Shown here in pieces: positions 1-64,000 of a stretch of DNA of 64,000 bases. A model generated the notes under the pieces. That model did no database searches. It was not told where the DNA came from and was given only the letters and a program-made list of their open reading frames with translations. The stretch's first letter is position 1. Each line of letters starts with the position of its first letter. This DNA is from an uncultured Marinoscillum sp. (GTDB lineage Bacteria; Bacteroidota; Bacteroidia; Cytophagales; MED-G16), in NCBI GenBank assembly GCA_902626505.1, contig CACOFQ010000003.1, positions 1 through 64,000 on the forward strand. The letters are read 5' to 3'. The position numbers and the translations under genes were made by a program.

Positions 1-7
1 ATTTATC

Positions 8-3000
8 ATGAGACATTTTATAAGATTTTTTACAATAATATTTCTATTTGTCCTTTCCTCAGAGGTTAATGGACAAATCAATTTCACTAATGATGGTGGT
101 GATAAATTATTTTCTAATGCTGCAAACTGGGCTGGAGGTGTTGTTCCTACCGCTGCAGATAAAATAAAATTGGATACTAATGGAGACACAATCATAGTGG
201 ATGGTGTGTATAATGTAAGACAGATACTAGCTACTAAAGTTAAAGGAGCTATTATTGGTAATGGAGGTAGTGATACTCTTTATGTTAATGGAAATGCAAT
301 TAATGGTGTTGCAATTGGACAACCAATCCAAGCTAATGGAAACGACGCAAGAGTCGCTTTTCATTTACCGGTTGTTTTAAAAACAACAGCTGGTGCAACA
401 AATAAAGCATTTGCCACAAATGGCCTTCGATCTCATATCAAATTTTTTGATGTTTTTATTAATAACTCAGGTCATTTAACTCTTTCAAACCCAAATAACA
501 AAGCGAATACACAGTTTCATTTTGATGGGAAGTATTTGTCTAATAAATGGCTTAATATAAATGCAAATTCTCAAGTTACTTTTGGTGAAAATTCAGATTT
601 TACGAAGCATAACAGTGCTGTTAGATTTACAGGAAATGCTGGGAATGGTCATCTTACTGTAAAATCAGCTAAAAATAAATTTAAAACCGCTGGGACTAAA
701 GTGATTGTTAATACAGGTGGAACCTTAGTAGCTGATACTGAGGATGTTCTTAAAACTACCCTACAGATTGACACTGATAAGACTCTCAACTTGACAGTAA
801 ATGCAAATCAGTCAAACGGTGGTAAAATAACTATGGTTTCTGGAAAAATAAACCTTACTGTTAAGAATACTGTAACAAACCTTGATTTTCCTGATAACTC
901 TGCTTCAGATTGGGGAACAGGTACAATAGATGTTACAGGATTTAAAAATGGTGTTGTAAGCTTTGGAACTACAGCAAGTGGAATTACTTCTGGACAATTA
1001 GCTCAAATAACAACAGATGGTTTAGGTACTCTCTCTATTGACGAGGGTGGAAACTTAAATACTTTAGATCTATTCTTCTCAGAATATGCTGAGGGTTCAA
1101 GTAATAATAAATATTTAGAAATTTATAATCCTACTTCAGCCTCAGTTTCACTAGATGGATATGCATTAGCTAGTGTATCAAATGCTCCATCAACAGCTGG
1201 TGTGCATGAAAATTGGAAAGCATTTGCCACTGGAGCTACTATAGCTTCTGGAGATGTGTATATTGTTGCTCATCCATCAGCTGCTCAGAATATTTTAGAT
1301 GAAGCTGATGAAACTTATGATAAATTATCTAATGGTGATGATGGTTTTGGACTTGCAAAAGGTACAGAGGAATCTCATACTATAATAGATTGGGTAGGTG
1401 ACTTTGATGGTGATCCAGGTAGTGGATGGGAAGTTGCTGGTATTGTAAAAGCTACTCAAAATAGAACCTTAATAAGAAAGTCCTCTGTCGCTGCAGGAAA
1501 TACATCTTGGGCTGCTACAGTTGGAACTGATGCTAATGATTCAGAGTGGATTGTTAAAAACACAGATTATCATGATGATTTGGGTAAGCATACCTACAAA
1601 CCAGGATATATTCCTCCACCAACAGTTCAGTTTACTTCTGCAACTGTTGCTGCTTGTGAAGGTGATGGAACTGCTACTTTAATTGTATCAATTACAGATC
1701 CAAGTGCAACAGCAGCTACTACGGTTGATGTTGCCCTTACTACTGGTACTGCTAGTGCTATCAGTGATTACACAACGCAAACTCTTACGTTTGCTGCTGG
1801 AAGTTCAAAAGCTGATACAGTAACTATAACTATTCCTGATGACTCGGATATAGAAAGTGCAGAAACATTTGTATTTACACTTCAGAATGTTTCAACAGGA
1901 GGTGCAATTGGTGATGATACTACCGCAACATTGACGGTATCAGATAATGATTACGTGTACAATGCTGCTGGTCCTAACCTATTCTTCTCAGAATATGCTG
2001 AGGGTTCAAGTAATAATAAATATTTAGAAATTTATAATCCTACATCAGAAACTGTTTCGCTAGATAACTATGCTTTCGTTAATACAAGTGGAGCCTCTAG
2101 TGGATCATATGAGTTTTGGACTAATTTCGCTTCAGGTGCTACTATTGCTGCAGGTGCTACTTACGTTGTAGCCCACTCTTCGGCAAATGAAACAATAAAA
2201 GCAGCTGCTGATGAAACAAGAGTTTTATATCACAATGGTGATGATGTTCAGGCACTTGTAATAGGATCTGAGTGTGGATACACCATTCTTGATATAATTG
2301 GTGACTTCTATGAAGATGATGCTGCAAATGATCCAGGTGATGGATGGACAGTTGCTGGTGTTGCAAATGCAACTAAAGATCACACACTTGTAAGAAAAGC
2401 TAGCGCTACAACAGGTAACGCTAACTGGACTCAATCTGCTGGAACTAATGCTGATGACTCAGAGTGGATGGTTAAAGACAAAGATGACTTTAGTAATGTT
2501 GGAAAACATAAGTATGGAGTTTCTAATACTGCTGTACAGTTTAGTCCTACTTCATCAACTAGATGTGAAGGTGATCAAGTTGACTCGCTAGTAGTATCAA
2601 TTACTGATCCTAGTGCAACTGTAGCAACTACAGTTGAGGTTGCATTAACCTCAGGAAATGCTAGTGATTTAGGTGATTACACAACACAAACACTTACGTT
2701 TGCTGCTGGAAGTAGTCAAGTTCAGCATATAATTGTAACTTTTTCTGATGATACTGAGGTTGGAAGTACAGATACTTATGTATTTACTCTTCAGAATGTT
2801 GCAGGAGGAGAAAGTGCTGAAATTGGAGTTGATTCTACGTATACCCTTAACATTCAAGACGATGACGTTGAAGCTGGTACGGTTGATCTATTCTTCTCTG
2901 AGTATGCAGAAGGATCATCCTATAATAAATACTTAGAGATTTATAACCCAACTTCACAAGAAGTTTCTTTGGATGGTTACGCATATGCTAACTCATCTAA

Positions 3001-3967
3001 TGGTAGTGATGGTACATATGAGTACTGGAATGATTTCCCATCTGGAGCGGTAATTGCTGCAGGTGCAACTTATGTTATAGCTCATAAAGATGCGGATCAA
3101 TCTATTTTAGATAAGGCAAATGAGATTACAACATTATACCATAATGGAGATGATGGTCAGGCGCTTATGAAAGGTACAGAATGTGGATACATTGTACTTG
3201 ATAGAGTTGGTGACTTTGGAGAAGATCCAGGTAATGGATGGGAAGTTGCAGGTGTTGCAGATGCAACAAAAGATCACACTTTAATTAGGAAAGCGAGTGT
3301 AGCTACTGGAAATAATGATTGGGCTGCTGCTGCTGGAACCACTGCAGATGATTCTGAGTGGATAGTTAAAGACAAAGATGACTTTGCCGATGTTGGATCT
3401 CACACGTATGTTCCTGATTCAGATGGCGACGGTGTAACTGACGATATAGATCAGTGTCCTGATACTCCTAGCGGAGCTTCAGTTGATGCAAATGGTTGTG
3501 CTGACTCACAAAAAGATGCGGATGGAGATGGCGTTAGTGATGATATAGATCAGTGTGCTGATACTCCTAGCGGAGCTTCAGTTGATGCAAATGGTTGTGC
3601 TGATTCCCAAAAGGATACGGATGGCGATGGTGTAACTGATGATCTAGATCAATGTGCCAGTACTCCAAGTGGAGCTACTGTTGACGCAACAGGTTGTGAA
3701 TTGCCACTATTTGTTGAAAAAGTATCATTTATAAATAGAATTTATCCTAACCCTGCTTCAGAGATTCTGAAAGTAGAACTTGATAATTCGATGGTACTTA
3801 ATAAGTATGTAATAAATGATTTAGATGGTAAAATAATTGAAGCTGTAAATATAGGCCGTCAATTAGAATACCTTGAGATTGATGTTAAGTCATTTAATGA
3901 AGGACTATTTATTCTGCACTTAGACTTTGATAAAGGAAATACCAAAGTCAAATTCTTGAAAGAATAA
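8..3967 (+). CDS. secreted lamin-tail / Calx-beta / TSP3 protein with T9SS C-terminal signal
   Basis: Predicted cell-surface or secreted protein of 1319 aa; no enzyme domain seen. An N-terminal signal peptide (MRHFIRFFTIIFLFVLSS...) is followed by a beta-rich region (about 25-350), then three lamin-tail-like domains that each begin with FFSEYAEGSS.NKYLEIYNP (near residues 352, 657 and 960). Calx-beta-like domains (VQF..., DYTTQTLTFAAGSS) lie at about 540-650 and 842-950. Three thrombospondin-type-3 calcium repeats (DxDGDGVxDDxDQC) follow at about 1137-1235. The C-terminus, with IYPNPASEILKVEL, is a type 9 secretion sorting domain that would be removed at the outer membrane. The start ATG at 8 fits the signal peptide; anything upstream is outside the window. 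The gene looks visibly less AT-rich than its neighbours. It converges on the EEP gene over a shared terminator. Role in adhesion or extracellular structure is inference. Confidence 0.85.
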   Translation: MRHFIRFFTIIFLFVLSSEVNGQINFTNDGGDKLFSNAANWAGGVVPTAADKIKLDTNGDTIIVDGVYNVRQILATKVKGAIIGNGGSDTLYVNGNAINGVAIGQPIQANGNDARVAFHLPVVLKTTAGATNKAFATNGLRSHIKFFDVFINNSGHLTLSNPNNKANTQFHFDGKYLSNKWLNINANSQVTFGENSDFTKHNSAVRFTGNAGNGHLTVKSAKNKFKTAGTKVIVNTGGTLVADTEDVLKTTLQIDTDKTLNLTVNANQSNGGKITMVSGKINLTVKNTVTNLDFPDNSASDWGTGTIDVTGFKNGVVSFGTTASGITSGQLAQITTDGLGTLSIDEGGNLNTLDLFFSEYAEGSSNNKYLEIYNPTSASVSLDGYALASVSNAPSTAGVHENWKAFATGATIASGDVYIVAHPSAAQNILDEADETYDKLSNGDDGFGLAKGTEESHTIIDWVGDFDGDPGSGWEVAGIVKATQNRTLIRKSSVAAGNTSWAATVGTDANDSEWIVKNTDYHDDLGKHTYKPGYIPPPTVQFTSATVAACEGDGTATLIVSITDPSATAATTVDVALTTGTASAISDYTTQTLTFAAGSSKADTVTITIPDDSDIESAETFVFTLQNVSTGGAIGDDTTATLTVSDNDYVYNAAGPNLFFSEYAEGSSNNKYLEIYNPTSETVSLDNYAFVNTSGASSGSYEFWTNFASGATIAAGATYVVAHSSANETIKAAADETRVLYHNGDDVQALVIGSECGYTILDIIGDFYEDDAANDPGDGWTVAGVANATKDHTLVRKASATTGNANWTQSAGTNADDSEWMVKDKDDFSNVGKHKYGVSNTAVQFSPTSSTRCEGDQVDSLVVSITDPSATVATTVEVALTSGNASDLGDYTTQTLTFAAGSSQVQHIIVTFSDDTEVGSTDTYVFTLQNVAGGESAEIGVDSTYTLNIQDDDVEAGTVDLFFSEYAEGSSYNKYLEIYNPTSQEVSLDGYAYANSSNGSDGTYEYWNDFPSGAVIAAGATYVIAHKDADQSILDKANEITTLYHNGDDGQALMKGTECGYIVLDRVGDFGEDPGNGWEVAGVADATKDHTLIRKASVATGNNDWAAAAGTTADDSEWIVKDKDDFADVGSHTYVPDSDGDGVTDDIDQCPDTPSGASVDANGCADSQKDADGDGVSDDIDQCADTPSGASVDANGCADSQKDTDGDGVTDDLDQCASTPSGATVDATGCELPLFVEKVSFINRIYPNPASEILKVELDNSMVLNKYVINDLDGKIIEAVNIGRQLEYLEIDVKSFNEGLFILHLDFDKGNTKVKFLKE
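1070..1134 (+). repeat. 65-bp exact repeat, copy 1 (lamin-tail domain 1)
   Basis: The run from ctattcttctcagaatatgc to tttataatcctac is identical to 1979-2043, inside the same reading frame. It encodes the start of the first lamin-tail domain. The third domain near 2887 has the same protein sequence but many synonymous changes. Confidence 0.9.
1979..2043 (+). repeat. 65-bp exact repeat, copy 2 (lamin-tail domain 2)
   Basis: This is the second identical copy of the 65-bp block at 1070-1134, opening the second lamin-tail domain. The identity at synonymous positions suggests recent duplication or gene conversion within the gene. Confidence 0.9.
3461..3603 (+). repeat. tandem 99-bp TSP3 repeat units
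   Basis: A 44-bp identical block (gatactcctagcggagctt...) occurs at 3461-3504 and again at 3560-3603, one 99-bp unit apart. A third, diverged unit follows. Each unit encodes one 33-residue thrombospondin type 3 calcium-binding repeat. Confidence 0.85.
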
Positions 3968-3984
3968 ATAGTAGTAAACCAAAT

Positions 3985-4012
3985 AAAAAGGGCCTTTTAT
4001 AGGCCCTTTTTT
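3985..4012. terminator. bidirectional rho-independent terminator
   Basis: aaaaagggcct - tttat - aggccctttttt forms a GC-cored hairpin with A-tract on the left and T-tract on the right, so it works for both converging genes. The right half also encodes the last residues (KKGL) and the stop codon of the minus-strand EEP gene. Confidence 0.9.
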
Positions 4013-5514
4013 ATTAATTTAATATTATATCTTTCATCATTTAATCTAAAAGAAAAGATATAAATACCATTATTATCTCTATTTAAATTAATGTTGTTTT
4101 TTCCGAGTAATTTATTTTTTTTAAGTACTACCCTTCCCTTTGTATCATAAACTATTATATCTCTAATTTTTTTATTCGTATCAATTATAAATGACTCTGA
4201 AAAGGGGTTAGGATAAATTTTAATTATTTTATTAACATAACTCTCTATCGAGAGAGGAGGTAATTCAACGATATTGATTACAACTTGAATATTTTCTTTT
4301 AGAAGTCCATCAGAAACTTCAACTATTAGAACAAACTCTTTATAAGATTCATAGGATAAAGTATTACCATTACTAACAAATATTTCTCCTTCATTGTTTA
4401 TGTTAAAAAAATTTTCCTCATTTCCAGATATAATTGAATAAGTAATATCATCACCATCGGGATCAGTAGCTAAAACTTTTCCTACTAGTGTATTATCATT
4501 AGGAAATTCATTTAAATTAAAAATAGTATCATTCCCTACTGGAGAATTATTTATTGGAAACACAGCCTCTTTACTAAAAACAAGATCAACAGATACGGGG
4601 AGGTGATCAGAGGCATCATGAAGGGCATCTGCTAGTTCTTGAGACACAGCAGAATTTGGACTAACATTAATTGCCATATCATAATGATTTCCATCATTAC
4701 CAATGACCTCATAAGAATCTTTTATTACAAAAGTATTATTACTATCCATCAGTGAGTCAGAAAATAGTATATAATCAAATCTATCGTCCATTCCCCCGCT
4801 TGCTCCTCCGCCAAATTGTGAAGTTCTAGGAGACTGTGTATGATAAATTGCATATTCTGAGTTTCTGTATGTTCCTTCTACCTTTACTAAATCATTAAAC
4901 TTACCATATCCAGTAGAGGTTGTTTCAAAAAATTTCTGATACGCAGGCTCATTAGTAGAATAAATATTGAAATCTCCAGCAGCAACATAAAAATGGTCTT
5001 CATTCATTTGTTTAGTATAATTAATTAGTTGCTCAACTTGATTATATCTTCTCTGTTCATATGAAGATCCTTTTTGTGCTTTCATATGAAGATTGAAAAC
5101 AAAAAATATCTTCTCAGATTGAATATGCTTTAACCTATAAGCTACTATATTTCTAGGATCTCCCTCTATTTTAGAAGTTGATAATATTTCAAACTTATTT
5201 TTGTCATAAAATAAAGCTTGATCTATATCAGTATCATCATAAAATTTTGCTGATAAAAATTTATTAGCATCTTTATTTAGCACATTATTTAAAAAATTAG
5301 TTACTCCAGAATTATTTGTAAGCTCTTGTGTAATATATAAGTCAGCTTTTATGTAATCTATAACCTTTTTAAAGTCTAAATTTCTATTTGTATTTGAACC
5401 GTATCTAAGAAGGTTATAAGTTGCAATTTTAACAGTATCTTGAGATTTTAAATCAAGTATATTTATAAATAAAATAAATAGAATTAACAGAATTTTATTC
5501 ACCTTTTTATTCAT
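3997..5514 (-). CDS. secreted endonuclease/exonuclease/phosphatase-family protein with cadherin-like domain and T9SS signal
   Basis: Exported metal-dependent phosphodiesterase-fold protein of 505 aa, probably an extracellular nuclease or phosphatase. A signal peptide (residues 1-24) is followed by an EEP domain at about 27-315. Visible EEP motifs are ATYNLLRYG at 31, the metal-binding Glu in TQELT (64), NLHMKAQ (141), GDFN (180), DDRFDYI (243) and the catalytic SDH (302). A cadherin-type beta domain (ATDPDGDDITYSIISG) covers about 325-415. The last 75 residues (KIYPNPFSESFII) form a type 9 secretion sorting domain. Substrate cannot be told from sequence; scavenging phosphate or nucleotides from extracellular DNA is a plausible inference. 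It stands alone, diverging from the sdh operon by 116 bp. Confidence 0.85.
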   Translation of the reverse strand: MNKKVNKILLILFILFINILDLKSQDTVKIATYNLLRYGSNTNRNLDFKKVIDYIKADLYITQELTNNSGVTNFLNNVLNKDANKFLSAKFYDDTDIDQALFYDKNKFEILSTSKIEGDPRNIVAYRLKHIQSEKIFFVFNLHMKAQKGSSYEQRRYNQVEQLINYTKQMNEDHFYVAAGDFNIYSTNEPAYQKFFETTSTGYGKFNDLVKVEGTYRNSEYAIYHTQSPRTSQFGGGASGGMDDRFDYILFSDSLMDSNNTFVIKDSYEVIGNDGNHYDMAINVSPNSAVSQELADALHDASDHLPVSVDLVFSKEAVFPINNSPVGNDTIFNLNEFPNDNTLVGKVLATDPDGDDITYSIISGNEENFFNINNEGEIFVSNGNTLSYESYKEFVLIVEVSDGLLKENIQVVINIVELPPLSIESYVNKIIKIYPNPFSESFIIDTNKKIRDIIVYDTKGRVVLKKNKLLGKNNINLNRDNNGIYIFSFRLNDERYNIKLIKKGL

Positions 5515-5580
5515 TATTCAAAATATTTTTTCGTTTGCAAATTAAGTTAAAACTTCTGCAATTTTATTTTTTTTAAAACT

Positions 5581-5611
5581 TTTGTTTCATAAAAATTGGG
5601 ATATATATTTG
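5581..5611 (+). promoter_or_regulatory. Bacteroidota-type promoter of the sdh operon
   Basis: TTTG (5581-5584), a 19-base spacer and TATATTTG (5604-5611) match the Bacteroidota -33/-7 consensus (TTTG and TAnnTTTG). It sits 19 bp before the sdhC start, so the transcript would have a very short leader. Confidence 0.7.
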
Positions 5612-5630
5612 TCGAAGTTTATAGGATTAC

Positions 5631-6518
5631 ATGCTAAAAGTAGACATATTAACTGACAGATTAAGGCAAGATAAATGGTGGATTTCTCCAATGCTTGTTC
5701 TTCTTGGACTACTCTCTTTTGTAGTATATTCTACATGGGCAGCGTGGCAAGGAGAATACTTTTGGTGGAGTGGAGGTAGTGAAGGTTTTGGTGGATATTT
5801 ATCCCCATTCTACTCTCCAACCGTATATATTGACGCTTCGAAACCGGGTGTGCCACCACTAGACTTTTCTCTTTTAGGGAGTTGGCCTGAGTGGTTGAGC
5901 TGGCTACCAGGACAATCTCCAGCATGGTTAATTCTCATTTTCCCTCTATCCTTTAGGTTTACGTGTTACTATTATAGAAAAGCTTACTACAGAGCATTTT
6001 CTTTAAATCCTCCAGCATGTGCTGTTCAACCCATTAAAGGGGTTCCATCCCAGGTTTCAGCTGTTACAAACGGAAATATTAATGCATTTAATTCCGGAGA
6101 AAGATACGATGGTGAGAGAGGACTATTATTATTTCAAAATATTCATAGGTTCGCAATGTATTTTGCTGTGATTTTTATATTTATTTTAAGCTATGATGCA
6201 TTTCTTGCATTTTTTAATAATGGCAATTTTGGATTTGGTGTTGGAACACTTATTCTTACAATAAATCCAATATTACTTGGATGTTATACATTTGGCTGCC
6301 ATTCAATTAGACACTTAATGGGTGGCAATCTCGACTGTTACTCTTGCAGTTTATATAAAGATAAAGTCACTCATAGCAGCTGGAAAATAGTTACATTTCT
6401 TAACAGAAGACATCAGCTTTTTGCTTGGTTAAGCCTTGTTTGGGTTGGTTTTTCAGATGTTTATGTAAGACTTGTATCGATGGGAATTATTAACGATATT
6501 AATACTTGGGGAATATAA
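5631..6518 (+). CDS. sdhC: succinate dehydrogenase membrane subunit, Sdh1-like with Cys/His cluster motif
   Basis: Membrane anchor and quinone-site subunit of succinate dehydrogenase, 295 aa. It is longer than the roughly 220-aa di-heme cytochrome b usual in Bacteroidota. Hydrophobic segments lie near 19-38, 97-112, 172-195, 202-220 and 262-285. The striking feature is C218-x4-C223-H224-x3-H228-x7-C236-x2-C239 (GCYTFGCHSIRHLMGG...CYSC). A membrane-embedded Rieske-type [2Fe-2S] centre has been described, as I recall, in mycobacterial Sdh1, and this motif fits such a site; ligand assignment here is inference. Gene order C-A-B is also that of mycobacterial Sdh1. It is the first gene after a good promoter and lies 2 bp before sdhA. 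Confidence 0.85.
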   Translation: MLKVDILTDRLRQDKWWISPMLVLLGLLSFVVYSTWAAWQGEYFWWSGGSEGFGGYLSPFYSPTVYIDASKPGVPPLDFSLLGSWPEWLSWLPGQSPAWLILIFPLSFRFTCYYYRKAYYRAFSLNPPACAVQPIKGVPSQVSAVTNGNINAFNSGERYDGERGLLLFQNIHRFAMYFAVIFIFILSYDAFLAFFNNGNFGFGVGTLILTINPILLGCYTFGCHSIRHLMGGNLDCYSCSLYKDKVTHSSWKIVTFLNRRHQLFAWLSLVWVGFSDVYVRLVSMGIINDINTWGI

Positions 6519-6520
6519 TT

Positions 6521-8389
6521 ATGTTAGATATATCAGGAATTAGAAGATTACAATTTGACGTTCTAGTAATTGGGGCGGGTGGAGCTGGGCTCTCAGCAGC
6601 AATTGCTGCTTCACAAGAAGAAGGTGTTAGAGTAGGTTTAGTATGTAAATCATTGCTCGGAAAGGCTCATACTGTGATGGCTGAAGGTGGAATGGCTGCA
6701 GCTCTAGGAAATGTAGATGATAGAGATGACTGGAAAATTCATTTCAGAGATACAATGCGTGGTGGAAAAATGTTGAATAACTGGAAAATGGCTGAAATTC
6801 ATGCTAAAAATGCTCCTGCTAGGGTTAGAGAACTTGAACATTGGGGAGCTGTATTCGATAGAACTAAAGACGGACTAATTAACCAAAGAAATTTTGGTGG
6901 ACACAGGTACCCTAGACTGGCTCACGTTGGAGACAGAACTGGACTTGAGATGATTAGAACACTCCAGGATCATGGAATTCATCAAGGAATAGATATTCAA
7001 ATGGAATGTACTGCTCTTGATATTTTAAAAGATAAGGATGGAAAAGTATCAGGTATTGTTTGCATGTACAGAGAAACTGGTGAGTTTATAGTATTTGAAA
7101 CTAAAACTTTAATTTTTGCTACCGGAGGAGCTGGTAAATCATGGGAAGTTACTTCTAATAGCTGGGAATATACTGGAGATGGTTACGGCATGGCATATGA
7201 AGCTGGTGCTGAACTTATAGACATGGAATTTAATCAATTCCACCCAACTGGCATGGTTTGGCCACCATCTGTAAAAGGGATACTGGTAACAGAAGGCGTT
7301 AGAGGAGAAGGAGGAATTTTAAAAAATAGTGAAGGGAAGAGATTTATGTTTGACTATATCCCAGAAAAATTTGCTAATGAAACTGCAGATACTGAAGAAG
7401 AGGCTGCTAGATGGCTTCAAGGTGACAAAAGTGCAAGAAGGCCACCTGAATTGTTAACTAGAGATGTTGTTGCTAGAGCAATTAACACTGAAGTAAAAGC
7501 AGGAAGAGGGTCTGTCCACGGAGGAGCTTACCTAGATATAGCTACTCAGAGATCTGCTGAAGATATTAAAAGAAAATTACCCTCTATGTACCATCAGTTT
7601 AAAGTTCTTGCTGAACTTGATATTACAAAGGAACCAATGGAAGTTGGTCCAACATGTCACTATTTTATGGGAGGAATAAAAGTTGATGCTGAGACATCAA
7701 TGACAAATGTTGACGGACTATTTGCCTGCGGAGAAGCGGCAGGAGGAATGCACGGCGCTAATAGGCTTGGGGGAAATTCTCTGTCAGATCTCCTTGTATT
7801 TGGTAATTTATCGGGTGTAGAAGCAGCAAAATATGCTAGAAAACTTAAGTCTATACCAAAATCTGATGATGAAGATATTAAAAGAATAATTAAAAGTGCT
7901 ACATCAATTCTTAATAGAGAAAAAGGAAATAATCCTTATTTGATTCATGAAGATTTACAGAAAAATATGCAATATAACGTTGGAATTATTAGAACAAAGA
8001 ATGAAATTACTGATGGTATAGAAAGAATTGAAAAAATGAAAGATGAATTCAAGGAAGTTAAAGCAGCAGGAACTAGTCAATTTAATCCTGGCTGGCATGA
8101 AGCTTTAGCACTAAGAAACCTTCTAATTTCTTCAGAGGCAGTTGCAAAATCTGCTTTGCTACGTGAGGAAAGTAGAGGAGCACATACTAGAGAAGATTTT
8201 CCTGAAGAGAAAAAAGATTGGTTAGAGTATAATATCATTAATAAAAAAGGAAAAAATGGTAAAATGGATACCATCAAAGAAAAAAGAGGAAATCCAGACA
8301 CTGAATTAAAGAGAATTGCAAATTCAAGTATTGAAGAACTTGAAAAAGAAGTAAAACTAGATCACGAAAAATTAATGACTAAAATATGA
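6521..8389 (+). CDS. sdhA: succinate dehydrogenase flavoprotein subunit
   Basis: Oxidises succinate to fumarate with covalent FAD, on the cytoplasmic face of the membrane. The protein has 622 aa from the ATG at 6521; the track start at 6506 is a TTG inside sdhC and is not preferred. Visible motifs are the FAD dinucleotide fold VIGAGGAGLSAAIAA, the FAD-attachment region AHTVMAEGGMAAALG, the substrate motifs FHPTGM and PTCHYFMGGI, and GANRLGGNSLSDLLVFG. The C-terminal LREESRGAHTREDFPEE is typical. The length and the insertion AARWLQGDKSARRPPELLTRDVV agree with the actinobacterial Sdh1 branch rather than the E. coli type. Its stop overlaps the sdhB start (ATGA). Confidence 0.95.
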   Translation: MLDISGIRRLQFDVLVIGAGGAGLSAAIAASQEEGVRVGLVCKSLLGKAHTVMAEGGMAAALGNVDDRDDWKIHFRDTMRGGKMLNNWKMAEIHAKNAPARVRELEHWGAVFDRTKDGLINQRNFGGHRYPRLAHVGDRTGLEMIRTLQDHGIHQGIDIQMECTALDILKDKDGKVSGIVCMYRETGEFIVFETKTLIFATGGAGKSWEVTSNSWEYTGDGYGMAYEAGAELIDMEFNQFHPTGMVWPPSVKGILVTEGVRGEGGILKNSEGKRFMFDYIPEKFANETADTEEEAARWLQGDKSARRPPELLTRDVVARAINTEVKAGRGSVHGGAYLDIATQRSAEDIKRKLPSMYHQFKVLAELDITKEPMEVGPTCHYFMGGIKVDAETSMTNVDGLFACGEAAGGMHGANRLGGNSLSDLLVFGNLSGVEAAKYARKLKSIPKSDDEDIKRIIKSATSILNREKGNNPYLIHEDLQKNMQYNVGIIRTKNEITDGIERIEKMKDEFKEVKAAGTSQFNPGWHEALALRNLLISSEAVAKSALLREESRGAHTREDFPEEKKDWLEYNIINKKGKNGKMDTIKEKRGNPDTELKRIANSSIEELEKEVKLDHEKLMTKI

Positions 8390-9180
8390 GCTTAAGAAAC
8401 TTTAAAATTTACAGAGGAGATGACGAAAGAGGTGAATTGGTAAGTTATCAGTGTGAGGTAACTGAGGGAATGGTAGTTTTAGACGTTATTCATAGAATTC
8501 AAGCAGATCAAGCAAATGATCTCGCTTGTAGATGGAACTGTAAAGCTGGAAAATGTGGCTCATGCAGTATAGAAATTAACGGTAAGCCAAGACTCGGGTG
8601 TATGACTAGAATGAATGAATTTGAGGAAGATAAAACAATTGTAATTACTCCATTAAAATCATTCCCTGTAATTAAAGACATTGTAACTGATGTTTCGTGG
8701 AATTATAAACAGAATGAAGAAATCACTCCGTTCTCACCATCAGAAAAAAGTAAAAAGAAAGATTTTGTTATGATGCAAAAGGATGTTGAGAGAGTTCAAG
8801 AATTTAGAAAATGCATTGAGTGTTATCTATGCCAAAACATGTGTCATGTTATTAGAGATAATGAGGGGAAGAAAGATTTCTCTGGACCAAGATTTATGGC
8901 TAGGCTTGCTAGCCTAGAGATGCATCCTATGGATGAAGCAGATAGAATTGAGGATGTTAAAGAAAAACACGGTTCAGGAATGTGTAATATAACTAGATGC
9001 TGTACAGAAGTTTGTCCTGAAGAAATTCAAATTACAGATGATGCAATCATACCGCTAAAGGAAAGAGTTGTTGATAGGTTCTATGACCCTGTTATGATGT
9101 TATTTAGAAAAATATTTGATAAAAAAGAAAGACAAAAAACAAAGTCTAAAGTTTCATCTTTTCTAAAGATGTTTTTCTAG
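8386..9180 (+). CDS. sdhB: succinate dehydrogenase iron-sulfur subunit
   Basis: Electron-transfer subunit (264 aa) linking FAD in SdhA to the membrane subunit. The N-terminal plant-type ferredoxin domain has the [2Fe-2S] ligands CRWNCKAGKCGSC...C. The C-terminal domain has CIECYLCQNMC for [4Fe-4S] and CNITRCCTEVCPEEI, consistent with the second and third clusters. The start overlaps the sdhA stop by 4 bp, so translation is probably coupled. The last 35 bp are antisense to the end of the sugar transporter gene, and the terminator hairpin lies inside its final codons. Confidence 0.95.
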   Translation: MSLRNFKIYRGDDERGELVSYQCEVTEGMVVLDVIHRIQADQANDLACRWNCKAGKCGSCSIEINGKPRLGCMTRMNEFEEDKTIVITPLKSFPVIKDIVTDVSWNYKQNEEITPFSPSEKSKKKDFVMMQKDVERVQEFRKCIECYLCQNMCHVIRDNEGKKDFSGPRFMARLASLEMHPMDEADRIEDVKEKHGSGMCNITRCCTEVCPEEIQITDDAIIPLKERVVDRFYDPVMMLFRKIFDKKERQKTKSKVSSFLKMFF

Positions 9181-10459
9181 TCTCTGGCATCGTTCGATAG
9201 ACAAATATCAACTGAAATACCATCATCAATCCAAAGAAGAAAAAGATTAGTCCAGGATTATTTCCTAATAAATCTATAACATAAGGCGTAATAGCTGTAA
9301 TAATAGCTGCAAAAACCCAATGTATACCTGAACCAAAAGACTGACCTTTTGCTCTTACTGAATTAGGAAAAATTTCGGATATAAAAACCCAAATAACTGC
9401 TCCTTGACCTATAGCATGTGAAGCAACAAATAATAATATGAATGTTAATAGGATATTAGAATTTAGTTCTAGTAAAAAACACGAACCAATTGAAATAAGA
9501 CTAATAATATAACCAAATGAGCCAACATACATCAAAAACTTTCTCCCAAAACTATCGATAAGCCTTACACCTAACAATGTAAATAAAAGATTAATAAAAC
9601 CTATTGATATTGAGCTCATTAAAGAATCTGAAGTACCAAATCCTGCAGATTCTAAAATTTGAGGAGCATAATACAAAACAAAATTTATTCCTGAGAGCTG
9701 ATTAAAAAAGGAAATTAGAAAAGCTAGTTTTAATTGCGTAAAAAAAGGTTTTGAAAAAAGTGATTGATTATTATCATTAAATCCTTTTCTAATTTCTAGA
9801 ACTTTATTATCAACTCCTTTTCCATCATACATAATATTTAATATTTCTTTTGCCTTTTTATCTTTATTTACAAATAGAATAAGCCACCTTGGACTCTCTG
9901 GTATCTTAATTATTGAAAGGAGAAAAAATATAGAAGGTATTGCTTCAATTCCTAACATAAATCTCCAATCAATATCTCCTCCAAAACCTTGTAAAAGATA
10001 ATTTGAAAAATACGCTATTAAAATACCTAATACTATATTGAATTGATATAATGCTACTAGTCTTCCTCTATTTTCTTTATTTGATATCTCAGATATGTAA
10101 GTAGGTGAAGCTACGCTAGAAGCCCCTACTCCTAATCCACCAATAAATCTAAAAAATGAGAAAGAATATGGGTCCCACGCTAATGCAGATCCTACAGCGG
10201 AAACTAAAAAAAGTAATCCAATAACGACTAAAGTTTTTTTTCTTCCTAGTTTGTCACAAGGATATGATCCTAATAAGGCACCAATAACTGTTCCCCAAAG
10301 AGCCATTGACATTATAAAAACCCCATGAAATAAAGGTGAAGTATTCCATAACTCTCTAATTGGAAGGTTAGCTCCTGAAATAACTACAGTATCAAAACCA
10401 AATAAAAATCCTGATAATGCTACAGATATAGACCAGAAGAAAATTTTTTTGTTGTTCAT
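9146..10459 (-). CDS. MFS sugar porter family transporter
   Basis: Twelve-helix inner-membrane sugar transporter of 437 aa, probably a proton symporter. Family signatures are GFLFGFDTVVISGA at the N-terminus, the loop motif DKLGRKKTLV, the central PESPRWL, the GINFVLYYAPQIL substrate motif in helix 7, DSFGRKFLM, and PETRKTSLEKM at the end. The length is normal for the family. The substrate (glucose, xylose, galactose or similar) cannot be read from the sequence. It diverges from a ROK sugar kinase with only 39 bp between starts, suggesting joint uptake and phosphorylation. Confidence 0.9.
   Translation of the reverse strand: MNNKKIFFWSISVALSGFLFGFDTVVISGANLPIRELWNTSPLFHGVFIMSMALWGTVIGALLGSYPCDKLGRKKTLVVIGLLFLVSAVGSALAWDPYSFSFFRFIGGLGVGASSVASPTYISEISNKENRGRLVALYQFNIVLGILIAYFSNYLLQGFGGDIDWRFMLGIEAIPSIFFLLSIIKIPESPRWLILFVNKDKKAKEILNIMYDGKGVDNKVLEIRKGFNDNNQSLFSKPFFTQLKLAFLISFFNQLSGINFVLYYAPQILESAGFGTSDSLMSSISIGFINLLFTLLGVRLIDSFGRKFLMYVGSFGYIISLISIGSCFLLELNSNILLTFILLFVASHAIGQGAVIWVFISEIFPNSVRAKGQSFGSGIHWVFAAIITAITPYVIDLLGNNPGLIFFFFGLMMVFQLIFVYRTMPETRKTSLEKMKL
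9155..9176 (+). terminator. sdh operon terminator inside the sdhB 3' end
   Basis: catcttt - tct - aaagatg followed by ttttt makes a short hairpin with T-tail on the plus strand. It lies wholly within the last sdhB codons and is antisense to the end of the transporter gene. The stem is only 7 bp, so strength is uncertain. Confidence 0.55.
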
Positions 10460-10498
10460 AGAAACAATATTTTTACCAATATTAATTAAAAAAAACTA

Positions 10499-11389
10499 AT
10501 GTTATTAGGCATAGACTTGGGCGGCACAAAAATTGAGGGAATTGTTCTTGAATCTAAAGAGAACCCAAAAGAAATAATTAGACATAGGATTAATACAGAG
10601 GAAGAAAAAGGATATTCTCAAGTAATTAATAATATAAAATCATTAGTTGACTATATAGAAAAAAAAATTAATTATAATTTTGATAAACTTGGGATTGGAA
10701 CTCCTGGAACTATAGATCCTGAAACTGAATTACTCAAAAACTCTAATTCTCAATGCCTTAATAAAATGCCAATCCAAAAAGATTTAGCAAAAACACTAGA
10801 TAAAAATATTCTAATTCAAAATGATGCAAATTGTTTTGCACTCGCTGAGACTTTACTTGGTTCCGTTAAAGATCAATACCCTGATGCTAAGAATGTATTT
10901 GGTATTATCATGGGAACAGGAGTTGGTGGAGGAGTAATAATAGAGGGTAAAACAGTGTATGGAAGCCAAGGTATTGGTGGAGAATGGGGCCATACTATAG
11001 TTACTGATGATGGTGATGAATGTTATTGCGGTAAAAGCGGGTGTGTAGAATCAGTTATATCAGGTAGAGCACTACAAATTTATTATAACAAGATTTCTGG
11101 AAAGAAATTAAAATTTGAAGAAATATACGATCGAAGAGATAGTGATCCTTATGCTAAAGAGACCATGCAGAGATTGATAAATCACTTCGGTAAGGGTTTA
11201 AGTAATGTAGTAAATATACTTGACCCGGAAGTAATTGTTTTGGGTGGTGGTCTTAGTAATATTGATGAATTATATAATGAAGGTTATGATGAACTTAAAA
11301 AATATGTCTTCAATCCTACCTTTAAAACACCTATTTTAAGACCTAAACTTGGAGATAGCGCTGGAGTTTTTGGTGCTGCACTTTTATAA
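10499..11389 (+). CDS. ROK family sugar kinase (glucokinase-like)
   Basis: Cytoplasmic ATP-dependent hexose kinase of 296 aa. The N-terminal phosphate loop is GIDLGGTKIEGIVLE. The sugar-binding and catalytic region has NDANCFALAE, GTGVGGGVI and GEWGH. The zinc motif CYCGKSGC, together with the GEWGH His, is typical of ROK kinases without a DNA-binding domain. No helix-turn-helix is present, so this is not a NagC-type repressor. The divergent sugar transporter supports a role in trapping imported sugar. The stop lies 1 bp from the end of the convergent LamG gene. Confidence 0.9.
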   Translation: MLLGIDLGGTKIEGIVLESKENPKEIIRHRINTEEEKGYSQVINNIKSLVDYIEKKINYNFDKLGIGTPGTIDPETELLKNSNSQCLNKMPIQKDLAKTLDKNILIQNDANCFALAETLLGSVKDQYPDAKNVFGIIMGTGVGGGVIIEGKTVYGSQGIGGEWGHTIVTDDGDECYCGKSGCVESVISGRALQIYYNKISGKKLKFEEIYDRRDSDPYAKETMQRLINHFGKGLSNVVNILDPEVIVLGGGLSNIDELYNEGYDELKKYVFNPTFKTPILRPKLGDSAGVFGAALL

Positions 11390-11390
11390 T

Positions 11391-12194
11391 TTAATTTTCA
11401 TATCTTGATTTTGTAGCATTATAGTTTTGAGTTATTTCTTCCAAAGAAAGAGTTTTAGTATATAGATAAACTGCTCCAATTGAACCATTAAATGCTGATC
11501 CACCATCTCTCCAATCTTTTCCAATTAAAAAATTATCATGTCCATAATTTACATTTGTGTGTGCTGTAGCTGTTTCATCTAAAGAAGAATTAACATAATA
11601 TTTACCTGTTAAATTATTTTTTGTAAAGGTTATAAATTTCCAAGTATCATCATTAACAATTGTTTTAGATAGATTGTTTTTACTTCCATTAGTGTGAAAA
11701 CCATATTTTGGATTAGAATTTTTTGTTTTAAAATCCCAAAAACGAAACTCTCCATTTTCATCACTTGGAATATGTAAAATAAACTCATAATAATATCCAG
11801 TACTTCCTTTACTTCTTGAGAGAGATGCTAATAAACAGTTTTGATCTGTAGTCTTAATCCACATAGAAATAGTAATATTTGTTGATGACATATTATTTAG
11901 ATCACTATCTCTCTTGTAAAGATCATTATCAAAAACTAGAGATCCTCCCCAATTATCTGAGTAAACTACTGAACCTGAAAATTGAGATAAATCATTATTT
12001 GAACTGCTCAGATCATTCCATACTGATAAATCATTTGGATCTAAGGAATTTGGGTCAGATGCATCTAAATGAAGAATAAGATTATCATTAATAATTCCTG
12101 GCTTATGGTGGACAGCATGATATGAAGGTAAAATCTGAGAAAAACTATATTTTGATAAGAGTATTAAAAGAAAAAATAATAGATTGTACTTCAT
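11391..12194 (-). CDS. exported LamG/concanavalin-like domain protein
   Basis: Secreted protein of 267 aa with a signal peptide (MKYNLLFFLLILLSKYSFSQ) and one laminin-G-like jelly-roll domain. Indicators are LILHLDASD, SVWNDLSSSNNDLSQ, ITISMWIKTTDQ, GKYYVNSSLD and GSIGAVYLYTKTLSLEEITQNYN. Such domains usually bind glycans or calcium; there is no catalytic domain and no T9SS tail in the remaining length. The ATG at 12194 is needed for the signal peptide and overlaps the start codon of the divergent SGNH gene. The sugar-related neighbourhood hints at glycan binding, which is inference. Confidence 0.8.
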   Translation of the reverse strand: MKYNLLFFLLILLSKYSFSQILPSYHAVHHKPGIINDNLILHLDASDPNSLDPNDLSVWNDLSSSNNDLSQFSGSVVYSDNWGGSLVFDNDLYKRDSDLNNMSSTNITISMWIKTTDQNCLLASLSRSKGSTGYYYEFILHIPSDENGEFRFWDFKTKNSNPKYGFHTNGSKNNLSKTIVNDDTWKFITFTKNNLTGKYYVNSSLDETATAHTNVNYGHDNFLIGKDWRDGGSAFNGSIGAVYLYTKTLSLEEITQNYNATKSRYEN

Positions 12195-12858
12195 GAATAA
12201 TAAAAAATTAGTAATAACCTTATTCTTTAGTTTAATAAGCTTATATATGAACGGATCAAATATAGATTATCCAAAATTTGACACAAAAGAAAAAAAAATA
12301 ATTTTTTTTGGTAACTCTATAACTCAAAGTTGGAGTGACTACACAAAATTCTTTTCAGATAATGGATACGTAAATAAAGGTATCTCAGGACAAACAACTG
12401 ATCAGATGTTAGTGCGTTTCAAAAAAGATGTAGTTGATGAAAAAGCATACTGTGTCGTGATTTTAGCTGGAATCAATGATCTAGCAGAAAATAATGGTCC
12501 TGTAACATTAGAAGAGATATTTGAAAATATAAAGTCTATGGTAAAAATTGCAAATGATAATAGTATAAAAGTAATACTATCTTCTATCTTACCAGCATAT
12601 GAGTTTCTTTGGAATCCTGGAATTTATCCAAGTGACGATATTATTTTTCTCAATAAAAATTTAATAGATTTTTGTAAGTCTGGCAGTGCTATATATGTTG
12701 ATTACCATACCTCTATGAAAGATAAAAGAGATGGACTTAAAGATGAGTTTACTTACTGGAGAGATGATTTTAATGGATATGATGGGGTTCATCCCAATAA
12801 AAAGGGTTATTTAAAAATGGAAAAAATCATTTCCAAAACTCTAAAAAAGATACTCTAA
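12193..12858 (+). CDS. exported SGNH/GDSL hydrolase
   Basis: Periplasmic or secreted esterase-like hydrolase of 221 aa. I use the ATG at 12193; the track begins at an in-frame TTG at 12184. A signal peptide (MNNKKLVITLFFSLISLYMNG) precedes the conserved blocks: IIFFGNSITQSW (block I, nucleophile Ser), GISGQTTDQML (Gly block), ILAGINDLAENN (Asn block) and DGVHPNKKGY (catalytic Asp and His). The arrangement resembles platelet-activating-factor acetylhydrolase and carbohydrate esterase relatives, so deacylation of glycans or lipids is plausible. The stop overlaps that of the convergent VPS10 gene by 3-4 bp. Confidence 0.88.
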   Translation: MNNKKLVITLFFSLISLYMNGSNIDYPKFDTKEKKIIFFGNSITQSWSDYTKFFSDNGYVNKGISGQTTDQMLVRFKKDVVDEKAYCVVILAGINDLAENNGPVTLEEIFENIKSMVKIANDNSIKVILSSILPAYEFLWNPGIYPSDDIIFLNKNLIDFCKSGSAIYVDYHTSMKDKRDGLKDEFTYWRDDFNGYDGVHPNKKGYLKMEKIISKTLKKIL

Positions 12859-15800
12859 TCCCTTAACTCATTAAATGATTTTAGTACCTCCTCGTATTTT
12901 TCTTTAGAAATTTTATAAGTCATCTCATGAGTTTTAGTCGGTTTAGAGGTTGTGTTATATAGCTCCCAGCTCATATTACCTAATCTCCTTTGGACAGATG
13001 GTGGAGATCCTGAAAATACATCAGCATAGTTTAAACTTCTTGTTCCAGTTAGTATCATTTTTAGATCCATGATATCTCCTTTCTTTTTATTCAAATTCTC
13101 TAAATTTGTATCAGAAGATGAGTTAAGGGACTTATTAATTTCACCATCAATTTCTTCTATTGCTTGATCAATTTTATCAACAAGCTCATCTACATTCGTA
13201 AGTAACTTATCAAAATTTAACTGAAAACTAAAAAGTTTCTTTCTATCCTCTAGTGAAGATTTACTTCCTATTTGAATTACATCAAAAGAATAAGAATTCG
13301 TTAATTTTTCTATTTTATCATTCTCAAATTTTTCAAGATGAACACTATATTTCCCTGGAGGAACGAGAGGTCCAGAATAGTTATTTTCATCATCAATATT
13401 TCTCATTGAAAAAGTTCTTAAATCCCAATATTTTTCATGGTATCCTTTATTTTTATTTGAACTAATTCTTCTTACTACTTTTCCTTCACTATCTGATATA
13501 GTTAAATAAATTTTAGGTGATTTTTCCTTAGCTTCATCTTCTAACTTATCAGCAGTTGGATAATCAATTATCTCACCCCTATTAAATTTAAGAGATTCTT
13601 TATTTTGTCTTTCTTCAAACTTTGAGAGAATACTATTTCTTAAATAATAAGATAACTTTAATCCGTACGGAGGATTAGGGGAAGTAAAGAAGTTATGGCC
13701 TGTTGCAGTTTTTTCAGGTGCTGCAATAATGTACTGATGCGTTGATTTTACAGAGAATAAATGTGCAGACTTACTGTCAATTAAATTTGTATATTCTCTT
13801 ATCGGAGAGTAATCATCTACTATATAGAATCCTCTGCCAAAAGATGCAGCCACTAAATCATCTTCACCCTCATGAATTTCAAGATCTCTTATAGGAATTG
13901 TAGGTACTTTTTTAAACTTCCTCCAAGAAGATCCTGCGTCCATTGAAAAATACATTCCAAATTCAGTTCCAATAAAAAGAACATTAGGATTTATATGGTC
14001 TTCAACTACTGTCCACACAAAGTTATTCTCTGGAATATTAGAAGAAATAGATTTCCATGTCTTACCTCCATCTTTAGTTACAACTAGGTATGGTTTAAAA
14101 TCTCCATACTTATGGTAGTTAAATGAAACATATATGGTATTTAAATCATGTTTTGAAGTGATTACATCAGTAACATAAGCTTTTTGTGGAACTCCAGGAA
14201 AGTTCTGATGTTTCTCCCAGGTATTACCATTATCTCTACTTATTCTTACAAGTCCATCATCAGTTCCTACTACTAACAATCCTTGTTGTAATCTCGATTC
14301 ATCTAAAGCAACTATTGTTCCAAGAGGCGATGTGAAAACATTTTTAAATATTGCGTCAACACTCCAAACCTTACCCATTACCTTCATCTTGTTTCTATCT
14401 TCATTTCTTGTAAGATCTGGACTTATTTTTTTCCATGAATCACCATTATCATCACTCTGAAATAAGAAATTTGCAGCAAAATATAACCTATCAGAATTAT
14501 GAGGACTTATTATAAGAGGAGAATCCCAATTCCATCTTAAAGCGGCCTCCCCTTCTGCTGGCTGAGGCTGAATGCCAATTCTCTCGCCATTTGATTTATC
14601 ATACCTCATTATACCCGCATACTGTGACATCGTATAAAGGATATTTGGATCAGTAGGATCAACTCGAACCTGAAATCCATCTCCACCAGTTGTTACAAAC
14701 CAATCACTATTCCTTATACCTGACCTATTTTTGGTTCTAGATGGGCCACCAAAACTATCATTATCTTGAGTCCCTCCATAAACATTATAAAATGGCTTAT
14801 GATTATCGATACCAACTCTGTAGAGCTGAATAATCGGTAAATTATCTATAAATCTCCACGTTTTCATCCTGTCAAAACTCTCATAAATTCCCCCATCACA
14901 GCTGATCATGATATAATCAGGATCATTAGGATCAAAAAGAACATCATGACTATCTACATGTTTCTTATTTTCTGGAATTCTTTCAAACGTCTTTCCACCA
15001 TCTTCTGTGACATACGATCTCATATCTACAGAATAGACTTTATCAAATTGATGTGGGTCAGGAAAAATTTCAACATAATACTGAGAGTCTACCACCTGAT
15101 AATCACTCATCTTCATCCATGTCTCTCCATAATCATCTGATCTATAAAAACCTTTTGTTTTTTCTTTAGCAGTAATTAATGCATAGACAACATTTGATTT
15201 TTGGGGTGAAATTGCTAATCCAATTCTTCCAATATCACCACCTGGCAACCCATTTTTTAATTTTTTCCAAGTTTTTCCTCTATCTACAGATTTAAAAATA
15301 CCTCCTTCTGGCCCACCAGCAACCAAAATACCAAAATGTCTCCTTCTTTGGTATGTGCTTGCATACATGATATTATTATCATTATGATCCATTACTACAT
15401 CAGAAATTCCAGTATCATCTGTTACATGTAAAATTCTTTGCCATGTCTTCCCACCATCTTTAGTATTGTAAAGTCCTCTTTGACCACCAGACCTCCACAA
15501 TGGTCCTTGAGCAGCAACATAAATATTATCTGAATTGTCTGGATCAATAATAATTTTAGCAATATGTTCAGATGTTTTCAATCCCATGTGAGTCCATGTA
15601 TTTCCAGCGTCAATTGATTTATAAATTCCATCTCCAAATCCAACTGATCTTTGACTATTATTCTCACCTGTACCTAACCATAAAATTTTTGGATTTCTAG
15701 GATCCATAGAGATTGTACCTATAGAATAACTTCCATAATGTTCAAAAATTGGAATCCACGTAGTTCCTGAATTAGTTGTTTTCCATACATTTCCAGATGC

Positions 15801-16004
15801 AGTTGTTACATACCAGGTACTGGTATTAGAATAATCCTTAATAACTTTTGTTATTCTACCTGATACTTTTGCCGGTCCAATATTTCTAACAGGAATATTA
15901 TCAAATATTGATGTATTTATCTTTTCTTGTCCTTTTTTCTGGGAGAAAAGATCAAAAAACAAAAGTGATAATCCTAGGGTAAATAGTAAGTTTAATTTTT
16001 TCAT
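12855..16004 (-). CDS. exported BNR/VPS10-like beta-propeller protein, copy 1
   Basis: Large exported protein of 1049 aa with signal peptide (MKKLNLLFTLGLSLLFFDLFSQ). The N-terminal two thirds are built of sortilin/VPS10-type propeller blades with repeated Asp-box motifs such as SIDAGNTW, TKDGGKTW, SVDRGKTW, SDDNGDSW and SMDAGSSW. The C-terminal third has an FlgD/Ig-like segment (GKVVRRISSNKNKGYHEKYWDLR, LVPPGKYSVHLE) and then a helical, coiled-coil-prone stretch. Such proteins are often annotated as glycosyl hydrolases in Bacteroidota, but sialidase catalytic residues are not evident. A paralogue of nearly the same size lies at 37038-40154. Function unknown; extracellular binding or peptide processing are possibilities. 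Confidence 0.8.
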   Translation of the reverse strand: MKKLNLLFTLGLSLLFFDLFSQKKGQEKINTSIFDNIPVRNIGPAKVSGRITKVIKDYSNTSTWYVTTASGNVWKTTNSGTTWIPIFEHYGSYSIGTISMDPRNPKILWLGTGENNSQRSVGFGDGIYKSIDAGNTWTHMGLKTSEHIAKIIIDPDNSDNIYVAAQGPLWRSGGQRGLYNTKDGGKTWQRILHVTDDTGISDVVMDHNDNNIMYASTYQRRRHFGILVAGGPEGGIFKSVDRGKTWKKLKNGLPGGDIGRIGLAISPQKSNVVYALITAKEKTKGFYRSDDYGETWMKMSDYQVVDSQYYVEIFPDPHQFDKVYSVDMRSYVTEDGGKTFERIPENKKHVDSHDVLFDPNDPDYIMISCDGGIYESFDRMKTWRFIDNLPIIQLYRVGIDNHKPFYNVYGGTQDNDSFGGPSRTKNRSGIRNSDWFVTTGGDGFQVRVDPTDPNILYTMSQYAGIMRYDKSNGERIGIQPQPAEGEAALRWNWDSPLIISPHNSDRLYFAANFLFQSDDNGDSWKKISPDLTRNEDRNKMKVMGKVWSVDAIFKNVFTSPLGTIVALDESRLQQGLLVVGTDDGLVRISRDNGNTWEKHQNFPGVPQKAYVTDVITSKHDLNTIYVSFNYHKYGDFKPYLVVTKDGGKTWKSISSNIPENNFVWTVVEDHINPNVLFIGTEFGMYFSMDAGSSWRKFKKVPTIPIRDLEIHEGEDDLVAASFGRGFYIVDDYSPIREYTNLIDSKSAHLFSVKSTHQYIIAAPEKTATGHNFFTSPNPPYGLKLSYYLRNSILSKFEERQNKESLKFNRGEIIDYPTADKLEDEAKEKSPKIYLTISDSEGKVVRRISSNKNKGYHEKYWDLRTFSMRNIDDENNYSGPLVPPGKYSVHLEKFENDKIEKLTNSYSFDVIQIGSKSSLEDRKKLFSFQLNFDKLLTNVDELVDKIDQAIEEIDGEINKSLNSSSDTNLENLNKKKGDIMDLKMILTGTRSLNYADVFSGSPPSVQRRLGNMSWELYNTTSKPTKTHEMTYKISKEKYEEVLKSFNELRD

Positions 16005-16023
16005 AGTGTGGTTTATTTAATAT

Positions 16024-16031
16024 CAAATATA
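16024..16031 (-). promoter_or_regulatory. candidate -7 element upstream of VPS10-like gene
   Basis: TATATTTG on the minus strand matches the Bacteroidota -7 consensus 20 bp before the start codon. No clear -33 TTG is seen at the right spacing. Confidence 0.35.
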
Positions 16032-16051
16032 TATTTTTTTATAAAAAAATA
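16032..16051. repeat. 20-bp perfect palindrome tattttttta/taaaaaaata
   Basis: A perfect inverted repeat directly upstream of the candidate -7 box of the VPS10-like gene. It could be an operator, but the sequence is low-complexity AT. Confidence 0.45.
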
Positions 16052-16083
16052 ATTTATGATGATATAATTTGCTATGGATATTG

Positions 16084-16293
16084 TTAATACTTACCCTTAT
16101 AGAAAAAGTAATCTGTGACAAAGAGAATTAGAAATAGAAACACAGAAAGTATAAAAAAATCTTTTGATAAACTTGGAATCATTTGTTCTGTAATTGACCA
16201 ACCTGATACAAGATAAATGATATAATTAAATAAAATTAATAGTACATAGCTACCAATTCCAGACTTGATAGAATTCATAATTTTTTTATTCAT
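16084..16293 (-). CDS. small hypothetical membrane protein
   Basis: A 69-aa protein with two predicted transmembrane helices (about 13-31 and 46-64) and basic ends (MNKKIMNSIKSG..., YFFYKGKY). I do not recognise a family. Its ATG overlaps the hflX stop by 4 bp, so it is co-transcribed with and probably translationally coupled to hflX. Confidence 0.65.
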   Translation of the reverse strand: MNKKIMNSIKSGIGSYVLLILFNYIIYLVSGWSITEQMIPSLSKDFFILSVFLFLILFVTDYFFYKGKY

Positions 16294-17483
16294 ATAAAAT
16301 CAAATTTATCAATATCAGGATAAAGAAAATTATTATAAGGGTATCTTTTTATATGAATTTTTCTTACTTCTCTATATACAGTTTTTTTAAATTCATCCAA
16401 ATTAATTTTTTTTGTTGCAGAAATAAAAAGCACATTATCTCCCAATTTAGAAATCCATGTTTCTTTCCACTCATCCAATGAAAAATTCTTTTCAGAGTAA
16501 TCATTAATTAGATCAGTTTCATCATAGTCTACTCTTTTATAATTATCTATCTTATTAAAAACAACTATTGTTGGTTTATTAGATCCCTCTATTTCTTCTA
16601 ATATTTTATTTACGGAATCCATATGCTCCTGGAAACTCGGATGAGATATGTCTACTACATGAATTAACAAATCTGCTTCCCTTACCTCATCAAGAGTACT
16701 CTTAAATGATTCTATAAGTTGAGTTGGTAATTTTCTTATAAATCCAACAGTATCTCCTAGTAGAAATGGAAGATTACCTATAACTACTTTTCTTGTTGTA
16801 GTATCCAGTGTAGCAAAAAGTTTATCTTCTGCAAAAACACTTGATTTACTAATAGAATTCATTAGCGTTGACTTACCAACATTAGTATAACCAACAAGGG
16901 CTGCCCTTATAAGCTTTCCTCTATTTCCTCTTTGTACTGACATTTGCTTATCTATAGTCTTAATCTTTGACTTTAATAAAGCAATTTTATCTCTTACAAT
17001 TCTTCTATCTGTTTCTATTTCGGTTTCTCCAGGACCTCTCATCCCTATTCCACCTTTTTGTCTTTCGAGATGAGTCCACATCCCCCTAAGTCTTGGTAAT
17101 AAATATTGACATTGGGCTAGTTCTACTTGTGTTCTAGCATAACTTGTTTTTGCTCTCTGAGCAAAAATATCAAGTATTAAGTTTGTCCTGTCTAAAACTT
17201 TAATTTTTAAAATTTTACTAATATTTTTTTCTTGAGCTGGTGACAACTCATCATCAAAAATTATTGTCTGGATATCCATTGCTTTAACATAAGTACTAAT
17301 TTCTTCCATTTTACCTTTTCCTATTAAAGTAGCTGGATTTGGACTTTCAATTCTTTGAATAAACCTTTTCTCTACAGTTCCTCCTGCTGTATATGATAAG
17401 AACTCTAACTCATCAAGATATTCTTGAGACTTTTTAAGATTTTGATTTTTATTAACTAAACCTACAATAATTGTTTTCTCCAT
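16290..17483 (-). CDS. hflX: GTPase HflX
   Basis: Ribosome-associated GTPase that splits stalled ribosomes. From the ATG at 17483 (MEKTIIVGLV) the protein has 397 aa; the track start 14 codons upstream is less like the family. The N-terminal HflX domain includes GGTVEKRFIQRIESPNPATLIGKGK and DDELSPAQEKN. The linker has RTQVELAQCQYLLPRLRGMW and GGIGMRGPGETEIETDRR, which is diagnostic. The G domain has GYTNVGKSTLMNS (G1), DTVGFI (G3) and FNKID (G4). It is followed by a small membrane protein with overlapping start. Confidence 0.95.
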   Translation of the reverse strand: MEKTIIVGLVNKNQNLKKSQEYLDELEFLSYTAGGTVEKRFIQRIESPNPATLIGKGKMEEISTYVKAMDIQTIIFDDELSPAQEKNISKILKIKVLDRTNLILDIFAQRAKTSYARTQVELAQCQYLLPRLRGMWTHLERQKGGIGMRGPGETEIETDRRIVRDKIALLKSKIKTIDKQMSVQRGNRGKLIRAALVGYTNVGKSTLMNSISKSSVFAEDKLFATLDTTTRKVVIGNLPFLLGDTVGFIRKLPTQLIESFKSTLDEVREADLLIHVVDISHPSFQEHMDSVNKILEEIEGSNKPTIVVFNKIDNYKRVDYDETDLINDYSEKNFSLDEWKETWISKLGDNVLFISATKKINLDEFKKTVYREVRKIHIKRYPYNNFLYPDIDKFDFI

Positions 17484-17557
17484 TCGAATTATTACTAAAG
17501 TATGAGAAAGTTTTTCTAGTCGCAATCAAAAGATCCGCCACATTCATAACATTCGCC

Positions 17558-17761
17558 TTAAGTGTATGTTAAAACACCTCTAAAATTAATTACCTCACAA
17601 CTATTTCCATAATTAATTCCATTACAACCACAGACTGGTTTGTATTCTTTTATATAAAAGAAATCTTTATTTATTATAGTTTCATCAAAACAATTATCTA
17701 AATAATTATTTTCTTCACTACAAGAGAAAAGAAAGAGAAGTAATATGAATAATTTTTTCAT
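17558..17761 (-). CDS. Kazal-like lipoprotein, apparently truncated by a nonsense codon
   Basis: A 67-aa product with a lipoprotein signal (KLFILLLFLFSCSEE, lipobox Cys) and the core of a Kazal-type domain: YKPVCGCNGINYGNSCEVINFRGVLTYT. The ORF ends at TAA exactly where the family normally continues with an acidic or similar residue and GEC. In the same frame after the TAA the DNA reads G-E-C-Y-E-C-G-G-S-F-D-C-D and then TAG at 17516-17518. The ancestral gene therefore most likely spanned 17516-17761, and one base change created the stop. Kazal domains inhibit serine proteases, and the lost Cys would leave a disulfide unpaired. It sits between hflX and two DoxX-like genes. Confidence 0.75.
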   Translation of the reverse strand: MKKLFILLLFLFSCSEENNYLDNCFDETIINKDFFYIKEYKPVCGCNGINYGNSCEVINFRGVLTYT

Positions 17762-17764
17762 AAA

Positions 17765-18097
17765 TTAAATAGAATTATAAAATATCAAAATGCTTAAAAA
17801 TAAATAGGTTATGGCTGGTAAGATATCTATGATATTATCTTTGATTTTTATTCGAATAAAAATTGCCATTGTCATCATCATTATAAAACAAAATGAAGTC
17901 GTAGTTAATAACACATCAATTTGAAGTCCTAAAATTAATCCAATACCACCTAATAATTGTAGAGAACCTACAATTTTTCTCTGACCATTATAACCCCAAC
18001 GAATATATTCTAATTTCATCCTTCTAGATATAAAGGAACTATATCCATAGATAATAAATGAAACACCAGTAAACATAATAACTAAGGTTAAATTCAT
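17765..18097 (-). CDS. DoxX-like membrane protein A
   Basis: Four-helix membrane protein of 110 aa in the DoxX-like group. Features are ISRRMKLEYIRWGYNGQRKIVGSLQLLGGIGLILGL and a second helix pair with an RIKIKDN loop. It lies 3 bp before the Kazal gene and 3 bp after a second gene of the same type, so the pair looks like a tandem duplication in one operon. Biochemical function is unknown. Confidence 0.7.
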   Translation of the reverse strand: MNLTLVIMFTGVSFIIYGYSSFISRRMKLEYIRWGYNGQRKIVGSLQLLGGIGLILGLQIDVLLTTTSFCFIMMMTMAIFIRIKIKDNIIDILPAITYLFLSILIFYNSI

Positions 18098-18100
18098 TAA

Positions 18101-18445
18101 TTAAATTAGACCGAAGTTAAATGCAGTTATATATAATGACATCAAAAGAAAAGTTAATGATGGTAAAAACTTGATTAGGGGGTTTTTTATCTTAAGATGA
18201 GACATTTGCGCACAAAACATGAAAAATGCCATGGAAATAGATCCAATTAAAGTCAACTCAGTATACCAAATACCAAATAATAATAATGTTGCAGATGAAA
18301 TCTTAAGGGCTCCAACAATATTTCTAAGAAGGTCCGAATATCCAAATTCTTTAAATTCTTTTACGACATTATTGTATCTTATAGTCCAAACTAAAAATAC
18401 TGATAGCGCGACAATTAATTGAAATAATAAAGATAACTCATACAT
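18101..18445 (-). CDS. DoxX-like membrane protein B
   Basis: Four-helix membrane protein of 114 aa, similar in pattern to its neighbour. The first helix is followed by NNVVKEFKEFGYSDLLRNIVGALKISSATLLLFGIW, the DoxX-like core, and a SHLKIKNPLIKFLPSLTFLLMS segment. It is the first gene of a small minus-strand group with the second DoxX-like gene and the Kazal gene. Function unknown. Confidence 0.7.
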   Translation of the reverse strand: MYELSLLFQLIVALSVFLVWTIRYNNVVKEFKEFGYSDLLRNIVGALKISSATLLLFGIWYTELTLIGSISMAFFMFCAQMSHLKIKNPLIKFLPSLTFLLMSLYITAFNFGLI

Positions 18446-18457
18446 AAACTATGCAAG

Positions 18458-18476
18458 ATATTGAAAAAATCAATAT
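18458..18476. terminator. short hairpin after the aquaporin gene
   Basis: atattga - aaaaa - tcaatat is a 7-bp perfect stem directly after the aquaporin stop codon (minus strand). No T-tail follows on the minus strand, so it may be a weak terminator or a 3' stabilising hairpin. Confidence 0.3.
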
Positions 18477-19100
18477 TTATATAATTACTTTTTTATAAAG
18501 ATAAGAAGCAATAACTGAACCAATAACACCAGTTATAAGATAGTAAATAAAAAAATCACTAGATCCATTACCACCATAACCCTGAGGATCAATAATACTA
18601 ATTAGAGAAGGACCAAAACTAACAGCAGGATTAAAAACTGCACCTGAAATATCTCCTACTGCAAATGCCCCTGTCATTACAGTCATTCCAATTGCAAAAC
18701 CAAAGTATTGATTCCCTTTTAAATGTTTATTTAATGCAACATTTAAGATGACAAAAACTAGTAAAAATGTAAATAAAATTTCAGCAATGAGAAGGTTAGT
18801 TATATTTTCTGTATTTGAAACAACTGAGAAATCATTATTACCTAAAGTTATTACAAAAAATGTTGCGACTGAAGCCCCTAAAAGCTGACTTAATACATAT
18901 AAACCAAGGCCTCTTAAATCAAGTTCATTATTTATAACCATTGCAAGACTTACAGCAGGATTATAATGTGCTCCAGATATATGCCCTCCCATATAAATTA
19001 AAATAGATAAACCAAGACCAATTGCTATTGGATCGCCTGTTAGACCAATAATTAACACAAGAAAAAAAGTGCCAATAAATTCTACGATATATTTATTCAT
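18477..19100 (-). CDS. MIP family channel (aquaporin-like)
   Basis: Six-helix channel of 207 aa for water or small neutral solutes in the inner membrane. The first half-helix motif is HYNPAVSLAM (NPA at 47-49) and the second is FNPAVSFGPSLI (NPA at 157-159). In classical aquaporins and glycerol facilitators the second NPA is followed by the selectivity-filter Arg (NPAR). Here Val160 takes that place, so the pore may be wider or have altered selectivity. The protein is at the short end for the family. It is downstream of the orphan flavoprotein, separated by 36 AT-rich bases. Confidence 0.88.
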   Translation of the reverse strand: MNKYIVEFIGTFFLVLIIGLTGDPIAIGLGLSILIYMGGHISGAHYNPAVSLAMVINNELDLRGLGLYVLSQLLGASVATFFVITLGNNDFSVVSNTENITNLLIAEILFTFLLVFVILNVALNKHLKGNQYFGFAIGMTVMTGAFAVGDISGAVFNPAVSFGPSLISIIDPQGYGGNGSSDFFIYYLITGVIGSVIASYLYKKVII

Positions 19101-19136
19101 TATTCATTTATTAAATTTTAAAAAAAAAAATTAAAA

Positions 19137-20906
19137 TTATTCAAGTAATCTCCCGACAATACTAATGTTTTTATAGTTTTTCATCGGTTTTTCTAATTCT
19201 CTGGATATGGTCTTTACTCTTTTAGAAGATATCATCTGTTTACCATCGATCATTTCTACTATATAATTAACATTTTGTTTTTCATCAATTTTGTCGTAAT
19301 CTTTCCTCTGATGGGCTCCCCTACTTTCTTTTCTCTCCATAGCACACAAAATTGTTGATTCTGCACTCTCAATAGATCCAAGTAAATCTAGGGCCAGAGC
19401 TAAATCTATAAAACCTTCTGCACTAGGCCTCACATCAATATTATTAGATGCTTTCTTTATTTTCTTAAGTTCTAATAAACCTTTTTTAAGTCCTTTTTCA
19501 TCACGAATTACTCCACAATATTCCCACATTATATCTCTAACTGCTCTTTGTAAAGGCCTTGCCAACTCGTCCCCATTTGATGTAAGATCATCAAGTGTCT
19601 TATTAGCATTCATAATAATTTTTTTATTCCTCCTCTGATAATTTAGATTTTCTGAATAATTAGATGCTTCATGTCCAGCGATTTTACCAAATACAAGAAT
19701 TTCTGCTAGAGAGTTTCCACCTAGTCGATTGGCACCATGAACCCCAGTAGTACACTCTCCAGCAGCATATAGTCCTTTTACATGTGTGGAGTGTGTCTCA
19801 GCATCTACTACAACACCGCCCATACTATAATGTGCAGTGGGTGCAACTTCCATTGGTGATTTAGATATATCTAGCATTTGAGACTCCATAAATTGCCTAT
19901 ACATCCTTGGGAGCTTTTCAAGAATAACATCTTTCCCAATATGACTAATATCAAGAAATACACCATTATTTTCAGTTCCTCTCCCCTCAATAATTTCATT
20001 GTAATTAGCTAAAGCAACTCTATCCCTAGTTGAAAGTTCTAACCTTTCTGGATCATAATTTTTCATATATCTCTCACCCTTAGAATTAATTAAATGACCA
20101 CCTTCTCCTCTTACCGCTTCTGTTACTAATGTCCCTGCTAATGATTCGGGATGAACCATCCCTGTAGGATGAAATTGAACCATCTCCATATCTGCCAACA
20201 TACATCCAGCTTTTAAAGCTAAACGGATTGAGTCACCTGTATTTTCATCTCTTCGTGATGAACTTCTTCTCCAAATTCTAGTATGGCCACCTGCAGCTAA
20301 GACAACTGAATCAGCTAAAAAAACAGTCCTTTCACCTGTTACAATATCAAATGCAAGAGCACCAAAGCAATGTTTTTCAGATCCTTGTTTATCAACAAGT
20401 AATTCAGAAACATACATTAAATCAATGATTGGAATTTTAAGTTCCTCAACTTTTTTTAGTAGAGTATTTAAAATAGCACGGCCAGTATAATCACCCGCAT
20501 AACATGTCCTTCTATAAGTATGCGCACCAAAATATCTTTGATCTAATTTACCATCTTCTGTCTTAGCAAAAGGCATACCCCACTCGTCTAATTCATTTAT
20601 TCTATTGGGAGCATCTTTTACTAAAATTTCGACAGTTTTAGGATCAGCGATATTATAACCCTCTTGGTAAGTATCTACAAAGTGTTGCTTCCAATTATCT
20701 TCTGGATCTCGAGAACCCAAAACAGCATTAATCCCACCGGAAGCTAATGTGGTGTGGGCATCGTTTCTAATTCTCTTACCGATTATTAAAACTTCTGAAC
20801 CGTCCTCGTGAGCTTGAATTGCTGCTCTTAAACCAGCACCTCCTGATCCAATAATTAAAACATTACATGCATTTGTTCTGAACTGCTTCATTTTATAATA
20901 TCTCAT
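19137..20906 (-). CDS. orphan SdhA/FrdA-type flavoprotein
   Basis: FAD-dependent succinate dehydrogenase/fumarate reductase-like flavoprotein of 589 aa. Motifs are NVLIIGSGGAGLRAAIQA (FAD fold), HTTLASGGINAVLG (FAD attachment His region), FHPTGMVHP, TEAVRGEGG, APTAHYSMGGV and GANRLGGNSLAEILVFG. The C-terminal ESRGAHQRKDY is as in SdhA. The motifs favour SdhA/FrdA over L-aspartate oxidase, whose region reads PAAHYTCGG. No iron-sulfur or membrane partner gene is next to it, and it is clearly distinct from the sdhCAB flavoprotein in this window. It could be a soluble reductase or use a distant partner. Two starts are possible, 20906 and 20891. Confidence 0.85.
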   Translation of the reverse strand: MRYYKMKQFRTNACNVLIIGSGGAGLRAAIQAHEDGSEVLIIGKRIRNDAHTTLASGGINAVLGSRDPEDNWKQHFVDTYQEGYNIADPKTVEILVKDAPNRINELDEWGMPFAKTEDGKLDQRYFGAHTYRRTCYAGDYTGRAILNTLLKKVEELKIPIIDLMYVSELLVDKQGSEKHCFGALAFDIVTGERTVFLADSVVLAAGGHTRIWRRSSSRRDENTGDSIRLALKAGCMLADMEMVQFHPTGMVHPESLAGTLVTEAVRGEGGHLINSKGERYMKNYDPERLELSTRDRVALANYNEIIEGRGTENNGVFLDISHIGKDVILEKLPRMYRQFMESQMLDISKSPMEVAPTAHYSMGGVVVDAETHSTHVKGLYAAGECTTGVHGANRLGGNSLAEILVFGKIAGHEASNYSENLNYQRRNKKIIMNANKTLDDLTSNGDELARPLQRAVRDIMWEYCGVIRDEKGLKKGLLELKKIKKASNNIDVRPSAEGFIDLALALDLLGSIESAESTILCAMERKESRGAHQRKDYDKIDEKQNVNYIVEMIDGKQMISSKRVKTISRELEKPMKNYKNISIVGRLLE

Positions 20907-21132
20907 GCAATATAGTATAGGAATTTAAATCTATCAATGTGGAATTAGATCTTTTTTTTTAGATTTTATCTTAAAAATTTTTAGAATTAATTAAACTATT
21001 TTAGTTAATAGGGACAATGATGAAAATTCATAAAAATCTTTAAGATAAGAAGATAAATACAGTATGTTTTGTTACTAAAAAATGTATTTTTTCAAAAGTT
21101 TGCTAACTTAATTAAATTTAATTTATAAATAG
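20907..21132. other. AT-rich intergenic region without recognised gene
   Basis: This stretch lies between the orphan flavoprotein start and the 3' end of tRNA-Leu. It is almost entirely A+T with short homopolymer runs. I see no ORF, convincing hairpin or repeat; it presumably carries the flavoprotein promoter. Confidence 0.6.
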
Positions 21133-21214
21133 TACCAAAGGTGGGAATCGAACCCACACTCCCGAAGGAACACGATTTTGAATCGTGCGCGTCTACCTGT
21201 TCCGCCACTTTGGC
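21133..21214 (-). tRNA. tRNA-Leu(CAA)
   Basis: On the minus strand the acceptor stem GCCAAAG pairs with CTTTGGT (one G-T pair). The anticodon stem is CACGA/TCGTG with loop TTCAAAA, giving anticodon CAA for UUG codons. A long variable arm (TTCCTTCGGGA) marks a class II tRNA, and the T arm reads GTGGGTTCGATTCCCAC. CCA is not encoded. Confidence 0.95.
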
Positions 21215-21223
21215 AAGTGGTGG

Positions 21224-21231
21224 CAAAAATA
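21224..21231 (-). promoter_or_regulatory. candidate -7 element of tRNA-Leu
   Basis: TATTTTTG on the minus strand fits TAnnTTTG and lies 9 bp before the tRNA 5' end, the expected distance for the transcription start. No good -33 TTG is visible. Confidence 0.45.
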
Positions 21232-21240
21232 CATTATTTA

Positions 21241-22005
21241 CTATAAAAATTTAATTGCTATTTGAGTATGATTTTTAATACCTAATAATTCAGATGCATT
21301 TCCTTTATTCATTCCAATTTCCAAATTATCATTATAATTAAAAATCGCAAAAAGATCTGCAATATCAACATGATTATATGATTCTGATATAATAGTAATT
21401 TTTTCTACACCTAAATTAATTTCAAAATTTCCAGAATTTTTAGAAAGCACCTTATTGAAATCTGACTTTTTAATATTAGTTATAATATTTCCATAGTGAT
21501 CTATTCTAATTGAGTGACCTATTATTTCGTTATTAGTAATTTTAACCTCAATATTTGAAAACTTCCTAAAGTTGTTAATCGGGTTACCTAGTGTAGTATA
21601 ATTTATCCCAGATGCTAATTTAGATGCTATTTCACCCATTAATTTTTCAGGAAAAGACGGAGCTTTATTACCCTCTAGCTTTATAACACTAATATTAACA
21701 TTTGAATCTATTAAACTTATTATACCTGAATCAAACGTTATTATGTATTGATTATTGATTTGAAATAAAATAATGTCATTCTTATCATCTGAATTATTTA
21801 CTGCAATTATATGAACTGATCCCTTAGGAAATTCTTTATAAACATTTTTAAATACGTAGGCAGCATGTGATAAATCATATTTTTTTATTTGATGACTAAT
21901 ATTCACAATATTATTATTGGGATTATACTTTAGAATAGAAGCTTCTACTGATGCCACGTAATGGTCAGTTCTTCCAAAATCAGAAATAAAGGTAATTATT
22001 GGCAT
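21241..22005 (-). CDS. SAM hydrolase / hydroxide adenosyltransferase (DUF62 family)
   Basis: Cytoplasmic enzyme of 254 aa in the SAM-dependent halogenase/hydroxide adenosyltransferase family, which cleaves S-adenosylmethionine to adenosine and methionine. The N-terminus has ITFISDFGRTDHYVASVEASIL and the middle has NISHQI, AAYVFKNVYKEFPKGSVHIIAVN. The C-terminal beta-barrel domain has SIRIDHYGNIITNIKKSDF. I start at ATG 22005 because the track start at 22011 is a TTG two codons earlier. It diverges from phoH by about 50 bp, a pairing I recall from other Bacteroidota. Confidence 0.85.
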   Translation of the reverse strand: MPIITFISDFGRTDHYVASVEASILKYNPNNNIVNISHQIKKYDLSHAAYVFKNVYKEFPKGSVHIIAVNNSDDKNDIILFQINNQYIITFDSGIISLIDSNVNISVIKLEGNKAPSFPEKLMGEIASKLASGINYTTLGNPINNFRKFSNIEVKITNNEIIGHSIRIDHYGNIITNIKKSDFNKVLSKNSGNFEINLGVEKITIISESYNHVDIADLFAIFNYNDNLEIGMNKGNASELLGIKNHTQIAIKFL

Positions 22006-22024
22006 AAGCAAATTGAATAATTTT

Positions 22025-22032
22025 TAAATTTG
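22025..22032 (+). promoter_or_regulatory. candidate -7 element of the phoH-ser-ligA operon
   Basis: TAAATTTG lies 25 bp before the proposed TTG start of phoH. A TTG at 21999-22001 is 23 bases upstream, at the long end for a -33 element. Confidence 0.4.
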
Positions 22033-22056
22033 CATCAAAAAAAGATATAATAAATT

Positions 22057-22980
22057 TTGGTAGAAAAAGTAATTAATCTTAATGATATTGAATTAGTTGG
22101 ATTTCTTGGAGTAGAAAATAAAAATATACAAGAAATTGAAATTGCTTTTCCAAAAACTAAAATCGTTTCGAGGGGAAATAAAATATCAATAAAAGGTAAT
22201 AAAGACCAACTTATTGAAGTAGAAAAAATAATTAGATCACTAATGGTTCATTTCGATAAATTTGGAAAACTAAATAAAAAAATAGTATTAAATCATATTA
22301 AAAATGGTTTTAGCAATGAAGAAAGTGAGCCTATTTTATATGGATCTTCTGGAAAGAAAATAATTGCTAAAACTTCAAATCAAAAAAAAATAGTTGAATT
22401 ACATTCTAAAAATGACTTACTTTTTGTGATTGGGCCTGCGGGAACTGGAAAAACTTATGTGAGTGTAGCTTTAGGGGTGATAGCATTAAAAGAAAAAAAA
22501 GTTAAAAAAATCATAATAACTAGACCTGTAGTAGAGGCAGGTGAAAATTTAGGTTTTTTACCTGGAGATTTACAAGATAAAATTGATCCGTATCTTAAAC
22601 CAATATATGATGCGCTAGAAGATATGATTCCAATCCAAAAAATGAGAAAACTTATTGAAAATAAAACAATAGAAATTGCTCCATTAGCATATATGAGAGG
22701 TAGAACATTAAAAAATGCATTTATATTGCTAGATGAAGCTCAAAATACTACAGAGTCTCAACTCAAAATGTTTCTTACAAGATTAGGAGAAAATTCAAAA
22801 ATGATAGTTACAGGTGATATTTCTCAAATTGACCTAAGAAAAAATCAGTCATCTGGTTTAATTGACGCTCAAAATAAATTAAATAAAATTACAGGTATTG
22901 GTTTTATTCATCTTGATAGCACTGATGTTTTAAGACATAATTTAGTTAAAAAGATATTAGATAAATATCAATCCTCATGA
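22057..22980 (+). CDS. phoH: PhoH-like ATPase/RNA-associated protein
   Basis: Cytoplasmic P-loop ATPase of 307 aa, related to PhoH and thought to act on RNA. The N-terminal KH-like region (GVENKNIQEIEIAFPKTKIVSRGNKISIKG) is followed by the ATPase domain with Walker A GPAGTGKT and Walker B LLDEAQN, plus ITRPVVEAGENLGFLPGDL and AYMRGRTL, all diagnostic. No ATG is available before residue 64, so TTG at 22057 is the likely start. It is the first gene of a plus-strand run; its stop overlaps the next start (ATGA). Confidence 0.92.
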   Translation: MVEKVINLNDIELVGFLGVENKNIQEIEIAFPKTKIVSRGNKISIKGNKDQLIEVEKIIRSLMVHFDKFGKLNKKIVLNHIKNGFSNEESEPILYGSSGKKIIAKTSNQKKIVELHSKNDLLFVIGPAGTGKTYVSVALGVIALKEKKVKKIIITRPVVEAGENLGFLPGDLQDKIDPYLKPIYDALEDMIPIQKMRKLIENKTIEIAPLAYMRGRTLKNAFILLDEAQNTTESQLKMFLTRLGENSKMIVTGDISQIDLRKNQSSGLIDAQNKLNKITGIGFIHLDSTDVLRHNLVKKILDKYQSS

Positions 22981-23621
22981 GTTATTTAATAATAGATTAT
23001 GACTCAACTTTTATTAAAGTAGAGTCATTAGATGAATTATCTAAAAATTCAAAAAATTTCAATAAAAAAATTCATAAGGAAATTATAAAGATTACAGAAT
23101 TAGGGATGGAAGGAAAAATTTCATTTTCTGAATCTCTGGAAAAACGATTAAAACTTATCGAATCTGATAAGGAAGATGTTCAAAATACTTTGAAAGTTTT
23201 AGAGAATCAGATAACAGATTCATTTAAAGAAAATGAAGAATTTTTAAAGAATTATTCTGAACAAATATTTATTGTTTCCAGTGGTTTCCATGAATTGATA
23301 GATCCAATTGTTACAAGATATGGAATAAATAAGAATAATATTTTTGCAAATAACTTCTTATATGAAAAGAATAAAATCATTGGTTTTAATAAAAATAATC
23401 CACTTTCTAAGTCACATGGAAAAGTTGAAATAGTTAAAAGTTTAAATTTAAAAGGTAAAGTTATTGTTATAGGTGATGGATATACTGACTATGAAATTAA
23501 AAGAGATGGTTACGCTGATACTTTTTTTCTATTTATTGAGAATATTAAAAGAGATTCTGTTATAAAAAGTGCTGATTATTTACTAAAATCGCTAGATCAA
23601 CTTATAAAAATCATTAAATGA
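22977..23621 (+). CDS. serB: phosphoserine phosphatase-like HAD hydrolase
   Basis: HAD-superfamily phosphatase of 214 aa that probably makes L-serine from phosphoserine, the last step of the pathway. HAD motifs are DYDST (I), FIVSSGF (II), the Lys in KSHGKVEIVK (III) and VIGDGYTDYEI (IV). The cap region is helical. The gene overlaps phoH and serA by 4 bp each, and genes for the other two steps follow directly, which is the main support for the substrate. Confidence 0.85.
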   Translation: MSYLIIDYDSTFIKVESLDELSKNSKNFNKKIHKEIIKITELGMEGKISFSESLEKRLKLIESDKEDVQNTLKVLENQITDSFKENEEFLKNYSEQIFIVSSGFHELIDPIVTRYGINKNNIFANNFLYEKNKIIGFNKNNPLSKSHGKVEIVKSLNLKGKVIVIGDGYTDYEIKRDGYADTFFLFIENIKRDSVIKSADYLLKSLDQLIKIIK

Positions 23622-24844
23622 AATCTCTTTCCTTTCCAAAATCAAAGATCAAGGTATTACTTCTTGAAAAATTGGATAATTCAGCAAAAGAAAAGTTTTC
23701 TAATGAGGGATATCAAGTTGAAAGCTATGATGGAAGTTTAAGTGAAAATGAGCTAATCAATAAAATAAAAGGTGTATCTATTCTAGGTATTAGATCTAAA
23801 ACTAACCTTACAAAGAAAGTAATTGAATCAGCAGATAGACTTTTAAGTGTTGGTGCGTTCTGTATTGGAACAAATCAAATTGATCTGGAAGAGTGTGCTA
23901 AAAATGGAATAACTGTATTTAATGCACCATATAGTAATACAAGATCTGTTGTTGAAATTGTATTAGGTCAAATGATAAACTTAATGAGATCCATTGTAGA
24001 AAAGTCAAATGATATGCATAAAGGAATATGGAGAAAAGACTCAATTAATTCATTTGAAATTAGAAATAAAACTATAGGAATAATAGGATACGGAAATATA
24101 GGCTCTCAGCTGTCGGTACTATGTGAATCTATAGGAATGAAAGTTGTTTATTATGATATTAAAGATAAATTATCGATTGGAAATGCTATTAAATGTGAAT
24201 CCTTGAAATCTCTTTTGAAGCAATCTGACGTTATTTCAATGCACATTGATGGGAAAAAAGAAAACACAAATTTTATAAGTTCTAATGAGTTTGATTTAGT
24301 TAAAAAAGGATCAATATTTATTAATTATAGTAGAGGTAATGTTGTTGATATTGAATCTCTTATTGAAAATTTATCAAATGGAAAAATATTAGGAGCTGCA
24401 CTTGATGTATTTCCTAAGGAACCATTAAATAACGATGAGGAGTTTAAATCAAAATTACGAGGATTAAAAAATGTAATATTATCTCCACATATTGGAGGGA
24501 GCACAAAAGAAGCACAAAAAAATATTGGATCTTATGTGCCAGATAAAATTATTGATTTTATAAATACTGGAAATACTTCAAATTGTGTTAATTTCCCAGA
24601 ATTATCTCTTCCTGAACAGATTGAATCACACAGACTAATTCACATACACTTTAATGAACCCGGTGTATTATTAGATATAAATAAAATTATTTCTAGTTAC
24701 GATATCAATATTAAGGGACAATATTTGAAAACCATAGAAAATATTGGATATGTAATTACAGATATTGATAGAGAATATGATAAATCTGTTGTTAAAGAAT
24801 TAAAAAAAATTAGAAATACTATTAGACTAAGAGTACTTTATTAA
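23618..24844 (+). CDS. serA: D-3-phosphoglycerate dehydrogenase
   Basis: NAD-dependent enzyme for the first step of serine synthesis, 408 aa, close to the E. coli length. The NAD-binding fold has GIIGYGNIGSQL. Catalytic-domain motifs are GAFCIGTNQIDLEECAKNGITVFNAPYSNTRSVVE, NYSRGNVVD, and the His in SPHIGGSTKEAQ. A C-terminal ACT domain (about 335-408; IHIHFNEPGVLLDINKIIS) suggests serine feedback control. It overlaps serB by 4 bp and is followed by the aminotransferase after 1 bp. Confidence 0.93.
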   Translation: MKSLSFPKSKIKVLLLEKLDNSAKEKFSNEGYQVESYDGSLSENELINKIKGVSILGIRSKTNLTKKVIESADRLLSVGAFCIGTNQIDLEECAKNGITVFNAPYSNTRSVVEIVLGQMINLMRSIVEKSNDMHKGIWRKDSINSFEIRNKTIGIIGYGNIGSQLSVLCESIGMKVVYYDIKDKLSIGNAIKCESLKSLLKQSDVISMHIDGKKENTNFISSNEFDLVKKGSIFINYSRGNVVDIESLIENLSNGKILGAALDVFPKEPLNNDEEFKSKLRGLKNVILSPHIGGSTKEAQKNIGSYVPDKIIDFINTGNTSNCVNFPELSLPEQIESHRLIHIHFNEPGVLLDINKIISSYDINIKGQYLKTIENIGYVITDIDREYDKSVVKELKKIRNTIRLRVLY

Positions 24845-24845
24845 G

Positions 24846-25907
24846 ATGAAAGATATTTTTTTTACTCCAGGACCATCTGAATTATTTTTTACAGTAGAGG
24901 ATCACATAAAAAACGGTTTTAAAAATAATATTTACTCTATATCTCATAGAAGTTCTGAATTTAAAATAATATATGAAGAATGCATAAATAGGCTTAAAAG
25001 TTTTTTAAGAATTCCTCAGGGATACCATATAGCTTTTCTTTCATCTACAAATGAAATTTGGGAAAGAATAATTCAAAATCTGATTGAAGAAGAATCTGGA
25101 CATTGTATTAATGGAGCTTTTTCGAAAAAATTTTATGATTTTGCCATTTTAAATAAAATCAATGCTACGGCATATAACTATAAAAATCAAGAATATAAAA
25201 TTAATGAAATTGCAAATTCTCATGAGCTTTTAGCTATAACACTTAATGAAACAAGCACTGGAATTATGTGTGACGGAGATACAATAAGAAAAATAAGATC
25301 TAAAATTGATTCATTAATTGCTCTTGACTGTGTTAGTGGAATTCCTTCATTACCATTTAATATTAATGATGTTGATACATTTTACTTTTCAGTTCAAAAA
25401 TGCTTCGGATTACCCTCAGGACTAGGTGTTTGGGTTTATAATGACAAATGCTTAGATAAACATAATAAACTTAAGGAAAAAAAAAATACAGGTACATATC
25501 ACTCTTTACATAAACTTCATGAAATGTCTCAAAAATTTCAAACTCCTGAAACACCAAATGTACTCAGCATATATTTACTTAGTAAAGTTTTAAATGATAT
25601 GATGAAAATTGGAATCGAAAATATAATTAGAGATACTAATTATAAATCTTCACTATTATACAATACTATCAATAAACATGAATCTTTTAGTCCTTACATA
25701 AATGATAAAAATATTCAATCAAAAACTGTGATTATTTCTAATTGTAAGAAGGAAAGTGACTATTATATTGATATTCTAAAAAATAAAAGATTAATAATAG
25801 GAAAAGGTTACGGAAAAGTAAAAAATCAAATTAGAATTGCTAACTTTCCTACACATTCAAAAGAGGTTTTTGAGCTTCTTTGTGATGAAATAACCCATAT
25901 TAAATGA
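24846..25907 (+). CDS. serC: class V aminotransferase, probable phosphoserine aminotransferase
   Basis: PLP-dependent enzyme of 353 aa, probably converting 3-phosphohydroxypyruvate to phosphoserine. The N-terminus (IFFTPGPSELFFTVEDHI, ISHRSSEF) is typical of class V aminotransferases. The PLP lysine is in FYFSVQKCFGLPSGLGVW, with upstream ALDCVSGIPS. It is diverged from E. coli SerC, so the assignment rests mainly on its place between serA and serB in one operon. The SDR gene overlaps its stop by 4 bp. Confidence 0.8.
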   Translation: MKDIFFTPGPSELFFTVEDHIKNGFKNNIYSISHRSSEFKIIYEECINRLKSFLRIPQGYHIAFLSSTNEIWERIIQNLIEEESGHCINGAFSKKFYDFAILNKINATAYNYKNQEYKINEIANSHELLAITLNETSTGIMCDGDTIRKIRSKIDSLIALDCVSGIPSLPFNINDVDTFYFSVQKCFGLPSGLGVWVYNDKCLDKHNKLKEKKNTGTYHSLHKLHEMSQKFQTPETPNVLSIYLLSKVLNDMMKIGIENIIRDTNYKSSLLYNTINKHESFSPYINDKNIQSKTVIISNCKKESDYYIDILKNKRLIIGKGYGKVKNQIRIANFPTHSKEVFELLCDEITHIK

Positions 25908-26665
25908 AAACAGCTGTCGTTACTGGAGGTGCTAGTGGTATTGGTCTTGAATTTGTAAAACTATTAATTAAAGATGATTATAAAGTTTTTATCGTTGATA
26001 ATAACAAAGAAAATTTAAGTGAATTAAATAATATCATTTCTAAAAATAAATTTCAATCAATTAGGCTAGATCTGGCCAAGAGAAAATCACCAAAAAAGAT
26101 TTATAAAAAATTAAAAAATGAAAATATTGAGGTTTTAATTAATAATGCAGGATTTGGGACATTTGGAAAATTTTATAAAACTGAATGGAAAAGAGAAGCT
26201 GAAATGATAAATCTTCATGTACTAAATACTGCTCATTTAACTAAATTATTTTTAAAGGATATGATTAAAAAAAATAATGGCAAAATTTTAAATATAGCTT
26301 CTGTTGCAGCATTTCAACCGGGCCCTATGATGTCATTATACTATGCCACTAAAGCATTTATTTTACATTTTACTGAAGCAATATCAAATGAAGTAAAAGA
26401 TAAAAATATTTCTATATCTGTACTTTGTCCAGGTCAAACAAAAACTAATTTTCAAGAATCTGTTTCCTCAAAAAAAAATAAAATAAATTTTAATACTTCA
26501 TGTCCTATTAAAGTCGCTAAATATGGGTATAACGCTTTAAAAAAGAATATTACAGTATCTGTACCTGGTTTTTTAAATAAGATTATTGTCTTTTTAAATA
26601 GAATATTACCTAGATCAACTTCAACAAATCTTGTAAGATATATTCAAGAAAAAAACAGAGATTAA
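25904..26665 (+). CDS. short-chain dehydrogenase/reductase
   Basis: NAD(P)-dependent oxidoreductase of 253 aa in the classical SDR fold. Motifs are TGGASGIGLEF (cofactor), INNAGFGTFG, the catalytic Ser in NIASVAAF, and YYATKAF (Tyr-x3-Lys). The C-terminal hydrophobic stretch (VPGFLNKIIVFLNRILP) may associate with membrane. Substrate unknown. It is co-transcribed after serC; the next gene, ligA, begins 45 bp later. Confidence 0.85.
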   Translation: MKTAVVTGGASGIGLEFVKLLIKDDYKVFIVDNNKENLSELNNIISKNKFQSIRLDLAKRKSPKKIYKKLKNENIEVLINNAGFGTFGKFYKTEWKREAEMINLHVLNTAHLTKLFLKDMIKKNNGKILNIASVAAFQPGPMMSLYYATKAFILHFTEAISNEVKDKNISISVLCPGQTKTNFQESVSSKKNKINFNTSCPIKVAKYGYNALKKNITVSVPGFLNKIIVFLNRILPRSTSTNLVRYIQEKNRD

Positions 26666-26710
26666 ATTATCTTTAAGCTCTTAAAAAATTTTTGAGTATT
26701 TCTCTAATAA

Positions 26711-28738
26711 ATGAATAAAGATTTAATTAAAAATAAGATTGAAGAACTCCGAAAAGAGATAGAATTTCATAATAAGTTGTACTATGATGAAAGTAAAAAT
26801 ATAATTTCTGATTATGAGTACGATTTAAAAATGAATGAATTAATATCTCTAGAGAAAAAATATCCTGAATTTTCTTCTAAAACATCACCTAGTCTAAAAG
26901 TAGGTGGTAAAATAACAAAAGAATTTAATTCATTTAAACATGATGAACAGATGCTTTCTTTAGGTAATACATACTCAAATGAAGATCTTAATGATTTTGA
27001 TAAAAGAATTAAAAAATTACTAAAAAAAGAAAGTATTGAATACGTATGTGAACTGAAATATGATGGTGTTGCATTAAGCATAAAATATGAAAATAACATA
27101 TTTAAAAGAGCACTTACTAGAGGAGATGGGAAATATGGAGATGATATCTCAAATAATGTTCAAACTATCAAAACATTACCTTTAAAATTAAAAAACAATC
27201 AAGAAAGTGAACTTGAAGTAAGAGGCGAAGCATTTATTTCAAAAAGTAATTTTGAATTATTAAATAAAGAAAAAAAAGAAAATAATGAGCAACTATTTTC
27301 AAATCCTAGAAACACAGCATCCGGATCATTAAAACTTCAAGATTCATCAGAAGTATCAAAAAGAAGAATTAATTGTTATATATACTCTCTAAAATCAAAT
27401 TCAGGTCTTTTTAAAACTCATGAAGAATGTCTAATCTATTTGAGAAAAATTGGTTTTAATGTACCTAATACATTTAAGAAATGTAATAATATAGAAGAAG
27501 TAAAAGAGTATGTAAAAGATTGGGAATTAAAAAGACATGATCTTGATGTAGAAACTGATGGAATTGTTATTAAAGTAAATAATATAGATGATCAAAATAG
27601 ATTAGGCAATACAAGTAAAAGTCCAAGATGGGCTATTGCTTATAAGTATAAAGCTGAAAGTAAGGTTACAAAAATTAATAATATTATTTTCCAGGTTGGT
27701 AGAACAGGAGCAGTAACACCAGTAGCTTTATTAGATCCTGTTTTAATTAGTGGATCTGTTGTCAAAAGGGCTTCATTACATAATCACAATGAAATTAAAA
27801 GACTAGATATTAGACTAAATGATTATGTTAATATTGAAAAAGGAGGTGAAATAATTCCAAAGATCACATCTGTAATAAAGGAGAAAAGAGCAAATTCTTA
27901 CAATAAGTTTGAGTTTACTAAAATATGCCCATCATGTGGTTCAAATCTTGAAATTGAAAATAATCAAGCTGTGTCATATTGTAAAAATGATTTAAGATGT
28001 AAACCACAAATATCTGGAAGAATTGAACATTTTATTAGTAAAAACGCTATGAATATTGACAAATTAGGTCCTGAAACAATAAAAGGTTTTATTGATAAAG
28101 AAATTATAAAAACACCTGCTGATTTATATAAAATTCAATATAATGATATAATAAATCTTGAATTTAAATTGGATGAAAAAGATAAAATTAGATCACTAAA
28201 AGAAAAATCATGTAATAATATATTATCTAGTATAAGTAGATCTAAATCTAAACCATTTTCAAATTTACTATTTGGTTTAGGCATAAGATATGTAGGAAAA
28301 ACAACTGCAGAAAAACTTACCAGTCATTTTAAGAATATAGATAATATTATAAATGCTTCATATGAAGAAATTGTTGAAGTAGACGAGATTGGTGAAAAAA
28401 TTGCTGAAAGTTTAACTTCATTTTTTTCGATAGAAAACAATATTACTTTAATAAATAATTTAAAAGCAGCTGGATTAAATTTTCAAGAAAATAAAATCGA
28501 TAAAAAATCAAATAAACTTAATGATTTAGTATTTGTGGTTTCTGGAACATTTTCATCTTTTTCGAGGGAAGAACTTGAAGAAAAAATTAAACTTAATGGT
28601 GGTAAAGTATCTAAATCATTATCTTCAAAAACAAATTTTGTAATTTTTGGAGATAATATGGGCCCAAAAAAAAGGATAAAAGCTGTTGAACTTAATATTA
28701 AAATGATTTCTGAGAATGATTTTATTTCTATGATATGA
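26711..28738 (+). CDS. ligA: NAD-dependent DNA ligase
   Basis: Essential DNA ligase (675 aa) that seals nicks during replication and repair. Domains in order are the Ia NMN-binding domain (NKLYYDESKNIISDYEYD), the adenylation domain with catalytic Lys116 in CELKYDGVALS, the OB fold (FQVGRTGAVTPVA, LHNHNEI), a zinc finger (CPSCGSN...YCKNDLRC), helix-hairpin-helix repeats (FGLGIRYVGKTTAEKL, VDEIGEKIAES) and a C-terminal BRCT domain (about 605-675, VFVVSGTFSSFSREEL). Length is normal. The following gene overlaps its stop by 4 bp. Confidence 0.96.
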   Translation: MNKDLIKNKIEELRKEIEFHNKLYYDESKNIISDYEYDLKMNELISLEKKYPEFSSKTSPSLKVGGKITKEFNSFKHDEQMLSLGNTYSNEDLNDFDKRIKKLLKKESIEYVCELKYDGVALSIKYENNIFKRALTRGDGKYGDDISNNVQTIKTLPLKLKNNQESELEVRGEAFISKSNFELLNKEKKENNEQLFSNPRNTASGSLKLQDSSEVSKRRINCYIYSLKSNSGLFKTHEECLIYLRKIGFNVPNTFKKCNNIEEVKEYVKDWELKRHDLDVETDGIVIKVNNIDDQNRLGNTSKSPRWAIAYKYKAESKVTKINNIIFQVGRTGAVTPVALLDPVLISGSVVKRASLHNHNEIKRLDIRLNDYVNIEKGGEIIPKITSVIKEKRANSYNKFEFTKICPSCGSNLEIENNQAVSYCKNDLRCKPQISGRIEHFISKNAMNIDKLGPETIKGFIDKEIIKTPADLYKIQYNDIINLEFKLDEKDKIRSLKEKSCNNILSSISRSKSKPFSNLLFGLGIRYVGKTTAEKLTSHFKNIDNIINASYEEIVEVDEIGEKIAESLTSFFSIENNITLINNLKAAGLNFQENKIDKKSNKLNDLVFVVSGTFSSFSREELEEKIKLNGGKVSKSLSSKTNFVIFGDNMGPKKRIKAVELNIKMISENDFISMI

Positions 28739-29238
28739 AATTTATATTAAATACAATTAATAAAATAAAGAGAAGAAGGCTTGAAATAAATAGAGCATCA
28801 TTAAGCTATTCTAAAGCTAATCATTTTGGGATTTTATACACGTATATAGATGAAAATAAACAAAAAGCAATTAATGAATTTGTACAAAGTCTGAAAAAGG
28901 ATGGAAAAAGAGTAGACTTATTACCCGCTATAAAAGAACAAAATGCTGATAATAGATACTTTAAAACATTTAAAATTGATGAAATTAACTCATTTGGAAA
29001 GTGGTCAAATAATAATGTGAATCTATTTATATATCAACAGTACGATTTCATAATATACCCTGACCTTAACCTAAATCTAGAAATGGAAAATATTCTAATT
29101 AACTCATACTCAAAGTGCAGAATTGGTTTTATAAATAGTCGAATGAATCTATTTGAACTTATTTTAAAATCTGAGCAAGAGTATGATATTTCATACCGAT
29201 TAAATAGACTTCTTAAATATCTTAAGAAATTAAAATAA
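28735..29238 (+). CDS. conserved hypothetical protein (DUF6913-like)
   Basis: A 167-aa protein with a basic N-terminus (INKIKRRRLEINRASLSYSKANHFGILYTYIDENKQKAINEFVQSLKKDGKRVDLLP). I recall this pattern as a Bacteroidota-specific family of unknown function (DUF6913), though I could not check it. No signal peptide or membrane helix is evident. It overlaps ligA by 4 bp and ends just before a clear terminator, so it closes the operon. Confidence 0.7.
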   Translation: MKFILNTINKIKRRRLEINRASLSYSKANHFGILYTYIDENKQKAINEFVQSLKKDGKRVDLLPAIKEQNADNRYFKTFKIDEINSFGKWSNNNVNLFIYQQYDFIIYPDLNLNLEMENILINSYSKCRIGFINSRMNLFELILKSEQEYDISYRLNRLLKYLKKLK

Positions 29239-29239
29239 A

Positions 29240-29270
29240 AAAAAGGTGGTCAAAATAACCACCTTTAATT
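29240..29270. terminator. bidirectional rho-independent terminator
   Basis: aaaggtggt - caaaata - accaccttt forms a 9-bp stem with an A-tract on the left and a weaker T-rich right flank. It ends the phoH-ser-ligA operon and, on the other strand, the histone-H1-like gene. Confidence 0.85.
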
Positions 29271-29293
29271 TAAAAAACTTTTTCTTGTGTTAA

Positions 29294-29470
29294 TTAAGAA
29301 GCGTTTTTCTTAGCTTGAACTTCTTTTCTAACATCTTGAGCCCAAACTTTTAAAGCTTGCATGCCCTTTCTAACTCTAGTTCCAGCCGCTTTATTTCCTT
29401 TGTCATAAAATTTAGCGAAGTCAGGACCTAAGTCATTCACTAAGCCAGTTAATTCGTCGTATCTACTCAT
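29294..29470 (-). CDS. histone H1-like small basic protein
   Basis: This gene is missing from the ORF track because it encodes only 58 aa: MSRYDELTGLVNDLGPDFAK then FYDKGNKAAGTRVRKGMQAL and KVWAQDVRKEVQAKKNAS. It resembles the Bacteroidota histone H1-like (Hc1-type) family, with a helical N-terminus, the GNKAAGTRVRKGMQ core and a Lys-rich tail. It probably binds DNA as a nucleoid protein. The ATG is at 29468-29470 and the TAA at 29294-29296. The sequence looks less AT-rich than its flanks, as for a highly expressed gene. A terminator follows directly. Confidence 0.88.
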   Translation of the reverse strand: MSRYDELTGLVNDLGPDFAKFYDKGNKAAGTRVRKGMQALKVWAQDVRKEVQAKKNAS

Positions 29471-29560
29471 TATATAAAATTTAAATTAAAAAATAGTACT
29501 ATAACAATTTAAGTAAAAAAAACTAATAAATCTACTAGATAAGGCCGTTTTTTAGATAAT

Positions 29561-30811
29561 TTATGTCAAAACAGCACCTTTTTCGCCCATTTTCTGATAA
29601 ATTCCATCGTCAAGCTTCTTTTTTACCTCTTTAAATGCATTTATTGTTTCATTTACATCATCTAGAGAATGGGAAGCTGTTGGAATAATTCTTAACATAA
29701 TGACACCTTTTGGAACTACAGGATAAATAACCCCTGAACAAAAAATACTATATTCTGAACGTAAGTCTTTAATTAAGTTTGTACATTCATACACATCACC
29801 CTTTAAAATAATAGGTGTTACTGGAGACTGAGTTGTTCCAATATTAAATCCGTTATCTTTTAAACCTCCTTGAACTGCATTAACAATTTCCCATAATTTG
29901 TTTTTAAATTCTGGGTTATTCCTTAATAATTCTAACCTCTTTAAATTACCAATTACCAGTGGCATTGGTAAAGATTTTGCAAAAATTTGAGACCTTAGCT
30001 TATATCTTAAATTATCGATTATGTCTGCATTTCCAGATACGAAAGCACCAATACTTGCCATTGACTTTGCAAAAGTTGAAAAGAATAAATCAATACCATC
30101 TTGTACACCTTGTTCCTCACCTGAACCTGCACCTGTTTTACCCATCGTTCCAAACCCATGTGCATCATCTACTAATAATCTAAAATTATACTCCTTCTTT
30201 AATGAAACTATAGAAGATAAATCTCCCATGTTACCTGACATGCCAAATACACCCTCAGTGATAACTAATATTCCTCCCCCAGTCTCTTTAACTATTTTGG
30301 TAGCTCTGTCTAATTGACTTTTAAGATTTTTAATATCATTATGAGGAAAGACAAATCTTTTACCAATATGCATCCTTAAACCATCAATAATACAAGCATG
30401 ACATTCAGAGTCATAAACAACAACATCTTTTCTATCAAGAAGAGCATCAACAATCGATAAAACACCTTGATATCCATAGTTTAATAAGATTGAATCTTCT
30501 TTCATAACAAAATTTGAAAGCTCATTTTCAAGCTTTTCATGATATACCGAATTACCAGACATCATTCTGGCTCCCATTGGATAAGATAAACCCCAATCTT
30601 TTGCAGCTTGAGCATCTGCATCTCTAACTTCTGGATGATTAGCAAGACCTAAATAATTATTTAAACTCCAATTAAGAACATTATTTCCCTTGAACTTCAT
30701 TCTAGGGCCAATTTCACCTTCAAGCATGGGAAACATATAGTAATTATCATCAATGTGGGAATAGGCACCTAGTGGGCCTTTATCTTTTAAAATTTTTTCA
30801 AATAAATCCAT
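29561..30811 (-). CDS. alpha-oxoamine synthase family PLP enzyme
   Basis: PLP-dependent acyltransferase of 416 aa in the family of KBL, BioF, serine palmitoyltransferase and cysteate acyltransferase. It joins an amino acid with an acyl thioester. Motifs are LNWSLNNYLGLANHPEV, GARMMSGNSVYHEKLE, YDSECHACIIDGLR, LLVDDAHGFGTMGKTGAG and the PLP lysine in FFSTFAKSMASIGAF. The N-terminal extension (KGPLGAYSHIDDNYYMFPMLEGEIGPRM) is, as I recall, typical of a Bacteroidota-wide branch often annotated as serine palmitoyltransferase or KBL. Sphingolipid or sulfonolipid base synthesis is the likely role; no threonine dehydrogenase gene is nearby to support KBL. Confidence 0.75.
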   Translation of the reverse strand: MDLFEKILKDKGPLGAYSHIDDNYYMFPMLEGEIGPRMKFKGNNVLNWSLNNYLGLANHPEVRDADAQAAKDWGLSYPMGARMMSGNSVYHEKLENELSNFVMKEDSILLNYGYQGVLSIVDALLDRKDVVVYDSECHACIIDGLRMHIGKRFVFPHNDIKNLKSQLDRATKIVKETGGGILVITEGVFGMSGNMGDLSSIVSLKKEYNFRLLVDDAHGFGTMGKTGAGSGEEQGVQDGIDLFFSTFAKSMASIGAFVSGNADIIDNLRYKLRSQIFAKSLPMPLVIGNLKRLELLRNNPEFKNKLWEIVNAVQGGLKDNGFNIGTTQSPVTPIILKGDVYECTNLIKDLRSEYSIFCSGVIYPVVPKGVIMLRIIPTASHSLDDVNETINAFKEVKKKLDDGIYQKMGEKGAVLT

Positions 30812-30830
30812 AAAAATTTAAATTATTCGG

Positions 30831-30838
30831 CAAAAATA
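30831..30838 (-). promoter_or_regulatory. candidate -7 element of the oxoamine synthase gene
   Basis: TATTTTTG on the minus strand lies 19 bp before the start codon. No -33 TTG is seen at the expected spacing, so support is modest. Confidence 0.35.
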
Positions 30839-30879
30839 ATAAGTATAGATATAATAACTATAAAAAGATGAAAATGTTT

Positions 30880-32214
30880 TTAAGTGCCTATTCTTACTTC
30901 AACTGTTGTTCCTTTTTCACTATCACCTATCTTTTTATCATTAATTTTTGTGATTGATATTTCAGAACCTTCTTTTAGTTTTTGTGATATCGCAATATAA
31001 GGGCCACTCACGACTTTATCATTCTTATTTAATCCAGATAATATTTCAATATTTTCAAAATCACTTATTCCAGTTTCTACTTCAACCATTTTAGTTTTAC
31101 CATCTTCTGCAATAAATACAACCTGTTTGATAGATTCGTTTCCAAGGCTATCTTTTTCATTTTTAGTTGTAACTGAAGATATAGGAACTAATAATATATC
31201 ATTTTTTTCTTGCGTAATAATTTCTACACTTGCTGTCATACCTGGTTTAAATGGATTTTCAATACCCTCCTCAATAGTCAAGTCTTTAAATGAATCATTA
31301 ATGACTCTAATTTTTACTTTAAATTCAGTAACTGCATCTGGTGATGGCTTTGGATTAGCTGTACTTGCTATCTCTGTTACAATACCCTTGAAAACTTTAT
31401 CATAAGTATTATAAGCATCTACGTCAATATTTGTTGTATCACCTATTTCAACCCTTACTATATCGTTTTCATTAACATCTACCCTTACCTCCATAATAGA
31501 CAAGTCAGCAATTCTTAATAATTCAGTACCAGCCATTTGAGATGTACCTACAACCCTTTCACCTAATTCAACACTTAGTAGAGAAACTGTTCCAGTCATA
31601 GGAGCTATAATACTAGTCTTTCTTAAATTTTCCTCTGCTTCATCAACAGTTGCCTTTGCACTCCTTACAACATATTCACTTGCTTTAACACTTTGCTTAC
31701 TAGATTCTAAATCTTGTGTGGAAACTTTAAAATTAGTTTCAGCAATTTCATATTCTGAATCAGATATTACATTTTGTTCAAATAATGATTTTTGTCTATT
31801 AAATTCTAATTTAGATCTAAGAAATTGAGCTTCTGATCTTGATAAATTAGATTTAGAACTAGATAAGTTGGCTCTTACTTGATTATAGTTTGCTTTGGCT
31901 CTTTCTAAAGCATTAATAAAATTATCAGGTCTTATAACAACTAACAACTTTCCCTCATCAACATAGTCTCCTTCCATAATTGTTAAATCAATAATTTCTC
32001 CAGGGACCTCTGGACTTACTCTAACTTCTACCTCTGGCTGAATCTCCCCTGAAGCAGTAACCAACTCAGTAATTTTACCAGTTGAAGCCTCCTTAACCTC
32101 TACTTCAATAGGTTTTACTCCACCAAACCAACCAAGTCTATTTCCAATACTAAGTATTATAATTCCTCCTATTACTAAAGATCCTATAATTATTAATGTT
32201 TTTTTATTTTTCAT
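30880..32214 (-). CDS. periplasmic adaptor (membrane fusion) protein, MacA/HlyD type
   Basis: Adaptor subunit (444 aa) that links an inner-membrane pump to an outer-membrane TolC channel. A single N-terminal transmembrane anchor (KTLIIIGSLVIGGIIILSIG) is followed by a lipoyl half-motif (VTASGEIQPEVEVRVSPEVPGEI), a long coiled-coil hairpin (about 100-205, ERAKANYNQVRANLSSSKSN...), the second lipoyl half (IIAPMTGTVSLLSVELGERV) and beta-barrel domains. It is 2 bp downstream of the TolC-like gene. No ABC or RND pump gene is adjacent, so the partner must be elsewhere. Confidence 0.88.
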   Translation of the reverse strand: MKNKKTLIIIGSLVIGGIIILSIGNRLGWFGGVKPIEVEVKEASTGKITELVTASGEIQPEVEVRVSPEVPGEIIDLTIMEGDYVDEGKLLVVIRPDNFINALERAKANYNQVRANLSSSKSNLSRSEAQFLRSKLEFNRQKSLFEQNVISDSEYEIAETNFKVSTQDLESSKQSVKASEYVVRSAKATVDEAEENLRKTSIIAPMTGTVSLLSVELGERVVGTSQMAGTELLRIADLSIMEVRVDVNENDIVRVEIGDTTNIDVDAYNTYDKVFKGIVTEIASTANPKPSPDAVTEFKVKIRVINDSFKDLTIEEGIENPFKPGMTASVEIITQEKNDILLVPISSVTTKNEKDSLGNESIKQVVFIAEDGKTKMVEVETGISDFENIEILSGLNKNDKVVSGPYIAISQKLKEGSEISITKINDKKIGDSEKGTTVEVRIGT

Positions 32215-32216
32215 AT

Positions 32217-33659
32217 CTAAAAAGTTAATTTTTTTCCTTGATAAAAGTCTAAAACTTTTAATTTAAAAATATAATCATATTTTGAAGACAATAAATCATT
32301 TGTTGCTCTAACTAAATTATTGTTCGATATCTGGTATTCAGTATAATTAACAGATCCTAAGTTATACTGGCTTTTTATTATTCTAAATGACTCCTCCAAA
32401 GCTCTCACTTGTTTCTGAGATGCAGAATATGATTTAGATGCAGCAAGAGCATCATTAAATGATGTTTCTATTGTTTGACGAACTTGATTTCGTGCTTCAA
32501 TTACACCAATATCTGCTATTTCTTTATTTAATTTTGCTCTTTTAATATTAGCTGATGTCTGATATCTGTTAAATATTGGTATTGAGATTGAAAAAGATAA
32601 AGATTTACTTAAATAATCCTTCCATTGTTCTAGGATAGTAAAGTCTTTATCCGAACCAACGACATTCGGTACTAGTGATAATGATGATACCGTCTCTAAT
32701 GGATTATTAGTTAAAAATCCAATTGTTGTAGGTTGCATTGAAAACCCATCATAAAATTCTCTCTCTCTATTAGCAAAACTAGAATAGTTAGATGAAAAGT
32801 TAGATGAAACACTAATTGAAGGATATCTACCACTTCTAGAAATTCTTAAATCATATAAACTTGATTGGGCATTTTTTTCAGCACTTTTAATCTCAGGCAG
32901 AAGGCTAACGGCTAAATTAAATATTTCATTAGGATCTGAATCAATTACAGTAGAAGGAGATAGCTCTACAACTGGTTTAATAATTTTAATTTCTTTTTGT
33001 GTTTCTAATAATAATAATTGCTTCAATTGAAGAATAGTTAACCTATAATTATTTTCTTGTTGAATTAATGCTAATTCATCTCCAGCTAATTGTGCTTCGA
33101 GGTTTAATTTATTTGTTATAGCTATTGAACCAGCATCGACAAGTTTATTAGTTCTATTTAATTGTTCCTGTGTTGATTGTAATTGAAATCTAGCATTATC
33201 AAGTCTATCAGTATTTAAAAGTACATTCAAGTAAGCACTAACAACACTTAGCATCACATTATTCTTAGTATTCTCTAAATCAAAAACACTTTTCTCTAAT
33301 AATGCTTTAGATCTTTTTATGTTATTTCGAACTGAAAATCCCGAAAATAAATTCATATTAGAGGATGCACTAATACCTGAAAAATTTGAATTATTGGAAA
33401 TAAAAGTATTTGTAGTTGGATCAATCGATCTACCATAATTATTACCATAATTTGAAAAAACATTTAACGTAGGAGCTTGTTGAAGAAGTGATTGGTTGTA
33501 ACCAACTTTCTGAAGCTGTTCGTTAATTATACTTCTTTTCAATTGTAGATTATTTTCAAGAGCTATTTCAATACATTGTTCTAAATCTAATTCAAGATAT
33601 TGTTTTGATTGAGAAAATAAATTATTAGTAAGAAATATTAAGATTAGGATTCTAAACAT
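32217..33659 (-). CDS. TolC family outer-membrane efflux protein
   Basis: Outer-membrane channel subunit of 480 aa with signal peptide (MFRILILIFLTNNLFSQ). The two repeated TolC halves are visible: LDLEQCIEIALENNLQLKRSIINEQLQKVGYNQS opens the first, and DPNEIFNLAVSLLPEIKSAEKNAQSSLYDLRISRSGRYPSISV the second. Long helical stretches and the late segment RALEESFRIIKSQYNLGSVNYTEYQISNNNLV are typical. It is the first gene of a two-gene unit with the adaptor protein. Confidence 0.88.
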   Translation of the reverse strand: MFRILILIFLTNNLFSQSKQYLELDLEQCIEIALENNLQLKRSIINEQLQKVGYNQSLLQQAPTLNVFSNYGNNYGRSIDPTTNTFISNNSNFSGISASSNMNLFSGFSVRNNIKRSKALLEKSVFDLENTKNNVMLSVVSAYLNVLLNTDRLDNARFQLQSTQEQLNRTNKLVDAGSIAITNKLNLEAQLAGDELALIQQENNYRLTILQLKQLLLLETQKEIKIIKPVVELSPSTVIDSDPNEIFNLAVSLLPEIKSAEKNAQSSLYDLRISRSGRYPSISVSSNFSSNYSSFANREREFYDGFSMQPTTIGFLTNNPLETVSSLSLVPNVVGSDKDFTILEQWKDYLSKSLSFSISIPIFNRYQTSANIKRAKLNKEIADIGVIEARNQVRQTIETSFNDALAASKSYSASQKQVRALEESFRIIKSQYNLGSVNYTEYQISNNNLVRATNDLLSSKYDYIFKLKVLDFYQGKKLTF

Positions 33660-33739
33660 ATTTAATTAGATGTTTTTAAAAATAATTCCTTGCATAAATG
33701 CGATGCAAAGATAAAATTTCAAAACAAAGTAAAAAATTT

Positions 33740-34534
33740 TTATACCGAAACCTCTCCTTTAATGTGTGGATGAGAAATATAGTCAACTAATTCAAAGTCC
33801 TCATACTTAAAGGAAAATATATCATCTATATTTTTATTTATTTTCATTTTTGGAAGCGGAAAAAAATTTCTCTCAAGCTGCAATTTAACTTGATCTATAT
33901 GATTAAGATATATGTGAGCATCTCCAAATGTATGAACGAAATCTCCAAGCTTCAAATTACATACTTGAGCTACCATCATCGTAAGTAAAGCATATGATGC
34001 TATGTTAAAAGGAACACCTAAGAAAACATCTGCACTCCTTTGATATAATTGACATGAAAGTTTACCATTTAAAACATAAAACTGAAATATAGTATGACAT
34101 GGAGGTAGAGCCATAGTATCAATATATGGAACATTCCAAGCGCTAATAATATGTCTTCTTGAGTGTGGATTTTCTTTCAAATCCTTAATAAGATTTTTTA
34201 TTTGGTCATGAGGTTCACCGTCTTTACCTTCCCATCTTCTCCATTGCACTCCATAAACTGGACCTAAGTATCCGTCTTTATCTGCCCAATCATCCCATAT
34301 TCTTACTCCATTTTCATTCAAATACTTAATATTATTATCTCCTTTTAAAAACCATAATAATTCATAAATTATTGATCTTAAATGCAGTTTTTTTGTTGTT
34401 ATACATGGAAACCCTTCATTAAGATCGAATCTCATTTGATGCCCAAAAATACTTATTGTTCCGGTTCCAGTTCTATCTGATTTTTTCTCTCCTTTTTCTA
34501 AAATTGTTCGTAATAGATTATGATATTGCTTCAT
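33740..34534 (-). CDS. thyA: thymidylate synthase
   Basis: Makes dTMP from dUMP using methylene-tetrahydrofolate; 264 aa, the E. coli length. Motifs are the dUMP phosphate-binding [13 protein letters not shown], the catalytic Cys in [32 protein letters not shown] and GDAHIYLNH. Single gene, divergent from the long exported protein gene with 59 bp between starts. Confidence 0.97.
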
Positions 34535-34576
34535 TTAATTTCAGTAAATTTAACTTTAAAAAAGTAATTGTAAAAT

Positions 34577-34584
34577 CAAAATTA
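34577..34584 (-). promoter_or_regulatory. candidate -7 element of thyA
   Basis: TAATTTTG on the minus strand fits the Bacteroidota -7 consensus and would give a leader of about 36 bases. A -33 element is not obvious. Confidence 0.35.
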
Positions 34585-34593
34585 AGATTTAAG

Positions 34594-37008
34594 ATGAAAA
34601 AAAGATTATCGTTATTCATTATTTTTCTTTTATCTTCTTTTTTTTTCTATATCAACTATAATGAAAAAAAATCAACCTCAAATCTTTGGGACATTGTTCC
34701 ATCAAAATCTGCTATAATAATTGAATTAGATGAGCCAAATTTTCAATGGAATAAACTATTATCAGAAGTAAGTGAATCCAAACTTAAAAACTCAATTAAT
34801 AATGTAATAAATGATTATAGTTTATTTAATGAATTTATTGACGGAAGAATTCAAGAGTACCTTGAGGATAATAAAGTTTTAATATCATATTTTAACTTAT
34901 CAAATAAAATACTAGAACCTGTTTATTTAAGCTATAAAAAAAACTTAGATCAAAATTTTATTATTGAAAAACTGAGGGAAAAAGGATATGATTTAAATCA
35001 AAGAAATTTAAATGGAGAAGTAATATTTGAGGCAAAAAAAAATGATATTAATCATATTTTTTCATTCTTAGATAATAAAATAGTTCACTCTTCAAACTCA
35101 ATAATTATAGAGGATATAATAAGAAGTATTAATAATTCTGAACTTTTATTTAAAGAAATGAATCCAAGTTTATTTTCTCAAGTTAAAATAAAAAATGATT
35201 TTGGAAATATCTATGTAAACTTTAGTGAAATAAAAAAAATAATTACAAATGTTTTTCCAAAAGAATTATTTAGTAGATATCTGAAATTATTACCTGAAAA
35301 GTCTTTTTATGATGTTGAAATAACTAATGATTTAGTTAGAATGAATGGCTTTTCTTCCGAAGTGAAAACAAATAAATCATATAATAATAGTAATTATGAT
35401 TCTATTCTGAATTTCATGCCTTCAAATACTGTTTTCTATATTAATCAGTCAATGAGTAATAGTTTAAATACTGCTCAAACTGTAAGCAAAGCTTTAATTG
35501 AAAGTTTAAACTCCAATACTTTTTTTGAGATATCAGTAATAAAAAAACCAATTACCACTATCAAAAATGAAAAGGAAATTGATAATGGAATTTATTCTTT
35601 TAATGATGAAAAAATATTTTTAGCAGCACAAATTGATAATAAAGAAGATGCATTTTATTACTTTAATTACAATCATTTTATGCTTATTTCAAAGAGTTAT
35701 AATTCTTTGATTGAGTTAAATTCTTTAATGTTAGAAAATGATTTTTGGTCAAAAAATTTAAATTTTAATAAATTTCAAAAACAACTAAATGAGTCACATA
35801 ATATATTAATGATATTTGATATATCTAGACTATTTCCTCTGAAAACAAACATAGGTTTTGCGTCTGTTCAACTTAATAAAATTAAGGATAGATTCTACAT
35901 GAGTATGAACCTTAAAGAGAAAAACGCTGATAATTTTCAAATAGGAGAAAATATTATTAATGAGTTTTCTTTTAAAAATAATATATCATCAAAACCTCAC
36001 ATAATTTTTAGTCATGTCGATAATAAGCCTGAGGTTATTTTACAAGATGAAAAAAATTTTATTCATCATCTTTCTAATTCATTAAAACCAATTTGGTCTG
36101 ATTCAATAGAGAAAATTATATCTAAAGTATTTACAATTGATTATTATAAAAACAATAAAAAGCAGATTCTATTTGCAAGTTCTGATAAGATATATGGATA
36201 TGATAGAAAAGGAAATCGTTTAATTGGCTTTCCTTTTGAAAACCCTTCTGAATCTCCTATTACTCATCTAAATATTATTGACTATGATAAATCAAAGAGA
36301 TATAGAATTATATCATCTCATGATAATGGAGAAATATATTTTTATGATAAAAGTGGAAATATTTTAAAAGGCTGGAATCCTCTTTCAATGAATGACAATC
36401 TTGTTCAAGCTCCTATCCATAAAAGAGTAAGAGGTAAAGACTATATTATAATAGTTTTAAGGGATGGGAATATTTATGTAAAAAATAGAAGAGGTGAAAA
36501 TTATAAAGGATTTCCAATTAATCTTGACTCTGAAATATCTAATAAGTTATACTTTAAAAAATCAAGTAGTTCGTCTAAAAGTGAAATAGAGATATTAAGT
36601 GACGAAGGAAAATTATATAATATCAATTTAGATGGTAAAATATTATCATTAAAAGATCAGTATAGAAATGAGAAAGATTCAAAATTTATAATGATTCATG
36701 AGGCTTCTGGAAAAAATCCTCTTCTAGCTTCCTATGATAATTATAATTTATTTATGGATGATAATAAGATAAATTTCAATGATATAAATAATCTTAAATT
36801 TCAATATTATCATCTCAATAAAAAACAAAAGTTTCTTATTGTAACAGATAAAAAAATAAAAAAATCATACTTTTTGAACAATAATTTAAATTATTTTATG
36901 GACCCAATTTCTAATCAAAATGAAGTTTCAATTTTAGATTATGGGAAGTCTATTATTATTTATAAAACATTAAATAATAATTTATCTATGATTGAACTAA
37001 AAAAATAA
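34594..37008 (+). CDS. long exported protein of unknown function with C-terminal propeller-like repeats
   Basis: I start at ATG 34594 (MKKRLSLFIIFLLSSFFFYI), giving 804 aa and an N-terminal signal anchor; the track start 46 codons earlier would overlap thyA. After SNLWDIVPSKSAIIIELDEPN comes a long alpha/beta region of about 480 residues with no recognised motif. The C-terminal third has repeats such as DKIYGYDRKGNRLIGFPFEN, GEIYFYDKSGNILKGWNP and GNIYVKNRRGENYKGFPIN, like PQQ/FG-GAP-type beta-propeller blades. Exported and probably anchored in a membrane. Family and function are unknown to me. Confidence 0.7.
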   Translation: MKKRLSLFIIFLLSSFFFYINYNEKKSTSNLWDIVPSKSAIIIELDEPNFQWNKLLSEVSESKLKNSINNVINDYSLFNEFIDGRIQEYLEDNKVLISYFNLSNKILEPVYLSYKKNLDQNFIIEKLREKGYDLNQRNLNGEVIFEAKKNDINHIFSFLDNKIVHSSNSIIIEDIIRSINNSELLFKEMNPSLFSQVKIKNDFGNIYVNFSEIKKIITNVFPKELFSRYLKLLPEKSFYDVEITNDLVRMNGFSSEVKTNKSYNNSNYDSILNFMPSNTVFYINQSMSNSLNTAQTVSKALIESLNSNTFFEISVIKKPITTIKNEKEIDNGIYSFNDEKIFLAAQIDNKEDAFYYFNYNHFMLISKSYNSLIELNSLMLENDFWSKNLNFNKFQKQLNESHNILMIFDISRLFPLKTNIGFASVQLNKIKDRFYMSMNLKEKNADNFQIGENIINEFSFKNNISSKPHIIFSHVDNKPEVILQDEKNFIHHLSNSLKPIWSDSIEKIISKVFTIDYYKNNKKQILFASSDKIYGYDRKGNRLIGFPFENPSESPITHLNIIDYDKSKRYRIISSHDNGEIYFYDKSGNILKGWNPLSMNDNLVQAPIHKRVRGKDYIIIVLRDGNIYVKNRRGENYKGFPINLDSEISNKLYFKKSSSSSKSEIEILSDEGKLYNINLDGKILSLKDQYRNEKDSKFIMIHEASGKNPLLASYDNYNLFMDDNKINFNDINNLKFQYYHLNKKQKFLIVTDKKIKKSYFLNNNLNYFMDPISNQNEVSILDYGKSIIIYKTLNNNLSMIELKK

Positions 37009-37037
37009 ATAGTTTTAAAAGAATAAATAATACCAAA

Positions 37038-40000
37038 ATGAAAAAAATAATAGCTATACTAATCATAATTACAATTTCTCTTGATGTTTTTCCCCAAAGA
37101 AAACAAAAGAAAAAAAATACTAGTTCTAATCAAATTTCCTATGAAATTCCAGATATAAAATGGAGATCAATTGGACCTTACAGAGGTGGAAGATCAGCAA
37201 CTGTAACTGGATCAACTAATTCAAAAAGCACTTATTACTTTGGTGCTACAGGTGGAGGTGTATGGAAAACCACTAACTCCGGAGTTACATGGAAAAATAT
37301 TTCAGATGGGTATTTTGGTGGATCAATAGGAGCAGTAACTGCAAGTGAATCAGATCCAAATACAATTTATGTTGGAACTGGAGAAAAAACAGTGAGAGGA
37401 AATGTCTCACCTGGTTATGGAGGATTTTGGAAATCAGATGATGCTGGTGAAACATGGAAAAAAATGAATCTGAATATCGACCAAGTTCAAGTTGGTAGAA
37501 TAGCTGTTCACCCAAAAGATCCAGATATTGTTTTAGTAGCTGTTATGGGCAATTTATTTAAAAATAGTAATAATAGGGGTATTTACAAATCAACTGATGG
37601 TGGAGAATCATGGAAACAAGTATTATTTGCAAATGAAAGATCAGGAGCTGTTGATATATCAATTGACAAAAATAATCCAAGAATAATATATGCTTCAACA
37701 TGGAATATAAGAAGAACTCCTTATAGTCTAGAAAGTGGTGGTGAAGGCTCTGGATTATGGAAATCCACTGACGGTGGTGATACCTGGAAAAATATTTCAG
37801 ATAAACCTGGCCTTCCTAAAGGATTATGGGGAATAAGTGGAGTTTCAGTATCTCCTGTTAACTCAAAAAAAATATTTGCTTTAATAGAAAATCAAAATGG
37901 GGGTTTATTCAGATCAGATGATGGAGGTGAAACATGGAAAAGAGTAAATGATGATAGAAATTTGAGACAAAGAGCATGGTATTACACTAGGGTTTATGCT
38001 GACACTCAGAATGAAAATAGAGTCTATGTAATGAATGTTTCTTTTTGGAGATCAGAAGATGGAGGTAAATCATTTGAAAGGTATAGAACACCTCACGGAG
38101 ATCATCATGATTTATGGATTGATCCAAAAGATAATTCCAGATTAATAGTTGGTGATGATGGCGGAGCCCAAGTTAGTAATGATGCTGCATTAAGCTGGTC
38201 TACATATATGAATCAGCCAACAGCTCAATACTACAGAGTTGCTACAGATAACAGTTTTCCTTATAATATTCTTGTAGCTCAACAAGATAATAGTACACAA
38301 AGGGTTGCTCATAGAGTAAATTCCGGAGGAATAGGAGAAAGAGATTGGGAGCCTTCTGCAGGTGGTGAAAGTGCTCACATGGCTGCAAAACCTGACAATC
38401 CTAATATTGTATATGGAGGAAGTTATGGTGGTTACCTTACAAGATTAGATCATAGTACAGGAGAACAAAGAACAATAAATGTGTGGCCAAATAATCCAAT
38501 GGGGCATGGAGTTGAAGATATGAAATATCGATTTCAATGGAATTTTCCTATATTTTTCTCTCCTCATGATAATAACAAGCTTTATACTACTTCAAATTAT
38601 TTTCATGTGACAAAAAATGAAGGTCAAACATGGGAAGTAATTAGTCCTGACCTAACAAGAAATGAACCAGAGAAACAAGGGCCATCAGGAGGACCTATTA
38701 CTAAAGATAATACTGCCGTAGAATATTACGCTACAATATTTGCTGCATGTGAATCACCGTATGAAGAAGGATTACTTTGGGCTGCATCAGATGATGGAAT
38801 GATTCATATTTCAAAAGATGCAGGAGGAAACTGGAAAGATGTGACTCCTCCTAATGCTCCAAAATATCTTATGTGGAATAGTGTTGAACCAGACCCTTTC
38901 ACAAAAGGTGGCTTATATGTAGCTGGAACTCTTTATAAAAATGGAGACTTTAAACCATACATGTATAAAACTAAAGATTATGGTGAGACATGGACTAAGA
39001 TTATTAATGGCATACCAAATAATTTCTTTACTAGAGTATTAAGAGCCGATCCTGAAAGAAAAGGATTACTTTATAGTGGTACGGAATCAGGTGTTTTTAT
39101 TTCTTTTGACGACGGATTATCTTGGAATTCATTCCAAATAAATTTACCATTAGTGCCTATTACTGACATGACTATTAAAAACAATAATTTAATTGCAGCT
39201 ACTCAAGGAAGATCAATTTGGATTATTGATGACTTAACTCCTCTACACCAATTAAATGAATCAAATCACACTAAAGATTTTCATTTATTCAAGCCAATAG
39301 ATAGTTATAGTATGGGATTCTCATCTTGGGGAGGATCCTCAGCTACTCAAGGTAAAAATCATCATAATGGAGTTGAAGTTTTCTTTAATATTAATAATAA
39401 TTTAGTTGATACTGAAAAAAATATTTCATTAGAATTCTTAGATAGAAATAAAAATATAATTAAGAAATATTCATTAAATGATAAAAAATCGCCACTTAAA
39501 TTAGATGGTGAAAAAAATTCATTTGTTTGGAATATGAGATATGATAATGCAGAGGGTTTTGATGGTCTTATTATGTGGGCTGCTGGTTTAACTGGTCCAA
39601 AAGCCCATCCAGGAGAATATTATGTAAAACTTACTGTTGGAGAATCAAGTATAACCGAATCATTTAAAATATTAAAAGATGAAAGAAGTTCATCTTCAAA
39701 TGAAGATCTTGAAGAACAGTTTGAATTCTTAATTGGAATTAGAGACAAAGTTACAGAAATCCATAAAACTATTAAACAAATTAGATCAACTAGAGATCAA
39801 TTAAATAATCTTAATGGTAAGCTTAATGAAGACCATGAACAAATAAGAAATTCAATTAAAAATATCATTGAAAGAATTACAAATATTGAAGAAAATTTAT
39901 ATCAAACAAAGAATAAAAGTGGTCAAGATCCACTAAACTTTCCTATAAGATTAAATAATAAACTTGCTCATTTATCAAGTGTAGCTGGCAGAGGTAATTA

Positions 40001-40154
40001 TAAACCCACTGATCAAATGTATGGCGTAAGAGATGAGCTTGTTAAATTGATTGATATAGAACTTCAAAGATGGAATGAAATCAAAGATTCTGAACTAGAT
40101 AAAATAAATACAATGATTTTAGAAAACAATATTCAATTAATAAGTATTAATTAA
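37038..40154 (+). CDS. exported BNR/VPS10-like beta-propeller protein, copy 2
   Basis: Exported protein of 1038 aa, paralogue of the product of 12855-16004. A signal peptide (MKKIIAILIIITISLDVFP) is followed by IKWRSIGPYRGGRSATVTGS and blades with Asp-box motifs: TTNSGVTW, SDDAGETW, STDGGESW, STDGGDTW, SDDGGETW, TKDYGETW and SFDDGLSW. The C-terminal part has the Ig/FlgD-like FVWNMRYDNAEGF...HPGEYYVKL and then a helical region (FLIGIRDKVTEIHKTIKQIRSTRDQL). The blades resemble sortilin/VPS10 and glycosidase-type propellers; no catalytic site is certain. Alone on its strand, 28 bp before der. Confidence 0.82.
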   Translation: MKKIIAILIIITISLDVFPQRKQKKKNTSSNQISYEIPDIKWRSIGPYRGGRSATVTGSTNSKSTYYFGATGGGVWKTTNSGVTWKNISDGYFGGSIGAVTASESDPNTIYVGTGEKTVRGNVSPGYGGFWKSDDAGETWKKMNLNIDQVQVGRIAVHPKDPDIVLVAVMGNLFKNSNNRGIYKSTDGGESWKQVLFANERSGAVDISIDKNNPRIIYASTWNIRRTPYSLESGGEGSGLWKSTDGGDTWKNISDKPGLPKGLWGISGVSVSPVNSKKIFALIENQNGGLFRSDDGGETWKRVNDDRNLRQRAWYYTRVYADTQNENRVYVMNVSFWRSEDGGKSFERYRTPHGDHHDLWIDPKDNSRLIVGDDGGAQVSNDAALSWSTYMNQPTAQYYRVATDNSFPYNILVAQQDNSTQRVAHRVNSGGIGERDWEPSAGGESAHMAAKPDNPNIVYGGSYGGYLTRLDHSTGEQRTINVWPNNPMGHGVEDMKYRFQWNFPIFFSPHDNNKLYTTSNYFHVTKNEGQTWEVISPDLTRNEPEKQGPSGGPITKDNTAVEYYATIFAACESPYEEGLLWAASDDGMIHISKDAGGNWKDVTPPNAPKYLMWNSVEPDPFTKGGLYVAGTLYKNGDFKPYMYKTKDYGETWTKIINGIPNNFFTRVLRADPERKGLLYSGTESGVFISFDDGLSWNSFQINLPLVPITDMTIKNNNLIAATQGRSIWIIDDLTPLHQLNESNHTKDFHLFKPIDSYSMGFSSWGGSSATQGKNHHNGVEVFFNINNNLVDTEKNISLEFLDRNKNIIKKYSLNDKKSPLKLDGEKNSFVWNMRYDNAEGFDGLIMWAAGLTGPKAHPGEYYVKLTVGESSITESFKILKDERSSSSNEDLEEQFEFLIGIRDKVTEIHKTIKQIRSTRDQLNNLNGKLNEDHEQIRNSIKNIIERITNIEENLYQTKNKSGQDPLNFPIRLNNKLAHLSSVAGRGNYKPTDQMYGVRDELVKLIDIELQRWNEIKDSELDKINTMILENNIQLISIN

Positions 40155-40182
40155 ATTCGCCTTTTAATTAATACTTATTTTA

Positions 40183-41493
40183 ATGAGTAATATTGTAGCA
40201 ATTGTAGGACGTCCAAATGTTGGAAAATCAACTCTTTTCAATAGACTAGTAGAAAAAAGACAAGCAATTATTCATGACGAAAGTGGGGTAACACGAGATA
40301 GACATTATGGAATGTCTGATTGGAATGGTAAAAAATTCACAGTAATTGATACAGGTGGATATGTAGAGAACACAGAAGATATTTTTGAAAAAAAAATAAA
40401 AGATCAAGTTATTTTAGCACTTAATGAAGCAAATATTATTTTGTTTATGGTAGATTGTAAAAATGGCATTTCTACTCTAGATAATGATTTTGCACGAGTT
40501 ATTAGACGGATTAAAAAAGATATAATAATAGTAGCTAATAAAGCAGATAATTATGAATTAGAATTAAACTCAAATGAATTCTATGAACTAGGACTTAAGG
40601 AGTCAACAATAATTCCAATTTCTTCAATTAGCGGATCAGGAACTGGAGAATTACTTGACGTAATTGTCAATAAATTAGATGACAACATAAAAAAAAATGA
40701 TGACAACTTACCTAGAATTTCTATACTTGGTAGACCAAATGTTGGTAAATCATCATTTATAAATGCAATTTTAGGAGAAGAAAGAAATATTGTAACTGAT
40801 ATATCTGGAACTACTAGAGATTCTATTGATACTAAATATAATTTATTTAAAAAGGAATTTATTATAACTGATACTGCTGGAATAAGAAAAAAAGCTAAGG
40901 TTAAAGAAAATATTGAATTTTATTCTGTAATGAGATCTATTCAAGCTTTGGAGAATAGTGATATCTGTATAATTATGATTGATGCAGTTCAAGGGTTTGA
41001 AAGTCAGGATATGAATATTTTATCTTTAGCAGTAAAATATAAAAAGGGAATTATATTAATGATAAATAAATGGGATCTGATTAATAAGAATACTCATAGC
41101 ACTAAAGAATTTGAAGAAAAACTAAAAAATAAAATTAGCCCTCTAAACTATGCTCCAATAATTTTTACGTCAGTTTTAAATAAACAAAGAATTCATAAAG
41201 TTCTTGAATCTGCAATAAATGTATTTGAAAACCGATCTCAAAAAATAACTACCTCCCAACTTAATAATCAGATGCTTCCTGAAATTGAGAAGTATCCCCC
41301 ACCCGCAACCAAAGGAAAATATATAAAGATTAAGTATATAACTCAATTACCTACTAAAACTCCTACAATTGCATTCTTCTGTAATTTACCGCAATACATT
41401 AAAGAGCCCTATAAAAGGTATTTACTAAATAAACTTAGAACAAAATTTAAATTAGAAGGAGTTCCAGTCACTTTAGTATTTAGAAAAAAATGA
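40183..41493 (+). CDS. der: ribosome-assembly GTPase Der (EngA)
   Basis: Essential double GTPase (436 aa) for maturation of the 50S ribosomal subunit. Two G domains in tandem are visible: GRPNVGKSTLFNRL with DTGGYV and NKAD, and GRPNVGKSSFINAIL with DTAGIRKKAKV and NKWD. The C-terminal KH-like domain (KYIKIKYITQLPTKTPTIAFFCN) ends with GVPVTLVFRKK. Length and order are normal. leuS follows after 50 bp with its own candidate -7 element. Confidence 0.97.
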   Translation: MSNIVAIVGRPNVGKSTLFNRLVEKRQAIIHDESGVTRDRHYGMSDWNGKKFTVIDTGGYVENTEDIFEKKIKDQVILALNEANIILFMVDCKNGISTLDNDFARVIRRIKKDIIIVANKADNYELELNSNEFYELGLKESTIIPISSISGSGTGELLDVIVNKLDDNIKKNDDNLPRISILGRPNVGKSSFINAILGEERNIVTDISGTTRDSIDTKYNLFKKEFIITDTAGIRKKAKVKENIEFYSVMRSIQALENSDICIIMIDAVQGFESQDMNILSLAVKYKKGIILMINKWDLINKNTHSTKEFEEKLKNKISPLNYAPIIFTSVLNKQRIHKVLESAINVFENRSQKITTSQLNNQMLPEIEKYPPPATKGKYIKIKYITQLPTKTPTIAFFCNLPQYIKEPYKRYLLNKLRTKFKLEGVPVTLVFRKK

Positions 41494-41531
41494 AATACCT
41501 CTTATTGCAATAAATTAAAACATTTTAATAC

Positions 41532-41539
41532 TAATTTTG
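41532..41539 (+). promoter_or_regulatory. candidate -7 element of leuS
   Basis: TAATTTTG ends only 4 bp before the leuS ATG, so if active the transcript would be leaderless or nearly so. The closest upstream TTG (41505-41507) is 24 bases away, which is long for a -33 element. Confidence 0.3.
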
Positions 41540-41543
41540 TAAT

Positions 41544-44240
41544 ATGTCAAAGTCAATTTACAATTTTTCAGAAATAGAAAAAAAATGGCAAGATAATTGG
41601 GCATCTAAAAAAATATTTAAGTCTGAAATTAACGATAAACCAAAATATTATGTAATGGATATGTTTCCCTATCCATCAGGATCTGGACTCCATGTTGGTC
41701 ATCCTTTAGGGTATATTGCCTCTGATATAATTTCTAGATATAAAAGACTTGAGGGTTTTAATGTTCTTCATCCTATGGGATTCGATTCTTTCGGCCTTCC
41801 TGCAGAACAATATGCTATAAAAACTGGTCAGCACCCAAAAAAAACTACAGAAGAAAATATCAAAAGGTTTAAGGAACAATTAAATACTCTTGGTCTTTCA
41901 TTTGATTGGGACAGAGAGGTGAAGACTAGTGATAGTGAATACTATAAGTGGACTCAATGGATATTTTTAAAACTTTATAATAGCTACTTTGATACTGATA
42001 AAAATAAAGCTTGTGATATTAGTAGATTAAAAATACCATCTAACCTAGATGAAGATGAAAAAAATAATTTTATTGACTCAAGAAGATTAGCATATATTGA
42101 TGAGGTCGATGTTAATTGGTGTGAGGAATTAGGAACTGTACTTTCTAATGAAGAGGTAATTGGCGGAGTAAGTGAAAGAGGTGGTTTTCCTGTAATAAGA
42201 AAACCCATGAAACAATGGGTAATGAGAATTACTGATTATTCAGAAAGATTACTGGAAGATTTAGATTCTCTTGACTGGCCAGAATCTATTAAAATATCTC
42301 AAAAAAATTGGATTGGAAAATCAGAAGGTGCTGAAATTAATTTTAATGTAAATAATAACGATAGCATAAAAGTATTTACTACAAGACCCGATACAATTTT
42401 TGGAGCTACTTATCTGGTTTTAGCTCCAGAACATCCACTTATAAATAAAATAACCACAGAAAACTATAAAGATGAAGTAGAAAAATATGTCTATTTAGCT
42501 TCCACAAAAAGTGAACTTGAAAGACAAGAAAACGAAAAAAATAAAACTGGTGTTTTTACTGGTGCCTTTGCATTAAATCCAATTTCAAATGAAAAAGTAC
42601 CAATATGGACATCTGATTATGTGTTGTCTAGTTATGGAACAGGAGCAATAATGGCAGTTCCTGCACATGATGAAAGGGATCATGAGTTTGCTAAAAAATT
42701 TGATTTAAAAATAACTCAAGTTATTGATCATGATACTAATGAAAAATGCTTTACTGGAAATGGAAAAATAATTAATTCTAGAGAATTCGATGGTAAATCA
42801 AATATTGAATTTAAGAAGATAGTAATTAAATTACTTGAAGATAAAAATCAAGGAGAAAGAACAGTTAATTATAAATTAAGAGACTGGATATTCACAAGAC
42901 AAAGATATTGGGGTGAACCTATTCCAATTTTACATAAAGGAAATCAAAGATTTTCTGTTGATGAATCTGATCTTCCTGTAGTTCTTCCAGAAGTTGAAAG
43001 TTATTTACCAACTGACGACGGATCATCACCACTTGCAAGAAATAAAGATTGGAAAGAAGTTAAAATAGACGGTAAAATTTACTCAAGAGAAACTAATACA
43101 ATGCCTCAATGGGCAGGGTCATGTTGGTATTACCTTAGGTATCTTGACCCTAATAATAAAGCGAAATTTGCTGATTATAAAAAAATTAAATACTGGATGC
43201 CAGTTGACTTATACATAGGAGGAGCTGAACATGCAGTTTTACATTTACTTTACTCAAGATTTTGGCATAAAGTATTATATGACTTGGGATATGTAAATAC
43301 TCCTGAACCTTTTAAAAAACTTGTTAATCAAGGAATGATCTTAGGTAGATCAAATTTTATTTATAGAATAAAAGGAACTAATAAGTATGTATCATACAAT
43401 TTAAAAGATAAATATGAATATACTAAAATCCATGTCGACGTTAATCTTGTTCATAATGACAAATTAAATATTGATACTTTTAAAAAATCATCAAATGAAT
43501 ATAAAGATGCTGAATTTATCTTAGAAAAAAAGGAATATATATGTGGCTTTGAAACAGAAAAGATGTCAAAATCCAAAAGTAATGTTGTAAATCCAGATAG
43601 CATCATTTCTAAATTTGGTGCTGACACACTTAGAATGTATGAAATGTTTTTAGGGCCAATTGAACAATCTAAACCATGGAATACTAATGGAATAGAAGGA
43701 GTTTATAAGTTTTTAAATAGATTTTGGTCATTATTTTATAATAATAATTTATTAAATATATCAAATGAAAAACCTTCAAAAGAGGAATTTAAAATACTTC
43801 ACACTGCAATTAAAAAGATTAAAGAAGATATTGAGAGATTATCATTAAATACATGTATTAGTCAATTAATGATAACTGTGAATAGTTTAAGTAAAATAAA
43901 TTGTAATAAAAGAGAAATTATTGAGCCTTTAACTATTATCATTTCCCCATTTGCACCTCATATTTGTGAGGAACTGTGGAGTAAATTAGATAATAAAGAG
44001 AGTATTTCATTTGCGAAATATCCCAATTTCAATAAAGATTACTTAATAGAAAATGAATATGAATATCCAATAATGATTAACGGAAAATTAAGAGCTAAAC
44101 AATTATTTAGCTTAGATCTTCCTAAATCAGAAATAGAGAAAAATGTTTTAGAAATTGAAAATGTAAAGAAATGGGTCAGTAAAACTGATATAAAGAAAAT
44201 TATAATTGTTCCAAATAAAATTATAAATATCGTTTCTTAA
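41544..44240 (+). CDS. leuS: leucyl-tRNA synthetase
   Basis: Class I synthetase (898 aa) that charges tRNA-Leu. The HIGH motif is in FPYPSGSGLHVGHPLGY. The CP1 editing domain has TRPDTIFGATYLVLAPEH and YGTGAIMAVPAHDERDHEFA. The catalytic core has LRDWIFTRQRYWGEPIP, SCWYYLRYLDP and the KMSKS loop in FETEKMSKSKSNVVNPD. An insertion before KMSKS (FIYRIKGTNKYVSYNLKDKYEYTKIHVDVNLV...) is, as I recall, usual for Bacteroidota. The stop codon overlaps that of the convergent SGNH gene in the palindrome TTAA. Confidence 0.97.
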   Translation: MSKSIYNFSEIEKKWQDNWASKKIFKSEINDKPKYYVMDMFPYPSGSGLHVGHPLGYIASDIISRYKRLEGFNVLHPMGFDSFGLPAEQYAIKTGQHPKKTTEENIKRFKEQLNTLGLSFDWDREVKTSDSEYYKWTQWIFLKLYNSYFDTDKNKACDISRLKIPSNLDEDEKNNFIDSRRLAYIDEVDVNWCEELGTVLSNEEVIGGVSERGGFPVIRKPMKQWVMRITDYSERLLEDLDSLDWPESIKISQKNWIGKSEGAEINFNVNNNDSIKVFTTRPDTIFGATYLVLAPEHPLINKITTENYKDEVEKYVYLASTKSELERQENEKNKTGVFTGAFALNPISNEKVPIWTSDYVLSSYGTGAIMAVPAHDERDHEFAKKFDLKITQVIDHDTNEKCFTGNGKIINSREFDGKSNIEFKKIVIKLLEDKNQGERTVNYKLRDWIFTRQRYWGEPIPILHKGNQRFSVDESDLPVVLPEVESYLPTDDGSSPLARNKDWKEVKIDGKIYSRETNTMPQWAGSCWYYLRYLDPNNKAKFADYKKIKYWMPVDLYIGGAEHAVLHLLYSRFWHKVLYDLGYVNTPEPFKKLVNQGMILGRSNFIYRIKGTNKYVSYNLKDKYEYTKIHVDVNLVHNDKLNIDTFKKSSNEYKDAEFILEKKEYICGFETEKMSKSKSNVVNPDSIISKFGADTLRMYEMFLGPIEQSKPWNTNGIEGVYKFLNRFWSLFYNNNLLNISNEKPSKEEFKILHTAIKKIKEDIERLSLNTCISQLMITVNSLSKINCNKREIIEPLTIIISPFAPHICEELWSKLDNKESISFAKYPNFNKDYLIENEYEYPIMINGKLRAKQLFSLDLPKSEIEKNVLEIENVKKWVSKTDIKKIIIVPNKIINIVS

Positions 44241-44899
44241 CTATTTTTTAGGCTATCTATTAATTCGAGTTTTAATTTATCTATCCATATTTTATACATT
44301 TTTTTAGATGGATGTAATTTATCTTCTGCAAGTAAGGATGTATCATTTTCTGCTTTTCTAGAAATTTCAGTAATATCAAAATACATAACATTGTATTTTT
44401 CAGCCATTATCTTATTAATATTATTATAAGAATTTATTTCTCTATAGATTCTTTCTTGTCCTTTTACTTTCCCAAAAGGTGTCACCCCATAGTCAGGAAT
44501 GGATAATACAAATACATTTTTTTTATCTTTAGAATAATCTATAGCTCTAATTAGTAGATTTTCAAATTCCATTACATATTTATCAATTTGATATCCCCTA
44601 AACTGGTTATTGACTCCAATTAATAAAGAAACAACATCAAATTTATCAAGCTGTAAATTATTTAATGTATCGATAAGCTCATCGGTAGTCCAGCCTGTTT
44701 TTGCAATAACAGTAACAGAATCAATTAAAAAAATTTGATTAACTATTTGATTTGGGTAATTATCTTCAAATTCAATTCCTTCACCAATTGTATATGAATC
44801 TCCTAGAGCTAAATATCTTAGATTATATTGATTTATTTCTTTTTCTTTGTAACAAGAGAATAAAATAAATATACACAGAGGTATTAAAAAATATTTCAA
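44237..44899 (-). CDS. SGNH/GDSL hydrolase lipoprotein
   Basis: Lipoprotein esterase-like hydrolase of 220 aa. The N-terminus KYFLIPLCIFILFSCYKEK has a lipobox Cys. SGNH blocks are YLALGDSYTIGEG (Ser), KTGWTTDELI (Gly), LLIGVNNQFRG (Asn) and EDKLHPSKKMY (His, though the usual Asp before it is displaced). It is clearly different from the SGNH protein at 12.2 kb. The only usable start is TTG at 44899, which overlaps the preceding stop (TTGA). Probably periplasmic acyl-hydrolase; substrate unknown. Confidence 0.85.
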   Translation of the reverse strand: MKYFLIPLCIFILFSCYKEKEINQYNLRYLALGDSYTIGEGIEFEDNYPNQIVNQIFLIDSVTVIAKTGWTTDELIDTLNNLQLDKFDVVSLLIGVNNQFRGYQIDKYVMEFENLLIRAIDYSKDKKNVFVLSIPDYGVTPFGKVKGQERIYREINSYNNINKIMAEKYNVMYFDITEISRKAENDTSLLAEDKLHPSKKMYKIWIDKLKLELIDSLKNS

Positions 44900-45084
44900 A
44901 TCAATCTTCTTAAAACTACAACTATTACTCCAATAAGAAACATTATAATTGATATCTTATTTACAGTGTGCATAGCTTTCAAACTAAAATTAGCTTTAGA
45001 ATTTGATTTTTTTTTTCTGAAGAAATATGTTAAAACTTCAGAAAAATCAAAATAGTATGATATTTTTTTTTGTTTTTTATTCAT
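44896..45084 (-). CDS. small membrane protein (DUF6728-like)
   Basis: A 62-aa protein with a basic N-terminus (MNKKQKKISYYFDFSEVLTYFFRKKK) and one C-terminal helix (KISIIMFLIGVIVVVLRRLI). The segment SLKAMHTVNKISIIMFLIG reminds me of a Bacteroidota family of unknown function, DUF6728, which I could not verify. It lies between ispG (9 bp upstream) and the SGNH lipoprotein gene, whose start overlaps its stop. Confidence 0.65.
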   Translation of the reverse strand: MNKKQKKISYYFDFSEVLTYFFRKKKSNSKANFSLKAMHTVNKISIIMFLIGVIVVVLRRLI

Positions 45085-45093
45085 TATAAAATA

Positions 45094-47016
45094 TTAAGGT
45101 TCTATCCAATTTCCATCTTCTTTAATTAAATTTACTAGTTCATCAACTCCATACTTAAAATTAATTCCTCTTTTAACTACGTCTTGACCCCTATATAAGG
45201 TTATCTTATCTTTTCCTGAGCCAACATATCCATAGTCAGAATCAGCCATTTCTCCAGGCCCATTAACGATACAACCCATTATCCCAATTTTTAATCCTTT
45301 TAAATGATCTGTCCTTTCTCTTATCATAGCAGTAGTCTCCTGCAAATCAAATAAAGTTCTACCACAAGATGGACAAGAAATAAAGTCAGTTGAAGTAACT
45401 CTTACCCTTGCAGCTTGAAGAATTTTAAAGGATAAACTATTTATTTTTTTTATCTCTTTATTATTAGAAGACTGATTACCTATAAAGATTCCATCTCCAT
45501 AACCCTGAATAAATAAACTTCCAATATCTGTTGATGAATGAATAATAAACTTATCTGAATAGCTAAGATCATAATTTTTAGATAATATAACTGGGTTTTT
45601 TATTTTATGATTTTTCATAAAAAAGGCTCTAATATCCGGCATATAATGTTCATTATTAGTAGTTAAAATCAATACAAAATTTTCAGGTATTTGAATATTT
45701 TTAACTGATTCTAAGTCAGATGAATTAATAATTAAAAAATTAATTTTATCTGAAACTAAATTTAAATCAATACTACTAAATTCATTTAGTGATAATAAAG
45801 GGTAATAATTTTTATTACTTTTTTCTTTAATCCAGGTAGTATAGTTTAAAATTAATTTATAGTTCACTTCTTTGTGATCTATACAATCTCCAACATAAAT
45901 ATAATCAGGTGATGTATCTGATCTTTCCCATTTTTTAGATTTAGGATCATATGTAATACCAAGATTTTCTAGTTCAACATTATTTATTTTTTCTAAGTTT
46001 GAAAGATTAGAAATAACAATAGGAAAATTATCTCCTCCAATATCTAACAATTCATCTGATTCCCTTTTCTCATATTTAAATGGAGAAAAATTAATATTGC
46101 TAGGAGGTTTAATCTTTAAATGATTATTCCGATTGAGGTATCTATCAACCAAAACTTTTGCTACTGGTGATTCAAACTCTGGTTCTTCAGTTAATGATAC
46201 CCTAATTGTATCTCCAATTCCATCATCTAAAAGAGTTCCGATACCTATTGCAGACTTGATTCTACCATCTTCCCCTTCTCCTGCTTCAGTAACACCCAAA
46301 TGTAGAGGGTAATCTTTCAAATTTGAATTATTTAGTTTCTCAACTAAAAGCCTATACGCATGAACCATTACTAATGGATTGCTAGCTTTCATAGATAAAA
46401 CTATATTATAATAGTTATGATCCTCACATATTCTCAAGTATTCTAATGCAGATTCTACCATTCCTAATGGTGTATCACCAAACCTACTCATTATTCTATC
46501 TGATAATGATCCATGATTAGTACCAATTCTCATTGCTGTACCATTTTGTTTACAAATTTTAATTAATGGGGATACCCTATCATAAATTCTTTCTATTTCA
46601 TCATTATAAGAAATATCATCATATTCTATTTTCTGAAATTTTTTCTTATCAGCATAATTACCTGGGTTTATTCTAACTTTCTCAACTATCTCAGCAGCAA
46701 TTTCTGCTGCACTAGGAGTAAAATGAATATCAGCAACAAGAGGTACATTATAACCTTTTTTATTTAGCTCATTTTTGATGTTCTTTAAGTTTTTAGCGTC
46801 ATTAATGCTTGGGGCTGTTACTCTAACTAATTCACAACCTGTATTTATCATTCTTATAGCCTGATTAACAGTAGAATTTGTATCCATAGTATCAGTAGTA
46901 GTCATAGACTGAATCCTGATTGGATTATCGCCTCCAATTGCAGTATTTCCAATTGAAACTGAAATAGACTTCCTCCTATTGTATGAAAATAAATTGTTTT
47001 TGAAATAATCTCTCAA
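45094..47016 (-). CDS. ispG: 4-hydroxy-3-methylbut-2-enyl diphosphate synthase, long form
   Basis: [4Fe-4S] enzyme of the non-mevalonate isoprenoid pathway, 640 aa. This is the long form also found in plants and Chlamydia, with an extra domain (about 290-520) between the TIM barrel and the cluster domain. Motifs are NPIRIQSMTTTDTMDTNSTV and RINPGNYADKKKF in the barrel, and CPSCGRTLFDLQ with GCIVNGPGEMADSDYGYVG in the cluster domain. No ATG precedes MTTTDTMD, so TTG at 47016 is the likely start and gives the family-like N-terminus. Part of a minus-strand run after an SDR gene 9 bp upstream. Confidence 0.95.
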   Translation of the reverse strand: MRDYFKNNLFSYNRRKSISVSIGNTAIGGDNPIRIQSMTTTDTMDTNSTVNQAIRMINTGCELVRVTAPSINDAKNLKNIKNELNKKGYNVPLVADIHFTPSAAEIAAEIVEKVRINPGNYADKKKFQKIEYDDISYNDEIERIYDRVSPLIKICKQNGTAMRIGTNHGSLSDRIMSRFGDTPLGMVESALEYLRICEDHNYYNIVLSMKASNPLVMVHAYRLLVEKLNNSNLKDYPLHLGVTEAGEGEDGRIKSAIGIGTLLDDGIGDTIRVSLTEEPEFESPVAKVLVDRYLNRNNHLKIKPPSNINFSPFKYEKRESDELLDIGGDNFPIVISNLSNLEKINNVELENLGITYDPKSKKWERSDTSPDYIYVGDCIDHKEVNYKLILNYTTWIKEKSNKNYYPLLSLNEFSSIDLNLVSDKINFLIINSSDLESVKNIQIPENFVLILTTNNEHYMPDIRAFFMKNHKIKNPVILSKNYDLSYSDKFIIHSSTDIGSLFIQGYGDGIFIGNQSSNNKEIKKINSLSFKILQAARVRVTSTDFISCPSCGRTLFDLQETTAMIRERTDHLKGLKIGIMGCIVNGPGEMADSDYGYVGSGKDKITLYRGQDVVKRGINFKYGVDELVNLIKEDGNWIEP

Positions 47017-47025
47017 CTCTTCTAT

Positions 47026-47733
47026 TTAAATATCTCCTAGTTGTGGTCTGATAATAATTTCTTCAATTGTTGCACCTTTAGATGTTCTATAAGAAGAATA
47101 TATTGAATTAGAAACATCATCTGGATTTATGAAACGTTCATCAGGTAATATTGTTCCGTCCCAACTTCCTGTCCTAACAGCACCAGGTAATACAGAGGTT
47201 ACTTTTACGTTATATTCCTTTAGTTCCTCTCTTAAACACTGACTCATACCATAGAGAGCAAATTTTGATATACAATAAGATCCCCCATTTGCATATGCTA
47301 CTTTACTAGCTATTGAACACATATTAAAAATATGTCCTTGCTTCTTTTTTGTCATCATACTTACCAATCCCTTAGTTACCCAATAATTAGAAAAAAGATT
47401 AATATTGATCATATTTTCTAAAGCAGTATCTTCCTCGTCAATTAATTTTCCAGGCACAAATGTTCCAACATTATTAACAAGAACATCAATTTTATTAGTA
47501 TTTTTTTTAATGAAATCAATAAATTTTAAACTACCTTCTTTCGTAGATAGATCACATTTTAAAGTATTAACCTTAATATTTGAATTAATTGAATTAATGT
47601 CAGATTGTAATTTTATTAGTTCATTCTTATTTCTAGAACATGTATAAATATCAAAATTATTTTCAGCAAACTTTATAGCTATTGAACGTCCAATCCCCTT
47701 TGATCCTCCAGTTATTATTATAGTTTTATTCAT
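47026..47733 (-). CDS. short-chain dehydrogenase/reductase
   Basis: NAD(P)-dependent oxidoreductase of 235 aa. Motifs are IITGGSKGIGRSIAIKFAE, VLVNNVGTFVPG, the Ser in FNMCSIASKVAYANGGS and YCISKFAL (Tyr-x3-Lys), with LPGAVRTGSW in the substrate loop. It heads the unit SDR-ispG-small membrane protein-SGNH. It is divergent from mlaE, and a 12-bp palindrome lies between them. Substrate unknown. Confidence 0.87.
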   Translation of the reverse strand: MNKTIIITGGSKGIGRSIAIKFAENNFDIYTCSRNKNELIKLQSDINSINSNIKVNTLKCDLSTKEGSLKFIDFIKKNTNKIDVLVNNVGTFVPGKLIDEEDTALENMININLFSNYWVTKGLVSMMTKKKQGHIFNMCSIASKVAYANGGSYCISKFALYGMSQCLREELKEYNVKVTSVLPGAVRTGSWDGTILPDERFINPDDVSNSIYSSYRTSKGATIEEIIIRPQLGDI

Positions 47734-47757
47734 AAGACTAAAATGATATATTTAATT

Positions 47758-47769
47758 TACAAATTTGTA
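47758..47769. promoter_or_regulatory. palindrome tacaaatttgta in divergent promoter region
   Basis: A perfect 12-bp inverted repeat in the 65-bp gap between the divergent SDR and mlaE genes. It could be an operator half-site pair, but it is AT-rich and may be chance. Confidence 0.35.
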
Positions 47770-47798
47770 TGTATATTAATGAATAAATAGATTATTAA

Positions 47799-48527
47799 TT
47801 GAAAAATTTTGGAAAATACATATTGTTTTTAATTTCATTATTTGAAAGAAGAGAAAAATTAAAAACATATTTTAGTCTAACAATAAATGAATGTATTAAA
47901 ATTGGTTATGATAGTCTATTTATTGTCTCTATTGTATCAATATTCATGGGTGCTGTTACAACTATTCAAACAGCATTTAATCTTGTAGGTCCTTTAATAC
48001 CAGATTATGTAATCTCCTTGGTTGTTAGAGACATGACTCTTCTCGAGTTGTCACCAACTATAATAGCAATTGTTTTTGCTGGTAAAGTTGGGTCAAATAT
48101 TGCAGGGGAACTCGGTACAATGAGAATAACGGAGCAGATTGACGCACTTGAAGTAATGGGTGTAAATTCTAGTTCATATTTAGTACTTCCAAAAATAATT
48201 GCAGCATTACTAATGTTTCCAATACTAGTAGTAATTTCAGCAACCCTGGCAATATTTGGAGGATATACTGCAGGAGTATTTACTGATGTAATTACAGGAC
48301 AAGAATATATATATGGATTAAGATATGAATTTAATCCATTTAATATACCATTTGCATTAATCAAGTCTTATGTATTTGCATTCATAGTTGCATCTATATC
48401 TTCATTTCAAGGATATTATACTTCAGGTGGAGCATTAGAAGTTGGGAAATCAAGTACAAATGCTGTTACGAATAGTTGTATTGCAATATTAGTAGCAGAT
48501 TATATTTTAGCCCAAATTTTATTATGA
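47799..48527 (+). CDS. mlaE: lipid-transport ABC permease (MlaE family)
   Basis: Inner-membrane permease of 242 aa from the MlaE/TGD1 family, which moves phospholipids between the membranes. Hallmarks are GYDSLFIVSIVSIFMGAVTTIQTAFN, the conserved LELSPTIIAIVFAGKVGSNIAGELGTMRITEQIDALEVMGVN, and GYYTSGGALEVGKSSTNAVTNS near the end. TTG at 47799 is the only suitable start before residue 47. Its stop overlaps the mlaF start (ATGA). No MlaD (MCE) gene follows here. Confidence 0.9.
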   Translation: MKNFGKYILFLISLFERREKLKTYFSLTINECIKIGYDSLFIVSIVSIFMGAVTTIQTAFNLVGPLIPDYVISLVVRDMTLLELSPTIIAIVFAGKVGSNIAGELGTMRITEQIDALEVMGVNSSSYLVLPKIIAALLMFPILVVISATLAIFGGYTAGVFTDVITGQEYIYGLRYEFNPFNIPFALIKSYVFAFIVASISSFQGYYTSGGALEVGKSSTNAVTNSCIAILVADYILAQILL

Positions 48528-49267
48528 TAGAAATAAAAAATATTACTAAATCCTTTAAAGACAAAAAAGTTCTTCATGGAATTAGCGGAAAATTTGAAAA
48601 AGGAAAAACTAATTTAATTATTGGAGCTAGCGGTACTGGAAAAAGTGTTTTATTAAAATGTCTTGTTGGATTGTTATCTCCTGATAAAGGAAAAGTTCTA
48701 TTTGATGGAAGAAATTTTACGGAATCCGATAAGAAAATAACAACCCAAATACGAAGAGAAATAGGAATGCTATTTCAAGGAAGTGCATTATTTGATTCAA
48801 AAAATGTAGAAGAAAATATTAAGTTTCCTTTAGATATTCTTACTGAAATTTCTGAAAAAGAAAAAATTGAAAAAGTTAATCATTGTCTTAACCTTGTTGG
48901 ATTAGATAAGGTTAATCAAAAAATGCCATCTGAATTAAGTGGAGGAATGAAAAAAAGAGTTGGTATAGCCAGAGCAATAGTAAATGACTCAAAATATTTA
49001 TTCTGTGATGAACCAAATTCAGGACTTGATCCATTGACAGCTATTAAAATAGATGATCTTATTTTAGAATTGACCCAAAAACTAAAAACAACTACAATTG
49101 TTGTAACTCACGACATGAACTCTGTTATAGAGATAGGAGAATATATTATGTTTTTACATAATGGAAAAAAACTTTGGGAAGGCGATAATAAAAAGATTCT
49201 AAAAACTAAAATAAAAGAACTTAATAGTTTTATTTTTTCTAATAAACTTATGAAAAAAATAAAGTAG
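48524..49267 (+). CDS. mlaF: lipid-transport ABC ATPase (MlaF family)
   Basis: ATP-binding subunit (247 aa from the ATG at 48524) that powers the MlaE permease. Motifs are Walker A GASGTGKSVLL, Q-loop MLFQGSALFDS, signature ELSGGMKKRVGIARAI, Walker B YLFCDEPNSGLDP and the switch His in VVTHDMNSV. The track start 16 codons upstream is within mlaE and unlikely. Convergent with the cox-cluster tail, 2 bp between stops. Confidence 0.93.
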   Translation: MIEIKNITKSFKDKKVLHGISGKFEKGKTNLIIGASGTGKSVLLKCLVGLLSPDKGKVLFDGRNFTESDKKITTQIRREIGMLFQGSALFDSKNVEENIKFPLDILTEISEKEKIEKVNHCLNLVGLDKVNQKMPSELSGGMKKRVGIARAIVNDSKYLFCDEPNSGLDPLTAIKIDDLILELTQKLKTTTIVVTHDMNSVIEIGEYIMFLHNGKKLWEGDNKKILKTKIKELNSFIFSNKLMKKIK

Positions 49268-49269
49268 TC

Positions 49270-49551
49270 TTAATCAATTAGTGAAGCTACCCTTTTCTTG
49301 ATTTTATCTTTCTTTTCAATTTCTTTAATGTTTTTTTTACTTCTATAATACCAGAATCCAGCTCCAATTATTATTAAAACATAAGTAGATGTGAATAAAT
49401 ATATTATTCCTGAATTGATACTAGATGAAATTCCCGTACCTCCTGAATTTGCATCACTTTCAACAATACCTCTACACATAGAACATCCTTGAGAATATAA
49501 TTCAGTTACGGATATTAAAATAAAAATAATGGGTAATATCTTTTTTATCAT
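49270..49551 (-). CDS. small exported CxxC membrane protein of the cox cluster
   Basis: A 93-aa protein: signal peptide (MIKKILPIIFILISVTELYSQ), then GCSMCRGIVESDANSGGTGISSSINSGI, one transmembrane helix (IYLFTSTYVLIIIGAGFWYY) and a basic cytoplasmic tail. The C23-x2-C26 pair would face the periplasm right after cleavage. I recall similar QCxMCR proteins at the end of oxidase clusters in Bacteroidota, with no known function. Overlap of 4 bp with the DUF420 gene supports co-expression. A role in copper or heme handling is inference. Confidence 0.75.
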   Translation of the reverse strand: MIKKILPIIFILISVTELYSQGCSMCRGIVESDANSGGTGISSSINSGIIYLFTSTYVLIIIGAGFWYYRSKKNIKEIEKKDKIKKRVASLID

Positions 49552-50069
49552 CGGACGTAAAAAGGACTAATCATGAAATAAACTATCACTCCAGAGACAG
49601 AAACATATAACCAAATTGGAAATGTATATTTTACTACTTTTTTGTGTTTTTCAATTTGTTTAGATAATGAATAATAGAAAGCAAATAAAACAAATGGTAC
49701 AACTACTATTGATAATAGTATATGAGAAATGAGAAAAAAGAAATAAATAAATCTCTGATCACCTTGATACGAAGTACTTTCTACTGAAGAATGATAAATA
49801 ATATAAGAAACTAAAAAAATTGCTCCTAAAACAAATGAGGCAGTATTTAAATTCTGATGAGCTCTGAGATTTTTTTTAAACTTAATCATGTAAAATGATA
49901 AGATCAAAAATACAGATGTTAATGAATTAATAATTGCATTGAAGTGTGGAAGTTTATATGTCCAGTCTCCAAATAATTCAATTTTACTTGGCATAAAAAG
50001 AAGCACAGCAACTGCCAAAGGAATAATAATGGAGACAATTGTAATAACCTTTACTAAATTATTATTCAT
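49548..50069 (-). CDS. DUF420 membrane protein, probable oxidase assembly factor
   Basis: Membrane protein of 173 aa with five predicted helices. Diagnostic for DUF420 (YozB/CtaM-like) are FGDWTYKLPHFNAIINSLTSVFLILSFYMIKFKKNLRAHQNLNTASFVLG, then IYHSS and YFFFLISHILLSIVVVPFVLFAFYYSL. Relatives in Firmicutes are linked to assembly of aa3-type oxidases. Its position at the end of the cox operon agrees. Overlaps both neighbours by 4 bp. Confidence 0.85.
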   Translation of the reverse strand: MNNNLVKVITIVSIIIPLAVAVLLFMPSKIELFGDWTYKLPHFNAIINSLTSVFLILSFYMIKFKKNLRAHQNLNTASFVLGAIFLVSYIIYHSSVESTSYQGDQRFIYFFFLISHILLSIVVVPFVLFAFYYSLSKQIEKHKKVVKYTFPIWLYVSVSGVIVYFMISPFYVR

Positions 50070-50554
50070 TTCACTAATTTTAATATATCAATTTCAACAT
50101 CTAATCTCTCAATCTCTCTTCTATCTGCTGAATTAAAGTATCCTCTAACGTTATTATTATTATCCATCAATAAAATAAAGGATTTATCAAAAACAACATT
50201 TTCAATACAAGTAGTTAAATTTTTAATTAATAAACTATCAACCTTAATATTCAACCATTTTAAATAACGTGGTTGGTCAGATAAGGTTATAACTTTAATT
50301 TCATCACTGATATCTAATTTATTAATATAGTTATCAATTAAAAGATTATCATCACTAACTCTTACATCTAATATTTTAATATTATTTGAATTGATATTTG
50401 ACTCTGAAAATAAATTTTCAATTGAATTGGAACAAGAAGAATTATAAACAGAAAGTTCATATTCATTTTCTCCAAAAAATTTGAGAAATAAAAAAATAAT
50501 TACTGGGAAAAGAAGCGCAAATAAAAGGACAAAACCTTTTCTAAAAAGATTCAT
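50066..50554 (-). CDS. degenerate Sco-like protein lacking the CxxxC copper motif
   Basis: Membrane-anchored periplasmic protein of 162 aa with an N-terminal helix (about 9-27). The C-terminal half (SFILLMDNNNNVRGYFNSADRREIERLDVEIDIL) resembles the end of Sco1/SenC proteins, and this is the usual place of sco in Bacteroidota oxidase clusters. However, the CxxxC copper site and the distal His of Sco are absent; only Cys41 (in SSCSNS) and Cys116 remain. It may have lost copper delivery or become a structural or thiol protein. Family assignment is inference from partial similarity and position. Confidence 0.65.
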   Translation of the reverse strand: MNLFRKGFVLLFALLFPVIIFLFLKFFGENEYELSVYNSSCSNSIENLFSESNINSNNIKILDVRVSDDNLLIDNYINKLDISDEIKVITLSDQPRYLKWLNIKVDSLLIKNLTTCIENVVFDKSFILLMDNNNNVRGYFNSADRREIERLDVEIDILKLVK

Positions 50555-50889
50555 TAGCCGTAAATAGCATGATAAATAGCATCAGCCTGAATAAATAATG
50601 CTCCAAGAAGCCAAACAACAAAAGCAGTTGGTATTAGAATAGTCCACATCAATGATTTTTGTTCATGACCTAAATGCATAAATTCCATTACTATATAACC
50701 TGCCTTAATGAATGTCATACCGATAAATAAAAATATTTTAAAACCTTTCCATGATTCAGGAAATTGTAATGCAACATAGAATTCAGCAGCGGTTACTAAT
50801 GCTAATATTCCAGCAACCCACCAAATCTTAAAAATTTTTTTCTTGTCAGCTGGTTCAGGTTTTATAGTTGAAATTTCTGGTTCTATCAT
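50554..50889 (-). CDS. cytochrome c oxidase subunit IV
   Basis: Small subunit (111 aa) of the aa3/caa3-type oxidase with three helices. Typical features are KIWWVAGILALVTAAEFYVAL, the central GMTFIKAGYIVMEFMHLGHE and the last helix IPTAFVVWLLGALFIQADAIY. It follows the subunit III gene by 4 bp and shares one base with the Sco-like gene. Confidence 0.87.
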   Translation of the reverse strand: MIEPEISTIKPEPADKKKIFKIWWVAGILALVTAAEFYVALQFPESWKGFKIFLFIGMTFIKAGYIVMEFMHLGHEQKSLMWTILIPTAFVVWLLGALFIQADAIYHAIYG

Positions 50890-50893
50890 AATA

Positions 50894-51640
50894 TTAAACT
50901 AAATAAAAAAATGTAAAAACAAAAACCCAAACTAAATCAACAAAATGCCAATAAAGACCAACTTTTTCTACCATCTCATAGTGACCTCTTCTTTCTAAAA
51001 TTCCAACAGTTGCCTGATAAAATATTAGAAAGTTAAGCGCAACACCACTAAAAACATGGAATCCATGAAATCCAGTAATAAAAAAGAAGAAAGCTGCAAA
51101 ATCTGGCGGTCCATATTGATTGAGCTGAAGGTTAGCTCCATAAATAATTGAACCATCTAGAAGTCTTGATCCTGCATCTGTTCCGTGTATAAAATGTGAC
51201 CATTCCCAAGCTTGACATCCCAAAAATACTAATCCTCCAAAGATAGTCCAAACCATCCATTTTTCTACTCCTTGACGATCCATTCTATGACCTGCTTCTA
51301 CTGCTAAAACCATGGTTACACTACTTAAAATTAGAATAAATGTCATTAGACCCACAAAAACTAGTGGAAGCTCTACACCATGAAAAAATGGGAATGCTTC
51401 AAAAACTTTCTCTGGGACAGGCCAATAAGTTTGAGAAAAAGAAAAGTCTGATAAAGTACCTTCATAACCTGGGTGCCTAAACCTTATAACTCCATATGCA
51501 ATTAAAAATGCAGAAAATGTAAATGCATCTGATATTAAAAAAAACCACATCATGAGCTTTCCGTAACTAGCCTTATAGGGCTCAGCTCCTCCTGCCCATA
51601 AATCTTTGTTAGATGTGTTTACTGATACCGAATTAGCCAT
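50894..51640 (-). CDS. coxC: cytochrome c oxidase subunit III
   Basis: Seven-helix subunit III (248 aa) of the heme-copper oxidase. Diagnostic segments are GKLMMWFFLISDAFTFSAFLIAYG, GCQAWEWSHFI, FFITGFHGFHVFSGVALNF and the terminal VEKVGLYWHFVDLVWVFVFTFFYLV. It is the second of two adjacent subunit III-like genes, as is common in Bacteroidota. Spacing to the upstream gene is 2 bp. Confidence 0.93.
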   Translation of the reverse strand: MANSVSVNTSNKDLWAGGAEPYKASYGKLMMWFFLISDAFTFSAFLIAYGVIRFRHPGYEGTLSDFSFSQTYWPVPEKVFEAFPFFHGVELPLVFVGLMTFILILSSVTMVLAVEAGHRMDRQGVEKWMVWTIFGGLVFLGCQAWEWSHFIHGTDAGSRLLDGSIIYGANLQLNQYGPPDFAAFFFFITGFHGFHVFSGVALNFLIFYQATVGILERRGHYEMVEKVGLYWHFVDLVWVFVFTFFYLV

Positions 51641-51642
51641 TT

Positions 51643-52212
51643 TTATATGTTATAAAAATACAAAGTAATAAATAAATAAACCCATAATCCAGCAAGAAAA
51701 TGCCAATAAGTAGTAGACATTTCAACAAAAAACATATTTTTAGAATGTACATCTAATTTGACTGATTTACTATAAACATATAAAATAAAGAATAAACCAG
51801 AAATTAAATGAAATGCATGTACTCCACTTAGTATATATATAAATGAACCATCAGGGTGACCAACAAAATAAACTCCCCCACCAACTAATTGCACCCAACC
51901 TAAATATTGTGTCACTAAAAACAAAATACCAGTAACTAAACTAAGAAGAAGGTATAATTTAAGACTTTTAAAATTATCTTTCTTTGAAGCAAAATAAGAT
52001 AACTGTTTAAAAATACTACTTAGCAAGACTAAAGCAGTTGAATAATAAAACATAGACGGAAGATCAACATTAAATCCACCGGGTTCACCTTTTTTAACAA
52101 TATATGCGCTAATTAATGAAACAAATATCATTGAAATAGATATCATAAAAATCCAAACCATAAAGATTCTAGGATTCATTCTCAATATTTTAGAAGTTTG
52201 TGTAGTACTCAT
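51643..52212 (-). CDS. second subunit III-like oxidase protein
   Basis: Five-helix member of the subunit III family, 189 aa. It has FMVWIFMISISMIFVSLISAYIV, LSGVHAFHLISGLFFILYVY and the terminal VEMSTTYWHFLAGLWVYLFITLYFYNI. It lacks the first two helices of full-length subunit III. The arrangement of short plus full-length subunit III in tandem suggests both are in the oxidase or in different oxidase forms. Confidence 0.88.
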   Translation of the reverse strand: MSTTQTSKILRMNPRIFMVWIFMISISMIFVSLISAYIVKKGEPGGFNVDLPSMFYYSTALVLLSSIFKQLSYFASKKDNFKSLKLYLLLSLVTGILFLVTQYLGWVQLVGGGVYFVGHPDGSFIYILSGVHAFHLISGLFFILYVYSKSVKLDVHSKNMFFVEMSTTYWHFLAGLWVYLFITLYFYNI

Positions 52213-52216
52213 AAAT

Positions 52217-53113
52217 TTAAATTTTATCTAAAATGAAACTAATTTGAACAATTGGTAAATAAATAAAAGAACCAAACATTATCTTTAATGCAGAGGATCT
52301 TGAATAATCTTTAAATAACTTAAAAGTTTGTGCAAGGAATAGAATAGCACAAAAAACAGCTATTGCTCCTGATATAATTCCAGTTATACCAAAAATAGTA
52401 GGTAATAAGCCTAATGGTATTAAAAAGAGTGTGTATGTCATTATATTAAGAGCTGTATTAAAATTTTTTTCTCCTTTACTTGGTAATAATTTAAAACCAA
52501 CCTTTTTGTAATCATCATGATAAATCCATGCAATAGCCCAAAAATGAGGAAATTGCCATATAAATTGAATACTAAAAATAATTATAGCTTCTATAGTAAT
52601 TTCACTAGAAAAAGCCACCCAACCAATTAGAGGCGGTAAAGCACCTGGAATTGCTCCGATAAAAACTGCAATTGGCCCGACCCTCTTTAGTGGTGTATAA
52701 ATAAATGTATATAGGATTAAGGATATTAAACTTAAAATACCAGCAATCAAATTAAAATATGATATCATAATAAATAAACCGATTATCATAAAGATTATAG
52801 AGACTATTAAAGAATCTCGATTAGATATTCTATTTGTTGGAAGAGGTCTATTTTTTGTTCTATCCATTTTTCTATCTAAATCCTTTTCAAGAATTTGATT
52901 ATTAATCACTGATGCTGCAGTTACCAAGTAACCTGACAATCCTAATATTAATAAGTCAAAAAAAATGATATTATCAGAGGCAAGAATAAACCCAAATATT
53001 GCTGAAAATGAAACTAGCAAAGAAAGTCTAAACTTTGTTAATTCAAATATAACTTTAAATAAACCCATAATTTTTTCAATCGCAAATATAGTTTTAGAGG
53101 TAGTAAGTATCAT
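52217..53113 (-). CDS. ctaB: protoheme IX farnesyltransferase (heme O synthase)
   Basis: UbiA-family membrane enzyme (298 aa) that adds farnesyl to heme B to give heme O, the first step to heme A. Motifs are the Asp-rich NNQILEKDLDRKMDRTKNRPLP and YHDDYKKVGFKLLP. FELTKFRLSLLVSFSAIFGF is typical for the first helix. The ATG at 53113 overlaps the ctaA stop (ATGA); an internal ATG at 53068 (MGLFKVIF) would also fit the family. Confidence 0.94.
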   Translation of the reverse strand: MILTTSKTIFAIEKIMGLFKVIFELTKFRLSLLVSFSAIFGFILASDNIIFFDLLILGLSGYLVTAASVINNQILEKDLDRKMDRTKNRPLPTNRISNRDSLIVSIIFMIIGLFIMISYFNLIAGILSLISLILYTFIYTPLKRVGPIAVFIGAIPGALPPLIGWVAFSSEITIEAIIIFSIQFIWQFPHFWAIAWIYHDDYKKVGFKLLPSKGEKNFNTALNIMTYTLFLIPLGLLPTIFGITGIISGAIAVFCAILFLAQTFKLFKDYSRSSALKIMFGSFIYLPIVQISFILDKI

Positions 53114-54159
53114 AACAAATTTACTTTTTTAATGTTAGAATTCTTTAGATATATGTAAAACTGTAAACCAACTATCATAAATGCTAAAAGTAAATGAATA
53201 GGCTGTAAAACTCTTGGAACTTCAAAATATGCCATACCAGCTCCAACTAAAATTTCAGATATTATTAAAACAAGCATAAAAATTGTAATTGTTTTAAATT
53301 CTTTTGAATGTTTTGATCTAATAAAAACTAAATATGTTATATAAAATTGAAGTAATAATATAACTAATGAGAATGATCTATGTATAATAAAGTCACTTCC
53401 TAAATTTTCAATTAATTGAGACCTATTCTCAAAACCAAAAATCTTTAAAAACGTGTCAACACTTTCCCTTACTTCTGTACCTAAGATCATTTGAATTAAA
53501 AATAGAAATAAACTCAATATAATTGCGTACGAAAGCATTGAAGATCTCACAACTTTTGAGTTATTATTAGATGATAAATAATAACATAATATAACATTCC
53601 ATATAATCACTAAAGCAACAATAACATGAAATGTTATGAGTCCTGGAAGTAAATTAGTTGAAACAACTATCGACCCAACCCAGGCTTGAAAAAATACTAA
53701 TATTAAAGATAGAAATGATAGCACAAATAATCTTGAATTGAATGGCTTAATATTAATAGATGATATAAAAATAAAAATTAAGGAAAAACCAACTACAGCA
53801 CCAATAAGTCTATTTATATATTCAGTCCATGTCTTAAATACATTAAATTCTTCAGCTTCTTTTATACTTGGGTCGTTAATTATTTTATCAGCTGTTTCGT
53901 TTAAACCTATAGCATTTAAAACTTTGGAAAGTCTTCTATTTTTTTCAATTCTGCCTTCTACAAAGGTCTCTTTATAATTCTCTGGTAATTGAGAAACGGA
54001 GGTTGGTGGTATATACATACCAAAACACTTTGGCCAATCTGGGCAACCCATTCCCGATCCTGTACATCTTACTATTCCCCCTGCAAGTATTAGGAGGTAA
54101 AGAAGTACTAAACTTATTTTTGTTAGGCTTTTATAACTAGATCCTAAAAAACTGAACAT
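53110..54159 (-). CDS. ctaA: heme A synthase
   Basis: COX15/CtaA membrane enzyme of 349 aa that oxidises heme O to heme A. The first loop has GGIVRCTGSGMGCPDWPKCFGMYIPP (the Cys pair region), followed by EYINRLIGAVVGF with a heme-ligand region. ITFHVIVALVIIW, HRSFSLVILLL and VLQPIHLLLAFMIVGLQFYIYL supply other conserved His residues. It lies between subunit I and ctaB, so enzyme and cofactor synthesis are co-expressed. Confidence 0.94.
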   Translation of the reverse strand: MFSFLGSSYKSLTKISLVLLYLLILAGGIVRCTGSGMGCPDWPKCFGMYIPPTSVSQLPENYKETFVEGRIEKNRRLSKVLNAIGLNETADKIINDPSIKEAEEFNVFKTWTEYINRLIGAVVGFSLIFIFISSINIKPFNSRLFVLSFLSLILVFFQAWVGSIVVSTNLLPGLITFHVIVALVIIWNVILCYYLSSNNNSKVVRSSMLSYAIILSLFLFLIQMILGTEVRESVDTFLKIFGFENRSQLIENLGSDFIIHRSFSLVILLLQFYITYLVFIRSKHSKEFKTITIFMLVLIISEILVGAGMAYFEVPRVLQPIHLLLAFMIVGLQFYIYLKNSNIKKVNLL

Positions 54160-54164
54160 TGTAT

Positions 54165-55997
54165 TTACCTGTGTTCATCTTCAGGCATATTAGATTCTTT
54201 CGTAGAGGAAAGAGGAATATGCTGAGGAATAAAATCATCCTTAGCTCCAGGCTTACTGTAATCATATGGCCATCTAGTTACTGTAGGTATTTTTCCTGGC
54301 CAATTACCATGACCTGGTTCAACAGGAGTTGTCCACTCTATTGTATTTGATTTCCATGGATTAGCAGATGCTTTTCTACCTCTATACATAGAATAGAAGA
54401 AATTAAATAAAAAGATAAATTGAGCTATAAAGGTTAAAATTGCAGCAAAACTTACAAAAGTATTTAAATCAATAAATGATTCAATTCTTCCTGTTTCAAA
54501 ATTAGTAAATGAATAATATCTTCTAGGAAATCCAGCTATTCCAATATAGTGTAATGGAAAGAAAACAAGATAAGCACCAATAAAGGTAACCCAAAAATGG
54601 ACATAGCCTAAAGTACTATTCATCATTCTTCCAAACATTTTAGGGAACCAGTGATATACACCAGCAAATAGTCCAAAGAATGAAGCACTACCCATAACAA
54701 TATGAAAATGAGCAACAACGAAATATGTATCATGTAAATTAATATCAACAACAGAGTTACCTAAAAATAATCCAGTTAATCCCCCAGAAATGAAGAATGA
54801 AACTAAACCAATTGAAAATAACATGGCAGGGGTAAAAATTATATTTCCTCTCCAAAGTGTTGCTATGTAATTAAATGCCTTAATAGCAGATGGTACTGCA
54901 ATAATAAGTGTCAATATTGTAAATACTGACCCTAGAAATGGATTCATTCCAGAAATAAACATATGGTGTGCCCAAACTACAAAAGATAATGCTCCAATAC
55001 CAAATATAGAATATACCATAGCTCTGTATCCAAAAATTGGTTTTCTTGAACAAGTAGCAATAATTTCAGAAGTTATACCAAGAGAAGGTAAAATAACAAT
55101 GTATACTTCTGGATGACCAAGGAACCAAAACAGGTGTTGAAATAAAATTGCACTACCTCCTTGATTTGACAAAGCTTCACCAGCAATATAAATATCTGAC
55201 AAATAGAAACTTGTTCCAAATGAACGATCCATAATTAGTAGTAATGCTGCAGATAAGAGTACTGGAAAGGACAAAACACCTAAAATAGCCGTTACAAAAA
55301 ATGCCCAAATAGTAAGAGGCATCCTAAAGAAAGTCATTCCTTCAGTTCTTAAATTGATAACTGTAGTTATATAGTTTAGTGCACCAAGTAATGCAGATAC
55401 TATAAAAAGAGACATTGAAAACAGCCACAGAGTCATACCCATACCTGATCCAGATACTGCCTGAGGTAAAGCACTTAGAGGAGGATAAATAGTCCAACCA
55501 CCACTTGCGGGGCCTCCCTCAACAAATATAGAAATAAACATTACAATGCTTGAGAGGAAAAAGAACCAATATGATAACATATTTAAGAAACCACTAGCCA
55601 TATCTCTAGCACCAATTTGGAGTGGTATGAGAAAGTTACTAAATGTACCACTTAAACCAGCTGTTAACACAAAAAATACCATTATAGTACCATGCATAGT
55701 AATTAGAGCCAAATAAACTTCTGGATCAATTTTACCTTGGGGAGTCAACCAATTACCTATAATTGGACTTAATGCAGTAAGATCCATATCAGGAAATCCT
55801 AACTGAATTCTAAATAGAGATGACAAAGCACCTCCAACTATAGCCCAAAAGATACCAGTTATAAGAAACTGTTTAGCAATCATCTTATGGTCTTCACTAA
55901 ATATGTATTTAGTGATAAAACTTTCCTCATGGTGTTCATGATGATGTTCTTCAACTTTAGTTTTTGACTTACTTGTTATTGTTTTTGTAACTCCCAT
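54165..55997 (-). CDS. coxA: cytochrome c oxidase subunit I
   Basis: Catalytic subunit (610 aa) with heme a, heme a3 and CuB; reduces oxygen and pumps protons. Heme a ligands lie in MHGTIMVFF and HFHIVMGSA. HPEVYIVILPSLG gives the CuB His and the cross-linked Tyr, and WAHHMFISG the other two CuB His. The Glu in GHPEVY places it in the A1 group with a D channel. A His-rich N-terminal tail (EEHHHEHHEES) may bind metal. It lies 2 bp after subunit II. Confidence 0.97.
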   Translation of the reverse strand: MGVTKTITSKSKTKVEEHHHEHHEESFITKYIFSEDHKMIAKQFLITGIFWAIVGGALSSLFRIQLGFPDMDLTALSPIIGNWLTPQGKIDPEVYLALITMHGTIMVFFVLTAGLSGTFSNFLIPLQIGARDMASGFLNMLSYWFFFLSSIVMFISIFVEGGPASGGWTIYPPLSALPQAVSGSGMGMTLWLFSMSLFIVSALLGALNYITTVINLRTEGMTFFRMPLTIWAFFVTAILGVLSFPVLLSAALLLIMDRSFGTSFYLSDIYIAGEALSNQGGSAILFQHLFWFLGHPEVYIVILPSLGITSEIIATCSRKPIFGYRAMVYSIFGIGALSFVVWAHHMFISGMNPFLGSVFTILTLIIAVPSAIKAFNYIATLWRGNIIFTPAMLFSIGLVSFFISGGLTGLFLGNSVVDINLHDTYFVVAHFHIVMGSASFFGLFAGVYHWFPKMFGRMMNSTLGYVHFWVTFIGAYLVFFPLHYIGIAGFPRRYYSFTNFETGRIESFIDLNTFVSFAAILTFIAQFIFLFNFFYSMYRGRKASANPWKSNTIEWTTPVEPGHGNWPGKIPTVTRWPYDYSKPGAKDDFIPQHIPLSSTKESNMPEDEHR

Positions 55998-55999
55998 AT

Positions 56000-57025
56000 T
56001 TAATTGTTTAGTACGGCTACATCCGTAGAATTGTTTTTAACAAAATTTGAATAATAATCAGGATTTTTCTCTATCCAAGATTTCTGAGAATTCTTCCATT
56101 TAATATATTCCCATTCTTCAACTACTACAACAGTATGCTTCATGGAAAAATGTGCTCTACCACAAATTTTATTACATACTATTTCATAATTAAAATTTTC
56201 ATTTCCGGTTTCAGCTCTCATCTCCTCAGTTGTTTTGGAAGGAACGAACCACATCTGGGTGGGCATACCTGGAACAGCATTCATTTGAGATCTCATATAA
56301 GGTAAATAAACACTGTGAATAACATCTCGTGCTCTAATCTTGAAAACAACAGGTTTACCTTTTGGAATATAAATTTCTCTTGGCATAAAATCATCAAGTG
56401 AAGATGAGTCTGAAAAATCTATACCAACAATATTATCAACGTCAATTAATTTGTAATTTGAGTTACCTAATTCATTATCTGGTCCTGGGTATCTAGATGC
56501 CCACGCGAACTGATATCCAACAACTTCAATTACTTCTGCATCTTTAGGAGGAGGACCCATAATTTTATTCCATTTGACTAAACCCCAACCTATAAGCCCA
56601 ACTAATACTATAGCAGGTATTACAGTCCAAATAATTTCTAGCTTATGGTTTTCGGGATAGAAATATGCTTTTCTAGATTTGTTAAACCTGTATTTATATC
56701 CGAAGTAAAACATTACAATCTGTGTCAATATAAATACGGTAAAGGTAATGGCAGTAGTAACCCAAAAAAGAACCTCAATTTCAGGTGCATGTTCTGATGC
56801 CATTGGAAGAAAATAATTATCAAACTGATCATAGGAATACCATATAATTCCAACAAAAGATATAACTAAGAAAATAACACCTGATAGAGCATTAAAATTA
56901 TTATTTCCATCTTCAAAGGAATCTGAAATTCTCTTTTTAGCAACACTCAATATTTCTGCAGATCTAAAGAATAGAAATATTGCAGTGAGAGATAAAATTA
57001 AAATCAGTCCTATTACTAAATTCAT
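56000..57025 (-). CDS. coxB: cytochrome c oxidase subunit II
   Basis: Subunit II (341 aa) carries the CuA centre that takes electrons from cytochrome c. After an extra N-terminal helix come two typical transmembrane helices. The cupredoxin domain has EVVGYQFAWASRYPG, the CuA His in ARDVIHSVYLPYM, and CNKICGRAHFSM with the other CuA ligands. No heme-binding CxxCH follows, so it is not a caa3 fusion. It starts the cox half of the block; a 41-nt hairpin precedes it. Confidence 0.95.
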   Translation of the reverse strand: MNLVIGLILILSLTAIFLFFRSAEILSVAKKRISDSFEDGNNNFNALSGVIFLVISFVGIIWYSYDQFDNYFLPMASEHAPEIEVLFWVTTAITFTVFILTQIVMFYFGYKYRFNKSRKAYFYPENHKLEIIWTVIPAIVLVGLIGWGLVKWNKIMGPPPKDAEVIEVVGYQFAWASRYPGPDNELGNSNYKLIDVDNIVGIDFSDSSSLDDFMPREIYIPKGKPVVFKIRARDVIHSVYLPYMRSQMNAVPGMPTQMWFVPSKTTEEMRAETGNENFNYEIVCNKICGRAHFSMKHTVVVVEEWEYIKWKNSQKSWIEKNPDYYSNFVKNNSTDVAVLNN

Positions 57026-57044
57026 AAAGCAAATTTATATACCA

Positions 57045-57085
57045 GGTTGTAAATTTCCATCTATCAATTGATGAATTTTACAACC
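57045..57085. promoter_or_regulatory. 41-nt hairpin at the actF/coxB junction
   Basis: ggttgtaaa (57045-57053) pairs perfectly with tttacaacc (57077-57085). After a mismatch and bulge, catc/gatg extends the stem around an 8-nt loop. No T-tail follows on the minus strand. It may be a processing or stability element, an attenuator or an operator. The rest of the 99-bp gap shows no gene. Confidence 0.6.
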
Positions 57086-57124
57086 AAAAAATCTTTTGTT
57101 TAATTAAAAATTTCAAAATAAAAA

Positions 57125-58393
57125 TTAAATATCGTGATGTAAACTTTCATCTAACATCGGATGATTTTTGGCAACCAAAGGAAGTTTGGTGAGACCTTTT
57201 AAAATAACAAATAAAAATGCAGATAAAAAAACTAAAAGTAATCCTATTTCTAAAAAACCAAATCCACCATTTGATTTTAATATACCAGGTGTTATCATTA
57301 GATAAAAATCAATAAAATGTCCAAATAAAACTACAGGACATGCAATCTTTAAGAATCTAGTAAATCTTTTACTAGCCCTAGTCATTAAAAACAAAAATGG
57401 AAAAAAGAAATTCAAAATAAGATTAACGATAAAGAAAGGGAAATAAATATCACTATCGAGTCTCTCAACAAAATAAATTGTTTCTTCTGGAATATTTGCA
57501 TAATAGATCAAAAGGAATTGTGAGAACCATATATAAGTCCAAAAAACACTAAATGCGAAAACATATTTTCCTAGATCATGAAGAACACTGTGGTTCACAA
57601 AAGTTAGGTATCCATTATCTCGTAATATAATAATGATATAAGTAATTAATGCTAAAGCAGAAACCCACCAACTAGCAAACACATACCACCCAAACATTGT
57701 ACTAAACCAGTGTGTATCTATTGAGAGCACCCAATCCCAAGCCGCAACTGATTGAGTAAAAGCATAGAAAACAACAAATACAGTTGAAATAGTAAAAAGT
57801 TTCTGCCACGATTCTGTACCTCCTAATTTATCTTCTCGAGCAACATGTTTTAGTATTAAGGCATAGAACAGATACCACATTCCGAGAAAGAAAACCATCC
57901 TCCCCAAGAAAAAAGGAAGGTTTAAATACGCTTTTTTACCATCAATTACATAGTCATATCTAGGATCTAATTTATCATATAGATATTCATGGGTCCAATG
58001 AAATACATCATGATTAGTAATTGCAAAAACTATTAACATTAAAATACTACCAGGTAACAACCACCTCCCAATTGCTAGGGGTACCCTTAAAATTCCTGCA
58101 GACCATCCTGATTGAGAAACATATTGAATAGCAACAAAGAATATAGCTGAAATTGAAATACCAAGGAAGTAGACTACATTTATCCATAGATTAGAGTATA
58201 ATCTATGGTACCAATGATATCCTGAATGACCATCACCAGAATTATAGGTCCCTACAGCTTGGGAAACTTCTTCATGACTATGACCGGAGTTTATGATCTG
58301 ATATAGTCCAATAAGCGAAAGGATTACTCCTCCAACAAACAAGTAAAGTATGTTCTTTTTTAGGTTACTATTAAAATCAAAAATTTCTTTCAT
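57125..58393 (-). CDS. actF: alternative complex III subunit ActF
   Basis: Membrane subunit of the quinol:cytochrome c oxidoreductase, 422 aa with about ten helices. The first helix LFVGGVILSLIGLYQIINSGHSHEE and the segments HDVFHWTHEYLYDKLDPRYD, LPFFLGRMVFFLGMWYLFYALI, VAAWDWVLSIDTHWFSTMFGWYVFAS and LGKYVFAFSVFWTYIWFSQFLLIYYANIPEET are family hallmarks. It is the last act gene, 1 bp after actE. Confidence 0.94.
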   Translation of the reverse strand: MKEIFDFNSNLKKNILYLFVGGVILSLIGLYQIINSGHSHEEVSQAVGTYNSGDGHSGYHWYHRLYSNLWINVVYFLGISISAIFFVAIQYVSQSGWSAGILRVPLAIGRWLLPGSILMLIVFAITNHDVFHWTHEYLYDKLDPRYDYVIDGKKAYLNLPFFLGRMVFFLGMWYLFYALILKHVAREDKLGGTESWQKLFTISTVFVVFYAFTQSVAAWDWVLSIDTHWFSTMFGWYVFASWWVSALALITYIIIILRDNGYLTFVNHSVLHDLGKYVFAFSVFWTYIWFSQFLLIYYANIPEETIYFVERLDSDIYFPFFIVNLILNFFFPFLFLMTRASKRFTRFLKIACPVVLFGHFIDFYLMITPGILKSNGGFGFLEIGLLLVFLSAFLFVILKGLTKLPLVAKNHPMLDESLHHDI

Positions 58394-58394
58394 A

Positions 58395-59000
58395 CTATTG
58401 TTTTTGAAGTGTTTGAACGTACTTTACAATTTTCCATCTATCTTCAATTGAAATCTGTGATCCATGCCCCCACATTCTGCCCTTACCGTGGGTAATTACA
58501 TGAAAGACATGGCCTTCAGATTTATCTTTTACTGACCTCGAGTTATATGCTGTTACACCTTTATATACTTGTCCTACTAATCCATCTCCCATTCCTTTTT
58601 CACCATGACAATGAATACAATATCTTTCATAAAGAACTTTAGCTTCTTTCAAAACTTCATCTGATGATTCAATTGGATTTTTTACTTTAGCAGCTAATTC
58701 AATACTATCTTTAGGTATTCTATAAGGTAGATAAGAACCTCTCCTAACAGTATTCTCAACTGGTTCCCTCATGGTCATACCATATGGATTGTATGGGTTA
58801 GAGTTATAGAACTCACCATGACCATCATCAGGATTAGAATCTAACCAACTTCCAATTTCTTCATCTTTTACTTGAGATAAAGGCTCATAAGGTACCGAAT
58901 GATACATATTAGGAGCATATTCAACACCAGGATCGTCCTTCCTTGCTGAGCAAGAAGAGATAAGTATTATCACTAAAATAAATTTTATAATATGTTTCAT
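58395..59000 (-). CDS. actE: alternative complex III mono-heme cytochrome c ActE
   Basis: Lipoprotein cytochrome c of 201 aa on the periplasmic side. The signal KHIIKFILVIILISSCSAR has a lipobox Cys. A conserved segment (YAPNMYHSVPYEP, NPYNPYGMTMREPVENTVRRG) precedes one heme site, C128-I-H-C131-H132, with HGKGRMWGHGSQI as likely sixth-ligand region. It passes electrons within the complex or to soluble cytochrome c. The start overlaps the actD stop by 4 bp. Confidence 0.94.
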   Translation of the reverse strand: MKHIIKFILVIILISSCSARKDDPGVEYAPNMYHSVPYEPLSQVKDEEIGSWLDSNPDDGHGEFYNSNPYNPYGMTMREPVENTVRRGSYLPYRIPKDSIELAAKVKNPIESSDEVLKEAKVLYERYCIHCHGEKGMGDGLVGQVYKGVTAYNSRSVKDKSEGHVFHVITHGKGRMWGHGSQISIEDRWKIVKYVQTLQKQ

Positions 59001-59530
59001 AAATCCATTACCTTATCATTAACTTCAGAAGCTCCAGTAGTATTTAAAATTGTTTTAATTTTTTTTGAATCAATTTTATTGTCGCCAAGTTCAATAGCCA
59101 TAACATGTTTATCATCTGTGGATCTTAAATCAAAGGTTTTTGGTATACCCCATGGTTTTAAATCACTTACTACAAAAAAAGTACCCACCATCCCAAATGC
59201 AGATAATAGAACTGTCATCTCAAAAGTAACAGGTATAAATACAGGTAAAGGGAGAAAGTCTTTACCTCCAATAATCATTGGCCAGTCTATTGTCATCATA
59301 CCTATCATCATTGTTAATGCTAAACATAGACCTAAGAAACCAAAACAAAATGCAGCAATAGACAATCTAGATCTTTTATAACCGAGTTTATTTTCAATAC
59401 CATGTACAGGAAAAGGAGAATAAACTTCATAAATATTAATGCCTTTGTCTTTAACTGAACTTATAGCATTAAGAAGAATATCTTCATCTTCATAAATACC
59501 AACAATAAACTTTTTTCCTTTTTCGTCCAT
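58997..59530 (-). CDS. actD: alternative complex III subunit ActD (DUF3341)
   Basis: Two-helix membrane protein of 177 aa. The cytoplasmic start KFIVGIYEDEDILLNAISSVKDKGINIYEVYSPFPVHGIE is diagnostic for DUF3341, followed by helices at about 59-80 and 93-123 (IGGKDFLPLPVFIPVTFEMTVLLSAFGMV). Accessory subunit of the complex. It shares one base with the actC stop region and overlaps actE. Confidence 0.95.
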   Translation of the reverse strand: MDEKGKKFIVGIYEDEDILLNAISSVKDKGINIYEVYSPFPVHGIENKLGYKRSRLSIAAFCFGFLGLCLALTMMIGMMTIDWPMIIGGKDFLPLPVFIPVTFEMTVLLSAFGMVGTFFVVSDLKPWGIPKTFDLRSTDDKHVMAIELGDNKIDSKKIKTILNTTGASEVNDKVMDL

Positions 59531-60909
59531 TATTTAATTTTTACTTTTTCACCTGTATGTTTTAAAATACTTTTTACCTCCGCCATATTTATTACTGGGA
59601 AAAATCTTGAGAACGCTAAAAATGCAGTAAAGAATAAACCAAAAGTAAATAAGTACATTCCCACATCATATATAGTAGGATAAAACATAGCCCAGCTTGA
59701 TGGTAAGAAATCTCTATGTAATGAGGTTACGATAATAACAAATCTTTCAAACCACATACCTATATTTACAATAATCGATATTATAAATGTTGCAGCTATA
59801 TTCGTTCGAATTTTTTTAAACCAGAATAATTGAGGTGAAATTACGTTACATGTCATCATAGACCAGTAAGCCCACCAATAAGGACCGGTAACTCTATTAT
59901 AAAATGCATATTGCTCATACTCAACTCCTGAATACCAAGCCATAAATAATTCTGTTAAATAAGCTATACCAACTATTGAACCAGTTACAATAATTACAAT
60001 ATTCATTAATTCTAAATGTTTGATTGTTATATAATCTTCTAGTTTATAAACCCTTCTAGTTATAATTAATAGAGTTAATACCATAGCAAAACCTGAAAAA
60101 ATAGCTCCTGCAACAAAATAAGGGGGGAAAATAGTAGTGTGCCAGCCAGGAATAACTGAAGTGGCAAAATCCATAGATACTATAGTATGAACAGATAAAA
60201 CTAGAGGAGTTGCAAGACCGGCAAGTACCAATGATACAGTTTCATATCTAGACCATGTCTTTGCAGCACCATCCCATCCAAAACTCAATGCTCCATAAAT
60301 AACAGCAGAAATTTTTCTACCAGCTATTTTGGCTCTATCTCTTATGGTAGCAAAATCTGGAATTAATCCAATATACCAAAAAACAAGAGATACAGAAAAA
60401 TAGGTAGTAATTGCAAAAACATCCCATAATAATGGGCTTGCAAAATTAACCCAAAGTGATCCATATGTATTTGGTAATGGTAATACCCAAATTAAACCTA
60501 TCCATAGTCTTCCCATATGAAGTAATGGAAACATTGCAGCACATATTACAGCAAATATTGTCATAGCTTCGGCAGATCTATTAATTGCCATTCTCCACCT
60601 CTGTCTAAATAATAATAAAATAGCAGAGATTAATGTACCAGCATGTCCAATTCCTACCCACCATACAAAATTTGTAATATCCCAAGCCCACATTACTGTC
60701 TTATTTAGTCCCCACATTCCAATACCATCCCATAAGGTTCTATAAACTGCGTATGCACCAATAATAAGAGTTATATTTGAAATAATCATTGCAACATACC
60801 ACATCCATGAAGGTTTTTCTTCAACCCTTATACATATATCATCAGATACATCCTTAATAGTCTTGCCTCCAGTTATTAATGGCTTTCTTAACTTTGATTC
60901 TACATGCAT
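59530..60909 (-). CDS. actC: alternative complex III subunit ActC (NrfD-like)
   Basis: Ten-helix NrfD/PsrC-type membrane subunit of 459 aa that probably holds the quinol site. Indicators are [92 protein letters not shown] and [41 protein letters not shown]. It follows actB by 3 bp. Confidence 0.96.
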
Positions 60910-60912
60910 TTT

Positions 60913-63900
60913 TTAAACATTTTTTTTATTTCTTACTTTTCTCAAGTACCAAACATTTGGACTAACTCTAATTTCATCAAGTACAGCATAAGCTCTCTCT
61001 TCTTTTAATTTTAGAGTTGCCTTATCAATCTTTTCAACTTTAAGTTTCTTTCTTATTTTACTATTCTTATCATTAACATCACCAAATGTTATTGCATTAG
61101 TAGAACATGCAGCTCCACAAGCCATTTTTACATCACCATCTTTCAAACTTCTTTTTTCTGATTTGGCTAAAAGTTTACCTTCTTGAATTTTTTGAATGCA
61201 GAAAGAACACTTTTCCATAACACCCCTGGATCTAACAGTAACATCAGGATTCAACACCATTTTACCAAGATCATTATTCATAGCAATGTTTTTGTCAAAC
61301 TGAGCATTATCATGGTATTTGAACCAGTTAAATCTTCTTACTTTATAAGGACAATTATTAGCACAATATCTTGTTCCTATACATCTATTATAAGTCATTT
61401 GATTTAAACCTTCTGAACTGTGAGTTGTAGCAGCAACAGGACATACCGTTTCACAAGGTGCATTGTTACAATGTTGACACATCATTGGTTGGAAAGTAAC
61501 ATCAGGATTTTCAGCAGCAACTTCTAATCCTTGTAAATCTTCAACATCTGCATCACTTGAATAATATCTATCAATTCTAAGCCAAGCCATTTCTCTTCTA
61601 TTCAAAACTTCTTCCTTACCTACTACCGGTACATTATTTTCAACTTGACAAGCTATTACACAACTACCACATCCAGTACAAGCATTTAAGTCAATTGACA
61701 TTACCCAATGGTGATTAGGATAATCATGTCCATCCCAAAGGGTTACTTCTTCCGGTTTTTTCTTACCTTGGCTGGTAGCAACTTTAAATTGATATTTACC
61801 GGCATAAACGTCTTTCTTATACTCATCTAAAGTAGTTTCTTGTATTACACTTTCTCTAGCCATAATAGTCTCATGAGTTTGAGTCTGAGCAATTCTATAT
61901 TCTTTTCCAGAATTTGAAATGGATACATTTTTAATTACTAAATTTTGATATTCATTAGATGAATCAATTAAACCAAATGCGTTAAAACCAACATTATCAC
62001 CAACAGGACCAGCCAATTCTCTCCCATACCCAAGAGCAAGACCCATGGTACCTTCAGCTTGACCAGGTTGAATAATTGCTGGAATTTCAAAATCAGCACC
62101 ATTTATTGAAAGAGTCAATAAATTTGTTGTCATTGTTCCACTATCTGTTTTAATATTTAATTTATTAGCATCTTTAGGGTTAACTGATAAATAATTATCC
62201 CAACATACTTTTGAAATGGGATCAGGCATTTCTTGTAACCAAGGATTATTTGCTTGAATACCATCAGAAACAGTTAGATTTTGATAAATATTTAATTCAA
62301 AACCTGATTCTTTATTATCATTAATTATTGATAATATTTCAGAATTTATTTTTGACAAAAACTTTCTAGAACTCTTAGAAGAATTAATATTTCTTTTTTC
62401 ATCAACAATAAATTCTGCAACACCATCATGTAACAACTTATCCCAAAAGATTTGGAATGGCTCATCTGAATTAGTTAATTTTTGTTTCTTTTTCCAATTA
62501 TTTTTTATGAATGAGAAAAAATTATTTTTTTCTCCCGTCCATTTCAAAAATGAATCTTGATATTGTCTTGTATCAAATATGTTACTGATTGTTGGTTGAG
62601 TAAAACTAAATGAATTTTCTAATGGCTCATGATCATTCCATGATTCAAGAAAGTGAGAATCTGGTGCAATAATATCACATTTAACGGAAGTTTCGTCAAT
62701 TCTATCAGAGGTAGATATTTTAAGAGATACATTATCTAAATTTTCTTTTATCTGAGAAAATTTAAAATTGTCATAAACTGGATTACAATTCAGAAAAACT
62801 AATGATGACACATTATTATTTGATAAATCATTTATAAATTGACTAAACTGTTTATCATCACCCTTCCTAATATTATAAGATCTATTAATATCAATGGTAT
62901 TACCATAATTATCTAATAGATCATTAATTAAATTAACAAGAAGTTGAACAGATTTGTTATTAGAATCTGAAATAATAATAGATTTTCCTTTATTCTGTAT
63001 GAGCTCATCAGCAATATCATTTAATTTATCATATTTTATTTCAGTATTTACATCAATTAAACCAGTAAAAGATATTTTACTTAATTTCTTAGATAATATG
63101 TTGTATAATTCCGCAATGTAAAGCGGAGAATGATGTGATTTAATAGGGACTCTATGATCTGCATTAGCTCCTGTTAAAGATAGATTAGATTCAAATGAAT
63201 ATAGCCTAGACATTTCTCTGTTATCTTTATTAACAACTCTCCTTTCAGTAAACTGTTTATTAAATAAATTATGATTAAATGAGCTTCCTAAAAAGTCATA
63301 CCCAAATGAAACAATTGTTTTTGCCTTAGAAAAATCATAAAAAGGCAATTTTCTTTTACCATAGTATTCAAAATTTGCATCTAACATACCGTTATATGAT
63401 ATATTATCATATTGTATATGTTTAGCATTATATTTTTCACAAAATTTATTAATTACTTCTAAAGTAGATGGGCTATTGATAGTGTAACTAACTACATATT
63501 TCTTTTTATTTAGTTGAGATAACTTCTCAATAATAAACTTGTCAACATCAGACCACGATGATTCTCTTTTATTTAATAATGGAGCAGTTAATCTTTGCTT
63601 ATCATATAGAGACAATACCGAAGATTCAACCTGAGAAGAAGTACAACCTGCACTTACTTTGGAAAATTTATTACCATCAATCTTTATAGGTCTACCTTCC
63701 CTAGTTTTAACAACAACACTACAATAATCACTACCCATTACATAAGTTGATGCATAATAATTTGCTAAAGATGGATCTAAATCTTGAGGTTTCTCAACAT
63801 GAGGTATAGCATATTTTACTGGCGCTTCACATGCAACAGTAGAAACTGCAGCAATTCCAAAACCCATCATCTTCAAAAAATCTCTTCTTGAATTATCAGA

Positions 63901-64000
63901 TGATCCTTTGATTGGAAGGTATTCAGGAAACTCATTTTGAGCATTCTTTACAAATGAAGGTTCATTTTTAAGTTGCTCAATCCCTTTCCAATATGTTTTT
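60913..64000 (-). CDS. actB: alternative complex III iron-sulfur subunit ActB (5' end cut by window)
   Basis: Fusion of a molybdopterin-oxidoreductase-like domain without cofactor and a four-cluster ferredoxin domain. The reading frame stays open to the window end, so the track start at 63876 is internal; just upstream is SSDNSRRDFLKMMGFG, a Tat-type export signal. The C-terminal cluster motifs are CTGCGSCVIACQVENN, CQHCNNAPCETVCP, CIGTRYCANNCPYKVRRF and CSFCIQKIQ. These carry electrons towards the cytochromes. The missing N-terminus and actA should lie beyond 64000. Confidence 0.95.
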   Translation of the reverse strand, partial: KTYWKGIEQLKNEPSFVKNAQNEFPEYLPIKGSSDNSRRDFLKMMGFGIAAVSTVACEAPVKYAIPHVEKPQDLDPSLANYYASTYVMGSDYCSVVVKTREGRPIKIDGNKFSKVSAGCTSSQVESSVLSLYDKQRLTAPLLNKRESSWSDVDKFIIEKLSQLNKKKYVVSYTINSPSTLEVINKFCEKYNAKHIQYDNISYNGMLDANFEYYGKRKLPFYDFSKAKTIVSFGYDFLGSSFNHNLFNKQFTERRVVNKDNREMSRLYSFESNLSLTGANADHRVPIKSHHSPLYIAELYNILSKKLSKISFTGLIDVNTEIKYDKLNDIADELIQNKGKSIIISDSNNKSVQLLVNLINDLLDNYGNTIDINRSYNIRKGDDKQFSQFINDLSNNNVSSLVFLNCNPVYDNFKFSQIKENLDNVSLKISTSDRIDETSVKCDIIAPDSHFLESWNDHEPLENSFSFTQPTISNIFDTRQYQDSFLKWTGEKNNFFSFIKNNWKKKQKLTNSDEPFQIFWDKLLHDGVAEFIVDEKRNINSSKSSRKFLSKINSEILSIINDNKESGFELNIYQNLTVSDGIQANNPWLQEMPDPISKVCWDNYLSVNPKDANKLNIKTDSGTMTTNLLTLSINGADFEIPAIIQPGQAEGTMGLALGYGRELAGPVGDNVGFNAFGLIDSSNEYQNLVIKNVSISNSGKEYRIAQTQTHETIMARESVIQETTLDEYKKDVYAGKYQFKVATSQGKKKPEEVTLWDGHDYPNHHWVMSIDLNACTGCGSCVIACQVENNVPVVGKEEVLNRREMAWLRIDRYYSSDADVEDLQGLEVAAENPDVTFQPMMCQHCNNAPCETVCPVAATTHSSEGLNQMTYNRCIGTRYCANNCPYKVRRFNWFKYHDNAQFDKNIAMNNDLGKMVLNPDVTVRSRGVMEKCSFCIQKIQEGKLLAKSEKRSLKDGDVKMACGAACSTNAITFGDVNDKNSKIRKKLKVEKIDKATLKLKEERAYAVLDEIRVSPNVWYLRKVRNKKNV

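Follow-up and report, generated by a model that had tools for sequence, protein, structure and literature searches.

Divergent genes with common start-codon bases in a marine Cytophagales genome, and candidate promoters inside their coding sequences

The window, a stretch of 64,000 nucleotides from an uncultured Marinoscillum sp., carries two divergent genes whose start codons both lie inside a single CATG. Read directly from the sequence, the minus-strand LamG gene starts with ATG at 12194-12192 and the plus-strand SGNH gene with ATG at 12193-12195; together the two codons make up the CATG, and they overlap by two bases (12193-12194), not four. The two coding sequences lie on opposite strands and have 5' bases in common, and they form a divergent overlapping gene pair. 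An earlier sequence-only reading of this DNA had placed both starts here, overlapping in CATG and with no intergenic DNA between the genes, and the open reading frames confirm it (spacing -2 nt). The LamG product belongs to the Laminin_G_3 family (PF13385, E=2e-18) and the SGNH product to Lipase_GDSL_2 (PF13472, E=7e-20). Relatives of the latter in the PDB are GDSL-like lipases/acylhydrolases (3p94, E=2.5e-52), and a sequence search for PDB relatives of LamG found none. Taken with the comparison of starts given below, the Pfam assignments indicate that both genes are real and that both starts are correct. The coordinates of the features are collected in Table 1.

Table 1. Genes, candidate promoter elements and predicted features around the LamG/SGNH junction (positions in the window).
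Feature	Positions	Strand	Basis or remark
ROK-family sugar kinase	10499-11389	+	Pfam; converges on LamG, 1 nt apart; read-through from it into SGNH is possible
LamG (Laminin_G_3) gene, 267 aa	11391-12194	-	ORF, Pfam; N-terminus MKYNLLFFLLILLSKYSFSQ resembles a signal peptide
Candidate -7 box of SGNH, TAGATTGT (TAnnTTGY)	12180-12187	+	Inside LamG codons 3-5, 5 nt before the ATG
CATG with both start codons	12192-12195		Identical in G011 and G009
SGNH/GDSL hydrolase gene, 221 aa	12193-12858	+	ORF, Pfam, PDB relatives; N-terminus hydrophobic
Predicted region transcribed from both strands, ~60 nt	12193-12252		Inferred from the two boxes
Candidate -7 box of LamG, TATATTTG	12257-12264	-	Inside SGNH codons 22-24
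Candidate -33 element of LamG, TTTG	12284-12287	-	19-nt spacer
BNR/Sortilin-Vps10 repeat protein	12855-16004	-	Pfam; converges on SGNH, overlapping it by 4 nt; synteny kept in the genus

The gene order MFS(-) ROK(+) LamG(-) SGNH(+) Sortilin/BNR(-) is retained in most of the genus. The surrounding 6.9 kb (9146-16004) are almost without intergenic DNA: an sdhB-like ORF ending at 9180 and the MFS gene converge with a 35-nt overlap, and the divergent MFS and ROK genes have 39 nt between them.

Conservation of the junction in close relatives, which the sequence-only reading had proposed as a check, was examined with a positive result. The 2-nt overlap, with the same CATG, is present in the window's genome (G000), G011 and G009. 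A 23-nt overlap is found in G010, G003 and G005, all of which carry a second SGNH type; there the SGNH ATG stands at the homologous position and the LamG start lies 22 nt deeper in SGNH, with MNVNKYFIL... antisense to MKYLLTFI.... In G003, LamG is interrupted by an in-frame TAA after about 40 codons, which points to either a decaying copy or a sequence error. LamG is deleted in G002, G006 and G004, with a stump of its 5' end remaining beside SGNH in the latter two, and it was not found adjoining SGNH in G007. In G012, of the related genus g2, SGNH stands 99 nt from a divergent LamG-like gene whose signal peptide and N-terminus (MKYYIIFLFLLTFNNLLSQISLPTFHGIQKP) resemble those of LamG, so that loss of the intergenic gap probably took place in the lineage leading to the window's genus. 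Among 80 SGNH relatives in the contigs of other genomes, none outside the genus had a LamG partner by sequence. Other apparent start overlaps among these relatives (e.g. L093, L106) were rejected as implausible alternative ORFs.

To see how rare such a junction is within the genome, base rates were taken from 1.24 Mb of G000 (a draft of 1.55 Mb in 60 contigs), gathered in stretches with a simple gene caller that sets starts roughly. LamG/SGNH is the sole credible overlap among the 148 divergent pairs called, whose median gap is 83 nt with longest-ATG starts and 144 nt with codon-scored starts. None of the 148 overlaps when the codon-scored starts, which delimit the coding cores, are used, and the smallest gaps are then 31-42 nt. 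The overlapping pairs number five under longest-ATG starts, LamG/SGNH and four others, and these four depend on starts that leave 40 nt or more between the coding cores. Since the other divergent pairs of the genome keep at least 30 nt between coding cores, LamG/SGNH is an exception. In 400 kb of the congener G010, no pair but the one at this locus overlaps by both start definitions (-23 nt). Divergent is the rarest type of overlap because both promoters must fit somewhere. Published surveys found it strongly under-represented, with 331 divergent against 12,737 co-directional overlaps (PMC2174442), or 1% of overlaps, every one longer than 60 bp being a start error (PMC2478687). The 331 pairs came from 58 genomes and 57 of them were shorter than 5 nt (PMC2174442, PMC2478687), and the overlaps of 2 and 23 nt described here fall within the credible size range.

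Candidate promoters were found for both genes. The -7 element of Bacteroidota is TAnnTTTG at -12 to -5, with a mean leader of 33 nt in F. johnsoniae (PMC6847099); in F. psychrophilum a second motif, TAnnTTGY, occupies the same position and 5.5% of mapped mRNAs are leaderless (PMC9723704). The SGNH box predicts a transcription start at 12192-12193 and a leaderless mRNA (leader of 0-1 nt). It stands exactly 5 nt before the ATG (-13 to -6) in 8 of the 10 genomes examined and is the sole TAnnTTTG or TAnnTTGY on the sense strand within 260 nt upstream. Four of the five genomes with the first SGNH type have TAGATTGT; all four second-type genomes have TAnnTTTG (TAGATTTG twice, TAAATTTG and TAGTTTTG), in which the fixed letters are constant and nn varies. 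The box is retained in G004 and G006 despite the deletion of most of LamG. It is absent in G002, which lost LamG and has SGNH 27 nt behind ROK on the same strand, and in G007, where neither LamG nor ROK is beside SGNH in the stretch read.

The spacing of the SGNH box recurs genome-wide. Upstream of 441 first genes of G000, TAnnTTTG occurs 3-6 nt before the ATG 21 times against 2.8 expected (Poisson p 3e-12) and TAnnTTGY 8 times against 2.3 (p 0.003); in G010 the count for TAnnTTTG is 8 against 1.7. Genes with TAnnTTTG at this spacing include those which we take, from their N-termini, to be purB, tsaD, trpS, purH, uppS, guaA, purD and ispF, and their starts are not in doubt because the N-termini are recognisable. 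From the enrichment we infer that this genome likely has a class of leaderless genes. Several points weigh against the SGNH box as a promoter: the window's genome has TAnnTTGY there and not the housekeeping TAnnTTTG, the enrichment of TAnnTTGY at this spacing is mild and, in G010, not significant, and no -33 element lies 19 nt before the box. TAGATTTG has a G at a place where F. johnsoniae almost never has one (PMC6847099). Since the box overlaps the Asn-Leu codons of LamG, protein constraint could also preserve part of it. A leadered SGNH promoter at TATATTTTG, with a leader of ~32 nt, was set aside for its non-consensus spacing. A scan for promoters of the sigma-70 type gave no clear excess (13 found against 10.6 expected in shuffles), and such promoters were rejected, the housekeeping sigma factor of Bacteroidota having another consensus (PMC6847099).

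For LamG, the sequence TTTG-N19-TATATTTG lies inside SGNH codons 22-32, 62 nt before the LamG ATG, in G000 and G011. It has the TTTG, the 19-nt spacer and the TAnnTTTG of a Bacteroidota housekeeping-sigma promoter, which makes it a candidate, and it predicts a transcription start at ~12252 and a leader of ~58 nt. G009 has TTG-N19 and the same box. The -33 element is gone in G006 and both elements are gone in G002, and LamG was lost in both genomes. Genome-wide, the spacer between TTTG and TAnnTTTG has its peak at exactly 19 nt (7 of 107, one of which may be the LamG candidate itself, and at most 2 at any other spacing). Against this promoter, CAAATATA in SGNH is also retained in G006, where LamG is lost. 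The genomes with the second SGNH type have no LamG box of either type common to all. LamG codons 1-20 are conserved at synonymous positions (42/45 identical vs 183/317 in the remainder of the gene), and for the pair G000/G011 the synonymous identity of 12/14 lies between the 90th and 95th percentile of gene 5' ends; this is suggestive only of selection on embedded promoters.

The sequence-only reading had put each promoter and each leader inside the partner gene and had the transcripts overlapping antisense at their 5' ends. The partner's coding sequence is indeed the best placement for both promoters, with read-through from the upstream ROK gene into SGNH as an alternative. The statement on leaders would hold only for LamG, since a box 5 nt before the SGNH ATG predicts a leaderless mRNA. 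An antisense overlap is probable, with ~60 nt predicted from the LamG leader over SGNH codons 1-20.

The pair truly overlaps, and we propose on this basis that SGNH would be transcribed from the -7-type element within the LamG signal-peptide codons into an mRNA translated without a leader. LamG would be transcribed from TTTG-N19-TATATTTG, its ~58-nt leader running antisense to the first ~20 SGNH codons. Mutual transcriptional hindrance would be expected because the two facing promoters would start transcription at sites ~60 bp apart, and transcription of one gene could hinder the other by occlusion, sitting-duck interference or polymerase collision. Facing promoters are expected to act on each other in these three ways, and close convergent ones generally interfere somewhat (PMC6593788). 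RNase III is encoded in the genome and could cleave the 60-nt duplex. As a result, a lectin-like protein and an esterase, both secreted, would be expressed inversely. We give this whole reading, embedded promoters, leaderless SGNH and mutual hindrance included, an even chance. A stronger version, in which the locus would be a conserved and very short excludon with each promoter in the signal-peptide or N-terminal codons of the partner, one partner leaderless, the two secreted proteins expressed alternatively and the sigma-factor motif of SGNH (TAnnTTTG or TAnnTTGY) differing between SGNH types, seems to us unlikely.

The main rival is a noncontiguous operon, in which SGNH would be transcribed mainly by read-through from ROK across the opposite-strand LamG, its own box being weak or unused. 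Such an arrangement is established (PMC7154746), the three genes are tightly packed (1 nt and -2 nt between them), and in the LamG-deleted G002 and G006 SGNH directly follows the ROK stop on the same strand, after 27 and ~44 nt. The unique box kept at its fixed distance before SGNH argues the other way, as do a weak terminator-like hairpin at the end of ROK (11356-11378) and G007, which is without ROK beside SGNH in the stretch read; we hold read-through as the main source rather doubtful. The SGNH start might also be mis-set. An in-frame TTG lies 9 nt upstream of the ATG at 12193, and the sole alternative start is M19 (ATG 12247), which would leave a 52-nt spacer and the hydrophobic stretch untranslated. 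M19 is conserved in 5/5 genomes with the window's SGNH type and is favoured by a start picker based on codon usage, a poor guide within signal peptides. In five genomes the reading frame runs uninterrupted through the 18 codons ahead of it, which remain hydrophobic, and the only indel there is one of 3 nt that keeps the frame. The homologous ATG of the second SGNH type begins a clear signal peptide (MKYLLTFIFIISSFLENFSQ), and the candidate SGNH box is phased to the ATG at 12193. A start at M19 is possible but quite unlikely.

The overlap could instead be a by-product of neutral compaction: real, with both promoters working and no regulatory interplay, the starts having drifted into the neighbour as the gap vanished. 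The genome is compact, 71 of the 152 convergent pairs in the sampled part of G000 overlapping, and in the related genus the gap of this divergent pair is still open. Divergent overlaps can originate through 5'-end elongation (PMC2716372), and no fixed coupling needs to be assumed since LamG was repeatedly lost. The coding cores of the other divergent pairs in this genome stayed apart, though, and convergent promoters so close generally interfere to a degree (PMC6593788). We rate compaction without regulation at somewhat under an even chance; it is compatible with the promoter model, and the confidences given here are not mutually exclusive.

The facing promoters pR and pL of coliphage 186 have a spacing similar to that predicted for the LamG/SGNH promoters. 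Transcriptional interference between convergent promoters has been studied with promoters of this phage (PMC6593788). Facing orientation and overlapping transcripts are predicted for our pair too, but its promoters would lie inside the coding sequences of ordinary chromosomal genes and form no lysogeny switch. An excludon is formed by the overlapping 5' UTRs of divergent genes (reviewed in PMC7154746), and here too the mRNA of one gene would run antisense to the 5' end of the other's. The 5' UTRs of classical excludons are long, whereas the overlap at LamG/SGNH, as predicted from the boxes alone, would be ~60 nt, with one leaderless partner. The menE-menC-MW1733-ytkD noncontiguous operon of S. 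aureus (PMC7154746) also has an opposite-strand gene between co-directional ones, as LamG lies between ROK and SGNH. The gene order here would fit co-transcription of ROK and SGNH, but SGNH has its own candidate promoter. The prokaryotic divergent overlapping pairs already published (PMC2174442, PMC2478687) are likewise opposite-strand genes with common 5' bases and overlapping start codons. Those, however, come from annotation surveys in which long cases had mis-set starts, whereas the LamG/SGNH starts were checked comparatively and the overlap was followed across a genus at two lengths.

LamG/SGNH is thus a well-conserved case of a known, under-represented class, rare and with unusually good comparative support. 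Long annotated divergent overlaps have been shown to be errors. In the present case the pair was checked by comparison, each gene has a candidate promoter, the overlap comes in two lengths, the gap in an outgroup measures 99 nt and one partner was deleted several times, so that how divergent genes can have start codons in common becomes a directly testable question. The likely leaderless class in this marine Cytophagales lineage, with a -7 box right before the ATG, should also help the annotation of starts in relatives.

The locus varies within the genus in other respects. SGNH types A and B are only ~58% identical (~42% sequence difference, loci L034-L041), while the flanking ROK is 81-87% identical to the window copy (difference <20%). 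Since SGNH is divergent where ROK is similar, the LamG/SGNH pair may have moved as a cassette; the contrast could come from cassette exchange or from fast evolution. The trees of ROK, SGNH and Sortilin are mutually discordant or poorly resolved, and the losses and gains of LamG were therefore left uncounted on a tree. The LamG of G009 looks mosaic: its signal peptide and first ~30 residues match G000, while its lectin domain matches G005, which suggests domain exchange. G009 also has a second, truncated SGNH copy at the start of a contig (C10:1-357), beside another Sortilin gene; it is 92% identical to the window protein and may come from strain mixture or duplication. Two contigs of G013 (C61 and C66) both break off at the LamG/SGNH junction, with one contig end lying in each of the two genes; strain variation at this point may be the reason.
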